This document shows, one piece after another, positions 1-64,000 of a stretch of 64,000 bases of DNA. The DNA lies in contig NZ_CP072913.1 in NCBI RefSeq assembly GCF_017968885.1, forward strand, positions 2,340,001-2,404,000, read 5' to 3'. A program made the translations under genes and the position numbers. The notes under the pieces were generated by a model. That model saw only the letters and a list, made by a program, of their open reading frames with translations, searched no databases and had not been told where the DNA came from. Origin of the DNA: Pseudomonas sp. Tri1. Its GTDB lineage: Bacteria; Pseudomonadota; Gammaproteobacteria; Pseudomonadales; Pseudomonadaceae. The first letter of the stretch is position 1. Every line of letters begins with the position of its first letter.

Positions 1-178
1 TCAGCCAGACTGTGCCGAAAAACAGCAGGAACAGAACGCCCGCACCGCTCATGCGCAAGGTGCGAAACAATCCGGTGAAGCTGCGGGTGTGGATCAGGTT
101 GTCGGTGGTCCGGGCCTTGATCTTCTGCGGCGAGGGTTCGAAGGTCTGTATCAACTGGACGGGGATTCTATCGCTCAT
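1..178 (-). CDS. ccoG: CcoG-like cytochrome c oxidase accessory protein, N-terminal fragment
   Basis: The first 59 codons of a minus-strand gene that continues past the left edge. The translation opens MSDRIPVQLIQTFEP and runs through IHTRSFTGLFRTLR into a hydrophobic stretch (GVLFLLFFGTVWL), the start of the first membrane helix. This N-terminus matches Pseudomonas CcoG/RdxA/FixG proteins, polyferredoxin membrane proteins involved in copper handling during cbb3 oxidase assembly. The ferredoxin cysteines would lie outside the window. No other cco gene is visible, so this may be the second, stand-alone ccoG copy found in many pseudomonads; that part is inference. Confidence 0.75.
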   Translation of the reverse strand, partial: MSDRIPVQLIQTFEPSPQKIKARTTDNLIHTRSFTGLFRTLRMSGAGVLFLLFFGTVWL

Positions 179-335
179 GGTCGGTCGCTCATCAGCCTCT
201 ATCTGGCCGGCGCACTATGACCATGGAACTGTTTGCATAACAGACTCAGGTGTTTTGATAAAAACCGGATCAGATGCCAGAAAGCCCCGGCCCTGCGACA
301 CTTTGATGCACTCGGGGATAGGCGAACAAGCCTTT

Positions 336-362
336 GTGGCGAGGGGCAAGCGCCCTCACCAC
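336..362. terminator. Hairpin between ccoG-like gene and DUF3203 gene
   Basis: Near-perfect 10-bp inverted repeat (GTGGCGAGGG at 336-345, CCCTCACCAC at 353-362) just past the stop of the minus-strand DUF3203 gene. It belongs to the GTGGCGAGGG repeat family seen elsewhere in the window and lacks a clear U-tract, so it may be a repeat working as a weak terminator. Confidence 0.4.
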
Positions 363-382
363 GGATATCCGTGAGAGTAGAT

Positions 383-619
383 TCAGATCACCGAGCCGCT
401 GTCAGTGGCCTTGAGATTCTGGCGCTCGTCACTCGCCCCGGCCACAGTCAAGGCATCGACTTCGGCCTCGGTGAGGTAGATCCGTTCGCCGTTGACATCC
501 ACGGCAGACATGGCTTTGTCCGAATCAGTGATCACGGTCAGTTGCCGAGCAGGGCACTGTTGCGAGCCGTCGGCGGTCTCGAAGTGGCAGATTTGGTTGG
601 CATCGATACGCAGTGTCAT
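383..619 (-). CDS. DUF3203-type small protein
   Basis: 78-residue soluble protein (MTLRIDANQICHFETADG..., with motif RIYLTEAEVDALTVAGA and C-terminus LKATDSGSVI). The pattern of an alternating-strand N-terminus followed by the acidic YLTEAEVDALTVAGA segment fits the Pseudomonas DUF3203 family as I recall it; function is unknown. An AGGAAG ribosome binding site lies 7 nt before the ATG. It stands alone between a minus-strand ccoG-like gene and a plus-strand MgtC gene. Confidence 0.7.
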   Translation of the reverse strand: MTLRIDANQICHFETADGSQQCPARQLTVITDSDKAMSAVDVNGERIYLTEAEVDALTVAGASDERQNLKATDSGSVI

Positions 620-755
620 GGTTGCACTTCCTTCTGAATGTCCTGAACGTTAGGCGTCGCCCCATCGCCAGGGTTCGTCGCGGCTGATCAGCGGTCAAGC
701 GCACCTCTGTCGCCGCTTGCGGTCCATCGTTTATCGACTGAAAAGAGGACGACTC

Positions 756-1256
756 ATGGAAGCCTGGTGGCATGAAGTCTGGATGACCCTGCAAGCGGAA
801 TTCGCCGACATCACCGATGCCCAGCAGATGACCAGGGTCACGGTGCGCTTGCTGATGGCGGCGCTGCTGGGGGGCATCCTGGGTTTCGAGCGCGAACACA
901 AGGGCAAGGCTGCTGGCGTGCGTACCCACATGCTCGTGGCCCTGGGGGCTGCGTTGTTCGTGCTGGTGCCGCAAATGTCCGGCTCCCAGGCCGACGCCAT
1001 GAGCCGGGTGATCCAAGGCGTTGTCGCCGGCATCGGTTTTCTCGGTGCCGGCACGATCCTGAAAAACAATGACGGCGACGAAAGCCATGTCAAAGGCCTG
1101 ACCACCGCCGCCGGTCTGTGGATGACCGCCGCCATCGGCGTCGCTGCCGGGCTGGGCCGGGAGGCGACGGCGGTGCTGAGTACGATACTGGCGCTGGTGA
1201 TCTTCAGTGTGATGCCGGTGATCGTCCGGGCACTGGAGAGGCAAGACAAGCCGTGA
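756..1256 (+). CDS. MgtC/SapB family membrane protein
   Basis: 166-residue membrane protein. An N-terminal amphipathic stretch (MEAWWHEVWMTLQAEF) is followed by the MgtC signature: RLLMAALLGGILGFEREHKGKAAGVRTHMLVALGAALF, with the conserved FEREH and AGVRTH motifs. Further helices follow (VIQGVVAGIGFLGAGTIL, AAGLWMTAAIGVAAGLG, VLSTILALVIFSVMPVIV). MgtC proteins help growth at low magnesium and in some bacteria inhibit the F-ATPase or tune phosphate transport. The ATG at 756 has AGAGGA at a suitable distance; an upstream in-frame start at 717 lacks such a site. No Mg-responsive leader could be recognised. Confidence 0.85.
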   Translation: MEAWWHEVWMTLQAEFADITDAQQMTRVTVRLLMAALLGGILGFEREHKGKAAGVRTHMLVALGAALFVLVPQMSGSQADAMSRVIQGVVAGIGFLGAGTILKNNDGDESHVKGLTTAAGLWMTAAIGVAAGLGREATAVLSTILALVIFSVMPVIVRALERQDKP

Positions 1257-1282
1257 CCTGGCTTTCAGACAAAACGCAGGCA

Positions 1283-1376
1283 CCTGTGGGAGCGAGCTTG
1301 CTCGCGATGGCGGTTTGTCTGCCAACGTCTATACAGACTGATCCAACGCTATCGCGAGCAAGCTCGCCCCCACAGG
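1283..1376. repeat. REPIN (inverted REP pair)
   Basis: Two REP palindromes in inverted orientation. The left arm reads CCTGTGGGAGCGAGCTTG followed by CTCGCGATGGCGG; the right arm is its near reverse complement ending CCCCCACAGG. About 35 bp of unconserved sequence lies between. It sits between mgtC and a convergent small ORF. Confidence 0.85.
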
Positions 1377-1415
1377 TTTTTTGCCATTCGGATCCTTTAT
1401 TTCTACGCTGTTGGA

Positions 1416-1580
1416 TCAAACCCGCTCCGGCAGCGGCTCGCTCGGCGGATCGCCCAACGGCGGCTGTGGATCGAGCGGCGGGTCTTTCTTCGGAATCGGT
1501 TCCGGATCAGGGCCGGGCGGTGGCAAGGTGGGGTCGTCGATGTTCGGATCGGGTGTTTCGGCCGGGATGGGAATATTCAT
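1416..1580 (-). CDS. Small proline-rich hypothetical protein
   Basis: 54 codons read from an ATG at 1580 preceded by GGAGA. The protein is about one third proline with many aspartates and glutamates (MNIPIPAETPDPNIDDP, then PPPGPDPEPIPKKDPPLDP), a low-complexity acidic PxP polymer with no signal peptide or helix. The start with its ribosome binding site and the strong compositional bias favour a real gene. Function unknown; similar short Pro/Asp-rich ORFs are common in pseudomonads. Confidence 0.55.
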   Translation of the reverse strand: MNIPIPAETPDPNIDDPTLPPPGPDPEPIPKKDPPLDPQPPLGDPPSEPLPERV

Positions 1581-1789
1581 CGGGACGGGTCTCCGTGACG
1601 CACATGGCTTGAGTCGTGCTTATTGTTGTTGACCACCTTGCGCCGGGTTCGATCCCCGGAGCATCGGGGCAAATCCCTCTGAACTTTTAACCGCTGATTC
1701 GGTTCGGAGTTTAAGTGAGTTTTTTCAGGGACCCGTTGGGCCTTTACCGCCACAAGCGCGTCCATGGGGCGTAAAAGGAGTGATGCTCG

Positions 1790-3787
1790 ATGACTGCTGA
1801 ACACCCGACTGACTTGGCCTATAACCCGCATCTGCCGTTGTCCCAGGCCCTGTTGTTGCCGCGTATCGCGATTGAAAGCACCATGCCGGTGATCGACGGC
1901 GGGCAATTCGCGGCCAAGGCCGTGGCCGGGCAGGACGTGACGGTGACCAGCAAAGTGTTCGCCGATGGTCATGACAAACTGGCCGTACGCATTCGTTGGC
2001 ATGCGCTGGACGATGAGGTATGGAACAGCGAGGTCATGACTGACCTGGGCAATAACGGTTGGCAAGGTCAGATCCACGTGCCGAAACAGGGCCGCTATGG
2101 GTTTTGCATCGAAGCCTGGATCGATCAGTTCGCCAGTTTTTGCTATGAGCTGGAAAAAAAGTTTGGCGCCGGGGTGCCCATCAGCCTGGAGCTGCAGGAA
2201 GGGCGCACCCAGGTGCAAATGGCCGCCGAGCGCAGCGAAGGTGAACTGAAGGAGCAATTGAGCGCGTTGCACCATGAACTTTCCGGCCTGTTGCCGGCCG
2301 AGCAGGTGGCGCTGTTCCTGGCACCGCGCAGCGCCAATCTGATGTCCCTGGCCGATCATCGGCCCTACTTGAGCATCAGCCCCGAATACCCACTGGATGT
2401 GGAGCGTGAGCTGGCCGAGTTTGCCAGTTGGTACGAACTGTTCCCGCGCTCGATCACTGATGATCCCGCCCGCCACGGCACCTTCAACGATGTGCATTCA
2501 CGCCTGGCGGTGATCCAGGACATGGGCTTCGACGTGTTGTACTTCCCGCCGATCCACCCCATCGGTCGCAGTTTCCGCAAAGGCCCGAACAATTCCCTTA
2601 CCGCCGGCCCCGACGATCCGGGCAGCCCTTATGCTATCGGCAGCGAGGAGGGCGGGCACGAGGCGATTCACCCACAATTGGGGTCGCGTGAAGACTTCCG
2701 GCGCCTGGTAGCGGCAGCGGCTGACCATGGCCTGGAGATCGCCCTCGACTTCGCCATCCAGTGTTCCCAGGACCATCCATGGCTCAAGCAGCATCCGGGC
2801 TGGTTCAGCTGGCGGCCAGACGGCACGATCAAGTACGCGGAAAACCCACCGAAGAAATACCAGGACATCGTCAACGTCGACTTCTATGCGGCGGATGCGA
2901 TTCCCAGCCTGTGGCTGGAGCTGCGGGACATCGTGGTGGGCTGGGTGAATGAGGGCGTGAAGATATTCCGTGTCGACAACCCCCACACCAAGCCGTTGCC
3001 GTTCTGGCAGTGGTTGATCGCCGATGTGCGGGCCCAGCACCCCGAAGTGATTTTCCTCGCTGAGGCCTTCACCACTCCGGCAATGATGGCGCGTCTGGGC
3101 AAGGTCGGTTATTCCCAGAGCTACACCTATTTCACCTGGCGCAACAGCAAAGCCGAACTGGCGACCTATTTCACCGAGCTTAACGAGTCGCCCTGGCGCG
3201 AATGCTACCGGCCGAATTTTTTCGTCAACACGCCAGACATCAACCCGGCCTTTCTCCATGAGTCAGGGCGCGCCGGCTTTCTGATCCGCGCGGCGCTGGC
3301 GACCATGGGTTCGGGTCTGTGGGGCATGTATTCGGGCTTCGAGCTGTGCGAGTCGGCCCCGGTGCCGGGCAAGGAGGAATACCTCGACTCGGAGAAGTAC
3401 GAAATCCGCCCGCGGGACTTCACGGCGCCGGGCAACATCATTGCCGAAATCGCCCAGCTCAACCGCATCCGGCGGCAGAACCCAGCGTTGCATACGCACT
3501 TGGGCCTGAAGGTCTACAACGCCTGGAACGACAATATTCTCTATTTCGGCAAGCGCACGCCCGACGGCAGCAATTTCATTCTGGTGGCGGTGAGTCTCGA
3601 TCCACACCAGCCGCAGGAAGCCAATTTCGAACTACCGCTGTGGGAGATGGGCTTGCCGGACGACGCCCAGACCGAGGGCGAGGATTTGATGAGCGGCCAT
3701 CGCTGGACCTGGTATGGCAAGTATCAGTTCATGCGCATTGACCCGGCGAACCAGCCGTTTGGGATTTGGCGGATCAGCGTGGCGTGA
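1790..3787 (+). CDS. glgE: Alpha-1,4-glucan:maltose-1-phosphate maltosyltransferase
   Basis: 665-residue GH13_3 enzyme that transfers maltose from maltose-1-phosphate to the non-reducing end of alpha-1,4-glucan. An N-terminal beta domain (VTVTSKVFADGHDKLAVRIRW) is followed by a long helical insert and the TIM barrel. The predicted nucleophile is D396 in KIFRVDNPHTKP and the acid/base is E425 in VIFLAEAFT; the 29-residue spacing equals that in characterised GlgE. The motif PDINPAFLHESGR is also typical. The start has AAAGGAG upstream. It heads the glgE, treS-mak, glgB cluster; a 195-bp gap with a repeat separates it from treS. Length is normal for the family. Confidence 0.95.
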   Translation: MTAEHPTDLAYNPHLPLSQALLLPRIAIESTMPVIDGGQFAAKAVAGQDVTVTSKVFADGHDKLAVRIRWHALDDEVWNSEVMTDLGNNGWQGQIHVPKQGRYGFCIEAWIDQFASFCYELEKKFGAGVPISLELQEGRTQVQMAAERSEGELKEQLSALHHELSGLLPAEQVALFLAPRSANLMSLADHRPYLSISPEYPLDVERELAEFASWYELFPRSITDDPARHGTFNDVHSRLAVIQDMGFDVLYFPPIHPIGRSFRKGPNNSLTAGPDDPGSPYAIGSEEGGHEAIHPQLGSREDFRRLVAAAADHGLEIALDFAIQCSQDHPWLKQHPGWFSWRPDGTIKYAENPPKKYQDIVNVDFYAADAIPSLWLELRDIVVGWVNEGVKIFRVDNPHTKPLPFWQWLIADVRAQHPEVIFLAEAFTTPAMMARLGKVGYSQSYTYFTWRNSKAELATYFTELNESPWRECYRPNFFVNTPDINPAFLHESGRAGFLIRAALATMGSGLWGMYSGFELCESAPVPGKEEYLDSEKYEIRPRDFTAPGNIIAEIAQLNRIRRQNPALHTHLGLKVYNAWNDNILYFGKRTPDGSNFILVAVSLDPHQPQEANFELPLWEMGLPDDAQTEGEDLMSGHRWTWYGKYQFMRIDPANQPFGIWRISVA

Positions 3788-3815
3788 CGCAGCGAGATTT
3801 CGAGTGAGGGACGCT

Positions 3816-3907
3816 GTGTGGAGGGAGCTTGCTCCCGCTCGGCTGCGAAGCAGTCGTGTTTTCGGGGGGCGCTTCGCGTCCCAGCGGGAGCAAGCTCCCT
3901 CGCCACC
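3816..3907. repeat. Inverted repeat, variant REP family
   Basis: A pair of inverted modules: GGGAGCTTGCTCCCGCTCGG with GCTGCGAAGCAG on the left, and CGCTTCGCG with CCAGCGGGAGCAAGCTCCC on the right. It differs from the dominant GCTCGCGAT type by the GCTGCGAAGCAG block. It lies between glgE and treS, where it could attenuate or stabilise transcripts within the cluster. Confidence 0.7.
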
Positions 3908-3982
3908 AAAAATCCTGCTCACATAAAAAGACCTCACAAGCCTGTATCCCCGCGGCTTTATTGAATTCATCAGGAGTTGCAA

Positions 3983-7327
<3,345 letters not shown>

Positions 7328-7338
7328 TGGAGAGAATC

Positions 7339-9573
7339 ATGAGTGTCTCGAACAAAGAATCCCAGGGGCAGGCCAAAGAGTCATTGCTGCCGGCGCCCCA
7401 TGACATCGACGCGCTGGTGCGCGCCGAACATCACGATCCGTTTTCTATCCTCGGCCCCCACGATGATGGGGCCGGCGGGCAGTTCATCCGCGCATACCTG
7501 CCCGGTGCCTTGAGTGTGCATGTGCTCGCCCGCGATGGCGGTGAAGAGCTGGGTGAACTGCAAGCCACCCAAACCCCGGGCCTGTTCGTCGGCCATTTCG
7601 ACCGTGCCCAGGCGTATCTGTTGCGCACCCGTTGGGCCGGCGGTGAGCAAGTAGCGGAGGACCCGTACAGTTTCGGGCCACTGCTGGGGGAAATGGACCT
7701 TTATCTGTTCGGCGAGGGTAATCACCGCGACCTCAGTTCCTGCCTTGGTGCGCAACTGACCACCGTCGATGGTATCGACGGCGTGCGCTTCGCCGTGTGG
7801 GCGCCGAATGCCCGACGCGTCTCAGTGGTTGGCGATTTCAACGTCTGGGACGGGCGCCGGCATCCGATGCGCATCCGCTATCCGTCCGGCGTTTGGGAGC
7901 TGTTCATTCCGCGGCTTGGCGCGGGTGAAGGCTACAAATATGAAATCCTCGGTGCCCACGGCATCTTGCCGCTCAAGGCCGACCCGGTGGCCCTGGCCAC
8001 GCAAATGCCGCCAGACACGGCGTCGAAAGTCGCCTCGCCCTTGAAGATCGAGTGGCAGGACGATGAGTGGATGCAGCAGCGTCGCGAGCGCCAGCTCCCT
8101 GGCGCGCCGCTGTCGATCTACGAATTGCACGCCGGCTCCTGGCAGTGCGAAATCGACGAGGCGGGGGAGGTGGCCCGGCAGTACAACTGGCATGAAATGG
8201 CCGAGCGGCTGATTCCCTATGTCAGGGATCTGGGTTTCACTCACATCGAACTGATGCCGATCATGGAACACCCGTTCGGCGGTTCCTGGGGCTATCAGCC
8301 GTTGTCGCAGTTCGCCCCGACGGCGCGTTTCGGCTCTCCCGACGACTTTGCCGCGTTCGTCAACGCCTGTCACCAGGCCAACATTGGCGTGATCCTCGAC
8401 TGGGTGCCGGCGCATTTCCCCACCGACGCCCACGGCCTGGCGCAGTTCGACGGCACCGCGCTGTACGAATACGGCAATCCGCTGGAAGGGTTTCACCAGG
8501 ACTGGGACACACTGATCTACAACCTGGGACGTACCGAAGTTCACGGCTTCATGTTGGCTTCGGCGCTGCACTGGTTGAAGCATTTCCATATCGACGGCCT
8601 GCGTGTGGATGCCGTGGCTTCGATGTTGTACCGCGACTATTCGCGCAAGGCGGGCGAGTGGGTGCCCAATCGCCACGGCGGGCGCGAGAACCTGGAAGCC
8701 ATCGATTTCCTGCGACACCTCAACGACGTGGTGGCGCTGGAGACCCCTGGCGCGTTGGTCATTGCCGAAGAGTCCACGGCCTGGCCGGGCGTCAGCCAGA
8801 GCACGCAACAAGGCGGCCTGGGCTTCGCCTATAAATGGAACATGGGCTGGATGCATGATTCGCTGCACTACATCCAGCAGGACCCGGTGTACCGCGCCCA
8901 CCACCACAATGAATTGAGTTTTGGCCTGATGTACGCCTGGTCCGAGCGGTTTGTCCTGCCGATTTCCCATGACGAGGTGGTTCACGGCAAACGCTCGCTG
9001 ATCGACAAGATGCCGGGTGATCGCTGGCAGAAATTCGCCAACCTGCGGGCTTACCTCAGCTTCATGTGGGGGCATCCGGGCAAGAAGCTGCTGTTCATGG
9101 GCTGCGAGTTCGGCCAGTGGCGCGAGTGGAACCACGATCAGCAACTGGATTGGTACCTGCTGCAATACCCTGAGCACCGTGGGGTACAGCGATTGGTGAG
9201 CGACCTGAACCGGCTCTATCGCGAAGAGCCGGCGCTGCATGATCAGGACGACGCGCCCCAGGGCTTCCAGTGGCTGATTGGCGATGATGCGGTCAACAGC
9301 GTCTATGCCTGGCTGCGCTGGAGCAAGGAAGGCCGGCCGGTGCTGGTGGTGGCCAACTTCACTCCGGTGCCGCGTGAGGCGTACCGGGTTGGCGTGCCGT
9401 TCGCCGGACGTTGGGTGGAACTGCTCAATAGCGATGCCGACACCTACGCCGGTTCCAACTACGGCAATGGCGGCGGTGCCTCCACCGAAGAAGTCCCCAG
9501 CCATGGGCAGAACCTGTCGCTGGAACTCAATCTGCCGCCGTTGGCGGTGTTGATCCTGCGACCGGAGGGCTAG
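7339..9573 (+). CDS. glgB: 1,4-alpha-glucan branching enzyme
   Basis: 744-residue GH13_9/CBM48 protein that introduces alpha-1,6 branches into glucan. The N-terminal CBM48-like module (DPFSILGPH, later [20 protein letters not shown]) precedes a barrel with nucleophile D424 ([17 protein letters not shown]) and acid/base E477 ([10 protein letters not shown]), spaced as in E. coli Glg[10 protein letters not shown] and [12 protein letters not shown] are also conserved. The ATG at 7339 has GGAG 6 nt upstream. It is the last gene of the GlgE-pathway cluster and is followed by a strong palindrome. Confidence 0.96.
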
Positions 9574-9582
9574 CTCACGCCG

Positions 9583-9616
9583 CCCCTTGTGGGAGCAGGC
9601 TCGCTCCCACAAGGGG
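9583..9616. terminator. Perfect hairpin after glgB
   Basis: Perfect 14-bp inverted repeat (CCCCTTGTGGGAGC at 9583-9596, GCTCCCACAAGGGG at 9603-9616) starting 9 bp after the glgB stop. It is a compact REP-like palindrome without a T-run, so mRNA 3'-end protection or imperfect termination are both possible. Confidence 0.5.
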
Positions 9617-9655
9617 TCGTGGGTGACTTCAAGCTCAAGGACGTGATCGACCAAA

Positions 9656-9746
9656 TGTGGGAGCGAGCTTGCTCGCGATAGCGGGGCACCAGTCGATATC
9701 GATGTGACTGGTCCACCGCAATCGCGAGCAAGCTCGCTCCCACAGG
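9656..9746. repeat. REPIN between glgB and gudD
   Basis: Inverted pair of REP palindromes (TGTGGGAGCGAGCTTG at the left, AGCAAGCTCGCTCCCACAGG at the right end) in the convergent space between glgB and gudD. The left arm continues CTCGCGATAGCGG. Confidence 0.85.
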
Positions 9747-9758
9747 TTTTTGCAATTG

Positions 9759-11102
9759 TCAGCGCACCAGGCACGGCCGCTTGTTGTTGAACGTCCAGCC
9801 CGGAATCAGGTACTGCATCGCCACCGCATCGTCCCGCGCCCCTAGCCCCATGCCTTTGTACAGCTCATGGGCCTTGGCCAGTTGATCCGTGTCCAGCTCA
9901 ATCCCCAGCCCCGGTTTTTTCGGCACCTGCACGCAACCGCCCTGGATCTGCAAGGGTGCCTTGGTCAACCGCTGGCCGTCCTGCCAGATCCAGTGAGTGT
10001 CGATGGCCGTGATGTCGCCGGGTGCGGCGGCGGCCACGTGGGTGAACATCGCCAGGGAAATGTCGAAGTGGTTGTTGGAATGCGAACCCCAGGTCAGGCC
10101 CCATTCATTGCACATCTGCGCCACCCGCACCGAACCCTGCATGGTCCAGAAATGCGGATCGGCCAAGGGGATGTCCACTGACTGCAAAGTGATGGCGTGG
10201 CCCATCTCGCGCCAGTCGGTGGCGATCATGTTGGTGGCAGTCTTGAGGCCGGTGGCGCGGCGGAACTCGGCCATGACCTCGCGACCGGAATAGCCGTTCT
10301 CGGCGCCGCAAGGGTCTTCGGCATAAGCCAACACCTTGTGCTGGTCGCGGCACAAGCGGACCGCTTCCTTGAGAGACCATGCGCCGTTCGGGTCCAGGGT
10401 GATGCGCGCCTGGGGAAAGCGCTCGGCCAGTGCGGTGACCGCCTCGATCTCCGCATCGCCCTGGAGCACGCCGCCCTTGAGCTTGAAGTCCTGGAAGCCG
10501 TAGCGCGAATGGGCGGCTTCGGCCAGGCGCACCACGGCGTCGGCGTCCAGGGCCTTTTCGTGGCGGATGCGGAACCAGTCGTTGTCGGCGTCCGGCTCGC
10601 TGCGGTAGGCCAGGTCGGTCTGCTGGCGATCACCGACATAAAACAGATAACCGAGCATCTTCACTTCATCGCGCTGCTGACCTTCGCCGAGCAGGGCCGC
10701 GACTGGTACATCCAGGTGTTGGCCAAGCAGGTCCAGCAACGCCGCTTCCAGGCCGGTCACCGCGTGGATGGTGATGCGCAGGTCGAAGGTCTGCAGGCCA
10801 CGGCCGCCGGCATCGCGGTCAGCGAACGCCTGGCGTACCGTGTTGAGGATTTTCTGGTACGTGCCGATGGGGCTGCCGACCACCAGCGAGCGGGCGTCTT
10901 CCAGGGTCTGGCGAATGCGCTCGCCACCGGGGACTTCGCCCACGCCGGTGTGCCCGGCGTTGTCCTTGAGGATAACGATGTTGCGGGTGAAGAACGGGCC
11001 GTGGGCGCCGCTGAGGTTCAGCAGCATGCCGTCATGGCCGGCCACGGGCACGATCTGCATGCTGGTGATGATCGGGGCTTTGCTGGTTTCTGAGAGGCTC
11101 AT
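9759..11102 (-). CDS. gudD: Glucarate dehydratase
   Basis: 447-residue enolase-superfamily enzyme dehydrating D-glucarate (and often L-idarate) to 5-keto-4-deoxy-D-glucarate. Visible active-site elements are K207-x-K209 (FKLKGG), metal ligands D237 (TLDPNGAW), E262 (YAEDPCG) and N291 (NMIATDW), and the general base H341 (GSHSNNHFD), matching GudD rather than mandelate racemase. It begins 28 bp after gudP on the same strand, so the two form an operon. The downstream enzymes (KDG dehydratase, ketoglutarate semialdehyde dehydrogenase) are not in the window. Confidence 0.95.
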
Positions 11103-11130
11103 CTGTACTTATCCTTGAACAATCGAATGA

Positions 11131-12477
11131 TCAGACGTGGCTGGCGGCCGGATCGGCTGAGGTTGTCACGGTTTTGGGCTTGGGCGTATTGCGCGCGGCA
11201 AACACAATGATCGCGGCAATGATCGAGGTGGCCGCCAGGCCATAGAGGCCACCCTGGATCGAGCCGGTGTGCTCTTCCAGCAGGCCGAAGGTGGTGGGGG
11301 CGACGAAGCCACCAAGGTTGCCCACCGAGTTGATCAACGCAATCACCCCAGCGGCGATCCGCGCGTCCAGGTAGGCCTGGGGGATCGGCCAGAACAGCGA
11401 CGACGCCGACTTGAAGCCCAGGGCCGCGAAACAGATGGCGACGAAGGCGAAGATCGGCCCGCCGGTGGTGGACATGAACATCCCGGCCGCAGCGATCAAC
11501 AGGGCAGTGGCCACCCAGGCCTGTTGGAATTTCCATTTGGCCGACAGCGAGGCGAAGGCGTACATGCCGACAATCGACAGCAGCCAGGGGATCGAGTTGA
11601 ACAGCCCGACTTGGATATCGCTGAGCTCGCCCATCTTCTTGATGATGCTCGGCAGCCAGAACGTGGCGGCGTAGATCGTCAGCTGGATGAAGAAATAGAT
11701 CAGGCAAAACAGGATGATCTGGCGATCCTTGAGCAACTGACCAATGGACAGCTTTACCGGTGTGGCGGCTTCACGGGCCCGCTGTTCATCGTCAATGGTC
11801 TTGACCAGCGCGTCCTGTTCCTCACGGCTCAGCCATTTGGCGTCGTGGGGCTTGGAGTCCAGCCAGAACCAGACGAAGACGCACAGGCAGACGGAGAACA
11901 TCCCTTCGATGAAGTACATCCACTGCCAGCCGTGCATGCCCAGGCCGTTGATTTGCAGCAGCAACCCCGACAGCGGTCCGGAGATCAACGACGCAATGGC
12001 CGAGCCACTGAGGAAAATGGCGATGGCTTTGCCGCGTTCAACCCCCGGTAACCAGCGGGTGAAGTAATAAATCACCCCTGGGAAGAACCCGGCTTCGGCC
12101 ACCCCCAGCAGGAAGCGCAGGATGTAGAAGTGGGTTTCGTTCTGGATGAACGCCATGCCGGCTGCAACCAGGCCCCAGGTGAGCATGATGCGGGTGAGCC
12201 AGATACGTGCACCGATTTTCTGCAGCAGGATGTTGGAGGGGACTTCGAACAACGCGTAGCCGATGAAGAACAGGCCGGCACCCAGGCCGTACGCGGCTGC
12301 GCCGATGCCCAGGTCGTGCTCCATATGGGCGCGCACGAAGCCGATGTTCACGCGGTCGATGTAGTTGACGATAAACATGATGACGAACAGCGGCAGGATG
12401 TGGCGCTTGACCTTGGATATGGCCGACAGCAGCACGGGATCCGCGCCGGCATTCGCCTTGAGGCTGGATGTGTTCAC
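11131..12477 (-). CDS. gudP: MFS D-glucarate/galactarate permease
   Basis: 448-residue transporter of the anion:cation symporter family of MFS. About 12 hydrophobic helices are visible, with FIVNYIDRVNIGFVRAHM in TM1 and PSNILLQKIGARIWLTRI in the TM2-3 loop, both typical of GudP/ExuT relatives. I chose GTG at 12477 because GGAG lies 8 nt upstream; an in-frame GTG at 12492 has no such site and the GGAG would fall inside its coding sequence. Substrate assignment rests on the adjacent gudD; galactarate is an alternative or second substrate. It is divergent from the GntR regulator. Confidence 0.88.
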   Translation of the reverse strand: MNTSSLKANAGADPVLLSAISKVKRHILPLFVIMFIVNYIDRVNIGFVRAHMEHDLGIGAAAYGLGAGLFFIGYALFEVPSNILLQKIGARIWLTRIMLTWGLVAAGMAFIQNETHFYILRFLLGVAEAGFFPGVIYYFTRWLPGVERGKAIAIFLSGSAIASLISGPLSGLLLQINGLGMHGWQWMYFIEGMFSVCLCVFVWFWLDSKPHDAKWLSREEQDALVKTIDDEQRAREAATPVKLSIGQLLKDRQIILFCLIYFFIQLTIYAATFWLPSIIKKMGELSDIQVGLFNSIPWLLSIVGMYAFASLSAKWKFQQAWVATALLIAAAGMFMSTTGGPIFAFVAICFAALGFKSASSLFWPIPQAYLDARIAAGVIALINSVGNLGGFVAPTTFGLLEEHTGSIQGGLYGLAATSIIAAIIVFAARNTPKPKTVTTSADPAASHV

Positions 12478-12537
12478 TGGTTTTTCTCCCACTCGTTATT
12501 TTTATGCGGGGCATCGTGCAGGTGCCGATGTTGATAG

Positions 12538-12548
12538 ACATCATACAA
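12538..12548. promoter_or_regulatory. Candidate GntR/FCD operator near gudP
   Basis: ACATCATACAA, a half-match to the FadR-subfamily operator TNGTNNNACNA, 61 bp upstream of the gudP start. The surrounding TCATACAACTTGA (12541-12553) recurs with one change at 12730-12742, which is what suggests a shared site. Confidence 0.45.
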
Positions 12549-12726
12549 CTTGATTTTTTTGAGTGACAAGACTTTTTTGAGCGCGATTGGATGGGCGGTT
12601 AGGCTTTATTGCACTGTGTTTATGGGGTGGTGTGGGTATATGTGAGGACGCGGAGGGAAAGTGGTGCGGCAGGTAGCGAGTCTGTCATGGCGTTGATATT
12701 CGAGATAAATCGCCAAAAGCGGTGTG

Positions 12727-12737
12727 TTGTCATACAA
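12727..12737. promoter_or_regulatory. Candidate GntR/FCD operator near the regulator
   Basis: TTGTCATACAA fits the FadR-subfamily consensus TNGTNNNACNA at every fixed position and lies 78 bp before the regulator start. With the related site at 12538 it could serve autoregulation and gudPD repression. Binding is inferred, not shown. Confidence 0.5.
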
Positions 12738-12814
12738 GTTGAGTGTTCAGTAATGCTCACTCTCAAGCCTGCTGATGGTAGGATCGATCAGCCTGTTTTC
12801 GAGGAGCCCTGGCG

Positions 12815-13525
12815 ATGCAAGACACCGAAGCGCCGCTGCGCAAACGTACCCATAACCTGGCCCATGACTTGGTGGCGAAGCTGAGCCAGAGCATCTTGCT
12901 GGGGCAGTTGAAACCTGGGGAAAAGCTGCCATCGGAAGGTGCCATTGTGCGTGAGCATGGCGTCAGTCGGACGGTGGTGCGCGAGGCGATTTCCAAGTTG
13001 CAGGCGTCTGGACTGGTGGAGACCCGTCACGGCATCGGCACCTTTGTGCTGGAGCAAACCGGCGAGCCGGGGTTACGGCTCAATGTCGATACCGCGGCGG
13101 GGGTGCGGGGCATCCTGGAACTGCGCCTGGGCCTGGAAACCCAGGCGGCTGCGTTGGCGGCTCAGCGCCGTAGTGAGCGTCATTTGCAGCAGATGCGTCA
13201 GGCGCTGGATGACTATCAGCACTCATACAGCAATAACGACAGCTGCGTCGAAGCCGACCGGCGTTTCCATCTGCTCATCGCCGAAGCCACGGACAACACC
13301 TGTTTTGTCGAAATCATGCAGCACCTGGGCAGTGCGATGATCCCCAGGACCCGGGTGAACGTGGCCGAACGCGGCCAGGCGGACCTCGGGAAACTGGCGC
13401 AACTGGCCAATCTGGAGCATGAGGCGATCTTCAACGCCATCAAGCGCCAAGACCCGGACGCCGCCCGCGCCGCCATGTGGCTGCACCTGACCAACAGCCG
13501 CGACCGGTTTGGCGCGGGGGCCTGA
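12815..13525 (+). CDS. GntR-family (FCD) regulator, probably of glucarate genes
   Basis: 236 residues. An N-terminal winged helix (GEKLPSEGAIVREHGVSRTVVREAISKLQASGLVETRHG, residues about 35-75) is followed by an all-helical FCD ligand-binding domain whose metal-binding side chains would include the D/E of EADRRFHLLIAEAT and the later histidines. The FCD type binds sugar acids and carboxylates. Divergent placement beside gudPD and shared operator-like motifs point to control of glucarate uptake and use; effector identity is inference. Confidence 0.85.
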   Translation: MQDTEAPLRKRTHNLAHDLVAKLSQSILLGQLKPGEKLPSEGAIVREHGVSRTVVREAISKLQASGLVETRHGIGTFVLEQTGEPGLRLNVDTAAGVRGILELRLGLETQAAALAAQRRSERHLQQMRQALDDYQHSYSNNDSCVEADRRFHLLIAEATDNTCFVEIMQHLGSAMIPRTRVNVAERGQADLGKLAQLANLEHEAIFNAIKRQDPDAARAAMWLHLTNSRDRFGAGA

Positions 13526-13545
13526 GGGCTCATCGTCGCCTGACC

Positions 13546-13578
13546 TGTCGCTATCGCGAGCAGGCTCGCTCCCACAAT
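13546..13578. repeat. Single REP palindrome flanking the tandem array
   Basis: Right-arm type REP (CGCTATCGCGAGCAGG then CTCGCTCCCACA) 20 bp after the regulator stop. It is the left border of the region that expands into the tandem REPIN array. Confidence 0.75.
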
Positions 13579-13620
13579 GGATCGATGGTGTTCTCCGATT
13601 TTGTACCCAACCCAGTCCCC

Positions 13621-14640
13621 TGTGGGAGCGAGCTTGATCTGTGGTGGACGCCGCATCTGTGAACACCCCCATCCCCTGTGGGAGCGAGCTTGCTCGCGAT
13701 GGCGGCGTCACATTCAACATCGATGCAAGCTGACCCACCGCCTTCGCGAGCAAGCTCGCTCCCACACTTGATCTGTGGTGGACGCCGCATCTGTGAACAC
13801 CCCCATCCCCTGTGGGAGCGAGCTTGCTCGCGATGGCGGCGTCACATTCAACATCGATGCAAGCTGACCCACCGCCTTCGCGAGCAAGCTCGCTCCCACA
13901 CTTGATCTGTGGTGGACGCCGCATCTGTGAACACCCCCATCCCCTGTGGGAGCGAGCTTGCTCGCGATGGCGGCGTCACATTCAACATCGATGCAAGCTG
14001 ACCCACCGCCTTCGCGAGCAGGCTCGCTCCCACACTTGATCTGTGGTGGACGCCGCATCTGTGAACACCCCCATCCCCTGTGGGAGCGAGCTTGCTCGCG
14101 ATGGCGGCGTCACATTCAACATCGATGCAAGCTGACCCACCGCCTTCGCGAGCAAGCTCGCTCCCAGACTTGATCTGTGGTGGACGCCGCATCTGTGAAC
14201 ACCCCCATCCCCTGTGGGAGCGAGCTTGCTCGCGATGGCGGCGTCACATTCAACATCGATGCAAGCTGACCCACCGCCTTCGCGAGCAAGCTCGCTCCCA
14301 CACTTGATCTGTGGTGGACGCCGCATCTGTGAACACCCCCATCCCCTGTGGGAGCGAGCCTGCGCGCGATGACGGCGTTACATTCAACATCGATGCAAGC
14401 TGACCCACCGCCTTCGCGAGCAGGCTCGCTCCCACACTTGATCTGTGGTGGACGCCGCATCTGTGAACACCCCCATCCCCTGTGGGAGCGAGCCTGCTCG
14501 CGATGGCGGCGTCACATTCAACATCGATGCAAGCTGACCCACCGCCTTCGCGAGCAAGCTCGCTCCCACACGTGATCTGTGGTGGACGCCGCATCTGTGA
14601 ACACCCCCATCCCCTGTGGGAGCGAGCTTGCTCGCGATGA
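13621..14640. repeat. Tandem array of seven 134-bp REPIN units
   Basis: Units start at 13677, 13811, 13945, 14079, 14213, 14347 and 14481, each exactly 134 bp. Each holds a left REP (TGTGGGAGCGAGCTTG then CTCGCGATGGCGG), a conserved 35-bp middle (ATTCAACATCGATGCAAGC), an inverted right REP, and a conserved linker (GATCTGTGGTGGACGCCGC, CACCCCCATCCCC). A 56-bp internally deleted unit precedes them (13621-13676) and a truncated unit begins at 14615. Units differ by only a few substitutions, for example CTTG to CCTG in the palindrome loop and GAGCTT to GAGCCTGCG at 14357. The unit length is not a multiple of three, so the reading frames in it are artefacts. Confidence 0.95.
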
Positions 14641-14671
14641 GGCCGGCAGGCCATGCTCAAAACCGGCAGGC

Positions 14672-14703
14672 AAAAAAAACCGGCGCAACCCAGGTTGCGC
14701 CGG
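14672..14703 (-). terminator. Rho-independent terminator of the dhcAB-atoB operon
   Basis: On the minus strand a 9-10 bp GC-rich stem (CCGGCGCAAC / GTTGCGCCGG) is followed directly by eight Ts. It lies about 65 bp after the atoB stop and is a textbook intrinsic terminator. Confidence 0.9.
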
Positions 14704-14768
14704 TGGTGTTGCCAGTGGCTGCGCGGATATTCGTGGGTCCGCACAAGCACTGTTGAACCCTTTGCCGG

Positions 14769-15950
14769 TTAAGCTCGTTCCAGCGCCAAGGCCACGCCCT
14801 GACCGCCGCCGATGCACAGCGTTGCGAGGCCTTTCTTGGCGTCGCGCTTGATCATTTCATGCAGCAGCGACACCAATACCCGGCAACCTGAAGCACCGAT
14901 GGGGTGACCCAGGGCGATGGCGCCGCCATTGACGTTGACCTTGTCCATGTCCCATTTCAACTCCCTCGCCACGGCCAGTGACTGGGCGGCGAAGGCTTCG
15001 TTGGCTTCGATCAGGTCCAGTTGCTCCAGCGACCAACCGGCCTTGTCCAGGCAGCGGCGGGTGGCCGAGACCGGGCCAATGCCCATGATGGCCGGGTCGA
15101 CGCCAGCGTTGGCGTAGGCACTGATTTTCGCCAGTACCGGCAAGCCCAGCGCCTTGGCTTTCTCCGCGCTCATCAGCACGACCGCCGCAGCGCCGTCATT
15201 GAGCGACGAAGCATTGCCGGCGGTGACGCTGCCGTCCTTCTTGAAGGCGGGCTTGAGCTTGCCCAGGGATTCGGCGGTGGTGCCGGCCCGCGGCTGTTCA
15301 TCGGTGGCGAATGCCACGGGATCACCCTTGCGCTGCGGAATCAGGATCGGCGTGATCTCATCGGCAAACCGACCGCCTTCGATGGCGGCCACGGCTTTCT
15401 GCTGGGACGCGGCGGCAAAGGCGTCCTGCTCTTCGCGGCTGATGCCGTACTTGTCCACCAGGTTCTCGGCAGTGATGCCCATGTGGTAGTCGTTGAAGGC
15501 ATCCCACAGGCCATCGGTGATCATGCTGTCGATCATCTTCGCATGGCCCATGCGCAGGCCGGTGCGGGCGGCCGGCAATACGTACGGGGCCAGGCTCATG
15601 TTCTCCATGCCGCCGGCGATGATGACCTCGGCATCGCCACAGCGAATCGCCTGGGCGCCCAGGTGCAAGGCCTTGAGCCCCGAACCACAGACCTTGTTCA
15701 GGGTCAGTGCCGGCACCGCGTGGGGCAGGCCGGCGAGGATCGACGCCTGACGGGCCGGGTTTTGCCCGGAGCCCGCGGTCAGCACCTGGCCGAGGATCAC
15801 TTCATCGACCTGCTCGCCGGACAGGCCGGTCTGTTCCAGCAGGCGACGAATCACCGCTGCACCGAGTTCCGGTGCGGGAATGGAGGCCAGCGAACCCTGG
15901 AAACTGCCAATGGCAGTACGGGTGGCGGCGACAATCACGACTTCTTGCAT
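14769..15950 (-). CDS. atoB: Acetyl-CoA acetyltransferase
   Basis: 393-residue thiolase. The nucleophile is C88 ([10 protein letters not shown]); the C-terminal motifs are [10 protein letters not shown] with the catalytic His and CIGGGQG with the second Cys. It cleaves acetoacetyl-CoA to two acetyl-CoA. The ATG at 15950 has GAGGAGAG at 6 nt; a GTG five codons earlier is inside this site. The gene starts 11 bp after the stop of the CoA-transferase subunit B gene and completes the pathway begun by dhcAB. Confidence 0.95.
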
Positions 15951-15961
15951 CGAATCTCTCC

Positions 15962-16627
15962 TCACTGGGCAGCGAACTGCATTTCAGGCACATGGTCCGG
16001 CACGATAAGTTTGCCGGCGGTCTTGGCGACGATTTCCTCGACGCTGACGCCCGGGGCCCGTTCTTTCAGGATGAAGGCGCCGTCCTGGATTTCCAGATAG
16101 GCCAGGTCGGTCAGTACCCGCTTGATGCAGCCGGCGCCGGTCAGCGGCAGGCTGCAACGCGGCAGCAGCTTCGACTCGCCGTCCTTGGATGCGTGGGTCA
16201 TGGTGACGATGATGTTTTCGGCACCGGCCACCAGGTCCATTGCACCGCCCATGCCCTTGACCAGCTTGCCAGGGATCATCCATGAAGCAATGTTGCCTTC
16301 GACGTCCACCTCGAACGCGCCGAGCACGGTCAGGTCGATGTGCCCGCCACGGATCATGGCAAACGATTCGGCCGAGGAGAAGATCGAGGCTCCGATGCGC
16401 GCGGTGACGGTCTGCTTGCCGGCGTTGATCATGTCGGCATCGACCTCGGCTTCGGTGGGGAACGCGCCCATGCCGAGCAGGCCGTTTTCCGACTGCAGCA
16501 TGACTTCCATGCCTTCGGGGATGTAGTTGGCGACCAGGGTCGGAATGCCGATGCCCAGGTTCACGTAGTAGCCGTCCTGCATTTCGCGGGCGACGCGTTG
16601 AGCCATTTGTTCGCGGGAAAGTGCCAT
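15962..16627 (-). CDS. dhcB: 3-oxoacid/dehydrocarnitine CoA-transferase subunit B
   Basis: 221 residues, beta subunit of a family I CoA-transferase. The catalytic glutamate is E47 in the SENGLLG motif; GIGIPTLV and GAFEVD segments are typical. By gene order (LysR, A, B, atoB) it corresponds to P. aeruginosa DhcB of carnitine catabolism, but the same fold also serves acetoacetate (AtoDA) and succinyl-CoA:3-ketoacid transferases, so substrate is not certain. It follows subunit A by 35 bp. Confidence 0.88.
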
Positions 16628-16662
16628 GTTGTTATTCCTTCATTCGGGCCGGAGGCAGGGGA

Positions 16663-17361
16663 TCACTTACGCACGGTGCGCTGTTCGATGCGCTTCTCGA
16701 ACGTGCCGCAAATGACCCGGTCGACGTAGATGCCAGGGGTGTGGATCTGTGTCGGGTCCAGCTCGCCGGGTTCGACGATTTCTTCGACTTCCACCACGGT
16801 GATCTTGCCGGCCGTGGCGGCCAGCGGGTTGAAGTTCTGGGCGGTGTGGCGATAGATCACGTTGCCGAAATGGTCGGCTTTCCAGCCTTTGACGATGGCG
16901 AAATCGCCGGTGATGGATTCTTCCATCAGGTACTGGCGGCCATGGAATTCACGCACTTCCTTGCCTTCGGCCACTGGCGTGCCGACGCCGGTGGCGGTGA
17001 AGAAGGCCGGGATGCCGGCGCCACCGGCGCGCATTTTTTCGGCGAGGGTGCCTTGGGGGGTGAGTACGACTTCGATTTCGCCACTTAGCAGTTGCTTCTC
17101 GAAGAGGGCGTTTTCGCCCACGTAGGAGGCCACCACCTTGCGGATCTGCCGGTCTTCGAGCAGCACGCCGAGGCCGAAACCGTCGACGCCGCAGTTGTTG
17201 GAGACCACGGTGAGATCGCGAATACCCTTGCGCTTGATCTCGGCGATCAGGTTTTCCGGAATGCCGCAGAGGCCGAAACCACCGGCGATGACGGTCATGC
17301 CGTCCTTCAAGCCTTCCAGCGCTTCTTCATAAGAACTCACGCGTTTGTCGAAACCTGCCAT
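16663..17361 (-). CDS. dhcA: 3-oxoacid/dehydrocarnitine CoA-transferase subunit A
   Basis: 232-residue alpha subunit with the glycine-rich CoA-binding motif [19 protein letters not shown] near the N-terminus and [14 protein letters not shown] at 17361 has AGAGG 6 nt upstream; an in-frame GTG at 17367 is too close to that site. It is the first gene of the minus-strand operon dhcA-dhcB-atoB and is divergent from the LysR regulator across 142 bp. Confidence 0.88.
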
Positions 17362-17503
17362 AGACACCTCTTTTATTCTTGATGGGGTCGCAATGAGATG
17401 CAGTGTTGCGCCAACTCATATATTTGTTAAGTTGATTTTTAGATTGGATTGATTGATAAAACTCAATAGTTATCCCTTCGACGCAACCGGACACAGAACG
17501 CCC

Positions 17504-18394
17504 ATGACCCTTAAGCAAGTACGCGCCTTCCTCGCCGTGGCCCAGAGCCTGAGCTTCGCCGTGGCTTGCGAGCGATTGCACCTGTCCCAGTCGGCCCTGA
17601 GCCTGACCATCAAGGCTTTGGAAGAAGGCCTGGGTGGACGCTTGTTCAGTCGCAATACCCGCAACGTTGCGCTGACACCTGAAGGTGAGTCCTTGTTGCC
17701 ACTGGCCCGGCGGTTGGTTGCCGACTGGGACAACGCCGAGGATGAAATGCGCCAGCGCTTCACTTTGCAGCGCGGGCGTGTGACGTTGGCGGCGATGCCG
17801 TCATTTGCCGGCAACCTGCTGCCGCCGATCCTCAAGACCTTCCGCGCCCGCTATCCGAATGTCAACGTCACGGTCAACGACGTGATCAACGAACAGGTGC
17901 TGGAAATGGTGCGTGACCGACATGTCGAATTGGGTGTGGCATTCGAGCCGATGCAGGGTTCGTCCCTGACCTTCACCCCTTTGTATCTGGATCGCTTTGT
18001 TGCGGTGGTGCCGCTGGATTCACCGCTGGCCCAGTTGCGTGACATCCACTGGCAGACCTTGCTGGAACAGCCGTTTATTACCTTGCAACGGCCATCCACC
18101 GTGCGTGTGATGCTTGAAGAGCATTTGCAGGCCCGGGGCATGAAGCTGCCCGTGGAGTTCGAGAGCCATCAGCTGGCGACCGTCGGACGGATGGTCGCCA
18201 GCGGCTTGGGGGTGAGTGCAGTGCCAGCCCTGTGTGTGGGGCAGATGCATGAATTGGGCGCCCGTTGCATCACCCTGAGCGATCCGGTGATCGAACGGGC
18301 CATCGGTGTACTGACCAAGCCGGGGCATGAACTGTCGGCGGCGGCGCAGGCGTTGTTCGATACGCTCAAGGAGCAGGACTTGGCCGCGCGTTAA
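17504..18394 (+). CDS. dhcR: LysR-type regulator, DhcR-like
   Basis: 296 residues. The N-terminal HTH (MTLKQVRAFLAVAQSLSFAVACERLHLSQSALSLTIKALEEGLGGRLF) is followed by a periplasmic-binding-like effector domain. Divergent orientation to dhcAB-atoB and the same arrangement in P. aeruginosa suggest activation of that operon by dehydrocarnitine or a related acyl compound. The AT-rich divergent region 17395-17470 probably holds both promoters, but no clear T-N11-A box was identified. The ribosome binding site is weak. Confidence 0.82.
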   Translation: MTLKQVRAFLAVAQSLSFAVACERLHLSQSALSLTIKALEEGLGGRLFSRNTRNVALTPEGESLLPLARRLVADWDNAEDEMRQRFTLQRGRVTLAAMPSFAGNLLPPILKTFRARYPNVNVTVNDVINEQVLEMVRDRHVELGVAFEPMQGSSLTFTPLYLDRFVAVVPLDSPLAQLRDIHWQTLLEQPFITLQRPSTVRVMLEEHLQARGMKLPVEFESHQLATVGRMVASGLGVSAVPALCVGQMHELGARCITLSDPVIERAIGVLTKPGHELSAAAQALFDTLKEQDLAAR

Positions 18395-18405
18395 CCACCA
18401 ATCCC

Positions 18406-18498
18406 CCTGCGGAAGCGGGCTTGCTCGCGATAGCGTCGGATCAGCAGCGTTGATATTGACTGACACACCGCCATCGCGAGCAAGCTCGCTCCCACAGG
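18406..18498. repeat. REPIN between dhcR and sirtuin gene
   Basis: Inverted REP pair. The left arm is degenerate (CCTGCGGAAGCGGGCTTG), the right arm matches the consensus (ATCGCGAGCAAGCTCG, CTCCCACAGG). It lies between convergent genes. Confidence 0.8.
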
Positions 18499-18514
18499 GA
18501 GGTGAGTGGTGTGA

Positions 18515-19354
18515 CTAGAACGGGCGCTGTGTCAGCAATGGCAACAGCTGTTCACAAGGCGCTTCGAGCTTCAAATCCAGTAACTCATCAGCCCGGGTCT
18601 TGCCCCGGTTGATCGCCAGCAGCGGCTTGCCCTGGTCCTTGATCGCCCGGCACAAGCGAAACGCCGACCAGGCCATCAGCGACGAGCCCACCACCAGCAG
18701 GCCGTCCGCTTCCTCGACGACCCGGGTGGCGCGCGCGGCGGTGGCGGCGGCGACGTTTTCGCCGAAAAAAACCACGTCGGGCTTCAGCCGCTCATTGTTG
18801 CAATGAGGGCATCGAGGCACCTGGAAGCGCGCCTCGAACGCCGGGTCCAACAGGGTGTCGCCGTCGGGCGCCTGCACTGCATCGACTCCGGCCAGGTAGG
18901 GATTCTGCGCTTCCATCAATAACTGGATCTGCTGCCGTTCGCTGCGCTGCTCACAATCCAGGCAGAGCACGCGGTGCAGGCTGCCATGGAGTTCGATCAC
19001 GTCCTGGCTGCCGGCCTGGTCGTGCAATGTGTCGACGTTCTGGGTGATCAGGCCGCTGATGCGCTGTTCGGCCTGCAGCGTCGCCAAGGCCTCGTGGGCT
19101 GCATTCGGCCGCGCCTGTCGCACCCGTGGCCAGCCCAGCATGGCCCGCGCCCAATAGCGTCGCCGCGCCTCGGGTTTGGCGAGGAACTCCTGGTACATCA
19201 TGGGTTGTCGACCGCGGCGCACACCGTCGCTGTCGCGGTAGTCGGGGATGCCCGATGGCGTGCTGATGCCGGCACCGGTGAGGACCAGGAAATGGCGCCC
19301 GGCCATGTATTCCACCAACTGATCGATCGGTTCACGGTGAAGATCGTCGGGCAT
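18515..19354 (-). CDS. NAD-dependent protein deacylase (sirtuin)
   Basis: 279-residue Sir2 protein. NAD-binding motifs GAGISTPSGIPDYRD (residues 28-41) and TQNVDTLH (104-111) are present, the catalytic base is H123 (ELHGSLH), and four zinc cysteines appear as C131/C134 and C182/C185. The sequence resembles class II (SIRT4-like) sirtuins more than the CobB class, since the Y/R desuccinylase motif is not apparent. It would remove acyl groups from lysines using NAD. Monocistronic, with GGAG 8 nt before the ATG. Confidence 0.9.
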   Translation of the reverse strand: MPDDLHREPIDQLVEYMAGRHFLVLTGAGISTPSGIPDYRDSDGVRRGRQPMMYQEFLAKPEARRRYWARAMLGWPRVRQARPNAAHEALATLQAEQRISGLITQNVDTLHDQAGSQDVIELHGSLHRVLCLDCEQRSERQQIQLLMEAQNPYLAGVDAVQAPDGDTLLDPAFEARFQVPRCPHCNNERLKPDVVFFGENVAAATAARATRVVEEADGLLVVGSSLMAWSAFRLCRAIKDQGKPLLAINRGKTRADELLDLKLEAPCEQLLPLLTQRPF

Positions 19355-19548
19355 GTGGGTGTCTCCGCTGGCCTGGAACCGTTGAGATTAGCACTGCGGT
19401 TGTGCAGGGAAAACGCGCTAACGCCTTTCGTCGCCCTGCGCGGTGGTTTCTTCAAACTTTCCCCGCTCCGGCGACATCCACTTCTATGTGCGGTACTTCA
19501 TAACCGTCGCGCTGCGATGCAGTGGCGACCACGGCTAAGGAGAAGGGA

Positions 19549-20058
19549 ATGGCAACGCCAAAAGAGAACCTGCTGGACTGGCTCAACGATGCCCATGCCA
19601 TGGAGCAGCAAGCGGAAAAAATGCTCAAGGCCCAGGCTGAACGTCTGGAGCATTATCCAGCGCTCAAGGCGCGGATCGAGGAGCACTTGCAGGAAACCCT
19701 CGGCCAGCAAAAGTTGGTGGAACAATGCATACAGCGTCTGGGTGGGAGTACCTCGACGCTCAAAGACCTGGCCGCCAAGCTCATGGCCTTCGGCCAGGCG
19801 GTCGGCGGCATGACGATGAGCGATGAAGTGGTCAAGGGCGCCATGAGTGGCTATGTGTTCGAGAATCTGGAAATCGCCTCCTACACCGTGCTGATCGAGG
19901 CAGCGAAAGTAGCCGGCGATGTGGAGACACAACGAGCCTGCGAACAGATCCTGCCGCAGGAAATCGCCATGGCCGAGTGGTTGCGCGAGCACCTGCCGCA
20001 GATCACCCAAGCGTTCCTCGAACGTTCGGCCAGTCCGCATACCGAGGCTAAGCGCTGA
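19549..20058 (+). CDS. DUF892 (YciE-type) ferritin-like protein
   Basis: 169 residues, mostly helical (NLLDWLNDAHAMEQQAEKMLKAQAERLEHYPAL...). The E/H positions fit a four-helix ferritin-like bundle of the DUF892/YciE family; members appear in stress-induced gene sets. ATG at 19549 is preceded by AAGGAGAAGG. It opens a same-strand series of small stress-type genes ending with a manganese catalase and ZIP transporter, which hints at metal and oxidative stress roles. Confidence 0.85.
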   Translation: MATPKENLLDWLNDAHAMEQQAEKMLKAQAERLEHYPALKARIEEHLQETLGQQKLVEQCIQRLGGSTSTLKDLAAKLMAFGQAVGGMTMSDEVVKGAMSGYVFENLEIASYTVLIEAAKVAGDVETQRACEQILPQEIAMAEWLREHLPQITQAFLERSASPHTEAKR

Positions 20059-20122
20059 GTGTGAAAGAGCGTTCGCACGCTTGTTTGCGGACGCTTGTGG
20101 CGCTGCCGAAAAAAGGAGAAGT

Positions 20123-20395
20123 ATGAAGCGAACCACCGGTGAAGTACGAGCCATCAATCGACAGAGTTCGATGGTGGGCGTGTATGTGGACCAAGAGGAT
20201 GGGCATACCGTGCTTGAGCTGAGTTCGGCCAATGACATCGATATTGGCGACGTCATCGCGTGGGACAGCGGCACCGCCTTGGGCACCCAGTCCTATCGCA
20301 ACTTGACCAAGGGCTGGACCGCTGACGTGTATGTAGCGAACCACGGCGTGGCGGCGGCAAATCTGGAGGTTCAGTTGCTGGCGGGGTCTTCTTGA
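20123..20395 (+). CDS. Conserved small hypothetical protein
   Basis: 90 residues (MKRTTGEVRAINRQSSMVGVYVDQEDGHTVLEL...), probably all-beta, with an alternation of polar and hydrophobic residues and no membrane segment or cysteine. AAAGGAG lies 7 nt before the ATG. The sequence could form a small OB/SH3-like barrel, but I recognise no family. It lies 64 bp after the DUF892 gene and 30 bp before the metallothionein gene, so co-transcription is likely. Confidence 0.7.
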   Translation: MKRTTGEVRAINRQSSMVGVYVDQEDGHTVLELSSANDIDIGDVIAWDSGTALGTQSYRNLTKGWTADVYVANHGVAAANLEVQLLAGSS

Positions 20396-20425
20396 ACGCA
20401 CCGTCGATCCATTCAGGAGAAGGAC

Positions 20426-20674
20426 ATGAGCGAATTGAAGTGTGGCTGTCCCGAGTGTCATTGTGATGTAGATCCACAGCAGGTCTTCAATCACGACGGC
20501 GAGGCTTACTGCAGCCAGGCGTGTGCCGAGCAGCACCCCAACGGTGAGCCCTGTCCGGCACCAGGCTGCCATTGCGAGCGCAGTGGCAAAGTTGGTGAGC
20601 GCGATATCACCAACAGTCAACTGGATGATGCACTGGAGGAAACCTTTCCGGCGAGTGATCCGATTTCTCCTTGA
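20426..20674 (+). CDS. Bacterial metallothionein with acidic C-terminal tail
   Basis: 82 residues with nine cysteines (6, 8, 11, 13, 29, 33, 43, 48, 50) in the SmtA/BmtA pattern: KCGCPECHC at the N-terminus, YCSQACA in the middle and CPAPGCHC near residue 50, plus histidines 12, 37 and 49. The core would hold a Zn4 or Cd4 cluster. Residues 51-82 form an extra tail containing LDDALEETFPASDP, a motif found alone in other Pseudomonas small proteins. AGGAGAAGG precedes the ATG. Likely role: zinc and cadmium buffering. Confidence 0.92.
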   Translation: MSELKCGCPECHCDVDPQQVFNHDGEAYCSQACAEQHPNGEPCPAPGCHCERSGKVGERDITNSQLDDALEETFPASDPISP

Positions 20675-21127
20675 GCATTGCGGCATTTTCTCTATCCGGG
20701 TCTCGGCGACAGGGCATCCGGACACCGCAAGCCGGTCAGTGTGGTGGTGCAGGACAACACCGGCAGCCCGCGCGTTTTGGCTTCCTGGGACGGCGCGGGG
20801 CCAGGGTGACGAGACCGGTGCAATAGGGTGCTGGCGGCGCCCGGCCTTTGGCGGACAGCGTGGAAAGACACGCACTGTTTTATTCGATTGCTTGCGCGCG
20901 CGTTATCGCAAGCGAAGCGGGACCGATAAATACGGAGTTTAAAATAATTTATTGCGTGCCAGTTACTGGATAGGCCGTGGTAATGGACGCGTGTTATTTA
21001 AAGTGTCTGAAAAAGTTTGACCGTTCGTCGCGCTTTGGCGGTTTTCGTTAAAACCTTATCCGCTGCAGCTTCTCCCAATAAGACGAACCAGCGAGGTTCG
21101 TTAATTTTAACTAACGAGGTGAATGAA
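20675..21127. other. 453-bp intergenic region with a hairpin
   Basis: No convincing gene. A 7-bp inverted repeat (GCTTGCG at 20890-20896, CGCAAGC at 20907-20913) sits 240 bp after the metallothionein stop. The second half (20930-21060) is AT-richer and probably contains the promoter of the KGG gene. A short open frame around 20700-20810 reads HRKPVSVVVQDNTGSPRV and could be a gene remnant, but it has no start and I cannot assign it. Confidence 0.5.
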
Positions 21128-21505
21128 ATGGCTAACACAGGAAATAACAATCCTGGCAATTTCGCTAACGATCGTGAGAAGGCATCGGAAGCCGGAAAAA
21201 AAGGCGGCCAAGCGTCGGGTGGTAACTTCGCCAATAATCCAGAACGTGCATCCGAGGCCGGCCGTAAGGGTGGGCAAGCATCGGGCGGTAATTTCGCCAA
21301 TGACCCCGGGCGTGCCGCAGAGGCTGGCCGCAAAGGCGGGCAAGCTTCGGGGGGCAATTTTGCCAAGGATCCGGAGCGCGCCTCCGAAGCCGGTCGCAAA
21401 GGGGGGCAAGCGTCCGGTGGCAACGTTGCCAACGACCGTGAGCAAGCTTCTGAGGCCACTCGCAAAGGCAGTGGAAACAGTCAGGGTGGCGGACGTAATT
21501 CATAA
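21128..21505 (+). CDS. KGG-repeat stress protein
   Basis: 125 residues made of five near-identical 22-residue units of the form GNFANDPERASEAGRKGGQA, each with the KGG motif (PF10685-type, as in YciG and fungal con-10). The protein is hydrophilic, glycine-rich and probably disordered. The gene repeats in 66-bp steps. AGGTGA precedes the ATG at 21128. Relatives are associated with stationary phase, desiccation or general stress; direct function is unknown. Preceded by a long AT-rich leader and followed by a hairpin. Confidence 0.9.
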   Translation: MANTGNNNPGNFANDREKASEAGKKGGQASGGNFANNPERASEAGRKGGQASGGNFANDPGRAAEAGRKGGQASGGNFAKDPERASEAGRKGGQASGGNVANDREQASEATRKGSGNSQGGGRNS

Positions 21506-21515
21506 TGTCCGGCTC

Positions 21516-21548
21516 GGCAGGCCCTGTGCCATTCGCATGGGGCCTGCC
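21516..21548 (+). terminator. Hairpin after KGG gene
   Basis: Perfect 9-bp arms (GGCAGGCCC at 21516-21524, GGGCCTGCC at 21540-21548) 10 bp after the stop. No T-run directly follows. Confidence 0.5.
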
Positions 21549-21765
21549 CCGACCTGATATAAATTACTTAATGCGCCACTCTTGTTTTTACGCTCAATAG
21601 TTTGCTTAGTTGTTAAATCGCACAGTGGTCAGTGTTTGATGAGGATTGCCGTGCCGCTCGTCTGTTGTATAGAAGATAGATTTTAATCCTTTAGCTTTTT
21701 CAGAAGTTATGGGCCTGCCGTCGGCAGTGTCCCCATTGGCTTGTGTCCTGATCGAGAGGTTTAAT

Positions 21766-22647
21766 ATGTTCCTGCATAACAAAAGATTGCAGTACACCGT
21801 ACGTGTTGCTGAACCTAATCCTGGACTCGCCAACCTGCTGCTTGAGCAGTTTGGTGGTGCCCAGGGTGAATTGGCGGCGGCATCGCGTTACTTCACACAG
21901 GCGCTGTCCGAGGACGATCCAGGTCGCAAGGACTTGCTGATGGACATTGCCACCGAAGAGCTCAGTCATCTGGAGGTGATCGGTTCGATCATCGTGATGC
22001 TGAACAAGGGCGCCAAGGGCAAGATGGCCGAAGGCGTGGAGAAAGAGGGGCAGTTGTACCGGGACATCAACGGTGCCGGTAATGACTCGCACATCACCAG
22101 CCTCTTGTATGGCGCCGGCTCGCCGCTGACCAACTCCGCCGGTGTGCCCTGGACTGCCGCTTATGTCGACACCATCGGCGAACCAACGGCGGACATGCGC
22201 TCAAACATTGCTGCTGAGGCTCGGGCGAAAATCATCTATGAACGGTTGATGAACCTTACCGATGATCCCGGGGTAAAAGAAGCGCTGGGCTTTTTGATGA
22301 CACGTGAAATCGCGCACCAGTTGTCGTTCGAAAAAGCCTTGCACTCGATCCAGCCCAATTTCCCTCAAGGCAAATTGCCGGGCATGCCGGAATTCAGTCA
22401 TGTGTATTTCAACATGTCCCAGGGCGAACCTAGCGTGCGCGGTCCGTGGAACCAGGGTGACGACTGGGAGTTCGTGGAAAACCCAACGCCAGCGGTGGAT
22501 GGTGGCGATGGACTGGCCAGCGTTCAGTTGAGTAAAAAAGACGAAGCGCTGTTGATGGACATGAAGGCGCGGACGATGTCTAACCCCGAAAGCGACCCCA
22601 CCACAGGCGCCGACTTGGGTTCAGGGATGCAAGGTGACAAACTGTAG
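21766..22647 (+). CDS. Manganese catalase
   Basis: 293-residue non-heme catalase that dismutates hydrogen peroxide at a di-manganese site. Probable metal ligands are E35 (QGELAAASRY), E65 and H68 (TEELSHLE), E151 (AAEARAKIIYE) and H184 (REIAHQLSFEKA), the arrangement of the ferritin-like Mn-catalase fold. Start at ATG 21766 preceded by GAGAGG. Upstream DNA is AT-rich. Its place between KGG/metallothionein genes and a ZIP transporter fits a general stress set. Confidence 0.93.
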   Translation: MFLHNKRLQYTVRVAEPNPGLANLLLEQFGGAQGELAAASRYFTQALSEDDPGRKDLLMDIATEELSHLEVIGSIIVMLNKGAKGKMAEGVEKEGQLYRDINGAGNDSHITSLLYGAGSPLTNSAGVPWTAAYVDTIGEPTADMRSNIAAEARAKIIYERLMNLTDDPGVKEALGFLMTREIAHQLSFEKALHSIQPNFPQGKLPGMPEFSHVYFNMSQGEPSVRGPWNQGDDWEFVENPTPAVDGGDGLASVQLSKKDEALLMDMKARTMSNPESDPTTGADLGSGMQGDKL

Positions 22648-22653
22648 GAAACC

Positions 22654-22678
22654 GGCGAGGGGGCTCGGCTCCCTCGCC
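22654..22678 (+). terminator. Hairpin after Mn-catalase gene
   Basis: GGCGAGGG at 22654-22661 pairs with CCCTCGCC at 22671-22678, 7 bp after the stop; no T-run. It may only partly stop transcription into the ZIP gene 41 bp further on. Confidence 0.4.
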
Positions 22679-22718
22679 TGAGGATTCTGTTCGATCGTTC
22701 AACCAGTAAGGACTCTCA

Positions 22719-23648
22719 ATGGACCAGCCCACCTCCCGGATCCGATCGCCCTGGCGTACCTGGCTGGATCCTGTGCAAAACAATCTAGTGCTAGGGGTGA
22801 GCTTCTGGCTGGGGTTGGCGGTGATTGCCGCGTTGTTGCTCTACAGCGGCTACAACGCTCTGGTGGGCGCTGACCGGCAAAACCTGGGTTATGCGGTGCT
22901 GGGCGGCACGTCCGGCTTCGCCGCCACCGCGCTGGGTGCCGTGATGGCAGTGGTGTTGCGGGACATCTCGTCCCGTACCCAGGACATCATGCTGGGGTTC
23001 GCCGCGGGCATGATGCTCGCTGCCAGTTCCTTCTCACTGATTTTGCCGGGGATCGAAGCGGCACAGGTCATTTGTGGCAATCAGTTGCTTGCTGCGTTTG
23101 TCGTCGTGGTGGGACTGGGTCTGGGTGTCGCCTTGATGATCGGCCTCGACCGTTTCGTCCCCCACGAACACGAGTTGAGTGGCCGGCGCGGTCCGCAAGT
23201 CGAACGCATCAATCGTGTCTGGTTGTTCGTACTCGCCATCACCTTGCATAACTTGCCAGAGGGTATGGCCATCGGCGTCAGTTTTGCCGACGGCGATTTC
23301 AAGGTCGGCCTGCCCCTGACCACCGCCATTGCCATTCAGGACATTCCCGAAGGCCTCGCCATTGCCATGGCGCTGCGGGTCACCGGCATCAGCACCTTGC
23401 GTGCCGCGCTGATTGCCGTGGGTTCTGGGCTGATGGAACCGCTGGGGTCGGTGATCGGCCTGGGCATGTCTTCGGGTGTGGCCGTGGCCTATCCCATCAG
23501 CCTGGGCCTGGCAGCCGGGGCGATGATCTTCGTGGTGTCCCACGAAGTGATTCCCGAAACCCACCGCAACGGCCATGAAACACCGGCTACCTTGGGGTTG
23601 ATGATGGGGTTTGCGGTGATGATGTTTCTCGACACGGCGTTGGGGTGA
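22719..23648 (+). CDS. ZIP family metal transporter
   Basis: 309-residue membrane protein of the GufA-like ZIP group. Signature metal-site helices are LHNLPEGMAIGVSF and IQDIPEGLAIAMAL (TM4 and TM5), with HEVIPE in a late helix and a His-containing loop PHEHELSGRR. About eight helices are visible. It would import or export a divalent ion such as Zn, Mn or Fe. Following the Mn-catalase gene, a role in manganese or zinc supply is plausible but inferred. AAGGA precedes the ATG. Confidence 0.88.
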   Translation: MDQPTSRIRSPWRTWLDPVQNNLVLGVSFWLGLAVIAALLLYSGYNALVGADRQNLGYAVLGGTSGFAATALGAVMAVVLRDISSRTQDIMLGFAAGMMLAASSFSLILPGIEAAQVICGNQLLAAFVVVVGLGLGVALMIGLDRFVPHEHELSGRRGPQVERINRVWLFVLAITLHNLPEGMAIGVSFADGDFKVGLPLTTAIAIQDIPEGLAIAMALRVTGISTLRAALIAVGSGLMEPLGSVIGLGMSSGVAVAYPISLGLAAGAMIFVVSHEVIPETHRNGHETPATLGLMMGFAVMMFLDTALG

Positions 23649-23654
23649 GGGCCC

Positions 23655-23680
23655 GCTGAAACCGAGCGCGTGGTTTCAGC
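23655..23680 (+). terminator. Rho-independent terminator after ZIP gene
   Basis: 9-bp stem (GCTGAAACC at 23655-23663, GGTTTCAGC at 23672-23680) followed by CGGTTTT. The stop codon of the convergent DUF1232 gene lies inside the right arm. Confidence 0.7.
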
Positions 23681-24083
23681 CGGTTTTGCCGGTACCGTCG
23701 TAAAACATGAACCAGGCTCCTGCCAGTGTCGCCAGCCAGGCCAGCACAATCAATGCCGCCGCTATCTTGTTCACCGGGCGCTGGCCATCGTTCTCCTGCC
23801 ATTGCCGGGCCTTGGCTTCACATTCTGCCAGCACTGCAGACGGCATCAGGCGAATAGCCAACCAAATCCCCGCGGGCAGCAAAATCACATCATCCAGATA
23901 GCCCAGCACCGGAATGAAATCCGGGATCAGGTCAATGGGGCTCAGGGCATACGCCACCACGATAATGGCGATCCCTTTGGGTAACCAGGGCGTCTGCGGA
24001 TGGCGATAGCAGAACCACAGCGTCATGGTCTGGCGTTTCAGGGTCCTGGCCCATTGGCGAAGACGTTCGAGGAGTGCGGTCAT
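23676..24083 (-). CDS. DUF1232 (YkvA-like) membrane protein
   Basis: 135 residues with the DUF1232 signature ALSPIDLIPDFIPVLGYLDDVILLP (residues about 55-80), flanked by helices, and a C-terminal helix IAAALIVLAWLATLAGAWFMFY. The likely start is ATG 24083 (MTALLERLRQW); the frame is open further upstream to 24287 but that extension runs through a REP element and looks non-coding. Function unknown; small inner-membrane protein. Confidence 0.8.
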   Translation of the reverse strand: MTALLERLRQWARTLKRQTMTLWFCYRHPQTPWLPKGIAIIVVAYALSPIDLIPDFIPVLGYLDDVILLPAGIWLAIRLMPSAVLAECEAKARQWQENDGQRPVNKIAAALIVLAWLATLAGAWFMFYDGTGKTG

Positions 24084-24256
24084 CAAAACCTGCAAGGGGT
24101 TGGGATAGGCAAGGGTAACCGCAAACTGCGAAGACAATGTACCTCGCATGTGGCGATGGGATTCTTCAGAAACGTCGCACGGAAAACCGCAAGCCATTCT
24201 GGCGCGGTGCAGGCCGAGCACGCGTTGTTCGTAAGGTATCTGAGCGACGCAGATCC

Positions 24257-24286
24257 TTGTGGGGGGCGAGCTTGCTCGCTCCCACA
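24257..24286. repeat. Single compact REP palindrome
   Basis: TGTGGGGGGCGAGCTTG followed by CTCGCTCCCACA forms one hairpin between divergent genes. Confidence 0.7.
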
Positions 24287-24372
24287 TGAGTTTTGTGTGT
24301 TTGCTCTAAGCCCCTGTTTCTCGCGGCCTATACTCAACCTCGTGGGTGACTTGAACCCGGGGTGGCGCGATC

Positions 24373-25392
24373 GTGCTGCGTTCGCTGATGTTGGCCGTTT
24401 TGCTCGTTCTGGCGGGGTGCGCCACGTCACAGCGCGGTCAACAGGCCGCCACGGTGGTGATTTCCCAGGACACTTGGCGGCAGGTTGACCAGCAGATCAT
24501 CGCGGCGTCGAAAAGCGCCCTCGAACAGGCCGGACTCTATGCCCGCGGGTCGATGGAGCATTGGCGGGCGCTGGTGTACGAACGCACCGAGGCCCAATTC
24601 ATTCCCTGGTTCAGCAGCTACTGGACCCAGGAGTGGTTGGCGATGAAGGTCAGCTGGTATTCCGCCAGTGCCAAGGGCGATGAGGACTCCTCGGCCAAGC
24701 GCCTGGCGGTTTACCTGCAAGAACAGTATCGCGAGCAGGTGTTGGAGCCGGTGGCGGTGGAGATCGATCCCGAGGCGATCAGGGCCAGTGCGACGAGTTA
24801 TTACCTGCGGCTGCTCAGTCAGCAGGTCGAGGTGATCGCCCAGCGCCATCAAATCCCGACCGAGTTGATGAACCGGCGCTTGTACGGCATTCCTGCCATC
24901 ACCCTGGGGCCGCCGGCGGCGCGCAACGCTTCGTTGTATGAGATGGTCCATACCGAACCGCTGAATGCACTGCCGGCCTATGCCGCGCTGATTGACCACG
25001 TCAATAAGGCCGCCGCCACCGGTTCGGGCCCATCGGACGCGGTGATCGCCACGGTGGCACAACGCACCAGTGAAAAAATCGAAGCGCAGTTCGCCACGCG
25101 AGGCGCGGCTGGTGCGGCCGCAGCCGTGGCCGGGAAGGCAGTGGGGGCGATGATTTCGGTGGGCGTGGCGGGTATTCGCGCCATGATCCACGAAGGTGAG
25201 CGGCCGGAAATGGAAGCGCAGATCCGCAAAAGCCTGAGCGCCGCGTTCGACGAGGCCTGGTTCAAGTCGCTCAAGCATCCCCTCAGCGGGGTGATGGCAC
25301 CGGTGTACTACCTGGATGAGGAAATCGAAGGCAACCTGGTGGAGGCGGACCTGGCTAATCGGGCGGTGATGCTGCCGGACCTCAAGCCGTGA
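24373..25392 (+). CDS. Predicted lipoprotein, function unknown
   Basis: 339 residues starting at GTG. The signal peptide MLRSLMLAVLLVLAGC ends in a lipobox (LAGC, Cys16), so the protein should be a lipoprotein. Position +2 is Ala, which favours outer-membrane sorting. The mature part is mostly helical with a glycine/alanine-rich stretch (GAAGAAAAVAGKAVGAMISVGVAGI, about residues 235-262) that could insert in a membrane. No family recognised. It stands alone between divergent and convergent neighbours. Confidence 0.75.
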   Translation: MLRSLMLAVLLVLAGCATSQRGQQAATVVISQDTWRQVDQQIIAASKSALEQAGLYARGSMEHWRALVYERTEAQFIPWFSSYWTQEWLAMKVSWYSASAKGDEDSSAKRLAVYLQEQYREQVLEPVAVEIDPEAIRASATSYYLRLLSQQVEVIAQRHQIPTELMNRRLYGIPAITLGPPAARNASLYEMVHTEPLNALPAYAALIDHVNKAAATGSGPSDAVIATVAQRTSEKIEAQFATRGAAGAAAAVAGKAVGAMISVGVAGIRAMIHEGERPEMEAQIRKSLSAAFDEAWFKSLKHPLSGVMAPVYYLDEEIEGNLVEADLANRAVMLPDLKP

Positions 25393-25402
25393 CGGAGCGG
25401 AC

Positions 25403-25594
25403 TCATTCTCCGAGTGTGACGCGGCAACCCTTGCGATGGCGAATCTGTTCATCCGTGGGACGTTCTTTTACGAATTCGAAGCGCGGCTCACCTTCGCTGT
25501 AAATCACCAGCCAGCCCCATTCCAACTCATTTTCATCCTGCCCGGGCTTGGGCGGCGAGGCCCACCAGGGTTCTTTTTGCATGATCTGGCGCAT
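25403..25594 (-). CDS. Small hypothetical protein
   Basis: 63 residues, tryptophan-rich N-terminus (MRQIMQKEPWWASPPKPGQ, ELEWGWLVIYSEGEPRFEF) and basic C-terminus. AGGAGGTACACA directly precedes the ATG, a near-ideal Shine-Dalgarno, which supports translation. No known domain. Convergent with the lipoprotein gene, 10 bp apart. Confidence 0.65.
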   Translation of the reverse strand: MRQIMQKEPWWASPPKPGQDENELEWGWLVIYSEGEPRFEFVKERPTDEQIRHRKGCRVTLGE

Positions 25595-25804
25595 TGTGTA
25601 CCTCCTGCCGATTGATCCTTTGAACTATAGACCGCTCGATTTTGTGAGATGCGCCTGTGAAACCTTTTGAGGTTCATAGGGCAAACACATCTTGTGGCGA
25701 GGGGATTTGTGCAGTTTGATGCAGCAGTGTGCTCTGAGGCCGTCCATCAGCGTCTAGCGTCTGTATCCCCGCACTCGAACGGGGAATGACTGGACCCCGC
25801 GCAT

Positions 25805-26713
25805 ATGCAAGCACTGTTGAACGAGATCCTCGATGCGGTTCGCCCCCTGATCGGTCAGGGCAAGGTAGCCGACTACATTCCGGCCCTGGGCACCGTGGCG
25901 CCCAATCAGCTGGGCATTGCCGTGTATGGCAATGACGGCGAGATGTATTGTGCCGGTGACGCCGACACGGCGTTTTCGGTGCAGAGTATTTCCAAGGTGT
26001 TCAGCCTGGTGCAGGCCATCGGGCATTCCGGCGAAGCGATCTGGGAACGCTTGGGGCACGAGCCGTCCGGCCAGCCTTTCAACTCCCTGGTACAGCTGGA
26101 ATTCGAACGCGGTCGGCCACGCAACCCGTTCATCAACGCCGGCGCCTTGGTTATCTGCGATATCAACCAGTCGCGTTTCGCCGCTCCAGCCTTGTCGATG
26201 CGCGATTTCGTACGGCGCTTGTCGGGCAACCCGCAAGTGATGGTGGACGGCAAGGTCGCCGAGTCGGAATACCAGCACCGCGCCCGCAACGCCGCGATGG
26301 CCTACTTGATGCAGTCTTTTGGCAACTTCCATAACGACGTGGAAGCGGTGCTGCGCAGCTATTTCAGCCATTGCGCCCTGCGCATGAGCTGCATCGACCT
26401 GGCCCGGGCGTTCTGCTTCCTGGCTAACGACGGGTTCTGCAAGCACAGCGGCGAACAGATCCTCACTGCCCGACAGACCCAGCAGGTCAACTCCATCATG
26501 GCCACCAGCGGGCTGTATGACGAGGCCGGCAATTTCGCTTATCGCGTCGGCTTGCCTGGCAAGAGCGGTGTGGGCGGTGGGATTGTCGCCGTGGTGCCGG
26601 GGCGGTTCACGGTGTGCGTCTGGTCGCCTGAACTCAACGTCGCCGGCAACTCCCTGGCCGGCATGGCAGCGCTGGAATTGATGAGCCAGCGGATCGGCTG
26701 GTCGGTTTTCTAG
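25805..26713 (+). CDS. glsB: Glutaminase
   Basis: 302-residue serine-dependent beta-lactamase-fold glutaminase that hydrolyses glutamine to glutamate and ammonia. The catalytic SxxK is S61-I-S-K64 ([10 protein letters not shown]); NPFINAGAL and [12 protein letters not shown] are family signatures. Length is normal. The gene is monocistronic with an intrinsic terminator. The Shine-Dalgarno is weak. Confidence 0.95.
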
Positions 26714-26725
26714 ATACAACAAAAA

Positions 26726-26754
26726 GGGCCCGTTCCTGGTTGAGGAACGGGCCC
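26726..26754. terminator. Bidirectional rho-independent terminator
   Basis: Perfect 12-bp stem (GGGCCCGTTCCT / AGGAACGGGCCC) with 5-nt loop, flanked by five As on the left and TTTTTA on the right, so it can serve both glsB and the convergent gene ending at 26772. Confidence 0.95.
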
Positions 26755-26771
26755 TTTTTATTTAAGTGCAA

Positions 26772-27101
26772 TCAGCAGAATCGGTCGATGACCTGCACTT
26801 GCGAAGTGTTTTGCATCGACTGCCAGGCCTGGGTCAGCGTTTGCAGCACGCGACCGATGAAGTCTTTGTCGGCGGCGGCCTTCTTGCCAACGTAGCCCTG
26901 GCCACGGCGGTACATCTTCAGCCGGGCACACAGCTCTTGCGTGTTCTTTTCGAACTCGTCTTCACCGGCAAAAGGTGACAGGCAGTCCATATGCACCTGG
27001 CCATTCTTGCTGATCCACAGGATATGGCTGTCGAGAGTGTCTTTGTGTGCTGCGAATATGCGAGCCAGTTCATCAATAGATGGTTGATTATTCAGATTCA
27101 T
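26772..27101 (-). CDS. Conserved hypothetical protein
   Basis: 109 residues (MNLNNQPSIDELARIFAAHKDTLDSHILWISKNGQVHMDCL...). The middle WISKNGQVHMDCLSP looks like a beta hairpin; the rest is helical with a basic GKKAAADKDFIGRVLQTL segment. No family recognised. AAGGGG lies before the ATG at 27101; the frame is open upstream but that part has no support. It shares a terminator with glsB. Confidence 0.65.
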   Translation of the reverse strand: MNLNNQPSIDELARIFAAHKDTLDSHILWISKNGQVHMDCLSPFAGEDEFEKNTQELCARLKMYRRGQGYVGKKAAADKDFIGRVLQTLTQAWQSMQNTSQVQVIDRFC

Positions 27102-27616
27102 GTGTAAGCCCCTTGACCATTTGGTTGATCTGTCTGGTGGTTCGCAAAAACTTCGCTTCTCGGTAAGTGCCACCTGGTACCGAAACCAGGCCGTCAGCGT
27201 TCGTCCGTCGAACTTCGACGGGGTCGTGCCTCGGTTGTGTAGTGTTATCGAAGGGCTGCTACGCAAATGCGCTACAACGAAGAGAAACAGCGAAGAATCT
27301 TCAGCCAGTGTCAACTTTCGAGGGTCGACCACGTGCGTCATGAGGATCTTCGCCGACGTTTCTCGTCCTTGTTACCGGACGGTCATGCCAGGTCAGCACC
27401 TTCAATCTGCCTTGTGGGCAGTCCCTTATCCAAAAAACAGCTCGGCGGTCAGACGAGCTTGCTCAAACAGTTGCCTGTACTCCCGATCGGGGAGACGTCT
27501 GCATCATGCAAGGGCAAATCGGAGGCGTCAACGGTTTTGTAGTGATTATTTTTGGTCACTACATATTGTCGGACAAAACGGTTTGGGTATGAGGATTTCC
27601 AGTCAGACCTCATCAA
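27102..27616. promoter_or_regulatory. Gene-free region with operator-like palindrome
   Basis: About 515 bp with no credible gene. It contains an 8-bp inverted repeat TGTAGTGA (27538-27545) / TCACTACA (27556-27563) with 10-nt spacer, itself nested inside TTTTGT (27535-27540) and ACAAAA (27573-27578). This could be a regulator site or transcript hairpin. The base composition is lower in GC than neighbouring genes. Confidence 0.45.
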
Positions 27617-27707
27617 TGTGGGAGCGAGCTTGCTCGCGATAGCGGTAGATCAGCCAACAGATAATTGACTGACATGCCGCTATCGCGAGCAAGCTCGCTC
27701 CCACAGG
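27617..27707. repeat. REPIN downstream of topB
   Basis: Inverted REP pair: TGTGGGAGCGAGCTTG then CTCGCGATAGCGG, and the reverse complement ending CTCCCACAGG. It lies 28 bp past the topB stop. Confidence 0.85.
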
Positions 27708-27734
27708 AGGAATCAGGGTGGGCCTGATTTTTGT

Positions 27735-29681
27735 TCAGGTCGCCTTGGCTTTGCTCGCCTTGCGCGGTGCGCCGCCAGCCTTGCGCTTGGCCGGCTTGCG
27801 CTTGTTCTTCCACGGTGTGGCGCCGCGCCCGGCGGGGCTGGCCGGGCCGTTGATGGTCAGGCTCATGCCCTGGCAGCGAGCGATGTGTTTGCTCATCCAC
27901 GCGGCTTGTCGGGTGACGAATTCTTCCAGGCTCATCTCACCGCTTTGCACCATGTCCAGCGCCTGCTCCCAGATTGCGGTGGTGCCGGGATCGGCGATGG
28001 CCCGGGGCACGGCATCGATCAGGCTGAAGGCTGCCGGGGTCGCAGACAGGGCCTTGCCGTTTTTCACCAGGTAACCGCGGTCGAGCAGCCCCTGGATGAT
28101 CGAGGCCCGGGTCGCCTCGGTGCCGATGCCGGTGGTGTCCTTGAGTTTTTGCTTGAGCAGCGGATCCTCCACCAGTTTGGCGACGTTCTTCATCGCCTTG
28201 ATCAGGTCGCCCTCGGTGAACGGCTTGGGCGGCTGGGTCCACAGGTCCTTGAGTTTCACCTCGTCCACGGCGCAATCGCGCCCCTCGGCCAGCGCCGGGA
28301 GGGTTTGCGGCACCGGTGCTTCTCGGCCCCGAGCGGGGGCCAGCGCTTCGGGCAGGGCGCGTTTCCAGCCGGGTTCGACGATCTGCTTGCCTACCGCGCG
28401 CAACGCCTGTCCGGCACAGTCGAAGTCGGCCTGGGTCCGGTCGTATTCGTGGTTGGGCAGGAATTGCGCCAGGTAGCGCGCGCGAATGAGCGTATAGACG
28501 GCTCGTTGCTTGCTGGCGAGCTTGTCGAGGTTCTTTGCGGCGGCGGTGGGGATGATGCCGTGGTGGGCGCTGACCTTGGCGTCGTTCCAGGCCCGGGATT
28601 TACGTTGTGGCTGCAGGTGTTCGCGCAGCGGCGCCAGGCCCGGGTCGGCCTGGGCGAGGGCGGCGAGGATGGCCGGGGCTTCGCTGTGTTGGCTCAAGGG
28701 CAGGAAGCCGCAATCGCTGCGAGGGTAGGTGATGAGCTTGTAGGTCTCGTAGAGCGACTGGGCAATGTCCAGGGTTTCCTGGGCACCGAGGCCGAGCTTC
28801 TTCGAACAGACTTCCTGCAATGTGCCCAGGTCGAAAGGTAATGGCGCCGCTTCGCGCAGGCGCTCGGTGCGCACTTTCATCACCCGGGCGGTGGCGGCAT
28901 TGCCCATGGCTTGGGCGGCCTCCTGGGCGAGGGCCTGGTTCAAGCAACGTTCCTGGTCGTCGCAAGCATCCGGATCGGCGCGCCACTGAGCGAGAAAGGC
29001 GGTGCCTTCATGGCTGAGCTGCACGTCGATGGCCCAATAGGCGACCGGCACGAAGTCGGCGATGCTACGGTCGCGATCCACCACCAGCCGCAGCGTCGGG
29101 GTCTGCACGCGGCCCACCGGCAGCACGCCCTGGTAGCCGGACTGGCGCCCCAGCAGGGTAAACAGGCGACTCATGTTCATGCCGATCAACCAGTCGGCCC
29201 GGGAACGGCCCAAGGCTGAATGATACAGGTTGAAGGTTTCGGCCCCCGGCTTGAGGGTGGCGAGGGCCTTGCGGATTGACGCTTCGTCCAGGGCCGACAG
29301 CCATAGCCGCCGGATCGGCCCGCGATAGCGGCAATGTTCCACCAGCTCCCGGGCGATCATTTCGCCTTCACGGTCGGCGTCGGTGGCGATTACCAGCTCT
29401 TTCGCTTCCCCCAGCAAGCGCTTGACCGCTTTGTATTGGCTGGCGGTTTTCGGCTTGACGGTCATTTTCCATTGCGCAGGAACGATGGGCAGGTCGGCCA
29501 ACACCCAGCGCTTGTAGCGCGCATCGTAGGCGTCCGGTGGAGCGGTTTCCAACAGATGACCTATGCACCAGGTGACCGTGACGTTCGCGCCCAGCCAGCA
29601 ACCATCGCCACGACGCGTGGCGCCGAGCACGGCGGCGATGTCCTTGGCCTGGGACGGCTTTTCACACAGGTACAGCTGCAT
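27735..29681 (-). CDS. topB: DNA topoisomerase III
   Basis: 648-residue type IA topoisomerase that decatenates replication and recombination intermediates. The toprim domain has E7 (CEKPSQA) and D101-x-D103-x-E105 (TDADREGE); the active-site tyrosine is Y319 (LITYPRSDCGFL). VGRVQTPTL and GIGTEATRASIIQGL are conserved. The C-terminal 40 residues are lysine/arginine-rich (KNKRKPAKRKAGGAPRK) and lack zinc fingers, as usual for TopB. A canonical LexA box lies 72 bp upstream. Confidence 0.96.
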   Translation of the reverse strand: MQLYLCEKPSQAKDIAAVLGATRRGDGCWLGANVTVTWCIGHLLETAPPDAYDARYKRWVLADLPIVPAQWKMTVKPKTASQYKAVKRLLGEAKELVIATDADREGEMIARELVEHCRYRGPIRRLWLSALDEASIRKALATLKPGAETFNLYHSALGRSRADWLIGMNMSRLFTLLGRQSGYQGVLPVGRVQTPTLRLVVDRDRSIADFVPVAYWAIDVQLSHEGTAFLAQWRADPDACDDQERCLNQALAQEAAQAMGNAATARVMKVRTERLREAAPLPFDLGTLQEVCSKKLGLGAQETLDIAQSLYETYKLITYPRSDCGFLPLSQHSEAPAILAALAQADPGLAPLREHLQPQRKSRAWNDAKVSAHHGIIPTAAAKNLDKLASKQRAVYTLIRARYLAQFLPNHEYDRTQADFDCAGQALRAVGKQIVEPGWKRALPEALAPARGREAPVPQTLPALAEGRDCAVDEVKLKDLWTQPPKPFTEGDLIKAMKNVAKLVEDPLLKQKLKDTTGIGTEATRASIIQGLLDRGYLVKNGKALSATPAAFSLIDAVPRAIADPGTTAIWEQALDMVQSGEMSLEEFVTRQAAWMSKHIARCQGMSLTINGPASPAGRGATPWKNKRKPAKRKAGGAPRKASKAKAT

Positions 29682-29752
29682 AGCACCCTATTCCTAAGCA
29701 GATTGCGTGGGGCTGTAGCATGGTCATGGATGCGTGCCGGGGCAAGTTTTAT

Positions 29753-29768
29753 CTGTATGGATATACAG
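29753..29768. promoter_or_regulatory. Canonical LexA (SOS) box
   Basis: CTGTATGGATATACAG fits CTGT-N8-ACAG exactly and is the core of a 12-bp perfect inverted repeat (29747-29758 / 29763-29774). It lies between divergent topB (start 29681) and the response regulator (start 29925), so it could control either or both. Confidence 0.75.
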
Positions 29769-29924
29769 ATAAAAGCGTTGCTCTGCGTTGCAATGGAGTG
29801 TCTGGCGCAACGTTCGGCGGTGTATTTGCACGCAGAATGAATTTTCTCGCCAGGGTATCGCTCATAACTTGCAGAGCGGCTGATACCGCAAAGAACGTTT
29901 ATGGGGTCAAGGAGAGTCACTTAC

Positions 29925-30332
29925 ATGAATTCGATGCCAAAGGGCAACGGACAGGCGACCGCACGTTTGATTCTCGTTGTTGAAGATGATCAGACCATTC
30001 TGGAATTCCTGTGCGAGATCCTGCAGGACGAAGGGTTTGTCGTAGAGCCTCGGGAGAGCGCCGACGAGGCACTGAAGTTTCTCGAGAATAACGCTCGCGA
30101 TGTAGATCTGCTGCTCACCGATATCACCATGCCAGGGATGCTGAACGGTGCGGACCTGGCCAACGTCACCGGAGATCGTTGGCCGCAGATACCGTTGTTG
30201 ATCATGTCCGGTTTCGAGACGCCGGAAAGCGCGGGGATCAAGCACCACGCTTCGTTCATCGCCAAGCCCTGGGCGCTGGGGCAGATGTTGGATCTGGTGG
30301 AAAGCACGGTGAAAAATCACTCTGTGCACTGA
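29925..30332 (+). CDS. Single-domain response regulator
   Basis: 135 residues, a CheY-like receiver domain and nothing else. Acidic pocket E20-D21-D22 (VVEDDQ), phosphoacceptor D66 (LLTDITMPG), S/T near LLIMSGF and lysine in FIAKPW. No output domain, so it acts through protein contacts or as a phosphate sink. The start at 29925 was chosen for GGAGAG about 10 nt upstream. No cognate kinase is adjacent. A hybrid histidine kinase at 45087 has a very similar receiver (DVVMPG, SKPYG) and could be a partner. Confidence 0.88.
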   Translation: MNSMPKGNGQATARLILVVEDDQTILEFLCEILQDEGFVVEPRESADEALKFLENNARDVDLLLTDITMPGMLNGADLANVTGDRWPQIPLLIMSGFETPESAGIKHHASFIAKPWALGQMLDLVESTVKNHSVH

Positions 30333-30395
30333 GCAATGATGGGGTGGCTGGCCAGTTCCGCGCATGTTTGGGTTGCAAGCGGCGATGCGCTCCAT

Positions 30396-30414
30396 GACAA
30401 TGCGATTCATTATC
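30396..30414 (+). promoter_or_regulatory. Fur box upstream of the FecI-like sigma gene
   Basis: GACAATGCGATTCATTATC agrees at 15 of 19 positions with the Fur consensus GATAATGATAATCATTATC. It lies 22 bp before the sigma factor start, as expected for iron-repressed surface signalling genes. Confidence 0.75.
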
Positions 30415-30436
30415 AGTCGCGAATTATTCCATTGCC

Positions 30437-30958
30437 ATGCCCGCCAATGATCTGTCCTTACGCAGTGCTGTCGACGTTCTGTACAGTGATCATCACAGTT
30501 GGCTCCAGGGCTGGCTGCGCAAGCGCTTGGGCAACACCTTCGATGCCGCGGACCTGACCCAGGATACTTTCGTGCGCGTCATCAAGGCTCGCTCCGCATT
30601 GGATATTCGTGAGCCGCGACCGTATCTGTCGATGATCGCCAAGGGGCTGTTGATCGACCTGTTTCGCCGCCGTTCGCTGGAACAATCCTACCTGGAAGCC
30701 TTGGCCGCCATGCCGCAAGAGCAGCACCCGTCGCTGGAAGAGCAGGCCATCCTGCTTCAGGCCCTGATGGAGATCGATCGCTTGCTCCTGGGGCTGGGGC
30801 CGCGAGTCAGGCAGGCGTTCATCCTGTCGCAGTTCGATGGCCTGACCTACCCGCAAATTGCCGAGCGCCTGGGCGTCAGCGTACGTACGGTCAATAACCA
30901 CATGGCCAAGGCCATGGAGCATTGCTGCCTGATGCAGATCCAATTGCAACTTTCATGA
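30437..30958 (+). CDS. FecI-like ECF sigma factor
   Basis: 173 residues with region 2 (LQGWLRKRLGNTFDAADLTQDTFVRVI) and region 4 (RQAFILSQFDGLTYPQIAERLGVSVRTVNNHMAKAMEHC). This is the iron-starvation type of ECF sigma. Its stop overlaps the start of the fecR-like gene (ATGA), giving translational coupling. Activated by the FecR/TonB receptor pathway, it probably directs transcription of the receptor gene downstream. Confidence 0.93.
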   Translation: MPANDLSLRSAVDVLYSDHHSWLQGWLRKRLGNTFDAADLTQDTFVRVIKARSALDIREPRPYLSMIAKGLLIDLFRRRSLEQSYLEALAAMPQEQHPSLEEQAILLQALMEIDRLLLGLGPRVRQAFILSQFDGLTYPQIAERLGVSVRTVNNHMAKAMEHCCLMQIQLQLS

Positions 30959-31914
30959 ACCTGCCAGCCGAAGAGTTGCAAGCCATCCGTGTGGCGGCGC
31001 AGTGGTACGCCAGGCTTCATTCCGGCATCACGACCGACGCGGATCGGGCCGGGTGGAATGCCTGGCTGACTGCAAGCCCGTTGCATAGCCAGGCTTGGCA
31101 AAGAATGATGGCGGTGGCCGAACAGATGGCGAGTGTGCCGGGCGCCCTGGCGGCACCGACCTTGAGCGAACGCCACAATCGATCTCGTCGCCAGGTATTG
31201 CGCAGCGCGTTATTGCTGACGTCCGCCAGCGGCCTGGGTTGGTTGGGCTGGCGCAGCCAGACTACACAGAACCTGCTTTGCGATTACCGCACCGCAGTGG
31301 GCGAGCGCCGCGAGTTTCAGCTGGTGGACGGCAGCACCGTGCTGCTCAATACCGACACCTCGGTCAACGTTCGTTTCGATGGGCGCCAGCGGCTACTGGA
31401 GCTGTTGTGGGGGGAGATCATCGTCACCACGGCGGTCGATCCCTTGCAGCGGCCTTTCAAGGTCATCACCGGTCATGTCGAGGTACTTGCACTGGGCACG
31501 CGTTTTATCGTTCGTGGCCAGGCGCAGGGCGGCGAGGTGGCGGTGCTTGAAAAAGCGGTCGAGGTCAGTTTGCCGGCGATTGGCTCAAGGATGCGGGTCG
31601 AAGCCGGCCAGCGCCTGGATTTCAATGATCGGTCGCTGGGTACGCTGCGCGGCAACGATGTGTCGGTCGGTGCCTGGCAGAAGGGCAGTATCATCGCCAT
31701 TGACCGTCCTCTGGCGGCGCTGCTGGATGAACTCTCGCGTTACCGCAACGGCGTGCTGCGTTGTGATCCGGCCATTGCCGACTTGAAGGTTTCCGGCGTG
31801 TTTCCCGTCGACAACACGGATCTCGCCCTGGCGGCGCTGGAGAGTGGTTTTTCGTTGCGCGTGACCCGCTACAGCCGATTCTGGGTCCGGGTATCGAGCA
31901 GCGATCAGCGCTGA
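30955..31914 (+). CDS. FecR-like anti-sigma/sigma regulator
   Basis: 319 residues. The N-terminal DUF4880 segment (AAQWYARLHSGITTDADRAGWNAWL) is cytoplasmic and binds sigma, a single helix follows (VLRSALLLTSASGLGWLGW, about residues 80-100), then the periplasmic FecR domain (GERREFQLVDGSTVLLNTDTSVNV, LLWGEIIVTT) and an STN-contacting C-terminus. It transduces the signal from the receptor to the sigma factor. ATG overlaps the sigma stop. Confidence 0.93.
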   Translation: MNLPAEELQAIRVAAQWYARLHSGITTDADRAGWNAWLTASPLHSQAWQRMMAVAEQMASVPGALAAPTLSERHNRSRRQVLRSALLLTSASGLGWLGWRSQTTQNLLCDYRTAVGERREFQLVDGSTVLLNTDTSVNVRFDGRQRLLELLWGEIIVTTAVDPLQRPFKVITGHVEVLALGTRFIVRGQAQGGEVAVLEKAVEVSLPAIGSRMRVEAGQRLDFNDRSLGTLRGNDVSVGAWQKGSIIAIDRPLAALLDELSRYRNGVLRCDPAIADLKVSGVFPVDNTDLALAALESGFSLRVTRYSRFWVRVSSSDQR

Positions 31915-32009
31915 GACACACATAAAGAATTCTTGCCCTGCACTTTTTATCCCCATCGTTCGGCTCTTCCTCAGTGAGTTTTTATCGACCGTTTTGGGGG
32001 AGGGGAAGC

Positions 32010-34487
32010 ATGTCTTGGGTGAGCGTGCCAGGTCATCTGGTGTCTGCAGTGAAAATCGGCTTGTTGGTCGTCACGACCGCCAGCGTCGGGGTCGTGAATG
32101 CCAGCCCGGTTCCAGGGGCCTCGGCGCAGCAGCGTTCGGTGCAGGCTTACGATATCGGGGCCGGTAGCCTGGTGGATGTCCTGACCCGGTTCTCCAGCAC
32201 CGCCGGTGTCGCCATTTCGTTTGATGCCCGGCAACTCCAGGGTCTGCAATCGCCCGGCCTGAGAGGTTCGTTCGGTGTAGGTGATGGGTTTGCCCGCATT
32301 CTTGGCGGTAGCGTCCTGCAAGCCGAGCTCCAGGCCAACGGCGCCTACGTGCTTCGCCCCGTGCCCGCCAACGGTTCGGTCATGGAGCTTGGGGTGACCA
32401 CTATCGACGCGCCGATGCTCGGAGCGACCACCGAGAACAGTGGCTCCTATACGACGGGTGCGGTCACCATCGGCAAGGGCGAGCATTCCCTGCGCGAAAC
32501 GCCGCAATCGGTGACGGTGATCACCCGCAAAATGCTCGATGACCAGAACCTGAATACCATCGATCAAGTGATGGAAAAGACGCCCGGCATTACCGTCTAC
32601 GACTCGACTATGGGCGGCAAATATTTCTATTCCCGTGGGTTCCGGATGTCCGGCCAGTATCAATACGACGGTGTTCCGCTGGACATGGGCAACAGCTATG
32701 TCCAGGCCGACAGTTTCAGCAGCGACATGGCCTATTACGACCGGGTCGAAGTCCTGCGCGGTGCCGCCGGGATGATGAAGGGGTCGGGCGGTACCTCTGG
32801 CGGCGTCAATTTCGTCCGCAAGCGCGGCCAGGCCACGGCCCAGACCGAACTCAGCCTGTCGGGCGGCACTTGGGACAACTACCGTGGGCAGGTCGATACC
32901 GGTGGCCCGCTGAATGACTCCGGCACACTGCGGGGCAGGGCGGTGATTGCCGAGCAGAGCCGGCATTATTTCTACGACGATGCCCGGCGCAAGGACCAGA
33001 TCTATTACGGTGCCCTGGACTTCGACCTGACGCCCGACACCACCCTCGGCCTGGGCCTGGCCTATGAGGATGTCGATGCGAGTCCTTGCTGGGGCGGGCT
33101 GCCGCGCTACAAGGATGGCAGCGACCTGAAACTCAGTCGTTCCACTTGCCTGGATCCGTCGTGGAATACCTGGCGCAGCCAGCGGACCACAGTGTTCAGC
33201 GATCTCAAGCACCAGCTCAATGACGACTGGGCCGTGAAGGTGGCCGGTGTCTATACGAAAAACACCCAGGACATCAAATATGCGTTTTCATCGGGCTCGG
33301 TGACGCCGGGCACCTCGACCACCAACGTGCTGGGCAGCATGTACGACTATGACCAGGTCGATTACGGCCTCGACGCCTACCTGGATGGCAAGTTCGAAGG
33401 CTTTGGGCAGCAGCATGAATTGACCGTCGGCTTCAACGCCAGTCGTTCGGACAAGGATGATTTTTTCTCGGTCGCCTTCCTGCCGCAGAAGCAGAACGTA
33501 TTCGATCCGGATCGACATATTCCAGAACCCGACGACAGTTACTTCATCGAGAATTCAACGCGCGGAGGCCCGGTGAAAACCGTCACCCGGCAACAAGGCC
33601 TGTATTCGACCCTGCGCCTGAAACTGGCGGACCCCTTGACCTTTGTCGTGGGCAGCCGGGTGAGCTGGTACAACTCCAAGACCGACTCGGTGTTCCTCAC
33701 CGGCGGTTCGGAACACGCCAAGAGCACGGAGACCGGTCAGGTCACCCCGTTTGCCGCCGTGTTGCTGGACCTCAACGAACACCTGACGGCCTACGCCAGC
33801 TACTCGGACATTTTCACGCCCCAAGGCAACTACCGCTCCGAAAGCGGGTCGGCACTCAAGCCTCTGGTGGGTGAGAGCTATGAGCTGGGGATCAAGGGCG
33901 AGTGGTTCGAGGGACGCCTGAACAGCGCCTTCAACCTGTTCCGCACGCTGCAGAAAGACCAGGCCCAGACCGACTACACCTCAAGCTGTGCGTCCTCGGA
34001 CGGTTACTGCTATGAGAACGCCGGCAAGGTGCGCGCCCAGGGCTTCGAAGCCGAGATCAGCGGTGAAGTCATCGAGCGCCTGCAGTTGCTTGCCGGCTAC
34101 ACCTACACCCAGACCAAGACCCTGGATGACATTGACACCAGCCTCAACGGCGGCTCGTTCAACAGCTACGTGCCGCGTCATGTGTTGCGCCTGTGGGGCG
34201 ATTACGCCTTGGGTGGGGCGTTCGAACGGTTCAGCGTCGGCGCCGGGGTCAATGCCCAAAGCGACAATTTCCGGGTGTCGCCGACTAGCGGCGAAAAGAT
34301 CACCCAGGCCGGTTATGCCGTGTGGAACGCTCGCGTCGGCTACCGCATCGATGACACCTGGTCGTTGGCCCTCAATGGCAACAACCTGTTCGACAAGCGC
34401 TACTACACCACCATCGGCACCGAGAGTTTCGGTAACTATTACGGTGAGCCGCGCAACTTAACCATGAGCATGAAGGCGCGCTTCTGA
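32010..34487 (+). CDS. TonB-dependent ferric siderophore receptor with STN signalling domain
   Basis: 825 residues. Signal peptide (KIGLLVVTTASVGVVNAS), STN domain at about 45-115 (YDIGAGSLVDVLTRFSSTAGVAISF), plug with VTVITRKMLDDQNLNTIDQVMEKTPGITV, and a 22-strand beta barrel ending in Phe (LTMSMKARF). The STN domain shows it both transports and signals to FecR/FecI upstream. Start ATG at 32010 is preceded by GGGGGAGGGG; an in-frame GTG at 31974 is less likely. Ligand unknown; the barrel resembles ferrioxamine/pyoverdine-type receptors. Confidence 0.93.
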   Translation: MSWVSVPGHLVSAVKIGLLVVTTASVGVVNASPVPGASAQQRSVQAYDIGAGSLVDVLTRFSSTAGVAISFDARQLQGLQSPGLRGSFGVGDGFARILGGSVLQAELQANGAYVLRPVPANGSVMELGVTTIDAPMLGATTENSGSYTTGAVTIGKGEHSLRETPQSVTVITRKMLDDQNLNTIDQVMEKTPGITVYDSTMGGKYFYSRGFRMSGQYQYDGVPLDMGNSYVQADSFSSDMAYYDRVEVLRGAAGMMKGSGGTSGGVNFVRKRGQATAQTELSLSGGTWDNYRGQVDTGGPLNDSGTLRGRAVIAEQSRHYFYDDARRKDQIYYGALDFDLTPDTTLGLGLAYEDVDASPCWGGLPRYKDGSDLKLSRSTCLDPSWNTWRSQRTTVFSDLKHQLNDDWAVKVAGVYTKNTQDIKYAFSSGSVTPGTSTTNVLGSMYDYDQVDYGLDAYLDGKFEGFGQQHELTVGFNASRSDKDDFFSVAFLPQKQNVFDPDRHIPEPDDSYFIENSTRGGPVKTVTRQQGLYSTLRLKLADPLTFVVGSRVSWYNSKTDSVFLTGGSEHAKSTETGQVTPFAAVLLDLNEHLTAYASYSDIFTPQGNYRSESGSALKPLVGESYELGIKGEWFEGRLNSAFNLFRTLQKDQAQTDYTSSCASSDGYCYENAGKVRAQGFEAEISGEVIERLQLLAGYTYTQTKTLDDIDTSLNGGSFNSYVPRHVLRLWGDYALGGAFERFSVGAGVNAQSDNFRVSPTSGEKITQAGYAVWNARVGYRIDDTWSLALNGNNLFDKRYYTTIGTESFGNYYGEPRNLTMSMKARF

Positions 34488-34493
34488 TCCGCT

Positions 34494-34517
34494 GGCGAGG
34501 GAGCAAGCGCCCTCGCC
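34494..34517. terminator. Hairpin between convergent receptor and MHS genes
   Basis: GGCGAGGG at 34494-34501 pairs with CCCTCGCC at 34510-34517, between convergent stops. It is a short repeat-family palindrome; no T-run. Confidence 0.5.
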
Positions 34518-34528
34518 ACGGTTTGCCC

Positions 34529-36151
34529 TCAGTTTTTATCCAGGTCCACGTTCCGGGTTTCCCGCAGGCAGATCATGCCCACCACCAGGCTTACCCCGGT
34601 AATCACCACCGGGTACCACAGCCCATAGAAAATGTCCCCGGTGTAGACCACCAGGGCAAACGACACGGTGGGCAGGAAGCCGCCGAACCAGCCGTTGCCG
34701 ATGTGGTAGGGCAGGGACATGGAGGTGTAGCGGATCCGCGTCGGGAACAGCTCGACCATCAACGCCGCCAGCGGCCCGTAGCACATCGCTGAGATGATGA
34801 TCAGCGCCACGATCAGCGCAACAATCATCGGCCGGTTGATCTGCTGGGCGTCGGCCTTTTGCGGGTAGCCTGCCAGGGTCACCGCGCCGCGCAGGGCGGC
34901 TTCGTCATAGCCTTCGAGTTTCACGTCACCGACGCTGACCTGCACATCGCTGCCCGCTGGGGCCGCGACGCTGCTGTAGGGCAGGCCTTGCTTGACCAGG
35001 AAGGTCTTGACCTTGTCGCAAGGGCTGTCGAAACGCGCCTTGCCCACCGGGTCGAACTGGAAGGTGCAGGTGGCCGGGTCGGCGAGCACGGTGATCGGCG
35101 CCTGGCGGCTCGCCTGGTCGATGGCCGGGTTGGCGTAGTGGGCCAGGGTCTTGAAGATCGGGAAGTACAGCGCCGTGGCCAGCAGCAGGCCGATCATCAG
35201 CACCGGTTTGCGTCCGACCTTGTCCGACAGCCAGCCGAAAAAGATGAAGAACGGCGCACCGATCACCACGCTGACAATCAGCAGGCTGTTGGCCAGGGCC
35301 GGGTCCATCTTCAGGAACTGAGTGAGGAAAAACAGCACGTAGAACTGCGCGGCGTAGAAGGTCACCGCCTGCCCGGCGTTGATGCTGAACAGGGCGATCA
35401 GCACCACTTTCAGGTTTTCCCATTTGCCGAAGGATTCGCGGATCGGCGCTTTGCAGCACTTGCCTTCTTCTTTCATTTTCACGAAGGCCGGCGATTCGTG
35501 CAGGCTCAGGCGAATCCAGGTGGATATGCCCAACAGCAGGATCGACAACAGGAACGGAATGCGCCAGCCCCAGACTTCGAACTGATCGCCGGTGAAGTAG
35601 CGGCAGCCCAGCACCACCAACAGCGAGAGCAACAGCCCCAGGGTGGCGGTGGACTGAATCCAGCTGGTATGGAAGCCGCGCTTGCCCATTGGCGCGTGCT
35701 CGGCGACGTAGGTCGCCGCGCCGCCGTACTCACCGCCCAGGGCCAGGCCCTGGAGCATGCGCAGCAGCACCAGGATGATCGGCGCGGCGATGCCGATGCT
35801 GGCGTAGTTGGGCAGCAGGCCGACGCAGAATGTCGCCAGGCCCATGAGGACGATGGTCGCCAGGAAGGTGTATTTGCGCCCGATCATGTCCCCCAGCCGA
35901 CCGAACACCAGCGCACCGAACGGCCGCACGATGAAGCCGGCGGCGAACGCCATCAGGGCGAAGATGAACGCCGTGGTGTCGTTGACCCCGGCGAAGAACT
36001 GCTTGCTGATCACCGCCGCCAGGGCGCCGTAGAGGAAAAAGTCGTACCACTCGAACACCGTCCCCAGGGACGAGGCGAAGATGACTTTCTGGGTTTCCTG
36101 GCTGGTGCCGGCGCTGCGTATGGCTTCCAGGGGCTGAACATGTTCAGACAT
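34529..36151 (-). CDS. MHS-family MFS transporter with periplasmic insert
   Basis: 540 residues, metabolite:H+ symporter family (EWYDFFLYGALAAVISKQFF in TM1, FGRLGDMIGRKYTF and WLSDKVGRKPVLM loop motifs, ELFPTRIRYTSMSLPYHIGNG late). Relatives move shikimate, alpha-ketoglutarate, proline/betaine or other acids. Between TM9 and TM10 there is an extra ~100-residue loop, predicted periplasmic, with two cysteines 17 residues apart (ATCTFQ ... DSPCDK). The ATG 36151 was preferred over a GTG at 36166. Substrate unknown; it stands beside a GMC oxidoreductase and the two could act on the same compound. Confidence 0.85.
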   Translation of the reverse strand: MSEHVQPLEAIRSAGTSQETQKVIFASSLGTVFEWYDFFLYGALAAVISKQFFAGVNDTTAFIFALMAFAAGFIVRPFGALVFGRLGDMIGRKYTFLATIVLMGLATFCVGLLPNYASIGIAAPIILVLLRMLQGLALGGEYGGAATYVAEHAPMGKRGFHTSWIQSTATLGLLLSLLVVLGCRYFTGDQFEVWGWRIPFLLSILLLGISTWIRLSLHESPAFVKMKEEGKCCKAPIRESFGKWENLKVVLIALFSINAGQAVTFYAAQFYVLFFLTQFLKMDPALANSLLIVSVVIGAPFFIFFGWLSDKVGRKPVLMIGLLLATALYFPIFKTLAHYANPAIDQASRQAPITVLADPATCTFQFDPVGKARFDSPCDKVKTFLVKQGLPYSSVAAPAGSDVQVSVGDVKLEGYDEAALRGAVTLAGYPQKADAQQINRPMIVALIVALIIISAMCYGPLAALMVELFPTRIRYTSMSLPYHIGNGWFGGFLPTVSFALVVYTGDIFYGLWYPVVITGVSLVVGMICLRETRNVDLDKN

Positions 36152-36247
36152 AGCGGTATCCCTCACAGTGATTGTTTTTGTTGTTCCACTGTCGACGCCG
36201 GGGTGGCGTCTCCTGCTTTGATGCTTTCCTTCTGCTCACATATTTTC

Positions 36248-36340
36248 CCTGTGGGAGCGAGCTTGCTCGCGATAGCGGTCTGCCTGTCACACATGTGTTG
36301 AATGTGCCGCCGTCATCGCGAGCAAGCTCGCTCCCACAGG
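36248..36340. repeat. REPIN between MHS and GMC genes
   Basis: CCTGTGGGAGCGAGCTTG with CTCGCGATAGCGG on the left; inverted arm ending CTCGCTCCCACAGG on the right. The genes on each side are both on the minus strand. Confidence 0.85.
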
Positions 36341-36356
36341 GGGACTTACTTGTTCT

Positions 36357-38000
36357 TCAGACCGTGGCAGCCTCCTTCTGGATCGTGGTACTCCTGGTGT
36401 CCTGTTCAAGCATCAGCTGCGCCGCCTTCTCGGCAATCATCAGCGTCGGCGAGCAGGTGTTGCCCGAGGTGATGCGCGGCATGATCGACGCGTCGGCGAT
36501 GCGCAGGCCCTTGACACCATGGACGCGCAATTGCGCATCCACCACCGCATCGCCGTCCTGGCCCATGCGGCAGGTGCCCACCGGGTGGAAAATCGTTGTG
36601 CCGATGCGGGCGGCGGCATGGTGCAGTTCTTCTTCGGTTTGCAGGCTGGGGCCCGGCAGGTATTCCACCGGTTTGAAGGCGCTCAGGGCCGGGGACGCGA
36701 CGATGCGTCGGGTCAGGCGAATGGCGTCGGCGGCGACCCGCAGGTCTTCGGGATGACTCAGGTAATTGGGCTGGATCAGCGGCGCTTCGTGCGGGTCGGC
36801 TGAGCGGATATCCACTCGGCCACGGCTTTGCGGACGCAGGTCGCAGACCGACGCGGTGAACGCCGGGAAGCTGTGCAGCGGTTCGCCAAAGCGCTCCAGG
36901 GACAATGGTTGCACGTGGTATTCGAGGTTGGCCGAGGTCTGTTCCGGCCCTGATCGAGCAAATGCGCCGAGTTGGCTGGGGGCCATGGACAGCGGGCCGC
37001 TGCGGTCGTACAGGTAGCGCAGGCCCATGCCCATCTTGCCCCACAAGGAGCCTGCGATCTGGTTCAGGGTCCGGGCGTTTTCCAACTGGTAGATCAGCCG
37101 CAGCTGGAGGTGATCCTGCAAGTTGCCGCCCACGCCGGGCAGTTCATGCACTACGCCAATGCCCAGGCGCTGCAGCAGGCTGCGCGGGCCGATCCCGGAG
37201 CGCTGCAGGATCCCCGGCGAGCCAACGGCTCCGGCACACAATACGATTTCCTTGCGGGCCTTGAAGGTCATGCCCTTGCCTTGCCAGCGGGCGCTGACAG
37301 CGTGGGCCCGGTCATCACGCAACAACACACGGTCGACTTCGACGTCGGTCAATACCGTGAGGTTGGGGCGCTGGCGAATCGGTTTGAGAAAGGCCTTGGC
37401 CGCGTTCCAGCGTACCCCGGCTTTCTGATTGACTTGGAAGTAGCCGCAGCCCTCATTGTCGCCGCTGTTGAAGTCATCGACGTTGGGAATGCCGCTCTGC
37501 TCGGCGGCGCTGCGAAATGCATCGAGAATCGGCCATGACAGGCGCTGGCGTTCGACCCGCCATTCTCCGCCGGCACCGTGGAATTCGGACGCTCCGGCAA
37601 AGTGATTTTCGCTCTGGCGAAACAGCGGCAGGACGTCCTTCCAGGCCCAGCCAGGATTGCCCTCGGCGGCCCAGCCATCGTAGTCCGCAGCCTGGCCGCG
37701 CATGTAGATCATGCCGTTGATCGAGGAGCAGCCGCCCAACACCTTGCCCCGTGGGTAACTCAGGGCGCGCCCTTGCAGGCCTGGTTGTACTTCGGTCTTG
37801 AAGCACCAGTCGGTGCGTGGGTTGCCGATGCAGAACAGGTAGCCGACTGGGATGTGAATCCACGGGTAGTTATCGCGCCCGCCGGCTTCGAGCAGCAGCA
37901 CCCGGTGTTGCGGGTTGGCCGAAAGCCGGTTGGCCAGCAGGCACCCAGCAGGGCCGGCGCCCACGATCACGTAATCGTATTCATCGACGACAGGTTGCAT
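36357..38000 (-). CDS. GMC-family FAD oxidoreductase (choline dehydrogenase-like)
   Basis: 547 residues. FAD-binding motif YVIVGAGPAGCLLANRLS at the N-terminus, GMC signature 1 (RGKVLGGCSSINGMIYMRG) and signature 2 (GAVGSPGILQRSGIGP), with active-site region HPVGTCRMG and SGNTCSPTLMIAEKAA at the C-terminus. Such enzymes oxidise primary alcohols such as choline or aryl/alkyl alcohols. No betaine aldehyde dehydrogenase is adjacent, so I do not call it betA. ATG at 38000 is preceded by GAGG. Divergent from a LysR gene 130 bp away. Confidence 0.9.
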   Translation of the reverse strand: MQPVVDEYDYVIVGAGPAGCLLANRLSANPQHRVLLLEAGGRDNYPWIHIPVGYLFCIGNPRTDWCFKTEVQPGLQGRALSYPRGKVLGGCSSINGMIYMRGQAADYDGWAAEGNPGWAWKDVLPLFRQSENHFAGASEFHGAGGEWRVERQRLSWPILDAFRSAAEQSGIPNVDDFNSGDNEGCGYFQVNQKAGVRWNAAKAFLKPIRQRPNLTVLTDVEVDRVLLRDDRAHAVSARWQGKGMTFKARKEIVLCAGAVGSPGILQRSGIGPRSLLQRLGIGVVHELPGVGGNLQDHLQLRLIYQLENARTLNQIAGSLWGKMGMGLRYLYDRSGPLSMAPSQLGAFARSGPEQTSANLEYHVQPLSLERFGEPLHSFPAFTASVCDLRPQSRGRVDIRSADPHEAPLIQPNYLSHPEDLRVAADAIRLTRRIVASPALSAFKPVEYLPGPSLQTEEELHHAAARIGTTIFHPVGTCRMGQDGDAVVDAQLRVHGVKGLRIADASIMPRITSGNTCSPTLMIAEKAAQLMLEQDTRSTTIQKEAATV

Positions 38001-38129
38001 TCGCGACCTCATTTTTGTTTTTGTGGGATCCATCCTAGTTGTTAGTTTTCGTCAAAAGAATGTTAGTTTTTGCGCAGCGGCTGTGCGTTTTTAAACAATC
38101 ATGCCTTCAGGCGTGTTCAAGGATGGTCC

Positions 38130-39014
38130 ATGTTCGATTGGAATGACCTGCGCTATTTTCTCGAACTGCAACGCAGTGGCCGTTTGCTGACGGCTGCACG
38201 ACGCCTCAACACCACCCATGCCACAGTGGCGCGGCACATCGAATCCATCGAAAAGAGCCTGGGCACCGCACTGTTCGTCCAGCACGCCCAGGGGTATGAA
38301 CTGACCCCGGCGGGTGAAACGTTGCTCAAGCACGCCGAAGCCATGGAGAACGTGGCGTTGCTGGCCCAGGAGGACATCACCCAGTCCAGCGCACCGCTGG
38401 GCAAGATTCGCCTGGGAGTGACCGAAGGGTTGGGCATCATGTTCCTGGCCAGCCGCATGGACGGGCTGTTCCAACGTTATCCGGGGCTGGAGGTGGAACT
38501 GGTGGCGGTGCCGCGATTTGTCAGCATCCTCAACCGTGAAGCGGAAATCAGCATCCACCTCGAACGCCCGGCGGCCGACCTGCTGGTGACCCGCAAGCTC
38601 ACCGACTACAGTCTGGCGCTGTATGCCAGCCAGGCCTATCTGGACCGTTCGCCAGCGCTACGCAGCCGTGAGGACCTGGCCCGCCACGCCTGGATCGGCT
38701 ACGTCGATGACCTGCTGTTCAGCCAGGAACTGATGTTCCTCAACAGCTTTTGCCGCAACCCCCGCGTGGTGTTCCACAGCACCAGCGTCATCGCCCAGCA
38801 ACAGGCCGCGCGTTCGGGGCTGGGGATCGCCGTGCTGCCTTGCTACATGGCCAGCGGTGACCCGGCGCTGGTGCCCTTGCTGCCGGATGAAACCATTCGC
38901 CGCAGCTACTGGATCAGCACCCGCCGCGAATTGCACAAGTCTGTGCGACTGCGGGTGTTGTGGGATTACGTGGTGCAGTTGTGCGAGCGTGAGCAGGAGT
39001 TGCTGCTTCCTTAG
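38130..39014 (+). CDS. LysR-type regulator
   Basis: 294 residues. HTH at residues 5-60 (NDLRYFLELQRSGRLLTAARRLNTTHATVARHIESIEKSLGTALF), effector domain after about 90. The RLLTAARRLNTTHATVARHI form is typical of the group that acts on adjacent oxidoreductases. It is divergent from the GMC oxidoreductase gene and is its probable regulator, perhaps also of the MHS transporter. AAGGA is present before the ATG at 38130. Confidence 0.9.
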   Translation: MFDWNDLRYFLELQRSGRLLTAARRLNTTHATVARHIESIEKSLGTALFVQHAQGYELTPAGETLLKHAEAMENVALLAQEDITQSSAPLGKIRLGVTEGLGIMFLASRMDGLFQRYPGLEVELVAVPRFVSILNREAEISIHLERPAADLLVTRKLTDYSLALYASQAYLDRSPALRSREDLARHAWIGYVDDLLFSQELMFLNSFCRNPRVVFHSTSVIAQQQAARSGLGIAVLPCYMASGDPALVPLLPDETIRRSYWISTRRELHKSVRLRVLWDYVVQLCEREQELLLP

Positions 39015-39121
39015 CAGCGCTACCGAATTCACTGTCGGCCCAACCCTTGTGGTGAGCAAGGATTGTCGGTGGGCTATGAGTCTGTGAGCTGACTGGTGGT
39101 GCTTGTCAGAAAAAACCGACA

Positions 39122-39139
39122 GGAGTACAAATGTACTCC
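39122..39139. promoter_or_regulatory. LexA2-type operator overlapping the lexA2 start
   Basis: GGAGTACAAATGTACTCC, a perfect 7-bp inverted repeat with 4-nt spacer, containing GTAC-N4-GTAC. This resembles the LexA2 box reported in P. putida (GTAC-N4-GTGC) rather than the CTGT-N8-ACAG box. It covers the Shine-Dalgarno AGGAG and the ATG at 39131. Confidence 0.7.
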
Positions 39140-39748
39140 ATGACGACTCTCACCCCACGCCGTGCCGCCATCCTGTCCTTCATCCGCGAACGCATCGCCG
39201 ACCAGGGCCAGCCTCCCAGCCTCGCTGAAATCAGCGAGGCGTTCGGTTTTGCCTCGCGCAGCGTGGCGCGCAAGCATGTGTTGGCGCTGACCGAAGCCGG
39301 GTTTATCGAAGTCAATCCGCATCAGGCCCGGGGTATCCGCTTGTTGAACCAGCCGCCGCGTCCCGAACTGCTGGACGTGCCGGTGCTGGGGCGGGTGGCC
39401 GCTGGCCTGCCGATTGGTGCCGACGCCGAGGTTCACAGCCGCTTGATGCTGGACCCGGCAATGTTCACCAAGGCGCCGGATTACCTGCTGCGGGTCCAGG
39501 GCGACTCGATGATCGAGGACGGTATTCTCGATGGTGATCTGGTGGGGGTGCAGCGCACGCCCCAGGCCTCCAACGGCCAGATCGTCGTGGCGCGCCTGGA
39601 CGGGGAAGTCACCATCAAGCGCTTCGAGCGAATTGGCGAGCGTGTACGTTTGCTGCCACGCAATCCGGCCTATCAACCGATCATCGTCGAAGCCGATCAG
39701 GACCTGGCGATAGAAGGGGTGTTCTGCGGCCTGTTGAGGCAAGGCTGA
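39131..39748 (+). CDS. lexA2: LexA2 repressor of the mutagenesis operon
   Basis: 205 residues, S24-type self-cleaving repressor. N-terminal winged helix (PSLAEISEAFGFASRSVARKHVLALTEAGFIEV), cleavage site A91-G92 (GRVAAGLPIG), catalytic S126 (QGDSMIEDG) and K163 (EVTIKRF). This organism should carry a second, canonical lexA elsewhere, since this copy leads the imuA-imuB-dnaE2 operon. ATG at 39131 lies 5 nt after AGGAG; an internal ATG at 39140 is the alternative. The stop overlaps the imuA start. Confidence 0.93.
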   Translation: MYSMTTLTPRRAAILSFIRERIADQGQPPSLAEISEAFGFASRSVARKHVLALTEAGFIEVNPHQARGIRLLNQPPRPELLDVPVLGRVAAGLPIGADAEVHSRLMLDPAMFTKAPDYLLRVQGDSMIEDGILDGDLVGVQRTPQASNGQIVVARLDGEVTIKRFERIGERVRLLPRNPAYQPIIVEADQDLAIEGVFCGLLRQG

Positions 39749-40371
39749 TGGGCGCCGTCGTTGCATTGGACACGCTGTTCAACGGCGGCCAGGTCTGGAA
39801 GGGCCGGCCTGCGCCGCCAGCCGCCAGCCCGCAACCCACCGGCCATGCTGCACTGGACGCTGCGTTGCCCAGCGGTGGTTGGCCGGAAGCGGCGTTGACG
39901 GAATTGCTCATCGCCGCGCCCGGCATAGGCGAATTGCAACTGGTGTGGCCGACCCTGGCACGACTGTCGGCGGCAGGGGAACGAATCGTGCTGGTGGCGC
40001 CACCGTTCGTGCCTTATCCCCAGGCCTGGCAGAGCGCCGGGGTCGATCTGAGCCAGTTGTCAGTGATCCGTGCCGATGAGCGCGATGCTTTGTGGGCCAC
40101 CGAACAATGCCTGCGTTCGGGCAGTTGTGGCGCGGTGCTGTGCTGGCCTCGCCAGGCGGACGACCGGGCCTTGCGCCGCCTGCAAGTGGCTGCGGAAACC
40201 GGCCAGACCCTGGCGTTCGCCTGGCGCTCGATCCAGGAAGCTATCAATCCGTCACCTGCGGCCCTGCGCATCGCCATCGATACCCGGCCGGCGCAATTGC
40301 GTGTGCTCAAGTGTCGGGGCGGGCTGGCCCGTTCGGCACCGATCGCTTTTTCCCCACAGACAGGGCATTGA
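39748..40371 (+). CDS. imuA: Translesion synthesis accessory protein ImuA
   Basis: 207 residues, RecA-fold-like but without an intact Walker A (GGWPEAALTELLIAAPGIGELQLVWPTLARL). The protein works with ImuB and DnaE2 in SOS mutagenesis. ATG overlaps the lexA2 stop (TGATG), showing coupling. The C-terminus (LRVLKCRGGLARSAPIAF) is family-typical. Confidence 0.92.
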   Translation: MGAVVALDTLFNGGQVWKGRPAPPAASPQPTGHAALDAALPSGGWPEAALTELLIAAPGIGELQLVWPTLARLSAAGERIVLVAPPFVPYPQAWQSAGVDLSQLSVIRADERDALWATEQCLRSGSCGAVLCWPRQADDRALRRLQVAAETGQTLAFAWRSIQEAINPSPAALRIAIDTRPAQLRVLKCRGGLARSAPIAFSPQTGH

Positions 40372-40378
40372 GGTTGCG

Positions 40379-41800
40379 ATGCGCTGGGTGTGTATTCTTT
40401 TCCCGCAATTGGCGCTGGACGCCGCGCTGCGTCAGCGTCCCGATCCCGAACAGCCCCTGGCTTTGTTGAGCGGCCCGGCCCAGCGCCGGGTGTTGCAAGC
40501 GGTGAACGCGCCGGCACGGGCCCTGGGCTTGCGTCCCGGCCAGACCATGACCGCCGCCCAGGCCTTGAGCAAAGGCTTTGCCACCGCCGAATACGACGCG
40601 GCGCAGATCGAACACTGGCAACAGTTCCTGGCAGCCTGGGCCTACCGTTTCAGTTCCCAGGTCAGCGTGCATTATCCGCGTACGCTGCTGTTCGAGATCG
40701 AGTCGAGCCTGGGCCTGTTCGGGCCCTGGCCGGTGTTCGAGGCGCGCCTGCGGGCCGAGCTGACCGAGCTGGGCTTTCGGCATCGCATCGTTGCAGCGCC
40801 CAATCCGGTGGCGGCGCGGGTGTTGGCCAATGCCTATGACGCCTTGGTGGTGCCCGACGCCGAGACCTTGCAACAGTACCTGGGGCACATGCCCGTGGAG
40901 CGGATCGGCCTGGAACCCGACGTCGCCACGGCGTTGTCGCGCATGGGCCTGCGCCGCCTGAGCCAGGTCCAGGCTTTGCCCCGCCATACCCTGGCACGGC
41001 GCTTCGAAGCCCAGGTGCTCAAGCACCTCGACGCGTTGACCGGCAGTCGCAGCCTGGCGCTGTCGTTCTACCTGCCGCCAGACCGTTTCGATGTGCGCAT
41101 CGAACTCAACTACGATGTCCAGTCCCACCAGGCGTTGCTGTTCCCGTTGCGCCGGTTGACCGGTGATCTGTCGGCCTTCCTGTGCGGTCGCGACAGCGGC
41201 GTGCAGCGCTTTGACCTGCATTTGGAGCATGCCGGGTTACCGGACACGCTGATCAAGGTCGGCCTGCTCAGCGCCGAACGGGATCCGTCGATGCTCTTCG
41301 AACTGGCCCGTGGCCGCTTGGAGCAGGTGCAGGTCGCGGCACCGGTGCGCGGCTTTCGCTTGTGTGCCGAAGACTTGCCAAGTTTCGTGCCTCAGCGCTT
41401 GGAGCTGTTCGATGAGCGCCCGCAACAGACCTTGCCCTGGGAGCAACTGCGCGAGCGCTTGCGGGCGCGGCTGGGGGATGACGCGGTGCAGGGCCTGGGG
41501 TTTCGCGACGATCATCGGCCGGAGTGCGCCTGGCAGATGACACCCCAGCCCCCGCCCCAGGCCTGTCCGGTGCGCGCCGGCGTGCAGCGTCCCGGCTGGC
41601 TGCTCGGTGAGCCCCAAGCGTTGCCGGAAGGCCACACGCGTATCCTCATGGGGCCGGAGCGCATCGAGACCGGTTGGTGGGACGGCGCCGACGTGCGCCG
41701 CGATTACTACCTGATCGAAACCCGCACCGGGCAACGCGGCTGGGCCTATCGACCGGTGGGCGAAGGCGGGCCGCTGTGGCTGCAGGGCTGGTTCGCATGA
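40379..41800 (+). CDS. imuB: Y-family polymerase homologue ImuB
   Basis: 473 residues related to DinB/UmuC but without the catalytic acidic motifs in the palm, as in ImuB, which acts as an adaptor linking the beta clamp and DnaE2. Starts [19 protein letters not shown] at 40379, 7 bp after imuA. A candidate clamp-binding patch (QLGLF-like) is not clear; the C-terminus holds [18 protein letters not shown]. Stop overlaps the dnaE2 start (ATGA). Confidence 0.92.
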
Positions 41801-44800
41801 GCGTCGACTATGCCGAGCTGCATTGCCTGTCGAACTTCAGCTTCCAACGTGGCGCCTCCAGCGCCCTGGAGTTGTGCCGGCGAGCCAAGGAACAGGGGTA
41901 TCAGGCCCTGGCAATCACCGACGAATGCACCCTGGCCGGAATCGTCCGGGCCTGGCAGGCGGCCAAGGAACTGGAGCTGCAACTGATCGTCGGCAGCGAG
42001 ATCCAGGTCGAAAACGGTCCGAAACTGGTGTTGCTGGTGGAGAATCTGGAGGGCTATCAAGCTTTGTGCCGGCTGATCACCCGCGCCCGGCGACGCAGCG
42101 AGAAAGGTCGCTATCGCATCGTGCGCGAGGACTTCGCTGAGCCCTTGCCGGGATTGCTGGTGTTGTGGGTAGCCGAGGGCAAAGACGCCGAGGAGCACGG
42201 GCGGTGGCTCCAACCGATTTTTGCCGAACGCCTGTGGCTGACAGTCCAGTTGCACTGCGGGCAGGACGACCGTCGTCGGTTGGCAGACTCACTGGTGCTG
42301 GCCGAGCGCTTGGGTCTTCCAGCCGTGGCCAGTGGCGATGTGCACATGCACGTGCGTGGTCGTCGTGCCTTGCAAGACACCATGACCGCCATCCGCCACC
42401 ACGTCACAGTGGCCGAGGCCGGCCAGCGCCTGCACCCCAACGGTGAGCGCCACTTGCGCAGCCGCAAGGATCTGGCCGATCTCTACCCGCGGGCCTTGCT
42501 CGACGAAACCCTGAACATCGCCCGGCGCTGTACCTTTGACCTCGGCCAACTGCGTTATCGATACCCACGGGAACTGGTGCCCGAGGGGCATGATCCGGCG
42601 TCCTGGCTGCGGGTACTGACCGAGCGCGGCATGCGTGAACGCTGGGCGGACTGTGTGGAAGAGAAGGTCCGGCGGCAAATCAACGATGAATTGGAGCTGA
42701 TCGCCGAACTGGGCTACGACAGTTATTTCCTCACCGTGCAGGACGTCGTCAACTTCGCCCGCAGCCGAAAAATCCTTTGTCAGGGACGTGGTTCGGCGGC
42801 GAACTCGGCGGTGTGTTACGCCTTGGGCATCACCGAAATCGATCCGAGTCGTACCAACCTGTTGTTCGAGCGATTCCTGTCCCGGGAGCGCAACGAGCCG
42901 CCGGACATCGACGTCGATTTCGAACACGAGCGTCGCGAGGAAGTGCTGCAGTACGTGTTCCAGCGCTACGGTCGCCATCGTGCGGCCTTGACGGCGGTGG
43001 TCAGCAGTTATCACGGCGCCGGGGCGGTGCGCGATGTCGCCAAGGCCCTGGGCCTGCCGCCGGATCAGGTCAACGCCCTGGCCGATTGCTGTGGCCGCTG
43101 GAGTGACGAGGCGCCGCCGGTGGAGCGCTTGCGTGAAGGCGGCTTCGACCCGGACAGCCCGGTGTTGCGCCGGGTATTGAGCCTGACCCAGCAACTGATC
43201 GGCTTCCCACGGCACTTGTCCCAGCACCCTGGCGGTTTCGTGATTTCCGAACAACCACTGGACACCCTGGTGCCGGTGGAAAACGCCGCCATGGCCGAGC
43301 GCACCATCATCCAGTGGGACAAGGACGACCTGGATGCGGTGGGCTTGCTCAAGGTGGACATCCTGGCCCTGGGCATGCTCAGTGCGATTCGCCGGTGTTT
43401 CGATTTGATCGAGCGCTACCGGGGCGAGCGCTATGCCCTGGCGTCGTTGCCCAAGGAGGATCGGGCGACCTACGAAATGATCAGTCGCGCCGACACCATC
43501 GGTGTGTTCCAGATCGAATCCCGGGCGCAGATGTCGATGTTGCCTCGTTTGAGACCCAAGACCTTCTACGATTTGGTCATCGAAGTGGCGATCGTGCGGC
43601 CCGGGCCGATCCAGGGTGGGATGGTGCACCCGTACCTGCGACGCAGAAACAAAGAAGAGGCGGTGACTTATCCCTCAGAAGCGCTGGAAAAAGTGCTCGA
43701 GCGCACCTTGGGTGTGCCCTTGTTTCAAGAGCAGGTCATGCAGATCGCTATCGTCGCGGCCGATTACACCCCCGGCGAAGCCGACCAGTTGCGGCGCTCC
43801 ATGGCCGCCTGGAAGCGTCACGGCGGCTTGGAACCCCACCGGGAGCGTCTGGCCGCCGGGATGAAGAAAAACGGCTACACCGCTGAATTCGCTGCGCAGA
43901 TTTTCGAACAGATCAAGGGCTTCGGCAATTACGGTTTCCCCGAATCCCACGCCGCCAGTTTTGCCTTGCTGACCTACGCCAGCAGCTGGCTCAAGTGCCA
44001 CGAACCGGCAGCGTTCGCCTGTGCCCTGATCAACAGTTGGCCCATGGGTTTTTATAGCCCGGACCAGATTCTCCAGGACGCCCGCAGGCATCAATTGCAG
44101 ATCCGTCCGGTGGACGTGCGCGCCAGCGACTGGGATTGCAGCCTCGAACTTCTGGAAGGCCGCCAACCTGCGATCCGCATGGGCCTGCGTCTGGTCAAGG
44201 GCTTTCGCGAAGAGGATGCCCGGCGTATCGAAGCGGCCCGCCGGCAGCGGGGTTTCAGTGATGTGGCCGACTTGGGCGAGCGCGCGCAACTCGATGCCCG
44301 GGCCCAGGCGCAACTGGCCGATGCCGGGGCCTTGCAGGGGTTGGCCGGTGATCGCCACCGTGCCCGTTGGGAAGTGGCCGGGGTGCAGAAACAACTGGGT
44401 TTGTTCGCCGGTCTGCCCAGCCAGGAAGAACCGCCCATAGACCTGCCAAGGCCCACGGTGGGAGAAAACCTGTTCGCCGATTACGCCACGCTCGGCACGA
44501 CATTGGGGCCCCACCCGTTGGCCTTGCTGCGTCCCGAACTGCGCGCCCGCCGTTGCCGCAGTTCACGGGAACTGCAGGAGGTGGAGCATGGCCGCAACGT
44601 CAGCGTCGCCGGGCTGGTCACTGGCCGCCAACGCCCGGGCACGGCCAGCGGTGTGACGTTTGTCACCCTGGAGGATGAATTCGGCAACCTCAACGTGGTG
44701 GTCTGGCGCGACCTGGCCGAACGCCAACGCAAAACCCTGGTGGGCGCGCAATTGCTCAGGGTCGACGGGCGCTGGGAAAGCGTCGGCGAGGTCCGCCACC

Positions 44801-44874
44801 TGATCGCCGGGCGCTTGAGTGACTTGAGCGAATTGCTGGCGGGTATCAATGTTCGCAGTCGTGATTTCCACTAA
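41797..44874 (+). CDS. dnaE2: Error-prone DNA polymerase III alpha subunit
   Basis: 1025 residues, C-family polymerase. An N-terminal PHP domain ([17 protein letters not shown]) is followed by palm motif [13 protein letters not shown] with D370, D372 and D374. [23 protein letters not shown] and [22 protein letters not shown] are conserved, with an OB fold near the C-terminus ([36 protein letters not shown]). It inserts opposite lesions with ImuA and ImuB. Normal DnaE2 length. Last gene of the SOS operon. Confidence 0.96.
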
Positions 44875-45086
44875 CTCTGGTAGCCATACCGCAACCCCTC
44901 GCCACAAATAAATCCTCTTATCACAGACAAATCCCTTGGCAACAGAATAAGGGCCCCAGTCCTGACAAGTTGTCGTCATGGCCTACCCATGAAACCAAAC
45001 GCTAACGCAACGCTCGAAGCTCTGAGCGCAAGGCACTCGTGGTATACCAGTTCCCTGCAAGCATTTTTGAGGTTCAGAGTCGACCC

Positions 45087-47198
45087 ATGCAGTTCTTATC
45101 CCAGAATCACGGCTGTCCCGGTTGGGGCGGTGAGATGGCCGGGCGTATCCGGGCGTTTGATTGGAGCCAGACCGAACTGGGCGCTATCGAGCACTGGTCC
45201 GCCAGTTTGCGCAACGCTGTCCAGATGCTGCTGGCTTCACCCCTGCCGATGGTCATGCTGTGGGGGCGCCAGGGCTTCATGATCTACAACGATGCTTATG
45301 CCGAGTTCGCTGGCGGTCGTCATCCGTACCTGCTGGGGTGTGCAGTGGAGTTGGGTTGGCCGGAAGTGGCCGAGTTCAATCGCCATGTCCTGGACGTCTG
45401 CCTGGCCGGTGGCACCTTGTCCTATCGCAGCAAGGAGTTGGTGCTGCTACGCAACGGCAAGCCCGAAGATGTCTGGATGGACCTCTATTACAGCCCGGTG
45501 CCTGGTGAAGACCAATCCCCAGCGGGTGTGTTGGCGGTGGTGGTGGAGACCACCGAGCATGTGTTGACCGAGCGGGCCCGGCAAGCAGCCGAGCGCAGTT
45601 ACCGCGCCGTCAATGAGCGTATCCAGCTGGCCCTCTCGGCCGGGCCCTTGCTGGGATCGTTTGTCTGGGATATCCAGGCCGACACACTGTCCGGCGATGA
45701 TCGTTTCGCCCGGACCTTCAATTACCCGCCAGACGCTCCACTGGACGCACTGCCGATCGAGATCGCCCGCCAGAGCATCCATCCGGATGACCTGGAGGAG
45801 GTGAACCAGCGGGTCGAACTGACCTTGCGTACGGGCACCCCCTACAGCGCTGAATATCGGGTGCGTCGCCTGGGCGGGGATTACCTTTGGGTACAGGCCA
45901 GCGGACGGTGTGAGTTCGATGCGTTGGGCAAACCCCTGCGTTTCCCGGGGGTACTGATTGACATCAACGAACGCAAGACCGCCGAAGCATCGCTGCTCAA
46001 ATTCACCCGCGACCTGGAACAGCGCGTTGCCGACGAGGTGCAAGCACGGCTGACGGCCGAAGAGCAGTTGCGCCAGTCGCAGAAACTCGAGGCCATCGGT
46101 GGTCTCACCGGCGGTGTGGCCCATGACTTCAACAACCTGCTGCAAGTAATTGCCGGCAACCTGCACTTGCTGGCCCGCCACGAGCGGGACAATGCCAACG
46201 TGCAACGGCGGGTCAGTGCCTCCCTTGAAGCCGTGGAGCGCGGCGCCAAGCTGTCATCGCAACTGCTGGCCTTTGCCCGACGCCAGCCGCTGTCACCGGC
46301 GGTCTACAACCCACGGCGCATCTACGACGGCTTGGGCGAATTGCTGCAACGGGCCCTGGGTGAAACCATCCAGATCGAAATGACTTTGCCCGATGAACCC
46401 TGGTGCATCCATGTTGATCGCAATCAATTGGAAAACGCCCTGTTGAACCTGGCGATCAATGCTCGTGATGCCATGGGCGGCGAGGGCACCATCGGCCTGA
46501 TTGGCGAGAATATCGTGCTCGATGAGTCGTCCTGTGTCGGCAAGGGCATCCTGGCGGGCGACTATGTGCGATTGTCAGTGATCGATCGCGGCGCAGGCAT
46601 GCCGCCCGATGTCCTGAATCAGGTATTCGAGCCGTTTTTCACCACCAAGACTGACGGCCAGGGCACTGGGCTGGGGCTGAGCATGGTGTTCGGGTTCGTC
46701 AAGCAGAGCGGCGGCCATATCGAGATTTCCAGCAGCCTGGGGGAGGGCACGCGGGCGCAGATGTATTTCCCCCGCAGTCTCCAGCCAGAAGCCGGTGAAG
46801 AGACGCAACACGACCCGCTCCAGCTGGGTGGGCACGAGACTATTCTAGTGGTGGAGGACAACGAAGAGGTGCGCAGTGCCTCGGTGGAGTTGCTCGAGCA
46901 GTCCGGTTACCGGACCCTCACCGCCGCCAATGGCGACGAGGCCATGAAACTGCTACTGGAGGGCGCCTTGGTGGATCTGATCTTTACCGATGTGGTCATG
47001 CCCGGGTTGATCAAGAGCTCCGACCTGGCCGCCTGGGCCAAGGTGCAGTCTCCACCGGTACCGGTGCTGTTTGCCTCGGGCCACACCCGGGACATCATCT
47101 CCCGCAACCACCAATTGAGCCCCGACACTCATTTGCTGAGCAAACCCTACGGCCCGGACGCGCTGACCCGGATGGTGAGAACCGTGCTGGGGCGTTGA
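45087..47198 (+). CDS. Hybrid histidine kinase with PAS domains and receiver
   Basis: 703 residues. N-terminal PAS-like region (DWSQTELGAIEHWSASLRNAVQMLLASPLPMVMLWG), a second PAS with PAC (SGDDRFARTF ... VLIDINERK), coiled linker, HisKA with H346 (GGVAHDFNNLL), HATPase (NLAINARDAMGG, FFTTKTDGQGTGLGLSM) and C-terminal receiver with D635 (FTDVVMPG). No membrane segment is evident, so it likely senses a cytoplasmic cue. It has no adjacent output regulator. ATG at 45087 was chosen; a GTG at 45039 is possible. Confidence 0.9.
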   Translation: MQFLSQNHGCPGWGGEMAGRIRAFDWSQTELGAIEHWSASLRNAVQMLLASPLPMVMLWGRQGFMIYNDAYAEFAGGRHPYLLGCAVELGWPEVAEFNRHVLDVCLAGGTLSYRSKELVLLRNGKPEDVWMDLYYSPVPGEDQSPAGVLAVVVETTEHVLTERARQAAERSYRAVNERIQLALSAGPLLGSFVWDIQADTLSGDDRFARTFNYPPDAPLDALPIEIARQSIHPDDLEEVNQRVELTLRTGTPYSAEYRVRRLGGDYLWVQASGRCEFDALGKPLRFPGVLIDINERKTAEASLLKFTRDLEQRVADEVQARLTAEEQLRQSQKLEAIGGLTGGVAHDFNNLLQVIAGNLHLLARHERDNANVQRRVSASLEAVERGAKLSSQLLAFARRQPLSPAVYNPRRIYDGLGELLQRALGETIQIEMTLPDEPWCIHVDRNQLENALLNLAINARDAMGGEGTIGLIGENIVLDESSCVGKGILAGDYVRLSVIDRGAGMPPDVLNQVFEPFFTTKTDGQGTGLGLSMVFGFVKQSGGHIEISSSLGEGTRAQMYFPRSLQPEAGEETQHDPLQLGGHETILVVEDNEEVRSASVELLEQSGYRTLTAANGDEAMKLLLEGALVDLIFTDVVMPGLIKSSDLAAWAKVQSPPVPVLFASGHTRDIISRNHQLSPDTHLLSKPYGPDALTRMVRTVLGR

Positions 47199-47293
47199 GC
47201 GCGTCAGCGTAAACAAATGGAACCGAAGCCGTTGCGTCACCTTCGAATGACAAGACCGGTCATCCATCCGGCCCTGCCATGAACGAGGTGCCT

Positions 47294-47575
47294 ATGAACG
47301 ACGATCCTGCAAACACCCAGCAACAAGGCCAGACACAAGACCCGACCCCACGTAACGATCCGGCTATCGATCCCCAGGTACCGACCACCTCGGCCGGCAC
47401 CCAGCCCGTCAGCCCCGCCGGTACGGACCAGGCCCAGAGCGCCGACAGTGAGGTCGATCAGAAGCATCATCATCAAGACAATGACAATACCTTCAGCCCC
47501 GGCTTCAAGCCTGATCCGGACCGGCCAAAATCCGATGACAGCACTGACGCTGATATCGACACAGACGGTGGCTAG
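47294..47575 (+). CDS. Small acidic low-complexity protein
   Basis: 93 residues rich in Asp, Gln, Pro, Thr and His (MNDDPANTQQQGQTQDPTPR, then KHHHQDNDNTFSPGFKPDP). No helix or signal peptide; probably disordered. GAGG precedes the ATG at 47294; an earlier in-frame ATG at 47279 overlaps that site. No function known. Confidence 0.6.
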   Translation: MNDDPANTQQQGQTQDPTPRNDPAIDPQVPTTSAGTQPVSPAGTDQAQSADSEVDQKHHHQDNDNTFSPGFKPDPDRPKSDDSTDADIDTDGG

Positions 47576-47668
47576 CCGTTAACCGAATCGTGGAAACATT
47601 GAGTACGCCCCGTCCAGATCGATGAGGCCCCTGGGCGGATGGGGATGGAGCAATTTTTCTGCGGCGCC

Positions 47669-48322
47669 TCAGCGCTTGCCTTTCCAGCGATCCAGGGCAA
47701 TCAGTACCAGCGACACCCCCACGAATCCCAGCAGCACCATCACCGCATTGATGAACACCCGTGGATAACCCAGTGTGTCCACTTCGATAAAAGGATAGGG
47801 GTAGGAACCGACAAAGTGTCCACGCACCAGGGCATAGATGAAATAGGCCAGTGGATAGATCAGCCATGGCCAGACATCCCGCCATTGCAAGGTGCCCTTG
47901 GGCACGCAGTACCACCAATAGATCACAAACAGTATGGGCATCACGTCATGCAGCAATTCATCCGCCACCCATTGCAGACCCTGGGGGTTCCAGATATTGC
48001 GCAACAACAGGTTGTACGCCAGCCCGACCAGCACAATGGCAGCGGCTACACCGCCCTGGACTGTGGGTTTGAGAAAGAACCGCCGCAGCGCCGAATCTCC
48101 TGAGGTGGCCGCGCAGGTCAGCACCACGGCCACCAGGATATTGGTCAGCACCGTAAAGTAACTGAAGAAGATGTCGACTCCGCCCAGCAGGCTCTTGTCG
48201 CCCTGCCAGCGCGAAGTCAGGATCAGGTAGAGCTGGAGGATCAATGCGAACCATCCCAGCAGTGCGGCGATTTTCACCGCAATCCCACCAGCGCTTTGCG
48301 TTAACACCTGTTCATCGCTCAT
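47669..48322 (-). CDS. Pr6Pr family membrane protein
   Basis: 217 residues with six hydrophobic helices and the family motifs YFTVLTNILVAV, LRNIWNPQGLQWVADELLHDVMPI and YPLAYFIYALVRG. The Pr6Pr (FAR-17a/AIG1-like) family has histidine and aspartate residues inside the membrane but no established role in bacteria. GGAG precedes the ATG at 48322; the upstream in-frame ATG has no such site. Confidence 0.85.
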   Translation of the reverse strand: MSDEQVLTQSAGGIAVKIAALLGWFALILQLYLILTSRWQGDKSLLGGVDIFFSYFTVLTNILVAVVLTCAATSGDSALRRFFLKPTVQGGVAAAIVLVGLAYNLLLRNIWNPQGLQWVADELLHDVMPILFVIYWWYCVPKGTLQWRDVWPWLIYPLAYFIYALVRGHFVGSYPYPFIEVDTLGYPRVFINAVMVLLGFVGVSLVLIALDRWKGKR

Positions 48323-48565
48323 GACTTGGCTCCTGCTGCGCGGCGCCTGCGACTGCAAAGCCCAAGCGGTTGGCGCTTAAGCAGGAGCGTCTTTTGAGCA
48401 AGACCCTAGGAGAGCGCGGTACAAGATTCTACTGTCAGAAATGACAGTGCCGACGAGCGGTCGACGTGCCGCTTACCGCTACGTGACGAGCCCGAAAACA
48501 GGCGACTCGAGAGTGCTGGCGCTTCGGCGGATGCGGGTGACTGGAGGTGTTGTTAAACCTTGAAC

Positions 48566-48591
48566 AAGGCCATCTTCAGGGAGACGGCCTT
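48566..48591 (-). terminator. Hairpin after DUF4142 gene
   Basis: On the minus strand AAGGCCGTCT pairs with AGATGGCCTT (one G-U pair), about 17 bp past the DUF4142 stop; T-run weak. Confidence 0.45.
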
Positions 48592-48607
48592 ATTCGGTAC
48601 TTCAGGA

Positions 48608-49129
48608 TTACTTGCTTGGGTGAGCCGCCTGAAGTTTCTTGGCCGCTTCCAAGTGATGCTCCAGGTCCGGCAGCATCTTCTGGGCGAACGCCTTCAGTTC
48701 GGTATTGCCAGCTTTTTTATCGTCGGTGACGGTACCGGCTTCTTTCTTGAACAGGGCAATGGTTTCTTCGTGAGCCTTGACCTGGTTGTTGGCATAGGCT
48801 GCATCGAAGGACTCGTCCCGCAGGTCGAGGATTTTTTCCTTGGCCTTCTTCATCAGTGTGGTGTCGTCTGGCACTTCGATGTCGTGTTTTTTCGCCAGCG
48901 CTTTCAACTCTTCATTGGCCTTGGTGTGATCGGTGATCATCTTATTGGCGAACTCTTTGATGTCCGCCGAAGCGCTTTTTTCCAGGGCCAGTTTGCTGGT
49001 TTCGATTTCCGCGATGCCACCGGCTGCCGCGTTGTCGACGAAGTCGTTGGAAGTCGCGGCCCAGGCCACGCCCATGCTGGTGCTCAGAACAACTGCCAGA
49101 CCGAGTTGACGCAAGGTAAATCCGTCCAT
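48608..49129 (-). CDS. DUF4142 periplasmic protein
   Basis: 173 residues. A signal peptide (LRQLGLAVVLSTSMGVAWA, cleavage near residue 25) is followed by a helical ferritin-like DUF4142 domain (SNDFVDNAAAGGIAEIETSKLALEKSAS, FANKMITDHTKANEELKALAK). Function unknown; found in stress- and biofilm-related sets. GGAGACTT precedes the ATG at 49129. Confidence 0.88.
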   Translation of the reverse strand: MDGFTLRQLGLAVVLSTSMGVAWAATSNDFVDNAAAGGIAEIETSKLALEKSASADIKEFANKMITDHTKANEELKALAKKHDIEVPDDTTLMKKAKEKILDLRDESFDAAYANNQVKAHEETIALFKKEAGTVTDDKKAGNTELKAFAQKMLPDLEHHLEAAKKLQAAHPSK

Positions 49130-49346
49130 TGATAAGTCTCCACACAGGTTGAAAGAGCGATTCGTTTCGTCTCTGTTCAATGGAGAGCGGCGCGCCGGCA
49201 AAGGTTTGATTGGAAGATATCCCGTTACGACGAACGGTCACCGCTGGTCGGATTGGCGGTCGACAGAACCCCGTCAACGAGGCCATTCTGATAATCGACG
49301 AGCGCCGTAAAGGCGTCTGCCACCGACCCACTGAAGGAGGTGTTCC

Positions 49347-49580
49347 ATGCCGGTGTCCCACGATTTGTGCCAGGATCTCAACTACACCAAAGACCACATC
49401 CAGAAAAAACGCAGCGAGGATCCAAGGCTCAATTCGTTGCTTCAAAAATACTCTGAACTTGATGCCGAGGTTGTGGAAGCCGAAAAGCCCACATCCGCCG
49501 GCCTGTCCGGCGTCGCCCTGGAGGCACTCAAGAAGAAACGGTTGCTGATCAAGGATGAGATCGCTCAGCGGTTGCAATAA
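49347..49580 (+). CDS. DUF465 (YdcH-like) small protein
   Basis: 77 residues, two helices with the C-terminal LEALKKKRLLIKDEIAQRL motif of DUF465. Excellent Shine-Dalgarno AAGGAGGTG 5 nt before the ATG. Function unknown. Confidence 0.85.
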   Translation: MPVSHDLCQDLNYTKDHIQKKRSEDPRLNSLLQKYSELDAEVVEAEKPTSAGLSGVALEALKKKRLLIKDEIAQRLQ

Positions 49581-49615
49581 AACTGCCCGTTCGTAATGAC
49601 TGCAAGGAGGCTCTT

Positions 49616-49778
49616 GTGGCGAGGGGATTTATCTGTGGGTAGGGGATTTATCTGTGGCGAGGGGATTTATCCCCGTTGGGCCGCGAAGCGGCCCCATTTA
49701 CCCCCTGACACACTGCGTTGTTGATCCCAGGAGGACTGCTACGCAGTCCAGCGGGGGTAAATCCCCTCGTCACAACAG
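49616..49778. repeat. Second repeat family: GTGGCGAGGGGATTTATC block
   Basis: Repeats of GTGGCGAGGGGATTTATC occur at 49617 and 49656, a variant GTGGGTAGGGGATTTATC lies between, and inverted GGGGGTAAATCCCCTCGTCAC ends at 49775. The block also has GGGCCGCGAAGCGGCCC and GGACTGCTACGCAGTCC arms. It separates the DUF465 gene from a convergent LysR gene. Fragments also occur near 336, 25693 and 34494. Confidence 0.7.
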
Positions 49779-49794
49779 ATGCACTGCAGATCCA

Positions 49795-50658
49795 TCAGCC
49801 CAGCGGATCCCAGCGCTGGGACCAGTCGCTGCCGGTCTTGATGATTTCGCGCAGCACTTCGAACGCCTGCTGCAGCGCCGCTGAATCGCGGTCTCGGGAA
49901 TAGACCAGGTAGGTCGGGTAATTGAACTCCGGAGCCTTGGGCACTCGCTCCAGAATGCCGCTGTCCAGGTAACTCTGCACGACACGAGTGCGGAAGTAGC
50001 CGCTGCCGCCGTTCTCCAGGATGTACTGCAAGGCCAGGGGACCGAGGTTGAAGGTCACGGCGGCCTTGGCCTTTTCCGGTAGCGCGGTGTCGTGCTGGCG
50101 CCGGAAGTCGGCGCTCCAGTCGATGTACACGTAGGGTTCGGGACGGGTGGCCAGGCGCACCAGGATGAGCTTTTCTTCCAACAGCTGTTCTACTTGCAGG
50201 CGCGGCCAATATTCGGGCTGGTACACCACCGCCGCATCCAGCAGGCCCAGTTCCAGCTGTTGCAGCAGCTTTTCACCGTCGCGGATGTCCATGCGCAGGG
50301 CATGGCCGGGGATCTTCTGGCGCAGCTCGCCGGCCCAGGCGAGCATCAAGGGGTTGCACAGGCTGACCTCGCCACCGAGGTGCAAAACATTGCGGTAACC
50401 CTCGGGTAACGGCAGGTCTCGGCGGGCCGCTTCCCAGGTTTGCACAAGTTGATTGGCGTAGATCACAAAGGCTTCGCCATCGGCGGTCAACCGCGCACCG
50501 GCGCGGTTGCGCACGAACAGCGCGCAGCCGAGCTGGCTTTCAAGCTTCTGCACCCGCGCGGTAATCGCTGTCTGGGTGACGTGCAGCTTGTCGGCCGCGG
50601 CGGCGAGGCTGCCGTGGCGGACGATTTCCAGGAAGGTGCGAGCGAGGTCGATATCCAT
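49795..50658 (-). CDS. LysR-type regulator downstream of hoxX-like gene
   Basis: 287 residues with N-terminal HTH (DLARTFLEIVRHGSLAAAADKLHVTQTAITARVQKLESQLGCALF) and effector domain. It lies 63 bp downstream of the hoxX-like gene on the same strand, so the two may be co-transcribed and it may act elsewhere. Ligand unknown. Confidence 0.88.
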   Translation of the reverse strand: MDIDLARTFLEIVRHGSLAAAADKLHVTQTAITARVQKLESQLGCALFVRNRAGARLTADGEAFVIYANQLVQTWEAARRDLPLPEGYRNVLHLGGEVSLCNPLMLAWAGELRQKIPGHALRMDIRDGEKLLQQLELGLLDAAVVYQPEYWPRLQVEQLLEEKLILVRLATRPEPYVYIDWSADFRRQHDTALPEKAKAAVTFNLGPLALQYILENGGSGYFRTRVVQSYLDSGILERVPKAPEFNYPTYLVYSRDRDSAALQQAFEVLREIIKTGSDWSQRWDPLG

Positions 50659-50721
50659 GGTCAGGCCGATGCGGGGGAAGCGGGCATTGTAAGAGCTGCC
50701 ACGCCTCCCCGATACCGGGAA

Positions 50722-52440
50722 TCATGGAATGGCTTGCGCCTCAGTCACTCGCGCCCAAGGGGCGATCAGGCGCTCGGGTGTGCGGCAGGCCTTGTGCTTG
50801 AGCACGAAACTGCGGCACTTCTGGGCGAAGCCATGGCGATTGTCCACCATATCGCGGCGCATCTGCGCCAGTTCGCCGTCGCGACACGCCTGGATCGCCG
50901 GCAGGCTGCGTTCGGCCTTGCGAACCCGAAGGGCTTCATAGGCTGGATCGAGCAGCGCGCTGTTGGCCCGTTGCAACAGCCATAGGCCGAACTCGTCAGG
51001 ACAACGTGGCCCGATCTCCTGGACCATGCCGTAGCGCAACGCCTGCAGGGCGCTGATGGGCAGGCAGTCTTGGGTGAGTTTCCACGCCTGGTCCGGGCCG
51101 ACCGCCCGGGGCAGGCTGTAGGTCCAGTACTCGGAGCCATACAGGCCCATGGTTGCGTAATGGGGGTTGAGCACGATGTCACTGCGCGCCAGCACGATAT
51201 CGGCCGCCAGGGCCAGCATGACCCCGCCAGCCCCGGCGTTGCCCGTCAGGCCACTGACCACTAGTTGCCGGGCGCTGAACAACTCAAGACAGACGTCATC
51301 GATGGCTTGGATGTTGGCCCAGGCTTCCAGGCCGGGATCGGCGGCGGCCTGGATCACGTTCAGGTGCACGCCGTTGGAAAAGCTGCCGCGTCCACCACGG
51401 ATCAACAGCACCTGGGTATCCCGGGACTTGGCCCAGCGCAGCGCCTGCACCAGACGCTGGCATTGCTCGGTGCTCATCGCGCCGTTATAGAATTCGAACG
51501 TCAGTTCCCCCACATGGCCGCATTCGCGGTAGCGAATGGGCTGATAGGCCTCATCGCTGAACGGATGCCGGCCCAGGGAGCTGTCGAGCACCGGCACTCC
51601 GTTGAGTCGCTGTGAGAGCACATGGCGTGCCGGTTGCTTGAAGGTCTGTTCGCCGGATTGCGGCTTGTGGCGCAGGGCGCCGATCCACAGGCTTGCATCA
51701 CCGGTCGCGACTAACACCGCATCGTCACGCACGGCCAGCAATTCGCCGGGCAGGCCGCGGCGTACATCTGGATGGGCGTCGTACAGGTAAAACTGGCCAC
51801 CGGCCAGGCTTGCGAGCACACCGGGCTGGCCGTCGGCGGCGTCGATGCAGCGCTTGATGAAACTCGTGCTGTCGTGCCAGCTGAAGGTGCGATCGTCCTG
51901 GGTCATGTTCGGTTGCAGGCGCCCGATCACCTCATGACGGCTGTAATCCAGCGGCACCGGGACGAAGCCGGCATGGAATTTTTCCACCACTTCGCGAATG
52001 CAGCGGATGGCCGCGTCGCTGACCGGGCCGTTATACAGCTCCGATTTGCGCAGGCCTTCGGGCAGGTTGAACTCGCAGGTGGCCCACACGGGGCCGGCGT
52101 CCATTTCCTCCACCGCCTGCAACGCCGTGACGCCCCAGCGCTCGGGTTGTCGAGTGATGGCCCAGTCCAGGGCACTGGCCCCGCGATCGCCGACGATCCC
52201 CGGATGGATGATCACCACCGGACGCCGAGGATTGCGCCACAGTTGCTCAGGCACGCGGTCCTTGAGAAATGGGCAGATCACCAGGTCGGCGCTGCTCTCT
52301 TCGATTTGCCGGCAGACCGTGGCTGGGTCGGTGAACAACACCACGCTGGGGCGATAACCGGCCTCGCGCAGGTCCAGCCAGGCGCGTTGGGTCAGGCCAT
52401 TGAACGCGGTCGATAGCAGAATGATCTTCAGTGCGGGCAT
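50722..52440 (-). CDS. HoxX-like formyltransferase/enoyl-CoA hydratase fusion
   Basis: 572 residues. The N-terminal half is a formyl-THF transferase/hydrolase-like domain with HPGIVGDRGASALDWAI (H79) and MDAGPVWA (D114); the residue two before H79 is Ile where formyl-THF enzymes commonly have Asn. The C-terminal half is crotonase-fold (VLLIRGGRGSFSNGVHLNVI, SGLTGNAGAGGVMLALAADIVL). This architecture is that of HoxX, proposed to make CO from formyl-THF by a formyl-CoA route for hydrogenase maturation. No hydrogenase or hyp gene is in the window, so role here is open. Confidence 0.85.
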   Translation of the reverse strand: MPALKIILLSTAFNGLTQRAWLDLREAGYRPSVVLFTDPATVCRQIEESSADLVICPFLKDRVPEQLWRNPRRPVVIIHPGIVGDRGASALDWAITRQPERWGVTALQAVEEMDAGPVWATCEFNLPEGLRKSELYNGPVSDAAIRCIREVVEKFHAGFVPVPLDYSRHEVIGRLQPNMTQDDRTFSWHDSTSFIKRCIDAADGQPGVLASLAGGQFYLYDAHPDVRRGLPGELLAVRDDAVLVATGDASLWIGALRHKPQSGEQTFKQPARHVLSQRLNGVPVLDSSLGRHPFSDEAYQPIRYRECGHVGELTFEFYNGAMSTEQCQRLVQALRWAKSRDTQVLLIRGGRGSFSNGVHLNVIQAAADPGLEAWANIQAIDDVCLELFSARQLVVSGLTGNAGAGGVMLALAADIVLARSDIVLNPHYATMGLYGSEYWTYSLPRAVGPDQAWKLTQDCLPISALQALRYGMVQEIGPRCPDEFGLWLLQRANSALLDPAYEALRVRKAERSLPAIQACRDGELAQMRRDMVDNRHGFAQKCRSFVLKHKACRTPERLIAPWARVTEAQAIP

Positions 52441-52593
52441 GAAAGTCTCTTCCTTGAGATGAGCGGGCGCAGGCTCCCGATGAGCCGTCCCTGGCTTTGA
52501 TGGAGGCGCTAAGTTAGCGGTTGTGGGGCAAGCGGCTACTGACGAGGGTCAAGGTTGTGTGTGCAGGGCGAAATCCCTGGAGGGCAGAAACAT

Positions 52594-52618
52594 GAATCCC
52601 GCCACGGGGGCGGGATTC
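52594..52618. terminator. Hairpin between SCP2 and hoxX-like genes
   Basis: Perfect 10-bp arms (GAATCCCGCC / GGCGGGATTC) with 5-nt loop, 41 bp past the SCP2 gene stop on the minus strand; followed on that strand by ATGTTTCTG. Plausible terminator. Confidence 0.65.
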
Positions 52619-52658
52619 GTTTGCAGCCAGAAGGCTGGCGAAGAGCGCGAGCGCTGTC

Positions 52659-52973
52659 TCAGCCAGGGAACAGCTCGGACAGTTTCATGGCCAGCATCAT
52701 GTCACCTTCGGCGCGCAGCTTGCCGCCCATGAACGCTTGCATGCCGTCGGTGCTGCCGTCGACGATGCCTTGCAGGGTCTCGCCGTCCATCACCAGGGTC
52801 ACCTGTGCGTCCGGGTTTTCACCTTCCAGCAGTTCGCAGGTCTTGTCCTTGACGATCAGCGAGAAGTTCTTGGTATCGTCGATGCGGAAACCGAATACCA
52901 GGTCCAGGCCGGCAGCGGCGTCTGGGTTGAACTTGGCTTTCATGGCTTGTACGGCGTCGGCTACGGAGGTCAT
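52659..52973 (-). CDS. SCP2 sterol-binding domain protein
   Basis: 104 residues, a stand-alone SCP2 fold (IVKDKTCELLEGENPDAQVTLVMDGETLQGIVDGSTDGMQAFMGGKLRAEGDMMLAMKLSELF). Binds lipid or acyl-CoA hydrophobic ligands; often next to fatty acid genes. AAGGAT precedes the ATG. It is 51 bp after the phosphatase gene and may be co-transcribed. Confidence 0.9.
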   Translation of the reverse strand: MTSVADAVQAMKAKFNPDAAAGLDLVFGFRIDDTKNFSLIVKDKTCELLEGENPDAQVTLVMDGETLQGIVDGSTDGMQAFMGGKLRAEGDMMLAMKLSELFPG

Positions 52974-53024
52974 GGTTTCGATCCTTATTTGGGTGATACA
53001 GCAAGGGTCTACAGTAATCCGGAC

Positions 53025-53735
53025 TCAGCGAAAGGTGATGAGGTCCGGGGCCTTCAGCAGTTGCAGGTGGGCATGACTGTTGAAGGAAGCCAGGGCCACC
53101 TCGCGGCCCCTGAATTTCAGGTGGTTGAGCGAGGTGTTGACGATTTGCCAGTTCAGTTCGAAGGCCTGTCGGGCCGGTATTCGGGTGATCAGGTGGAGCA
53201 GGGCGGTGATGGTGCCGCCGGAGGTGAACACGGCGATTTTCTGGGTGTTGTCGGCTTGTTCCAGGATGCGCTGCAGGCCGGCCTGGACCCGCTCGACAAA
53301 ACCCAGCCAGCTTTCCAGCCCGGGTGGGTCGTACTGGCCGCTGAGCCAGCGCTCGACGATCAGTGCGAAGATGCGTTGGAACTCGGCGCGGTTCTGCGCG
53401 GCGTTGCGCAGGATCTCCAGGGCTTCGGGTTCCTGGGGGAGCATGTCTGGCAGCAGGGCGCGGATCACCGCATCGGCATCGAACTCGTTGAACGCAGAGT
53501 CGATTTCCAGCCCGGGGACCGGCAGCCCGGCAGCGGACATCTGGCCTAGCGCGCCGGTGGCGGTATCCTGTTGGCGACGCAGGTCGCCCGAGAGGCAGCG
53601 ATCGAACACGACACCGAGCTCCGCCAGGTGGCTGCCGAGCACTTGCGCCTGGCGCACCCCATTGGGCGAAAGGACATCGTAGTCGTCCGCACCAAAGGAG
53701 GCCTGGCCATGTCGAATCAGATAGATGCTGCCCAC
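53025..53735 (-). CDS. Histidine phosphatase family protein
   Basis: 236 residues. RHGQASFG motif with the phospho-acceptor His near residue 9 (GSIYLIRHG), acid residue in the ALNEFDAD region, later His in FTSGGTITALL. GTG at 53735 is the probable start because the coding homology begins with GSIYLIRHG; an open extension to 53912 seems non-coding. Substrate unknown. Confidence 0.85.
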   Translation of the reverse strand: MGSIYLIRHGQASFGADDYDVLSPNGVRQAQVLGSHLAELGVVFDRCLSGDLRRQQDTATGALGQMSAAGLPVPGLEIDSAFNEFDADAVIRALLPDMLPQEPEALEILRNAAQNRAEFQRIFALIVERWLSGQYDPPGLESWLGFVERVQAGLQRILEQADNTQKIAVFTSGGTITALLHLITRIPARQAFELNWQIVNTSLNHLKFRGREVALASFNSHAHLQLLKAPDLITFR

Positions 53736-53999
53736 GTCCGCGTCATCCCGGTACGTTGAAGGTTTGGCGAGGTTATGAGGAAGGCGGTGAGCTGTCAATG
53801 AAAAAACATACGCTTGTTTGAAATGCCCGTTACAGCCTGTGGCGAGGGCGTTTGCCGCCGCCGAGTGTGCTGTGGGCATTGCAAGGCGCGCCAAGGTAAC
53901 CGCAGGTTTCATGGCTGGCCGCGAGGCAGGCGCATGGGTATGCTGGGAGCGTTAAGTGCCGGCGTTTGCGCGGCGTTTTTGAATTGACTAGGAGCCATT

Positions 54000-55031
54000 G
54001 TGGAGTTCTTCATCGAATACGCCAGTTTTCTGGCCAAGACCGTGACGCTGGTGATCGCCATTCTGGTGGTGCTGGCCAGTTTTGCTGCGCTGCGCAGCAA
54101 GGGGCGGCGCAAGGCGGCCGGCCAGTTGCAGGTGAGCAAACTCAACGATTTCTATAAAGGCCTGCGCGAGCGCCTGGAGCAGACACTGCTGGACAAGGAC
54201 CAGCTCAAGGCCCTGCGCAAGACAGAAGGCAAGGCTGAAAAGGCCGAGAAGAAGCAGAAGGGCAAGCCGGCGACCAAGCCGCGAGTGTTCGTGCTGGATT
54301 TCGACGGCGACATCAAGGCTTCGGCCACCGAAAGCCTGCGTCATGAAATCACTGCCCTGCTGACCCTGGCGACGCCGAAGGATGAAGTGGTGCTGCGCCT
54401 GGAAAGCGGCGGCGGTATGGTCCATAGCTACGGCCTGGCTTCGTCGCAACTGGCACGGATCCGCCAGGCCGGCGTGCCGTTGACTGTATGCATCGACAAG
54501 GTCGCGGCCAGCGGCGGCTACATGATGGCGTGCATTGGCGAGAAGATCATCAGCGCACCGTTCGCCATTCTTGGCTCCATCGGCGTCGTCGCACAGTTGC
54601 CCAACGTCAATCGCCTGCTGAAGAAGCACGACATCGATTTCGAAGTGCTGACGGCGGGTGAATACAAACGCACCTTGACGGTATTTGGCGAAAACACCGA
54701 GAAGGGCCGGGAGAAATTCCAGGAAGACCTGGATATCACCCATGAGTTGTTCAAGAACTTCGTCTCCAGTTACCGTCCGCAACTGGCCATCGATGAAGTG
54801 GCGACCGGTGAAGTCTGGCTAGGTGTCGCGGCACTGGGCAAGGGGCTGGTGGACGAACTGAAAACCAGCGACGAATACCTTGCCGAACGAGCCAAAGGCG
54901 CCGAGCTGTATCACCTGCACTACGCCGAACGCAAAAGCCTGCAGGAACGCATCGGCATGGCGGCCAGTGGTTCGGTGGACCGCGTCTTGCTGAGTTGGTG
55001 GAGCCGCCTGACCCAGCAGCGGTTCTGGTAA
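54000..55031 (+). CDS. sohB: Periplasmic protease SohB
   Basis: 343 residues, S49 peptidase. N-terminal membrane helix (FLAKTVTLVIAILVVLASFAALR), charged linker, and protease domain with nucleophile S171 (KVAASGGYMMACIG) and general base K223 (TAGEYKRTLT). GTG start at 54000 is preceded by AGGAG. It degrades membrane/periplasmic protein fragments. Divergent from the phosphatase gene across about 265 bp. Confidence 0.93.
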   Translation: MEFFIEYASFLAKTVTLVIAILVVLASFAALRSKGRRKAAGQLQVSKLNDFYKGLRERLEQTLLDKDQLKALRKTEGKAEKAEKKQKGKPATKPRVFVLDFDGDIKASATESLRHEITALLTLATPKDEVVLRLESGGGMVHSYGLASSQLARIRQAGVPLTVCIDKVAASGGYMMACIGEKIISAPFAILGSIGVVAQLPNVNRLLKKHDIDFEVLTAGEYKRTLTVFGENTEKGREKFQEDLDITHELFKNFVSSYRPQLAIDEVATGEVWLGVAALGKGLVDELKTSDEYLAERAKGAELYHLHYAERKSLQERIGMAASGSVDRVLLSWWSRLTQQRFW

Positions 55032-55044
55032 CGGCTAATCCCTC

Positions 55045-55072
55045 TGTGGGAGCGAGCCTGCTCCCACAAGGG
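55045..55072. repeat. Compact REP palindrome after sohB
   Basis: TGTGGGAGCGAGCC and TGCTCCCACA form a single imperfect hairpin 14 bp after the sohB stop. Confidence 0.65.
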
Positions 55073-55125
55073 AATTGGACATGTACATGGATTTTGTGAC
55101 CACCGGAGATCCCCTGTGGGAGATT

Positions 55126-56088
55126 CTATGTTGCAGGGGAACCCTGCAACCGTGAATTTGGTTGGTATTCGCTCTGATTTTTCATCAGGGCGAATGCTAC
55201 CCGACACAACTTGCGGGCAAGGATAACCAAGGCCTGAGTTCTGGCCAGGCCTCGTGCCAAGAAGGCCTCATAGTAAGGTTTCCAGGCAGGAGACCGACAG
55301 GCCGCCATCGCGGCGTTGTGCGCCAGGCGTCGTAGCTCCCCGTCCCCTTTTTTGCTCAAGTGACGAGGACTGTGCTTCTTCCCTGAGTCTTTTGGACGCA
55401 AATCCATCCCCAAGAAAGCAATGAATGCATCGCCACTGACAAAGTGACCGCGCATGAATGCGGTCGCCAAGCCAATGGCCGTCAGTTCACCAATCCCTTC
55501 AATGGCTTTGCAGCGGTTGATGTTTTCAGTGATCCCTACCGCTTGGCTGGCCTCACGCATTAGCTTCTGAATGGCCTGATCGGACTCTTTGAAGACCTCC
55601 AACTGCCGGGCCAAGATGTCCTTTAGGCACGGTTCGTTCGAAAAACTCAGCACGATACTGACACGGGCCTTGATGAGTGCCGCACGTTTTCTAAGCAGGT
55701 TTTTTAACACTTTGTAGGCTTCTGGAGGTGGGCTCCAGATACGCAGCCTTGCTTGCTCGTTCGTTAGATAACGAGCCAGCAAACGCGCATCACAAGGATC
55801 AGTTTTAGCCCGCAGCCCAATACTTTCACGGTAATGGGCCACCCGATAAGGATCCACAACGTAAACATGAAACCCCATTCCATGGGCCAGCTCAGCTGTG
55901 TCCAGGTGATAAAAACTGGTGGCTTCCAGCGCAATCGAGCTTTGGGCTGGTAGCGTTTTGAGCCACCGGCCAAGAGCTTCGCGATTGTTGGCGATGGCTT
56001 GAGTGATTTTCAGGTCTTCGCGGTAAACGACGATTTCGGCCTTCGCTACATCGATACCAATAACCGTTGGTGAGTTAAGGATTGTCAT
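55126..56088 (-). CDS. IS110-family transposase (DEDD recombinase)
   Basis: 320 residues. RuvC-like N-terminal domain with D13 (IGIDVAK), E55 (ALEATSFY) and D97/D100 (KTDPCDARLLA); C-terminal Tnp domain with the catalytic serine region (IPGIGELTAIGLATAF-like: AIEGIGELTAIGLATAFM) and HSPRHLSKKGDGELRRLAHNAAMAA. GAGGATTCGTC precedes the ATG. Intact and full length, so the element may be active. Works as an RNA-guided recombinase in characterised relatives. Confidence 0.93.
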   Translation of the reverse strand: MTILNSPTVIGIDVAKAEIVVYREDLKITQAIANNREALGRWLKTLPAQSSIALEATSFYHLDTAELAHGMGFHVYVVDPYRVAHYRESIGLRAKTDPCDARLLARYLTNEQARLRIWSPPPEAYKVLKNLLRKRAALIKARVSIVLSFSNEPCLKDILARQLEVFKESDQAIQKLMREASQAVGITENINRCKAIEGIGELTAIGLATAFMRGHFVSGDAFIAFLGMDLRPKDSGKKHSPRHLSKKGDGELRRLAHNAAMAACRSPAWKPYYEAFLARGLARTQALVILARKLCRVAFALMKNQSEYQPNSRLQGSPAT

Positions 56089-56099
56089 GACGAATCCTC

Positions 56100-56280
56100 G
56101 GAGCTAGGGTTTAGGTGCTTGTCGGGGTCTACCTTTGCGCTGGCTTGCCTCTATCGTCGGTTTTACCGATGAATTCCTTATCGGCGCTTTAGGTAGAAAG
56201 GGCGGAACGAGAAGTCTCCCACGGTCCGTACTGGCTAGAGTCGGAATCGAGCTTTTAGTCCCGCCCACCCCTTCAAGTCT
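56100..56280 (-). ncRNA. Candidate IS110 bridge RNA
   Basis: Read on the minus strand, a 9-bp stem (GGGCGGGAC at 56266-56258 with GTTCCGCCC at 56208-56200, one G-U) encloses an internal loop. The 5' side has AAGCTCG (56254-56248), identical to the left target half; the 3' side has GTGGGAG (56222-56216), complementary to the right half CTCCCAC. A TCCG/CGGA inner stem closes it. After a CCGAT/ATCGG hairpin, ATAGA (within 56155-56149) and ACAAG (56122-56118) match the donor ends (ATAGAAT-CT-TGTAT junction). Order and polarity fit target loop then donor loop. Boundaries are approximate; no expression evidence. Confidence 0.65.
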
Positions 56281-56414
56281 AAACATACAAGCGAGCTTGC
56301 TCGCGATGACGGCGCCACATCCACATTGATGCCAGCTGCCCCCATCGCGAGCAAGCTCGCTCCCACATTGGTTTCGAAGTGGTTGCGGGATTTCGACATA
56401 ATTCATGCCCCAAT

Positions 56415-56455
56415 AAAAAAGCCCTGAACCGGAACACCCGGATCAGGGCTTTTTT
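56415..56455. terminator. Bidirectional intrinsic terminator
   Basis: A-rich arm AAAAAAGCCCTGA (56415-56427) pairs with TCAGGGCTTTTTT (56443-56455) around a CCGG-containing loop. It ends the cysI-DUF934 operon on the minus strand. Confidence 0.92.
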
Positions 56456-56468
56456 CATGTCTCAGGTG

Positions 56469-56963
56469 TCAGCGACGACGAAACAGCGGCAGCGGCTCGT
56501 CGGTGGCAGCCTGGTAAGTCACCGAAAAGTCCTTGAGGCTTTCGAGGGCTTCATAGGGGTCTTTGTCGGCCCGCAAGGCAAAGGCGTCGAAACCACAGCG
56601 GCGCATGTAGAACAGCTGGTCGCGCAGCACATCGCCAATTGCCCGCAATTCACCCTTGAAACCGTAGCGATCACGCAACAGGCGAGCGTTGGAATAGCTG
56701 CGCCCGTCGGTAAAGGCCGGGAAGTTCAGGGCTATGACCTGCAACTGGTTGGCGTCATCACCAATCTCTTCCGCTTCTTCGTCGGCGTCCAGCCACACAC
56801 CCAGGCCACCGTCGCGGGCCTTGAGCGCGTGAGCATGGTCGCGCCACAAGGCCAGGGGCACGATCAGGTCGTCGCAGTTGGAGATGCCATCGAAGGTCGC
56901 GTCCTTGGGCAACAGGTGCCAGGTTTCGTCGATGACCTCGTTGTTCTTAATGATTCGCTGCAT
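56469..56963 (-). CDS. DUF934 protein, sulfite reductase accessory
   Basis: 164 residues (MQRIIKNNEVIDETWHLLP, LIVPLALWRDHAHALKARDGGLGVWL, FPAFTDGRSYSNARLLRDRYGFKGELRAIGDVLRDQLFYMRRCGFDAF). DUF934 members follow cysI in proteobacteria and seem linked to assimilatory sulfite reduction. Its start lies inside the cysI end (17-nt overlap), so translation is coupled. AAGGAA precedes the ATG at 56963. Confidence 0.9.
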   Translation of the reverse strand: MQRIIKNNEVIDETWHLLPKDATFDGISNCDDLIVPLALWRDHAHALKARDGGLGVWLDADEEAEEIGDDANQLQVIALNFPAFTDGRSYSNARLLRDRYGFKGELRAIGDVLRDQLFYMRRCGFDAFALRADKDPYEALESLKDFSVTYQAATDEPLPLFRRR

Positions 56964-58605
56964 AGACGCGTTCCTTGAAGAGGTCGATGCCAATACGTTG
57001 ATAAGTGTCGATGAAGCGCTCGTCTTCGGTACGTTGTTCGATGTACACGTCGATCAGCTTCTCGATCACGTCAGGCATGTCGTCCTGGGCAAAGGACGGG
57101 CCGAGGATCTTGCCCAGGCTGGCGTCACGGCTACCGCTGCCGCCCAGGGAGACCTGGTAGAACTCTTCGCCTTTCTTGTCCACGCCCAGGATGCCGATGT
57201 GGCCAACGTGGTGGTGACCACAGGCGTTCATGCAACCGGAAATGTTCAGGTCCAGCTCGCCGATGTCGAACAAGTAGTCCAGGTCGTCGAAACGACGCTG
57301 GATCGATTCGGCGATAGGGATCGACTTGGCGTTGGCCAGGGAGCAGAAATCGCCGCCTGGGCAGCAGATCATGTCGGTCAACAGGCCGATGTTCGGGGTG
57401 GCGAAACCTTGTTCGCGCAATTCGCCCCACAAGGTGAACAACTGGCTCTGTTCAACGTCCGCCAGGATGATGTTCTGTTCGTGGGAAGTGCGCAGCTGAC
57501 CGAAACTGTAGCGCTCGGCCAAGTCGGCCACGGCATCCAGTTGCTTGTCGGTGATGTCGCCCGGGGCGACGCCGGTCGGCTTCAGGGACAGGGTCACTGC
57601 GACATAGCCTGGCTTCTTGTGGGCCAGGGTATTGCGGGTGCGCCAGCGGGCGAAGCCTGGATGCTCTTTGTCGAGCGCCGCCAGTTCGGCGTCCTGATTG
57701 CTCAGGGCCTTGTAGGCAGGGTCGACGAAGTGCTTGGCCACACGATGGACTTCGGCTTCGGTCAGGGTGGTCTGGCCGCCGCGCAGGTGAGCCATTTCGG
57801 CCTCGACCTTCTCGGCGAACACTTCAGGTGTAAGGGCCTTGACCAGGATCTTGATCCGCGCCTTGTACTTGTTGTCACGACGGCCATAGCGGTTGTACAC
57901 CCGCAGGATGGCGTCGAGGTAACTCAGCAGGTCCTGCCAGGGCAAGAACTCATTGATGAACGCGCCGACCACCGGCGTACGGCCGAGGCCGCCACCCACC
58001 AGCACACGGAAGCCCAGCTCGCCGGCGGCGTTGTAGACCGTCTCCAGGCCGATGTCATGGACTTCGATGGCAGCACGGTCCGAGGTCGAGCCATTGATGG
58101 CGATCTTGAACTTGCGCGGCAGGTAGGCGAATTCCGGGTGGAAAGTGGTCCACTGGCGGACGATCTCGCACCATGGTCGTGGGTCGATCAGCTCATCGGC
58201 CGCGACCCCGGCAAATTGATCGGTGGTGACGTTGCGCAGGCAGTTGCCGCTGGTCTGGATCGCGTGCATCTGCACGGTGGCCAGTTCAGCCAGGATCTCA
58301 GGCACATCTTCCAGGGCCGGCCAGTTGTACTGGACGTTCTGCCGGGTACTGATGTGGGCATAGCCCTTGTCATAGTCGCGGGCAATCTGGGCCAGCTTGC
58401 GCACCTGGCGCGAAGTCAGTTGGCCATAAGGCACGGCCACGCGCAGCATCGGGGCGAAGCGCTGGATATACAGGCCATTCTGCAAGCGCAGAGGGCGGAA
58501 TTCTTCTTCGCTCAGCTCGCCTGCCAGATAGCGTCGGGTCTGATCACGGAACTGCTTTACGCGGTCCTCGATGATCCGCTGATCGTACTCGTCATATACG
58601 TACAT
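56947..58605 (-). CDS. cysI: Assimilatory sulfite reductase hemoprotein
   Basis: 552 residues, siroheme- and Fe4S4-containing nitrite/sulfite reductase. Cluster cysteines C415, C421, C458, C462 (CCPGGDFC, SGCMNACGHH: C-x5-C-x36-C-x3-C). HISTRQNVQYNW and GGGLGRTPVVGAF are also conserved. Context with DUF934 favours sulfite over nitrite. Start at ATG 58605 (MYVYDEYDQRI). It reduces sulfite to sulfide in cysteine synthesis, electrons likely from ferredoxin/flavodoxin since no cysJ is adjacent. Confidence 0.92.
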   Translation of the reverse strand: MYVYDEYDQRIIEDRVKQFRDQTRRYLAGELSEEEFRPLRLQNGLYIQRFAPMLRVAVPYGQLTSRQVRKLAQIARDYDKGYAHISTRQNVQYNWPALEDVPEILAELATVQMHAIQTSGNCLRNVTTDQFAGVAADELIDPRPWCEIVRQWTTFHPEFAYLPRKFKIAINGSTSDRAAIEVHDIGLETVYNAAGELGFRVLVGGGLGRTPVVGAFINEFLPWQDLLSYLDAILRVYNRYGRRDNKYKARIKILVKALTPEVFAEKVEAEMAHLRGGQTTLTEAEVHRVAKHFVDPAYKALSNQDAELAALDKEHPGFARWRTRNTLAHKKPGYVAVTLSLKPTGVAPGDITDKQLDAVADLAERYSFGQLRTSHEQNIILADVEQSQLFTLWGELREQGFATPNIGLLTDMICCPGGDFCSLANAKSIPIAESIQRRFDDLDYLFDIGELDLNISGCMNACGHHHVGHIGILGVDKKGEEFYQVSLGGSGSRDASLGKILGPSFAQDDMPDVIEKLIDVYIEQRTEDERFIDTYQRIGIDLFKERVYAANH

Positions 58606-58897
58606 ATAAGTCTCGTTCTCAGGCTTGGGCCGACTCAGAAACAGCTGCGTGTTGGCTCGCTGAAATCGGATTCTGCCTCGGCAATTCTGCGCGCACGGCC
58701 GCGCACTCCTAGAGGAGCCGGTGCAAGATACCTGTTTTGAGTTATGCGCAAAAGTGATGTTTGAGTATATGTAAAGAACCAAAACGACTAATGAGATTGA
58801 TTATTGCCTAACCCACATTTGTCGTGCGGGCAATCATCGTCTTAACTGTGGTCGAGTCCCGATGCAATCACCTACAAAACCGACAAGAGGCGATGCA

Positions 58898-59011
58898 ATG
58901 AGCAATCCGACCAAAGCAAGGAAAAGCGACAGTACTGTTGATGCCTGGGCCATTTTGTTCCTGATTATTCTGGTGGTGGGCACCGCAGTGTTCTGGGTCA
59001 GTCATCAATAA
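58898..59011 (+). CDS. 37-residue single-helix membrane protein
   Basis: MSNPTKARKSDSTVDAW followed by a strong helix (AILFLIILVVGTAVFWV) and SHQ. AGAGG 8 nt before the ATG. Basic N-terminus and helix predict an N-in inner-membrane micro-protein. Conserved function unknown; too small for usual annotation. Confidence 0.6.
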   Translation: MSNPTKARKSDSTVDAWAILFLIILVVGTAVFWVSHQ

Positions 59012-59109
59012 AGTCGAGCCGCCGCAGGCCACATGAAGCTCTCGAGTTCATGTGCCCGTTCGCCACCCGGGTCGTTATACTGGGTGGCGTATTATTTGGG
59101 GCGGGCGGG

Positions 59110-60249
59110 ATGTCGAAGTTTATCTGCAGGCTACTGGCGTGGTTATGCCTGTCATTCTGGGCACAGGCCCAGGCCGCTCATACGGTTTCCTCTTCGACCG
59201 GCGCTTTGGCTGCCAGGTCGGCTGCTCCTTCGGTGGTATTTCTCAACCCGGGGTATTCCACAGAGCCTTTCTGGGTCAGCTATACCGAGTTCATGCAAGC
59301 GGCGGCAAGCGAGCTGGGCCTGCGGCTGCGTGTGGAGTATGCCGAGCGCGATCCCCAGCTCATGATCCGCCTGGCGCGCGAGGCGGTTACGGCGACTGAT
59401 CGTCCGGACTATCTGGTGTTGGTCAATGAGCAGTATGTCGCCCCGCGAATCCTGCAATTGGCGCAGGGCAGTGGGGTCAAGCTATTCCTGGTGAACAACA
59501 CGTTGACCAGCGATCAGAGTCACCTGCTGACCGAGAACGGTGCCCTGCCTTCCGAGCTGCTCGGTAGCCTGGTGCCCAACGATGAGCGCAGTGGCTACCT
59601 GATGCTCAAGGAACTGTTGCGTCAACACGGGCCGCTGGCTCCTGGGCAGACCCTTGATTTGCTGGCATTTTCCGGGAAAAAACTCACCCCTTCGGCGCAG
59701 CTGCGTGAGAAAGGCCTGCTTCGGGCACTGGCCGAGTATCCGCAAGTGCGTCTGCGCCAGTTGGTCTATGGCGAATGGAATCGTGAACGGGCTTATGAGC
59801 AGGCGAGCCAATTGGTCAAACGCTATCCGCAGACCGCGCTGGTATGGTCCGCCAATGATGAAATGGCCCTGGGTGCCATACGAGCGTTCGAGGAAGCAGG
59901 GCGCCAGCCAGGCAAGGATGTATTGTTCAGTGCAATGAACAGCTCCAGGCCGGCGCTTGAGGCACGTATCGACGGGCGCTTGAGCGTTCTGTTCACTGGG
60001 CATTTCAGCCTGGGCGGCTGGGCCATGGTCATGCTGCATGACCACGCCCAGGGCGTCGACCTCGCGCGTCATGGCGGCTACAACCAGCAGCTCGATCTGA
60101 TGCAGTCGCTCGACCCGGCCCAGGCTCGCGCCTGGTTGAAAATGGATCCCGCCAAAGACTATCGCTTGGGCTTCAAGCGCTTCAGCCTGGTGTCCCACCC
60201 GGATGGCGAGCGTTATGCCTTCTCGCTCGATGGGCTGGGGCGTCGCTAG
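59110..60249 (+). CDS. Periplasmic ABC-type substrate-binding protein (sugar-binding fold)
   Basis: 379 residues with a signal peptide (FICRLLAWLCLSFWAQAQA) and a type I periplasmic binding fold like ribose/LuxP proteins (VVFLNPGYSTEPFWVSYTEFMQAAASELGLRLRVEYA, LVWSANDEMALGAIRAFEEAGRQPGKDVLF). No permease or ATPase is adjacent, so it may feed a distant transporter or a periplasmic sensor. Start at 59110 with GGGCGGG upstream. Ligand unknown. Confidence 0.85.
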   Translation: MSKFICRLLAWLCLSFWAQAQAAHTVSSSTGALAARSAAPSVVFLNPGYSTEPFWVSYTEFMQAAASELGLRLRVEYAERDPQLMIRLAREAVTATDRPDYLVLVNEQYVAPRILQLAQGSGVKLFLVNNTLTSDQSHLLTENGALPSELLGSLVPNDERSGYLMLKELLRQHGPLAPGQTLDLLAFSGKKLTPSAQLREKGLLRALAEYPQVRLRQLVYGEWNRERAYEQASQLVKRYPQTALVWSANDEMALGAIRAFEEAGRQPGKDVLFSAMNSSRPALEARIDGRLSVLFTGHFSLGGWAMVMLHDHAQGVDLARHGGYNQQLDLMQSLDPAQARAWLKMDPAKDYRLGFKRFSLVSHPDGERYAFSLDGLGRR

Positions 60250-60303
60250 CCTCAGTCCGGATTGCAGGCAAGCTGTCCATAATGATCTGTGGGTACTGAG
60301 TGT

Positions 60304-60522
60304 TCACACACCCGCAAAGTACAACACCAAATTAACGATCCCATACAACGTCAACCCGAAAATCACCGTAAACAGGATGCCGAGGATCACGAAGTGACTC
60401 GGCTTGCCGTGGGTAAAGTCCCGGGCGCGGTTTTTTCCGCTTTGCACGCCAAAGGCCGCCGCCCCCACGCTGTGCAGCATTTGCCAGAGGGTTGGCGCCT
60501 TATTTTCGGTTGGTTCGTCCAT
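60304..60522 (-). CDS. DUF2970 small membrane protein
   Basis: 72 residues: LWQMLHSVGAAAFGVQSGKNRARDFTHGKP followed by one helix (FVILGILFTVIFGLTLYGIVNLVLYF). The pattern fits DUF2970. GGAGAGC precedes ATG at 60522. Convergent with the binding protein gene. Function unknown. Confidence 0.8.
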   Translation of the reverse strand: MDEPTENKAPTLWQMLHSVGAAAFGVQSGKNRARDFTHGKPSHFVILGILFTVIFGLTLYGIVNLVLYFAGV

Positions 60523-60576
60523 GATGCTCTCCATACACAAGGTCATGTGTGGAGAGCATAGTCAATCGCGCCCAAC

Positions 60577-63500
60577 TTAGCTGTCGTATCCCAGGTTCGG
60601 CGACAGCCAGCGCTCCGTCACGCTCAGGTCCTGGCCCTTGCGGGCGGTGTAGCTCTGGACCTGATCCTTGTCGATCTTGCCCACGGCAAAGTACTGCGCC
60701 TGGGGATGGGCGAAGTACCAACCGCTGACCGCCGCCGCCGGGAACATGGCGTAGTGTTCGGTCAGGAATACGCCGCTGCGTCCGGCCTTCAGTTCGCTGG
60801 CTTCGGGGTCGAGCAGGCGGAACAGGGTGGCTTTCTCGGTATGGTCCGGGCAGGCCGGGTAGCCGGGGGCAGGGCGGATGCCGGTGTATTGCTCCTTGAT
60901 CAAGGCGTCGTTATCCAGGCTCTCGTCCTGGGCGTAGCCCCAATACTCTTTGCGTACCTGCTGGTGTAGCCACTCGGCGCAGGCTTCGGCCAGGCGGTCG
61001 GCCAGAGCCTTGACCATGATCGAGTTGTAGTCGTCGCCAGCCTCTTGGTAAGCCTTGGCGACTTCTTCGGCACCGATGCCGGCGGTGGTGATGAAACCGC
61101 CGACGTAGTCGGTCACGCCGCTGTCTTTGGGGGCAACGAAGTCGGCCAGGGAGAAGTTCGGCTTGCCGTCGGTCTTGATGATCTGCTGGCGCAGGTGATG
61201 CAGGCGGGCCAGCGGCTTGCCGTCGTCGCCGTAGACTTCCAGGTCGTCGTCATGCACCTGGTTGGCCGGCCAGAAGCCAAACACGGCGCGGGCGCTGATG
61301 AGTTTCTCGTCGATCAGCTTGCGCAACATCGCCCGGGCATCGGCGTACAGCGCGGTGGCCGCTTCGCCGACCACTTCGTCGGTGAGGATGCGCGGGAACT
61401 TGCCGGCCAGGTCCCAGGAAATAAAGAACGGCGTCCAGTCGATGTATTCGGCCAGGACGTTGAGGTCAATGTTGTCCAGCACCTTGGCGCCGGTAAAGGT
61501 CGGCTTGACCGGCTGGTAGCTGCTCCAGTCGAACTGCGGCTTCTTGGCCACGGCGGCGGGGTAGCTCAGGCGCTCGGTGCGGGCACTGCGGTTGGCGGTG
61601 CGTTCGCGCACGTCCATGTATTCCAGGCGGGTCTTCTCGACGAACGCCGGCTTGAGTTCCTTGGACAGCAACTGCGTGGCCACGCCCACGGCGCGGGAGG
61701 CGTCGGTGACGTAGATCACCGCGTCGTTGCTGTATTTGGGCTCGATCTTCACCGCCGTGTGGGCCTTGGAGGTCGTCGCGCCGCCGATCATCAGTGGCAG
61801 GTGGAAGTCCTGGCGCTGCATCTCGCGCGCCACATGTACCATCTCATCCAGGGATGGGGTGATCAGGCCGGACAGGCCGATGATGTCGCACTTCTGCTCC
61901 TTGGCCACCTGCAGGATCTTCTCCGCCGGGACCATCACGCCCAGGTCGACAATGTCATAGCCGTTGCAACCGAGCACCACGCCGACGATATTCTTGCCGA
62001 TGTCATGGACGTCGCCCTTGACCGTGGCCATGAGGATCTTGCCTTTGGCCTCTGGCTTGTCGCCTTTCTCCGCCTCGATGAACGGAATCAGGTGGGCCAC
62101 GGCCTGTTTCATCACCCGGGCGGATTTCACCACCTGGGGCAGGAACATTTTGCCGGCGCCGAACAGGTCGCCGACGATGTTCATGCCGGCCATCAGCGGG
62201 CCTTCGATGACCTCGATCGGACGGGCGAAGGACTGGCGCGACTCTTCGGTGTCTTCGACGATGTGCGTGGTGATGCCCTTGACCAGTGCATGTTCCAGGC
62301 GCTTGTTCACTTCCCAACCGCGCCATTCCTCGGTTTCCGCTTCCTTGACGCTGCCGTCGCCCTTGTACTTGTCGGCGATGGCGAGGAGGGCGTCGGTGCC
62401 TTCGGGGGTGCGGTTGAGGATCACGTCCTCCACGGCATCGCGCAGCTCCACCGGGATCTGGTCGTAGATCTCCAGTTGGCCGGCGTTGACGATGCCCATG
62501 GTCAGGCCCGCGCGGATCGCATAGAGCAGGAACACCGAGTGGATCGCTTCGCGCACCGGGTTGTTGCCGCGGAACGAGAACGACACGTTGGACACGCCGC
62601 CGGAAGTCAGCGCGTACGGCAGTTCGTCGCGGATGTAGGCGCAGGCGTTGATGAAGTCCACGGCATAGTTGTTGTGCTCTTCGATACCGGTGGCGACGGC
62701 GAAGATGTTCGGGTCGAAGATGATGTCTTCCGGTGGGAAGCCGACTTCATTGACCAGGATGTCGTAGGAGCGCTTGCAGATTTCCTTCTTGCGCGCCTCG
62801 GTGTCGGCCTGGCCGGCTTCATCGAAGGCCATCACCACCACGGCGGCACCGTAGCGCTTGCACAGTTTGGCGTGGTGGATGAATTGCTCGACGCCTTCCT
62901 TCATGCTGATGGAGTTGACGATGCCCTTGCCCTGGATGCACTTGAGGCCGGCTTCGATCACTTCCCATTTCGACGAGTCGATCATGATCGGCACGCGGGA
63001 GATGTCCGGTTCGCCGGCGATCAGATTGAGGAAGGTCACCATGGCCTTCTTCGAATCGAGCATGCCCTCGTCCATGTTGATGTCGATCACCTGCGCGCCG
63101 GCCTCGACCTGTTGCAGGGCCACTTCCAGGGCTTCGGTGTAGTTGTCCTCGCGAATCAGCCGGGCGAACTTGGCGGAACCGGTGATGTTGGTCCGCTCGC
63201 CGACGTTGACGAACAACGAGCTGCGATCGATGGTGAACGGTTCCAGGCCCGACAGGCGGCACGCCCGGGGGATCTCTGGAATCTGCCGCGGTGCGTAGCC
63301 GGCCACGGCCTTGGCGATGGCTTCGATGTGCGCCGGGGTGGTGCCGCAGCAGCCGCCGACGATGTTCAGGAAGCCGCTCTGGGCGAACTCCTCGATGACT
63401 TTGGCGGTCTGGGCGGGCAATTCGTCGTATTCACCGAACTCGTTGGGCAGGCCGGCGTTCGGGTGGGCCGAGACGTGGGTGCTGGCCTTGTTCGACAGCT

Positions 63501-64000
63501 CTTCCAGGTACGGGCGCAATTCGCTGGCGCCCAGGGCGCAGTTCAAGCCCACGGAGATTGGCTTGGCGTGGGCCACGGAGTTCCAGAAGGCTTCGGTGGT
63601 CTGCCCGGACAGGGTACGGCCGGACGCATCGGTGATGGTGCCGGAGATCATGATCGGCAGTTCGACGCCCAGCTCTTCGTAGACCCCTTGCACGGCGAAA
63701 ATCGCCGCCTTGGCGTTCAGTGTGTCGAAAATGGTTTCGATCAGGATCAGGTCGGCACCGCCTTCGATCAGGCCCTTGGTGGCCTCGGTGTAGTTCTCCA
63801 CCAGTTCGTCGAAGGTCACATTGCGGTAACCGGGGTTGTTCACGTCCGGCGACAGTGAGCAGGTGCGGCTGGTCGGGCCGAGCACGCCGGCGACGAAGCG
63901 CGGCTTGTCCGGGGTCTCCAGGGTCTTGGCGTCGGCCACTTTACGGGCCAGGCGCGCGCCTTCCAGGTTCAGCTCGTAGGCCAGGCCCTGCATGCCGTAG
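60577..64000 (-). CDS. metH: Cobalamin-dependent methionine synthase, C-terminal part
   Basis: About 1140 residues, open at the right edge; roughly 95 N-terminal residues are missing. Homocysteine-binding domain with zinc cysteines (VGLNCALG near 63540, GGCCGTTP near 63350), pterin-binding domain ([16 protein letters not shown]), B12 cap and binding domain with the [11 protein letters not shown] motif near 62005-62016, and AdoMet-activation domain ([12 protein letters not shown]). It makes methionine from homocysteine with methyl-THF. The upstream region, where a cobalamin riboswitch could lie, is outside the window. Confidence 0.96.

Follow-up and report, generated by a model that had tools for sequence, protein, structure and literature searches.

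A REP-inserted IS110-group element of Pseudomonas sp. Tri1 and the fit of its predicted bridge-RNA guides to host REP variants

Introduction

Insertion into REP sequences has been reported for IS621, ISPpu9, ISPpu10 and ISPa11 (PMC11208160, PMC11208158, PMC11187229, PMC1525189), and bridge RNA in IS110 elements has been published (Durrant 2024, PMC11208160; Hiraizumi 2024, PMC11208158). IS621 of E. coli is described in the latter two papers with a long left end that encodes a bridge RNA, a CT core, a REP target, a left target guide (LTG) that comes before the right target guide (RTG), and short ATA/TAT repeats flanking the donor core. ISPpu10 of P. putida, a member of the IS110 family, is described with 7/7 copies in REPs and 2-bp repeats (PMC1525189). 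The legend of Extended Data Fig. 10 in Durrant 2024 (PMC11208160) names ISPpu10 and ISPa11 among the elements whose guides were predicted; for ISPpu10 these comprise LTG, RTG and the left and right donor guides (LDG, RDG). For ISPpu9, also of P. putida, seven copies in REPs are described, with the same insertion point as ISPpu10 (PMC8450116, PMC1525189); both elements are likened to ours by description only. ISPa11 of P. aeruginosa, which belongs to the IS1111 group, is described with a Pseudomonas REP target and a seekRNA, a guide RNA that was found with the ISPa11 transposase and matches both target strands (PMC11187229). REP targeting and bridge-RNA guidance are already published, Pseudomonas elements included.

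Here we describe an IS110-group element within a window of 64,000 nucleotides from the Pseudomonas sp. Tri1 genome (contig NZ_CP072913.1, positions 2,340,001 to 2,404,000). It shares with IS621, as described, a homologous transposase and all of the features listed above, the bridge RNA as a prediction, but it uses another REP sequence, the two transposases are only distantly alike, and its RTG complement spans 7 nt vs 4 in IS621 (PMC11208160, PMC11208158). A predicted outer stem that joins the RNA ends may be a further difference from IS621. In ISPa11 the guide RNA lies downstream of the transposase, whereas here it would lie upstream (PMC11187229). A search of titles and starts of abstracts found none that dealt with covariation between guide and REP in Pseudomonas, and within that scope the comparison of guides with REP variants in nature is new.

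Results and Discussion

The element and its REP target

The element, its transposase and the split REP were located as follows (positions in the window), the core dinucleotides and REP parts being seen directly in the sequence.

55123–56289, minus strand: IS110-group insertion sequence of 1,167 bp, the 2-bp core not counted; limits common to nine copies in its own genome and in agreement with relatives
55121–55122, either strand: core dinucleotide AG/CT at the right (transposase 3') end, found at the right end of 9/9 copies
56290–56291, either strand: core dinucleotide AG/CT at the left end, found at the left end of 9/9 copies
55126–56088, minus strand: transposase, 320 aa, with DEDD RuvC-like and Transposase_20 domains (Pfam PF01548, PF02371)
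55116–55122, plus strand: left part of the REP, GTGGGAG
56292–56308, plus strand: remainder of the split REP, CGAGCTTGCTCGCGATG, the palindrome itself intact
56343–56366, minus strand: partner REP, intact and inverted (CATCGCGAGCAAGCTCGCTCCCAC on the plus strand)

On the plus strand, GTGGGAG (55116–55122) was followed by the insert (55123–56289), then by AG (56290–56291) and by CGAGCTTGCTCGCGATG from 56292. Because GTGGGAG precedes the insert, and AG and CGAGCTTGCTCGCGATG come after it, AG/CT stands at both element ends. A preliminary description of this DNA had placed the cut exactly between GTGGGAG and CGAGCTT, with the target AAGCTCG-CT-CCCAC on the transposase strand, and both statements were confirmed. 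The palindrome stayed whole and was parted from the GTGGGAG side. The span first given for the element, 55113–56367, contained it and also included flanking REP sequence.

The genome (6.7 Mb, one contig) contained nine full copies: six were identical, and the other three had one set of three substitutions in common. On the transposase strand all nine lay at GAGC-A(A/G)GCTCG/CT/CCCAC, the identical point of the REP, with a left target of AAGCTCG in 8/9 and AGGCTCG in 1/9. The expectation that every copy would occupy the same site was borne out for the REP point in 9/9, and exact AAGCTCG was absent in the one copy. Sites of the REP variants in this genome numbered 929 (AAGCTCGCTCCCAC), 203 (AGGCTCGCTCCCAC) and 64 (AAGCCCGCTCCCAC), and those of GCTCGCTCCCACA numbered 1,134. 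Among own and relatives' copies with a located right end (n=118, counted without L093 and three copies of genome G080, whose right end was seen in L145 only), the sequence after CT was CCCAC in 110, CCTAC in 7 and CTCAC in 1.

An empty orthologous site was sought in 38 genomes (the own genome, 24 of the genus and 13 of the order, best matches first), and among the matches listed none spanned the joined flanks. In the own genome both flanks of the joined query matched apart; across the join only paralogous REP pairs aligned among the matches listed, for example at genome positions 2353671–2353766 with 86%. The plasmid collection gave no match. Elsewhere in the window, at 13569–14622, paired REPs formed a tandem array repeating every 134 bases (copies at 13759, 13893, 14027, 14295, 14429 and 14563, partners on the other strand).

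The transposase passed the NCBIfam model NF033542, "IS110 family RNA-guided transposase", with 177 bits vs a cut-off of 140, and its structure homologues included IS621 (8wt6, E 8.9e-21) and ISCro4 (9t56, E 2.4e-22), both distant. Residues D13, E55, D97, D100 and S235 fell on aligned acidic and serine positions, and the domains fit the IS110 group (DEDD RuvC-like plus a Tnp domain with a conserved serine). As the stop codon TAG lies within the left-donor sequence ATAGAAT, 3 nt of non-coding sequence are left at the right end. This layout, with 201 nt of non-coding sequence before the transposase and 3 nt after its stop codon, also fits the IS110 group. Placement in the IS1111 group (ISPa11 type) was rejected because the long non-coding end is upstream and the downstream end is just 3 nt. 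Judged by its sequence, the element is an IS110-group member with an IS621-type protein.

A 9-bp inverted repeat (GTTGCAGGG/CCCTGCAAC, window 55130–55150) lay over the last transposase codons, adjoining the right end, and similar repeats were present in the right-end remnants L024, L038, L053–L056 and L058. The eight remnants (L024, L038, L053–L058) matched only the last 23–67 transposase codons and came from a protein query, which favours such pieces. Seven of the eight still had the right end joined to CTCCCAC, and the left end (CTTGTATG), sought in all eight loci, was found in none.

The predicted bridge RNA and its target guides

The left non-coding end carried the following features, of which the stems and arms are predicted.

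56089–56289, minus strand: left non-coding end, 201 nt, predicted bridge-RNA source (about 56118–56289) from folding, its arms shared by most of 42 left ends
56274–56277, minus strand: 5' strand of the outer stem, CUUG, whose partner lies 3' of position 150 in 41/42 folds; also paired in the consensus
56258–56266, minus strand: closing stem of the target arm, 5' strand (window fold; closing helix in 40/42 folds)
56248–56254, minus strand: LTG AAGCUCG, equal to the target top strand left of CT in 8/9 copies and covarying with the target
56225–56245, minus strand: hairpin between both target guides (window fold; 38/42 folds)
56216–56222, minus strand: RTG GUGGGAG, complement of target CTCCCAC, changing with the right target in genome G094
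56200–56208, minus strand: closing stem of the target arm, 3' strand (window fold; closing helix in 40/42 folds)
56137–56187, minus strand: donor-binding region closed by GCGC/GCGC (helix in 40/42 folds; invariant pairs)
56118–56121, minus strand: outer stem, 3' strand CAAG (consensus pairs 13–16/186–189, invariant; folds)

The left non-coding end would encode a bridge RNA that guides the transposase. In its target loop the LTG would pair with the bottom strand of AAGCTCG and the RTG with the top strand of CTCCCAC, the two together being one end of a Pseudomonas REP, and the transposase would then recombine the circular element at the CT core. As in the published work on IS621 and ISPa11, the RNA would be transcribed, would bind the transposase and would be required, and the reaction would run through a circle intermediate and strand exchange. 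Both target 7-mers occurred in LTG-RTG order in 3/20,000 dinucleotide-preserving shuffles of the 201-nt end. The preliminary description had placed AAGCTCG and GTGGGAG on either side of a stem-bounded loop, LTG before RTG; the letters agree with this, and in the predicted folds the two flank a hairpin in a stem-closed arm. With the common site of the nine copies and with the covariation and variant choice described below, the target half of its bridge-guide reading was supported, and the donor half was not. RNA-guided targeting, in which the element's own bridge RNA addresses the REP site, is very probably the correct explanation.

The RNA of the window element (204 nt) folded at -66.1 kcal/mol with a z of -1.86, and a 181-nt stretch gave a z of -1.24, a stability only mildly better than that of shuffles. 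In the predicted fold, a hairpin separated the guides within a target arm, a donor arm was closed by GCGC/GCGC and an outer stem joined the ends. The alignment A1 had 41 rows (L150, from genome G091, was left out of it and included among the 42 folded left ends), and RNAalifold on these 41 sequences returned 30 pairs, 3 with two-sided change; many pairs were invariant and are therefore neutral as evidence. In the 42 folds the helix outside GCGC varied on both strands, for example CUACC/GGUAG and UCACCU/AGGUGA, and one pair of the guide-separating hairpin was U-A in 37/41 sequences and C-G in 4/41.

Placement of the guides in stems had been named as evidence against the guide reading. They were partly paired in the predicted folds: the LTG was wholly free in 0/42 minimum-energy folds, with 1/7 bases free in 19/42 (window RNA included) and 3–6 in the others. 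The 41-sequence consensus left the LTG free, but paired 5/7 RTG columns. Opening both guides in the window RNA cost 7.2 kcal/mol, with the arms remaining standing. Rfam at gathering scores gave no match at the element, and a promoter scan of 54900–56500 found none, with 6 terminator-like sites in the same stretch vs 2.0 expected; a promoter may form where the element ends join. Elsewhere in the window, at 20690–20768 (plus strand), Rfam matched a Proteo-phage-1 RNA with 44.5 bits (gathering 42).

Donor guides

A short ATA/TAT repeat surrounds the donor, with the CT core at both ends (ATAGAAT-CT and CT-TGTAT), and two segments of the donor arm are proposed as its guides.

56172–56179, minus strand: proposed LDG AAGGAAUU, with GAAU invariant in A1 and a co-change in L210
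56144–56154, minus strand: proposed RDG AUAGAGGCAAG, with CAAG against CTTG of core plus right donor and a G opposite T; CAAG invariant in A1

The proposed LDG AAGGAAUU formed 5 Watson-Crick pairs, 2 wobbles and 1 mismatch of 8 with donor ATAGAATC. In L210, where the donor end reads ATAGGAT and not ATAGAAT, the segment before the hairpin was GGGATC, the others having GGAATC or AGAATC. We placed the LDG at 56172–56179 because of this co-change, a single event, and because GAAT is conserved there. The donor does not vary among those Pseudomonas copies whose right end was located, and therefore no donor covariation is possible among them. On the other side, CAAG at 56144–56147 with a preceding G opposite T fits the RDG pattern of IS621, which is described with a G-T mispair at the corresponding place (PMC11208158).

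The preliminary description had instead assigned the LDG to ATAGA and the RDG to ACAAG. Those letters are present at 56150–56154 and 56118–56122 (minus strand) and match the donor ends ATAGAAT and CTTGT, and AUAG at the place of ATAGA is conserved in the Pseudomonas alignment. However, the donor arm does not include ACAAG, the CAAG of which is the 3' strand of the outer stem, with its partner CUUG near the 5' end (41/42 folds). ATAGA lies 3' of the donor-loop hairpin, the place of the RDG in IS621, and its AUAG is not conserved in distant relatives with the same donor, which have AUUAAAGG (L203), AUAUUUGG (L205) and AAUUUCG (L207) before CAAG. We thus regard the earlier donor assignment as very unlikely. 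From these sequences, a donor loop using the LDG at 56172–56179 and the RDG at 56144–56154 appears more likely, at a lower certainty than the target half.

Covariation of guide and target

At E 1e-30, 57/398 genomes of the genus had a match, own included. From 114 regions fetched, 122 copies in 44 genomes were used, own included (1–5 sampled copies per genome and 9 in the own, from the matches listed and our choice). Left out of the 122 was L137 of genome G066, where two copies stand in one region; these lay in direct orientation about 1.35 kb apart at L137:482-3000, with REP sequence between them.

At a strict offset, the LTG matched its own target at 7/7 bases in 55 copies, at 6 in 41, at 5 in 7 and at 4 or fewer in 19. 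The per-genome mean was 5.80/7 vs 4.80 after guides were shuffled among genomes, with 0/10,000 shuffles reaching 5.80, although such shuffles leave shared ancestry in place and copies within one genome may share history. Conservation of the guides among homologues had been proposed as a check; the LTG was not conserved, and it altered along with its target in relatives. Guide AAGCCCG matched 3/3 copies in G052 and AAGCCGG matched 1/1 in G070, and G018, with guide CAATTCG, had targets AAATTCG twice and CGATTCG once. The RTG was GUGGGAG in nearly all Pseudomonas relatives. In G094 both RTG and right target had changed, and TAGTTCG and CGTAGGAG accompanied the target AAGTTCG-CT-CCTACG in 3/3 copies.

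The fit was imperfect. LTG and target misfitted in G213, G301, G091 and G186, and the guides of G382, G128 and G005 fitted only with a 1-nt shift. Even when shifted, G128 used AGGCTCG (3) and TGGCTCG (1), not the better fitting AAGCTCG. An unchanged GUGGGAG occurred with 4/7 CCTAC targets (two in G366, one each in G254 and G363) and with the sole CTCAC target (G139), and the RTG of G080 predicts CTCTCACT, whereas the one copy inspected (L145) has CTCCCACC. In the G186 locus L152, the left flank was not REP-like, and CTCCCACATTTGGTAG stood on both element sides, as though the element had carried some flanking sequence along.

Choice among REP variants within genomes

The own genome as sole test of guide specificity was uninformative at position 2 (8/9 copies at AAG; 929 AAG vs 203 AGG sites). 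Three REP variants were counted in 30/44 genomes, picked to represent every main guide type. Of 90 copies, the 10 in none of the three variants were left out, and 80 copies in 29 genomes were kept. The best guide-fitting variant held 58/80 copies vs 41.4 expected from site counts. In a one-parameter model, use fell about 4.5-fold per non-Watson-Crick base (beta 1.5, 2dL 34.3), a value reached by 0/2,000 guide shuffles (highest shuffled value 29.4). When each genome was given a single vote, 2dL was 10.5, which 4/2,000 shuffles reached, and with any single genome dropped it was at least 25.6. A one-parameter model penalising only mismatches and leaving wobble pairs free was weak (2dL 4.9); penalising any non-Watson-Crick pair fitted far better.

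Individual genomes pointed both ways. G125 had 4/5 copies in AAG sites, though AAG made up 106/1,074 sites, and G254 had 2/2 copies in AGG sites, which made up 45/1,287. Contrary cases were G205, G290 and G267, which have an AGG guide yet used AAG sites (6/6 copies), and G128, with an AAG guide and AGG and TGG sites used. We consider the chances about even that in the Pseudomonas lineage the left guide of the bridge RNA evolves after the REP variant of each host and that pairing sets site use, with some four- to fivefold less use per non-Watson-Crick base. The REP variant of the ISPpu10 host differs from the one targeted here.

Relatives beyond the genus

In a class sample, 25/369 genomes had a match at E 1e-20, own included, and ends were read in nine loci (L203–L210 and L228). 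The RTG matched 8/8 in four of the nine (L203, L206, L208, L210). The LTG with the first core base matched 8/8 in L209 and L228, 7/8 in L203, L205 and L208, and just 5–6/8 in L204, L206, L207 and L210. When the guide was placed freely over 100 nt, the element's own LTG match was strictly best in 4/12 elements (L209, L228, window and G094). In L209 and L228, both from one genome, the left targets were TTCCCTGG and TTCCTTGG, each fitting its own guide, and the right target halves were CTCATCG, unlike a REP. The best RTG match of L209 lay outside the target arm; by eye, CGACGAG within the arm fits 6/7. The distant L205 and L208 had a GUAGGAG-type RTG with a CTCCTAC target.

Alternative explanations

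Recognition by protein alone, in which the transposase would read the REP palindrome and the 7-mer matches would be coincidental or structural, was considered as a rival to RNA guidance. In its favour, the REP target forms a strong hairpin, insertion into REPs is also described for IS families outside IS110 (PMC1525189), and the RTG barely varies among the Pseudomonas relatives. Those other REP-inserting families are not known to use a guide RNA. Against coincidence stands the rarity of the ordered 7-mer pair in the shuffles, and protein recognition alone would leave unexplained that LTG and target covary, that the guide predicts the REP variant within a genome and that relatives with unlike targets (L209, L228) have matching guides. 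We judge it highly unlikely.

Alternatively, the left end could be a relic that captured flanking target sequence by imprecise events, giving likeness without function. The short flanking sequence shared by both element sides in G186 (L152) is of the kind such capture would leave, but site choice within genomes follows the guide. The LTG is in the top-strand sense and the RTG antisense, with a conserved hairpin between them at a fixed place, and capture would not give that arrangement. This origin seems exceedingly improbable. Random insertion followed by loss everywhere except in REPs, which are plentiful (GCTCGCTCCCACA sites alone) and presumably harmless places, is next to impossible, as 9/9 own copies share the same base position and CCCAC or CCTAC follows CT in 117/118 located right ends.

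Conclusions

The preferred reading, in which a bridge RNA addresses the element to REPs, would provide a natural case where an RNA guide explains site choice for one element type in many hosts. Between hosts the repeats are one or two bases apart, and the guides vary with them, giving a natural estimate of mismatch cost alongside laboratory screens. The relatives also supply short guides that already differ from one another and could be used in bridge-recombinase work, and a corrected donor-guide place is proposed for this element type. As insertion leaves the palindrome whole and parted from its GTGG head, it may also disable the split REP for the REP transposase. If guides do evolve after host variants, REPs would be a host-specific landing field, with the element re-addressing itself by small guide changes.
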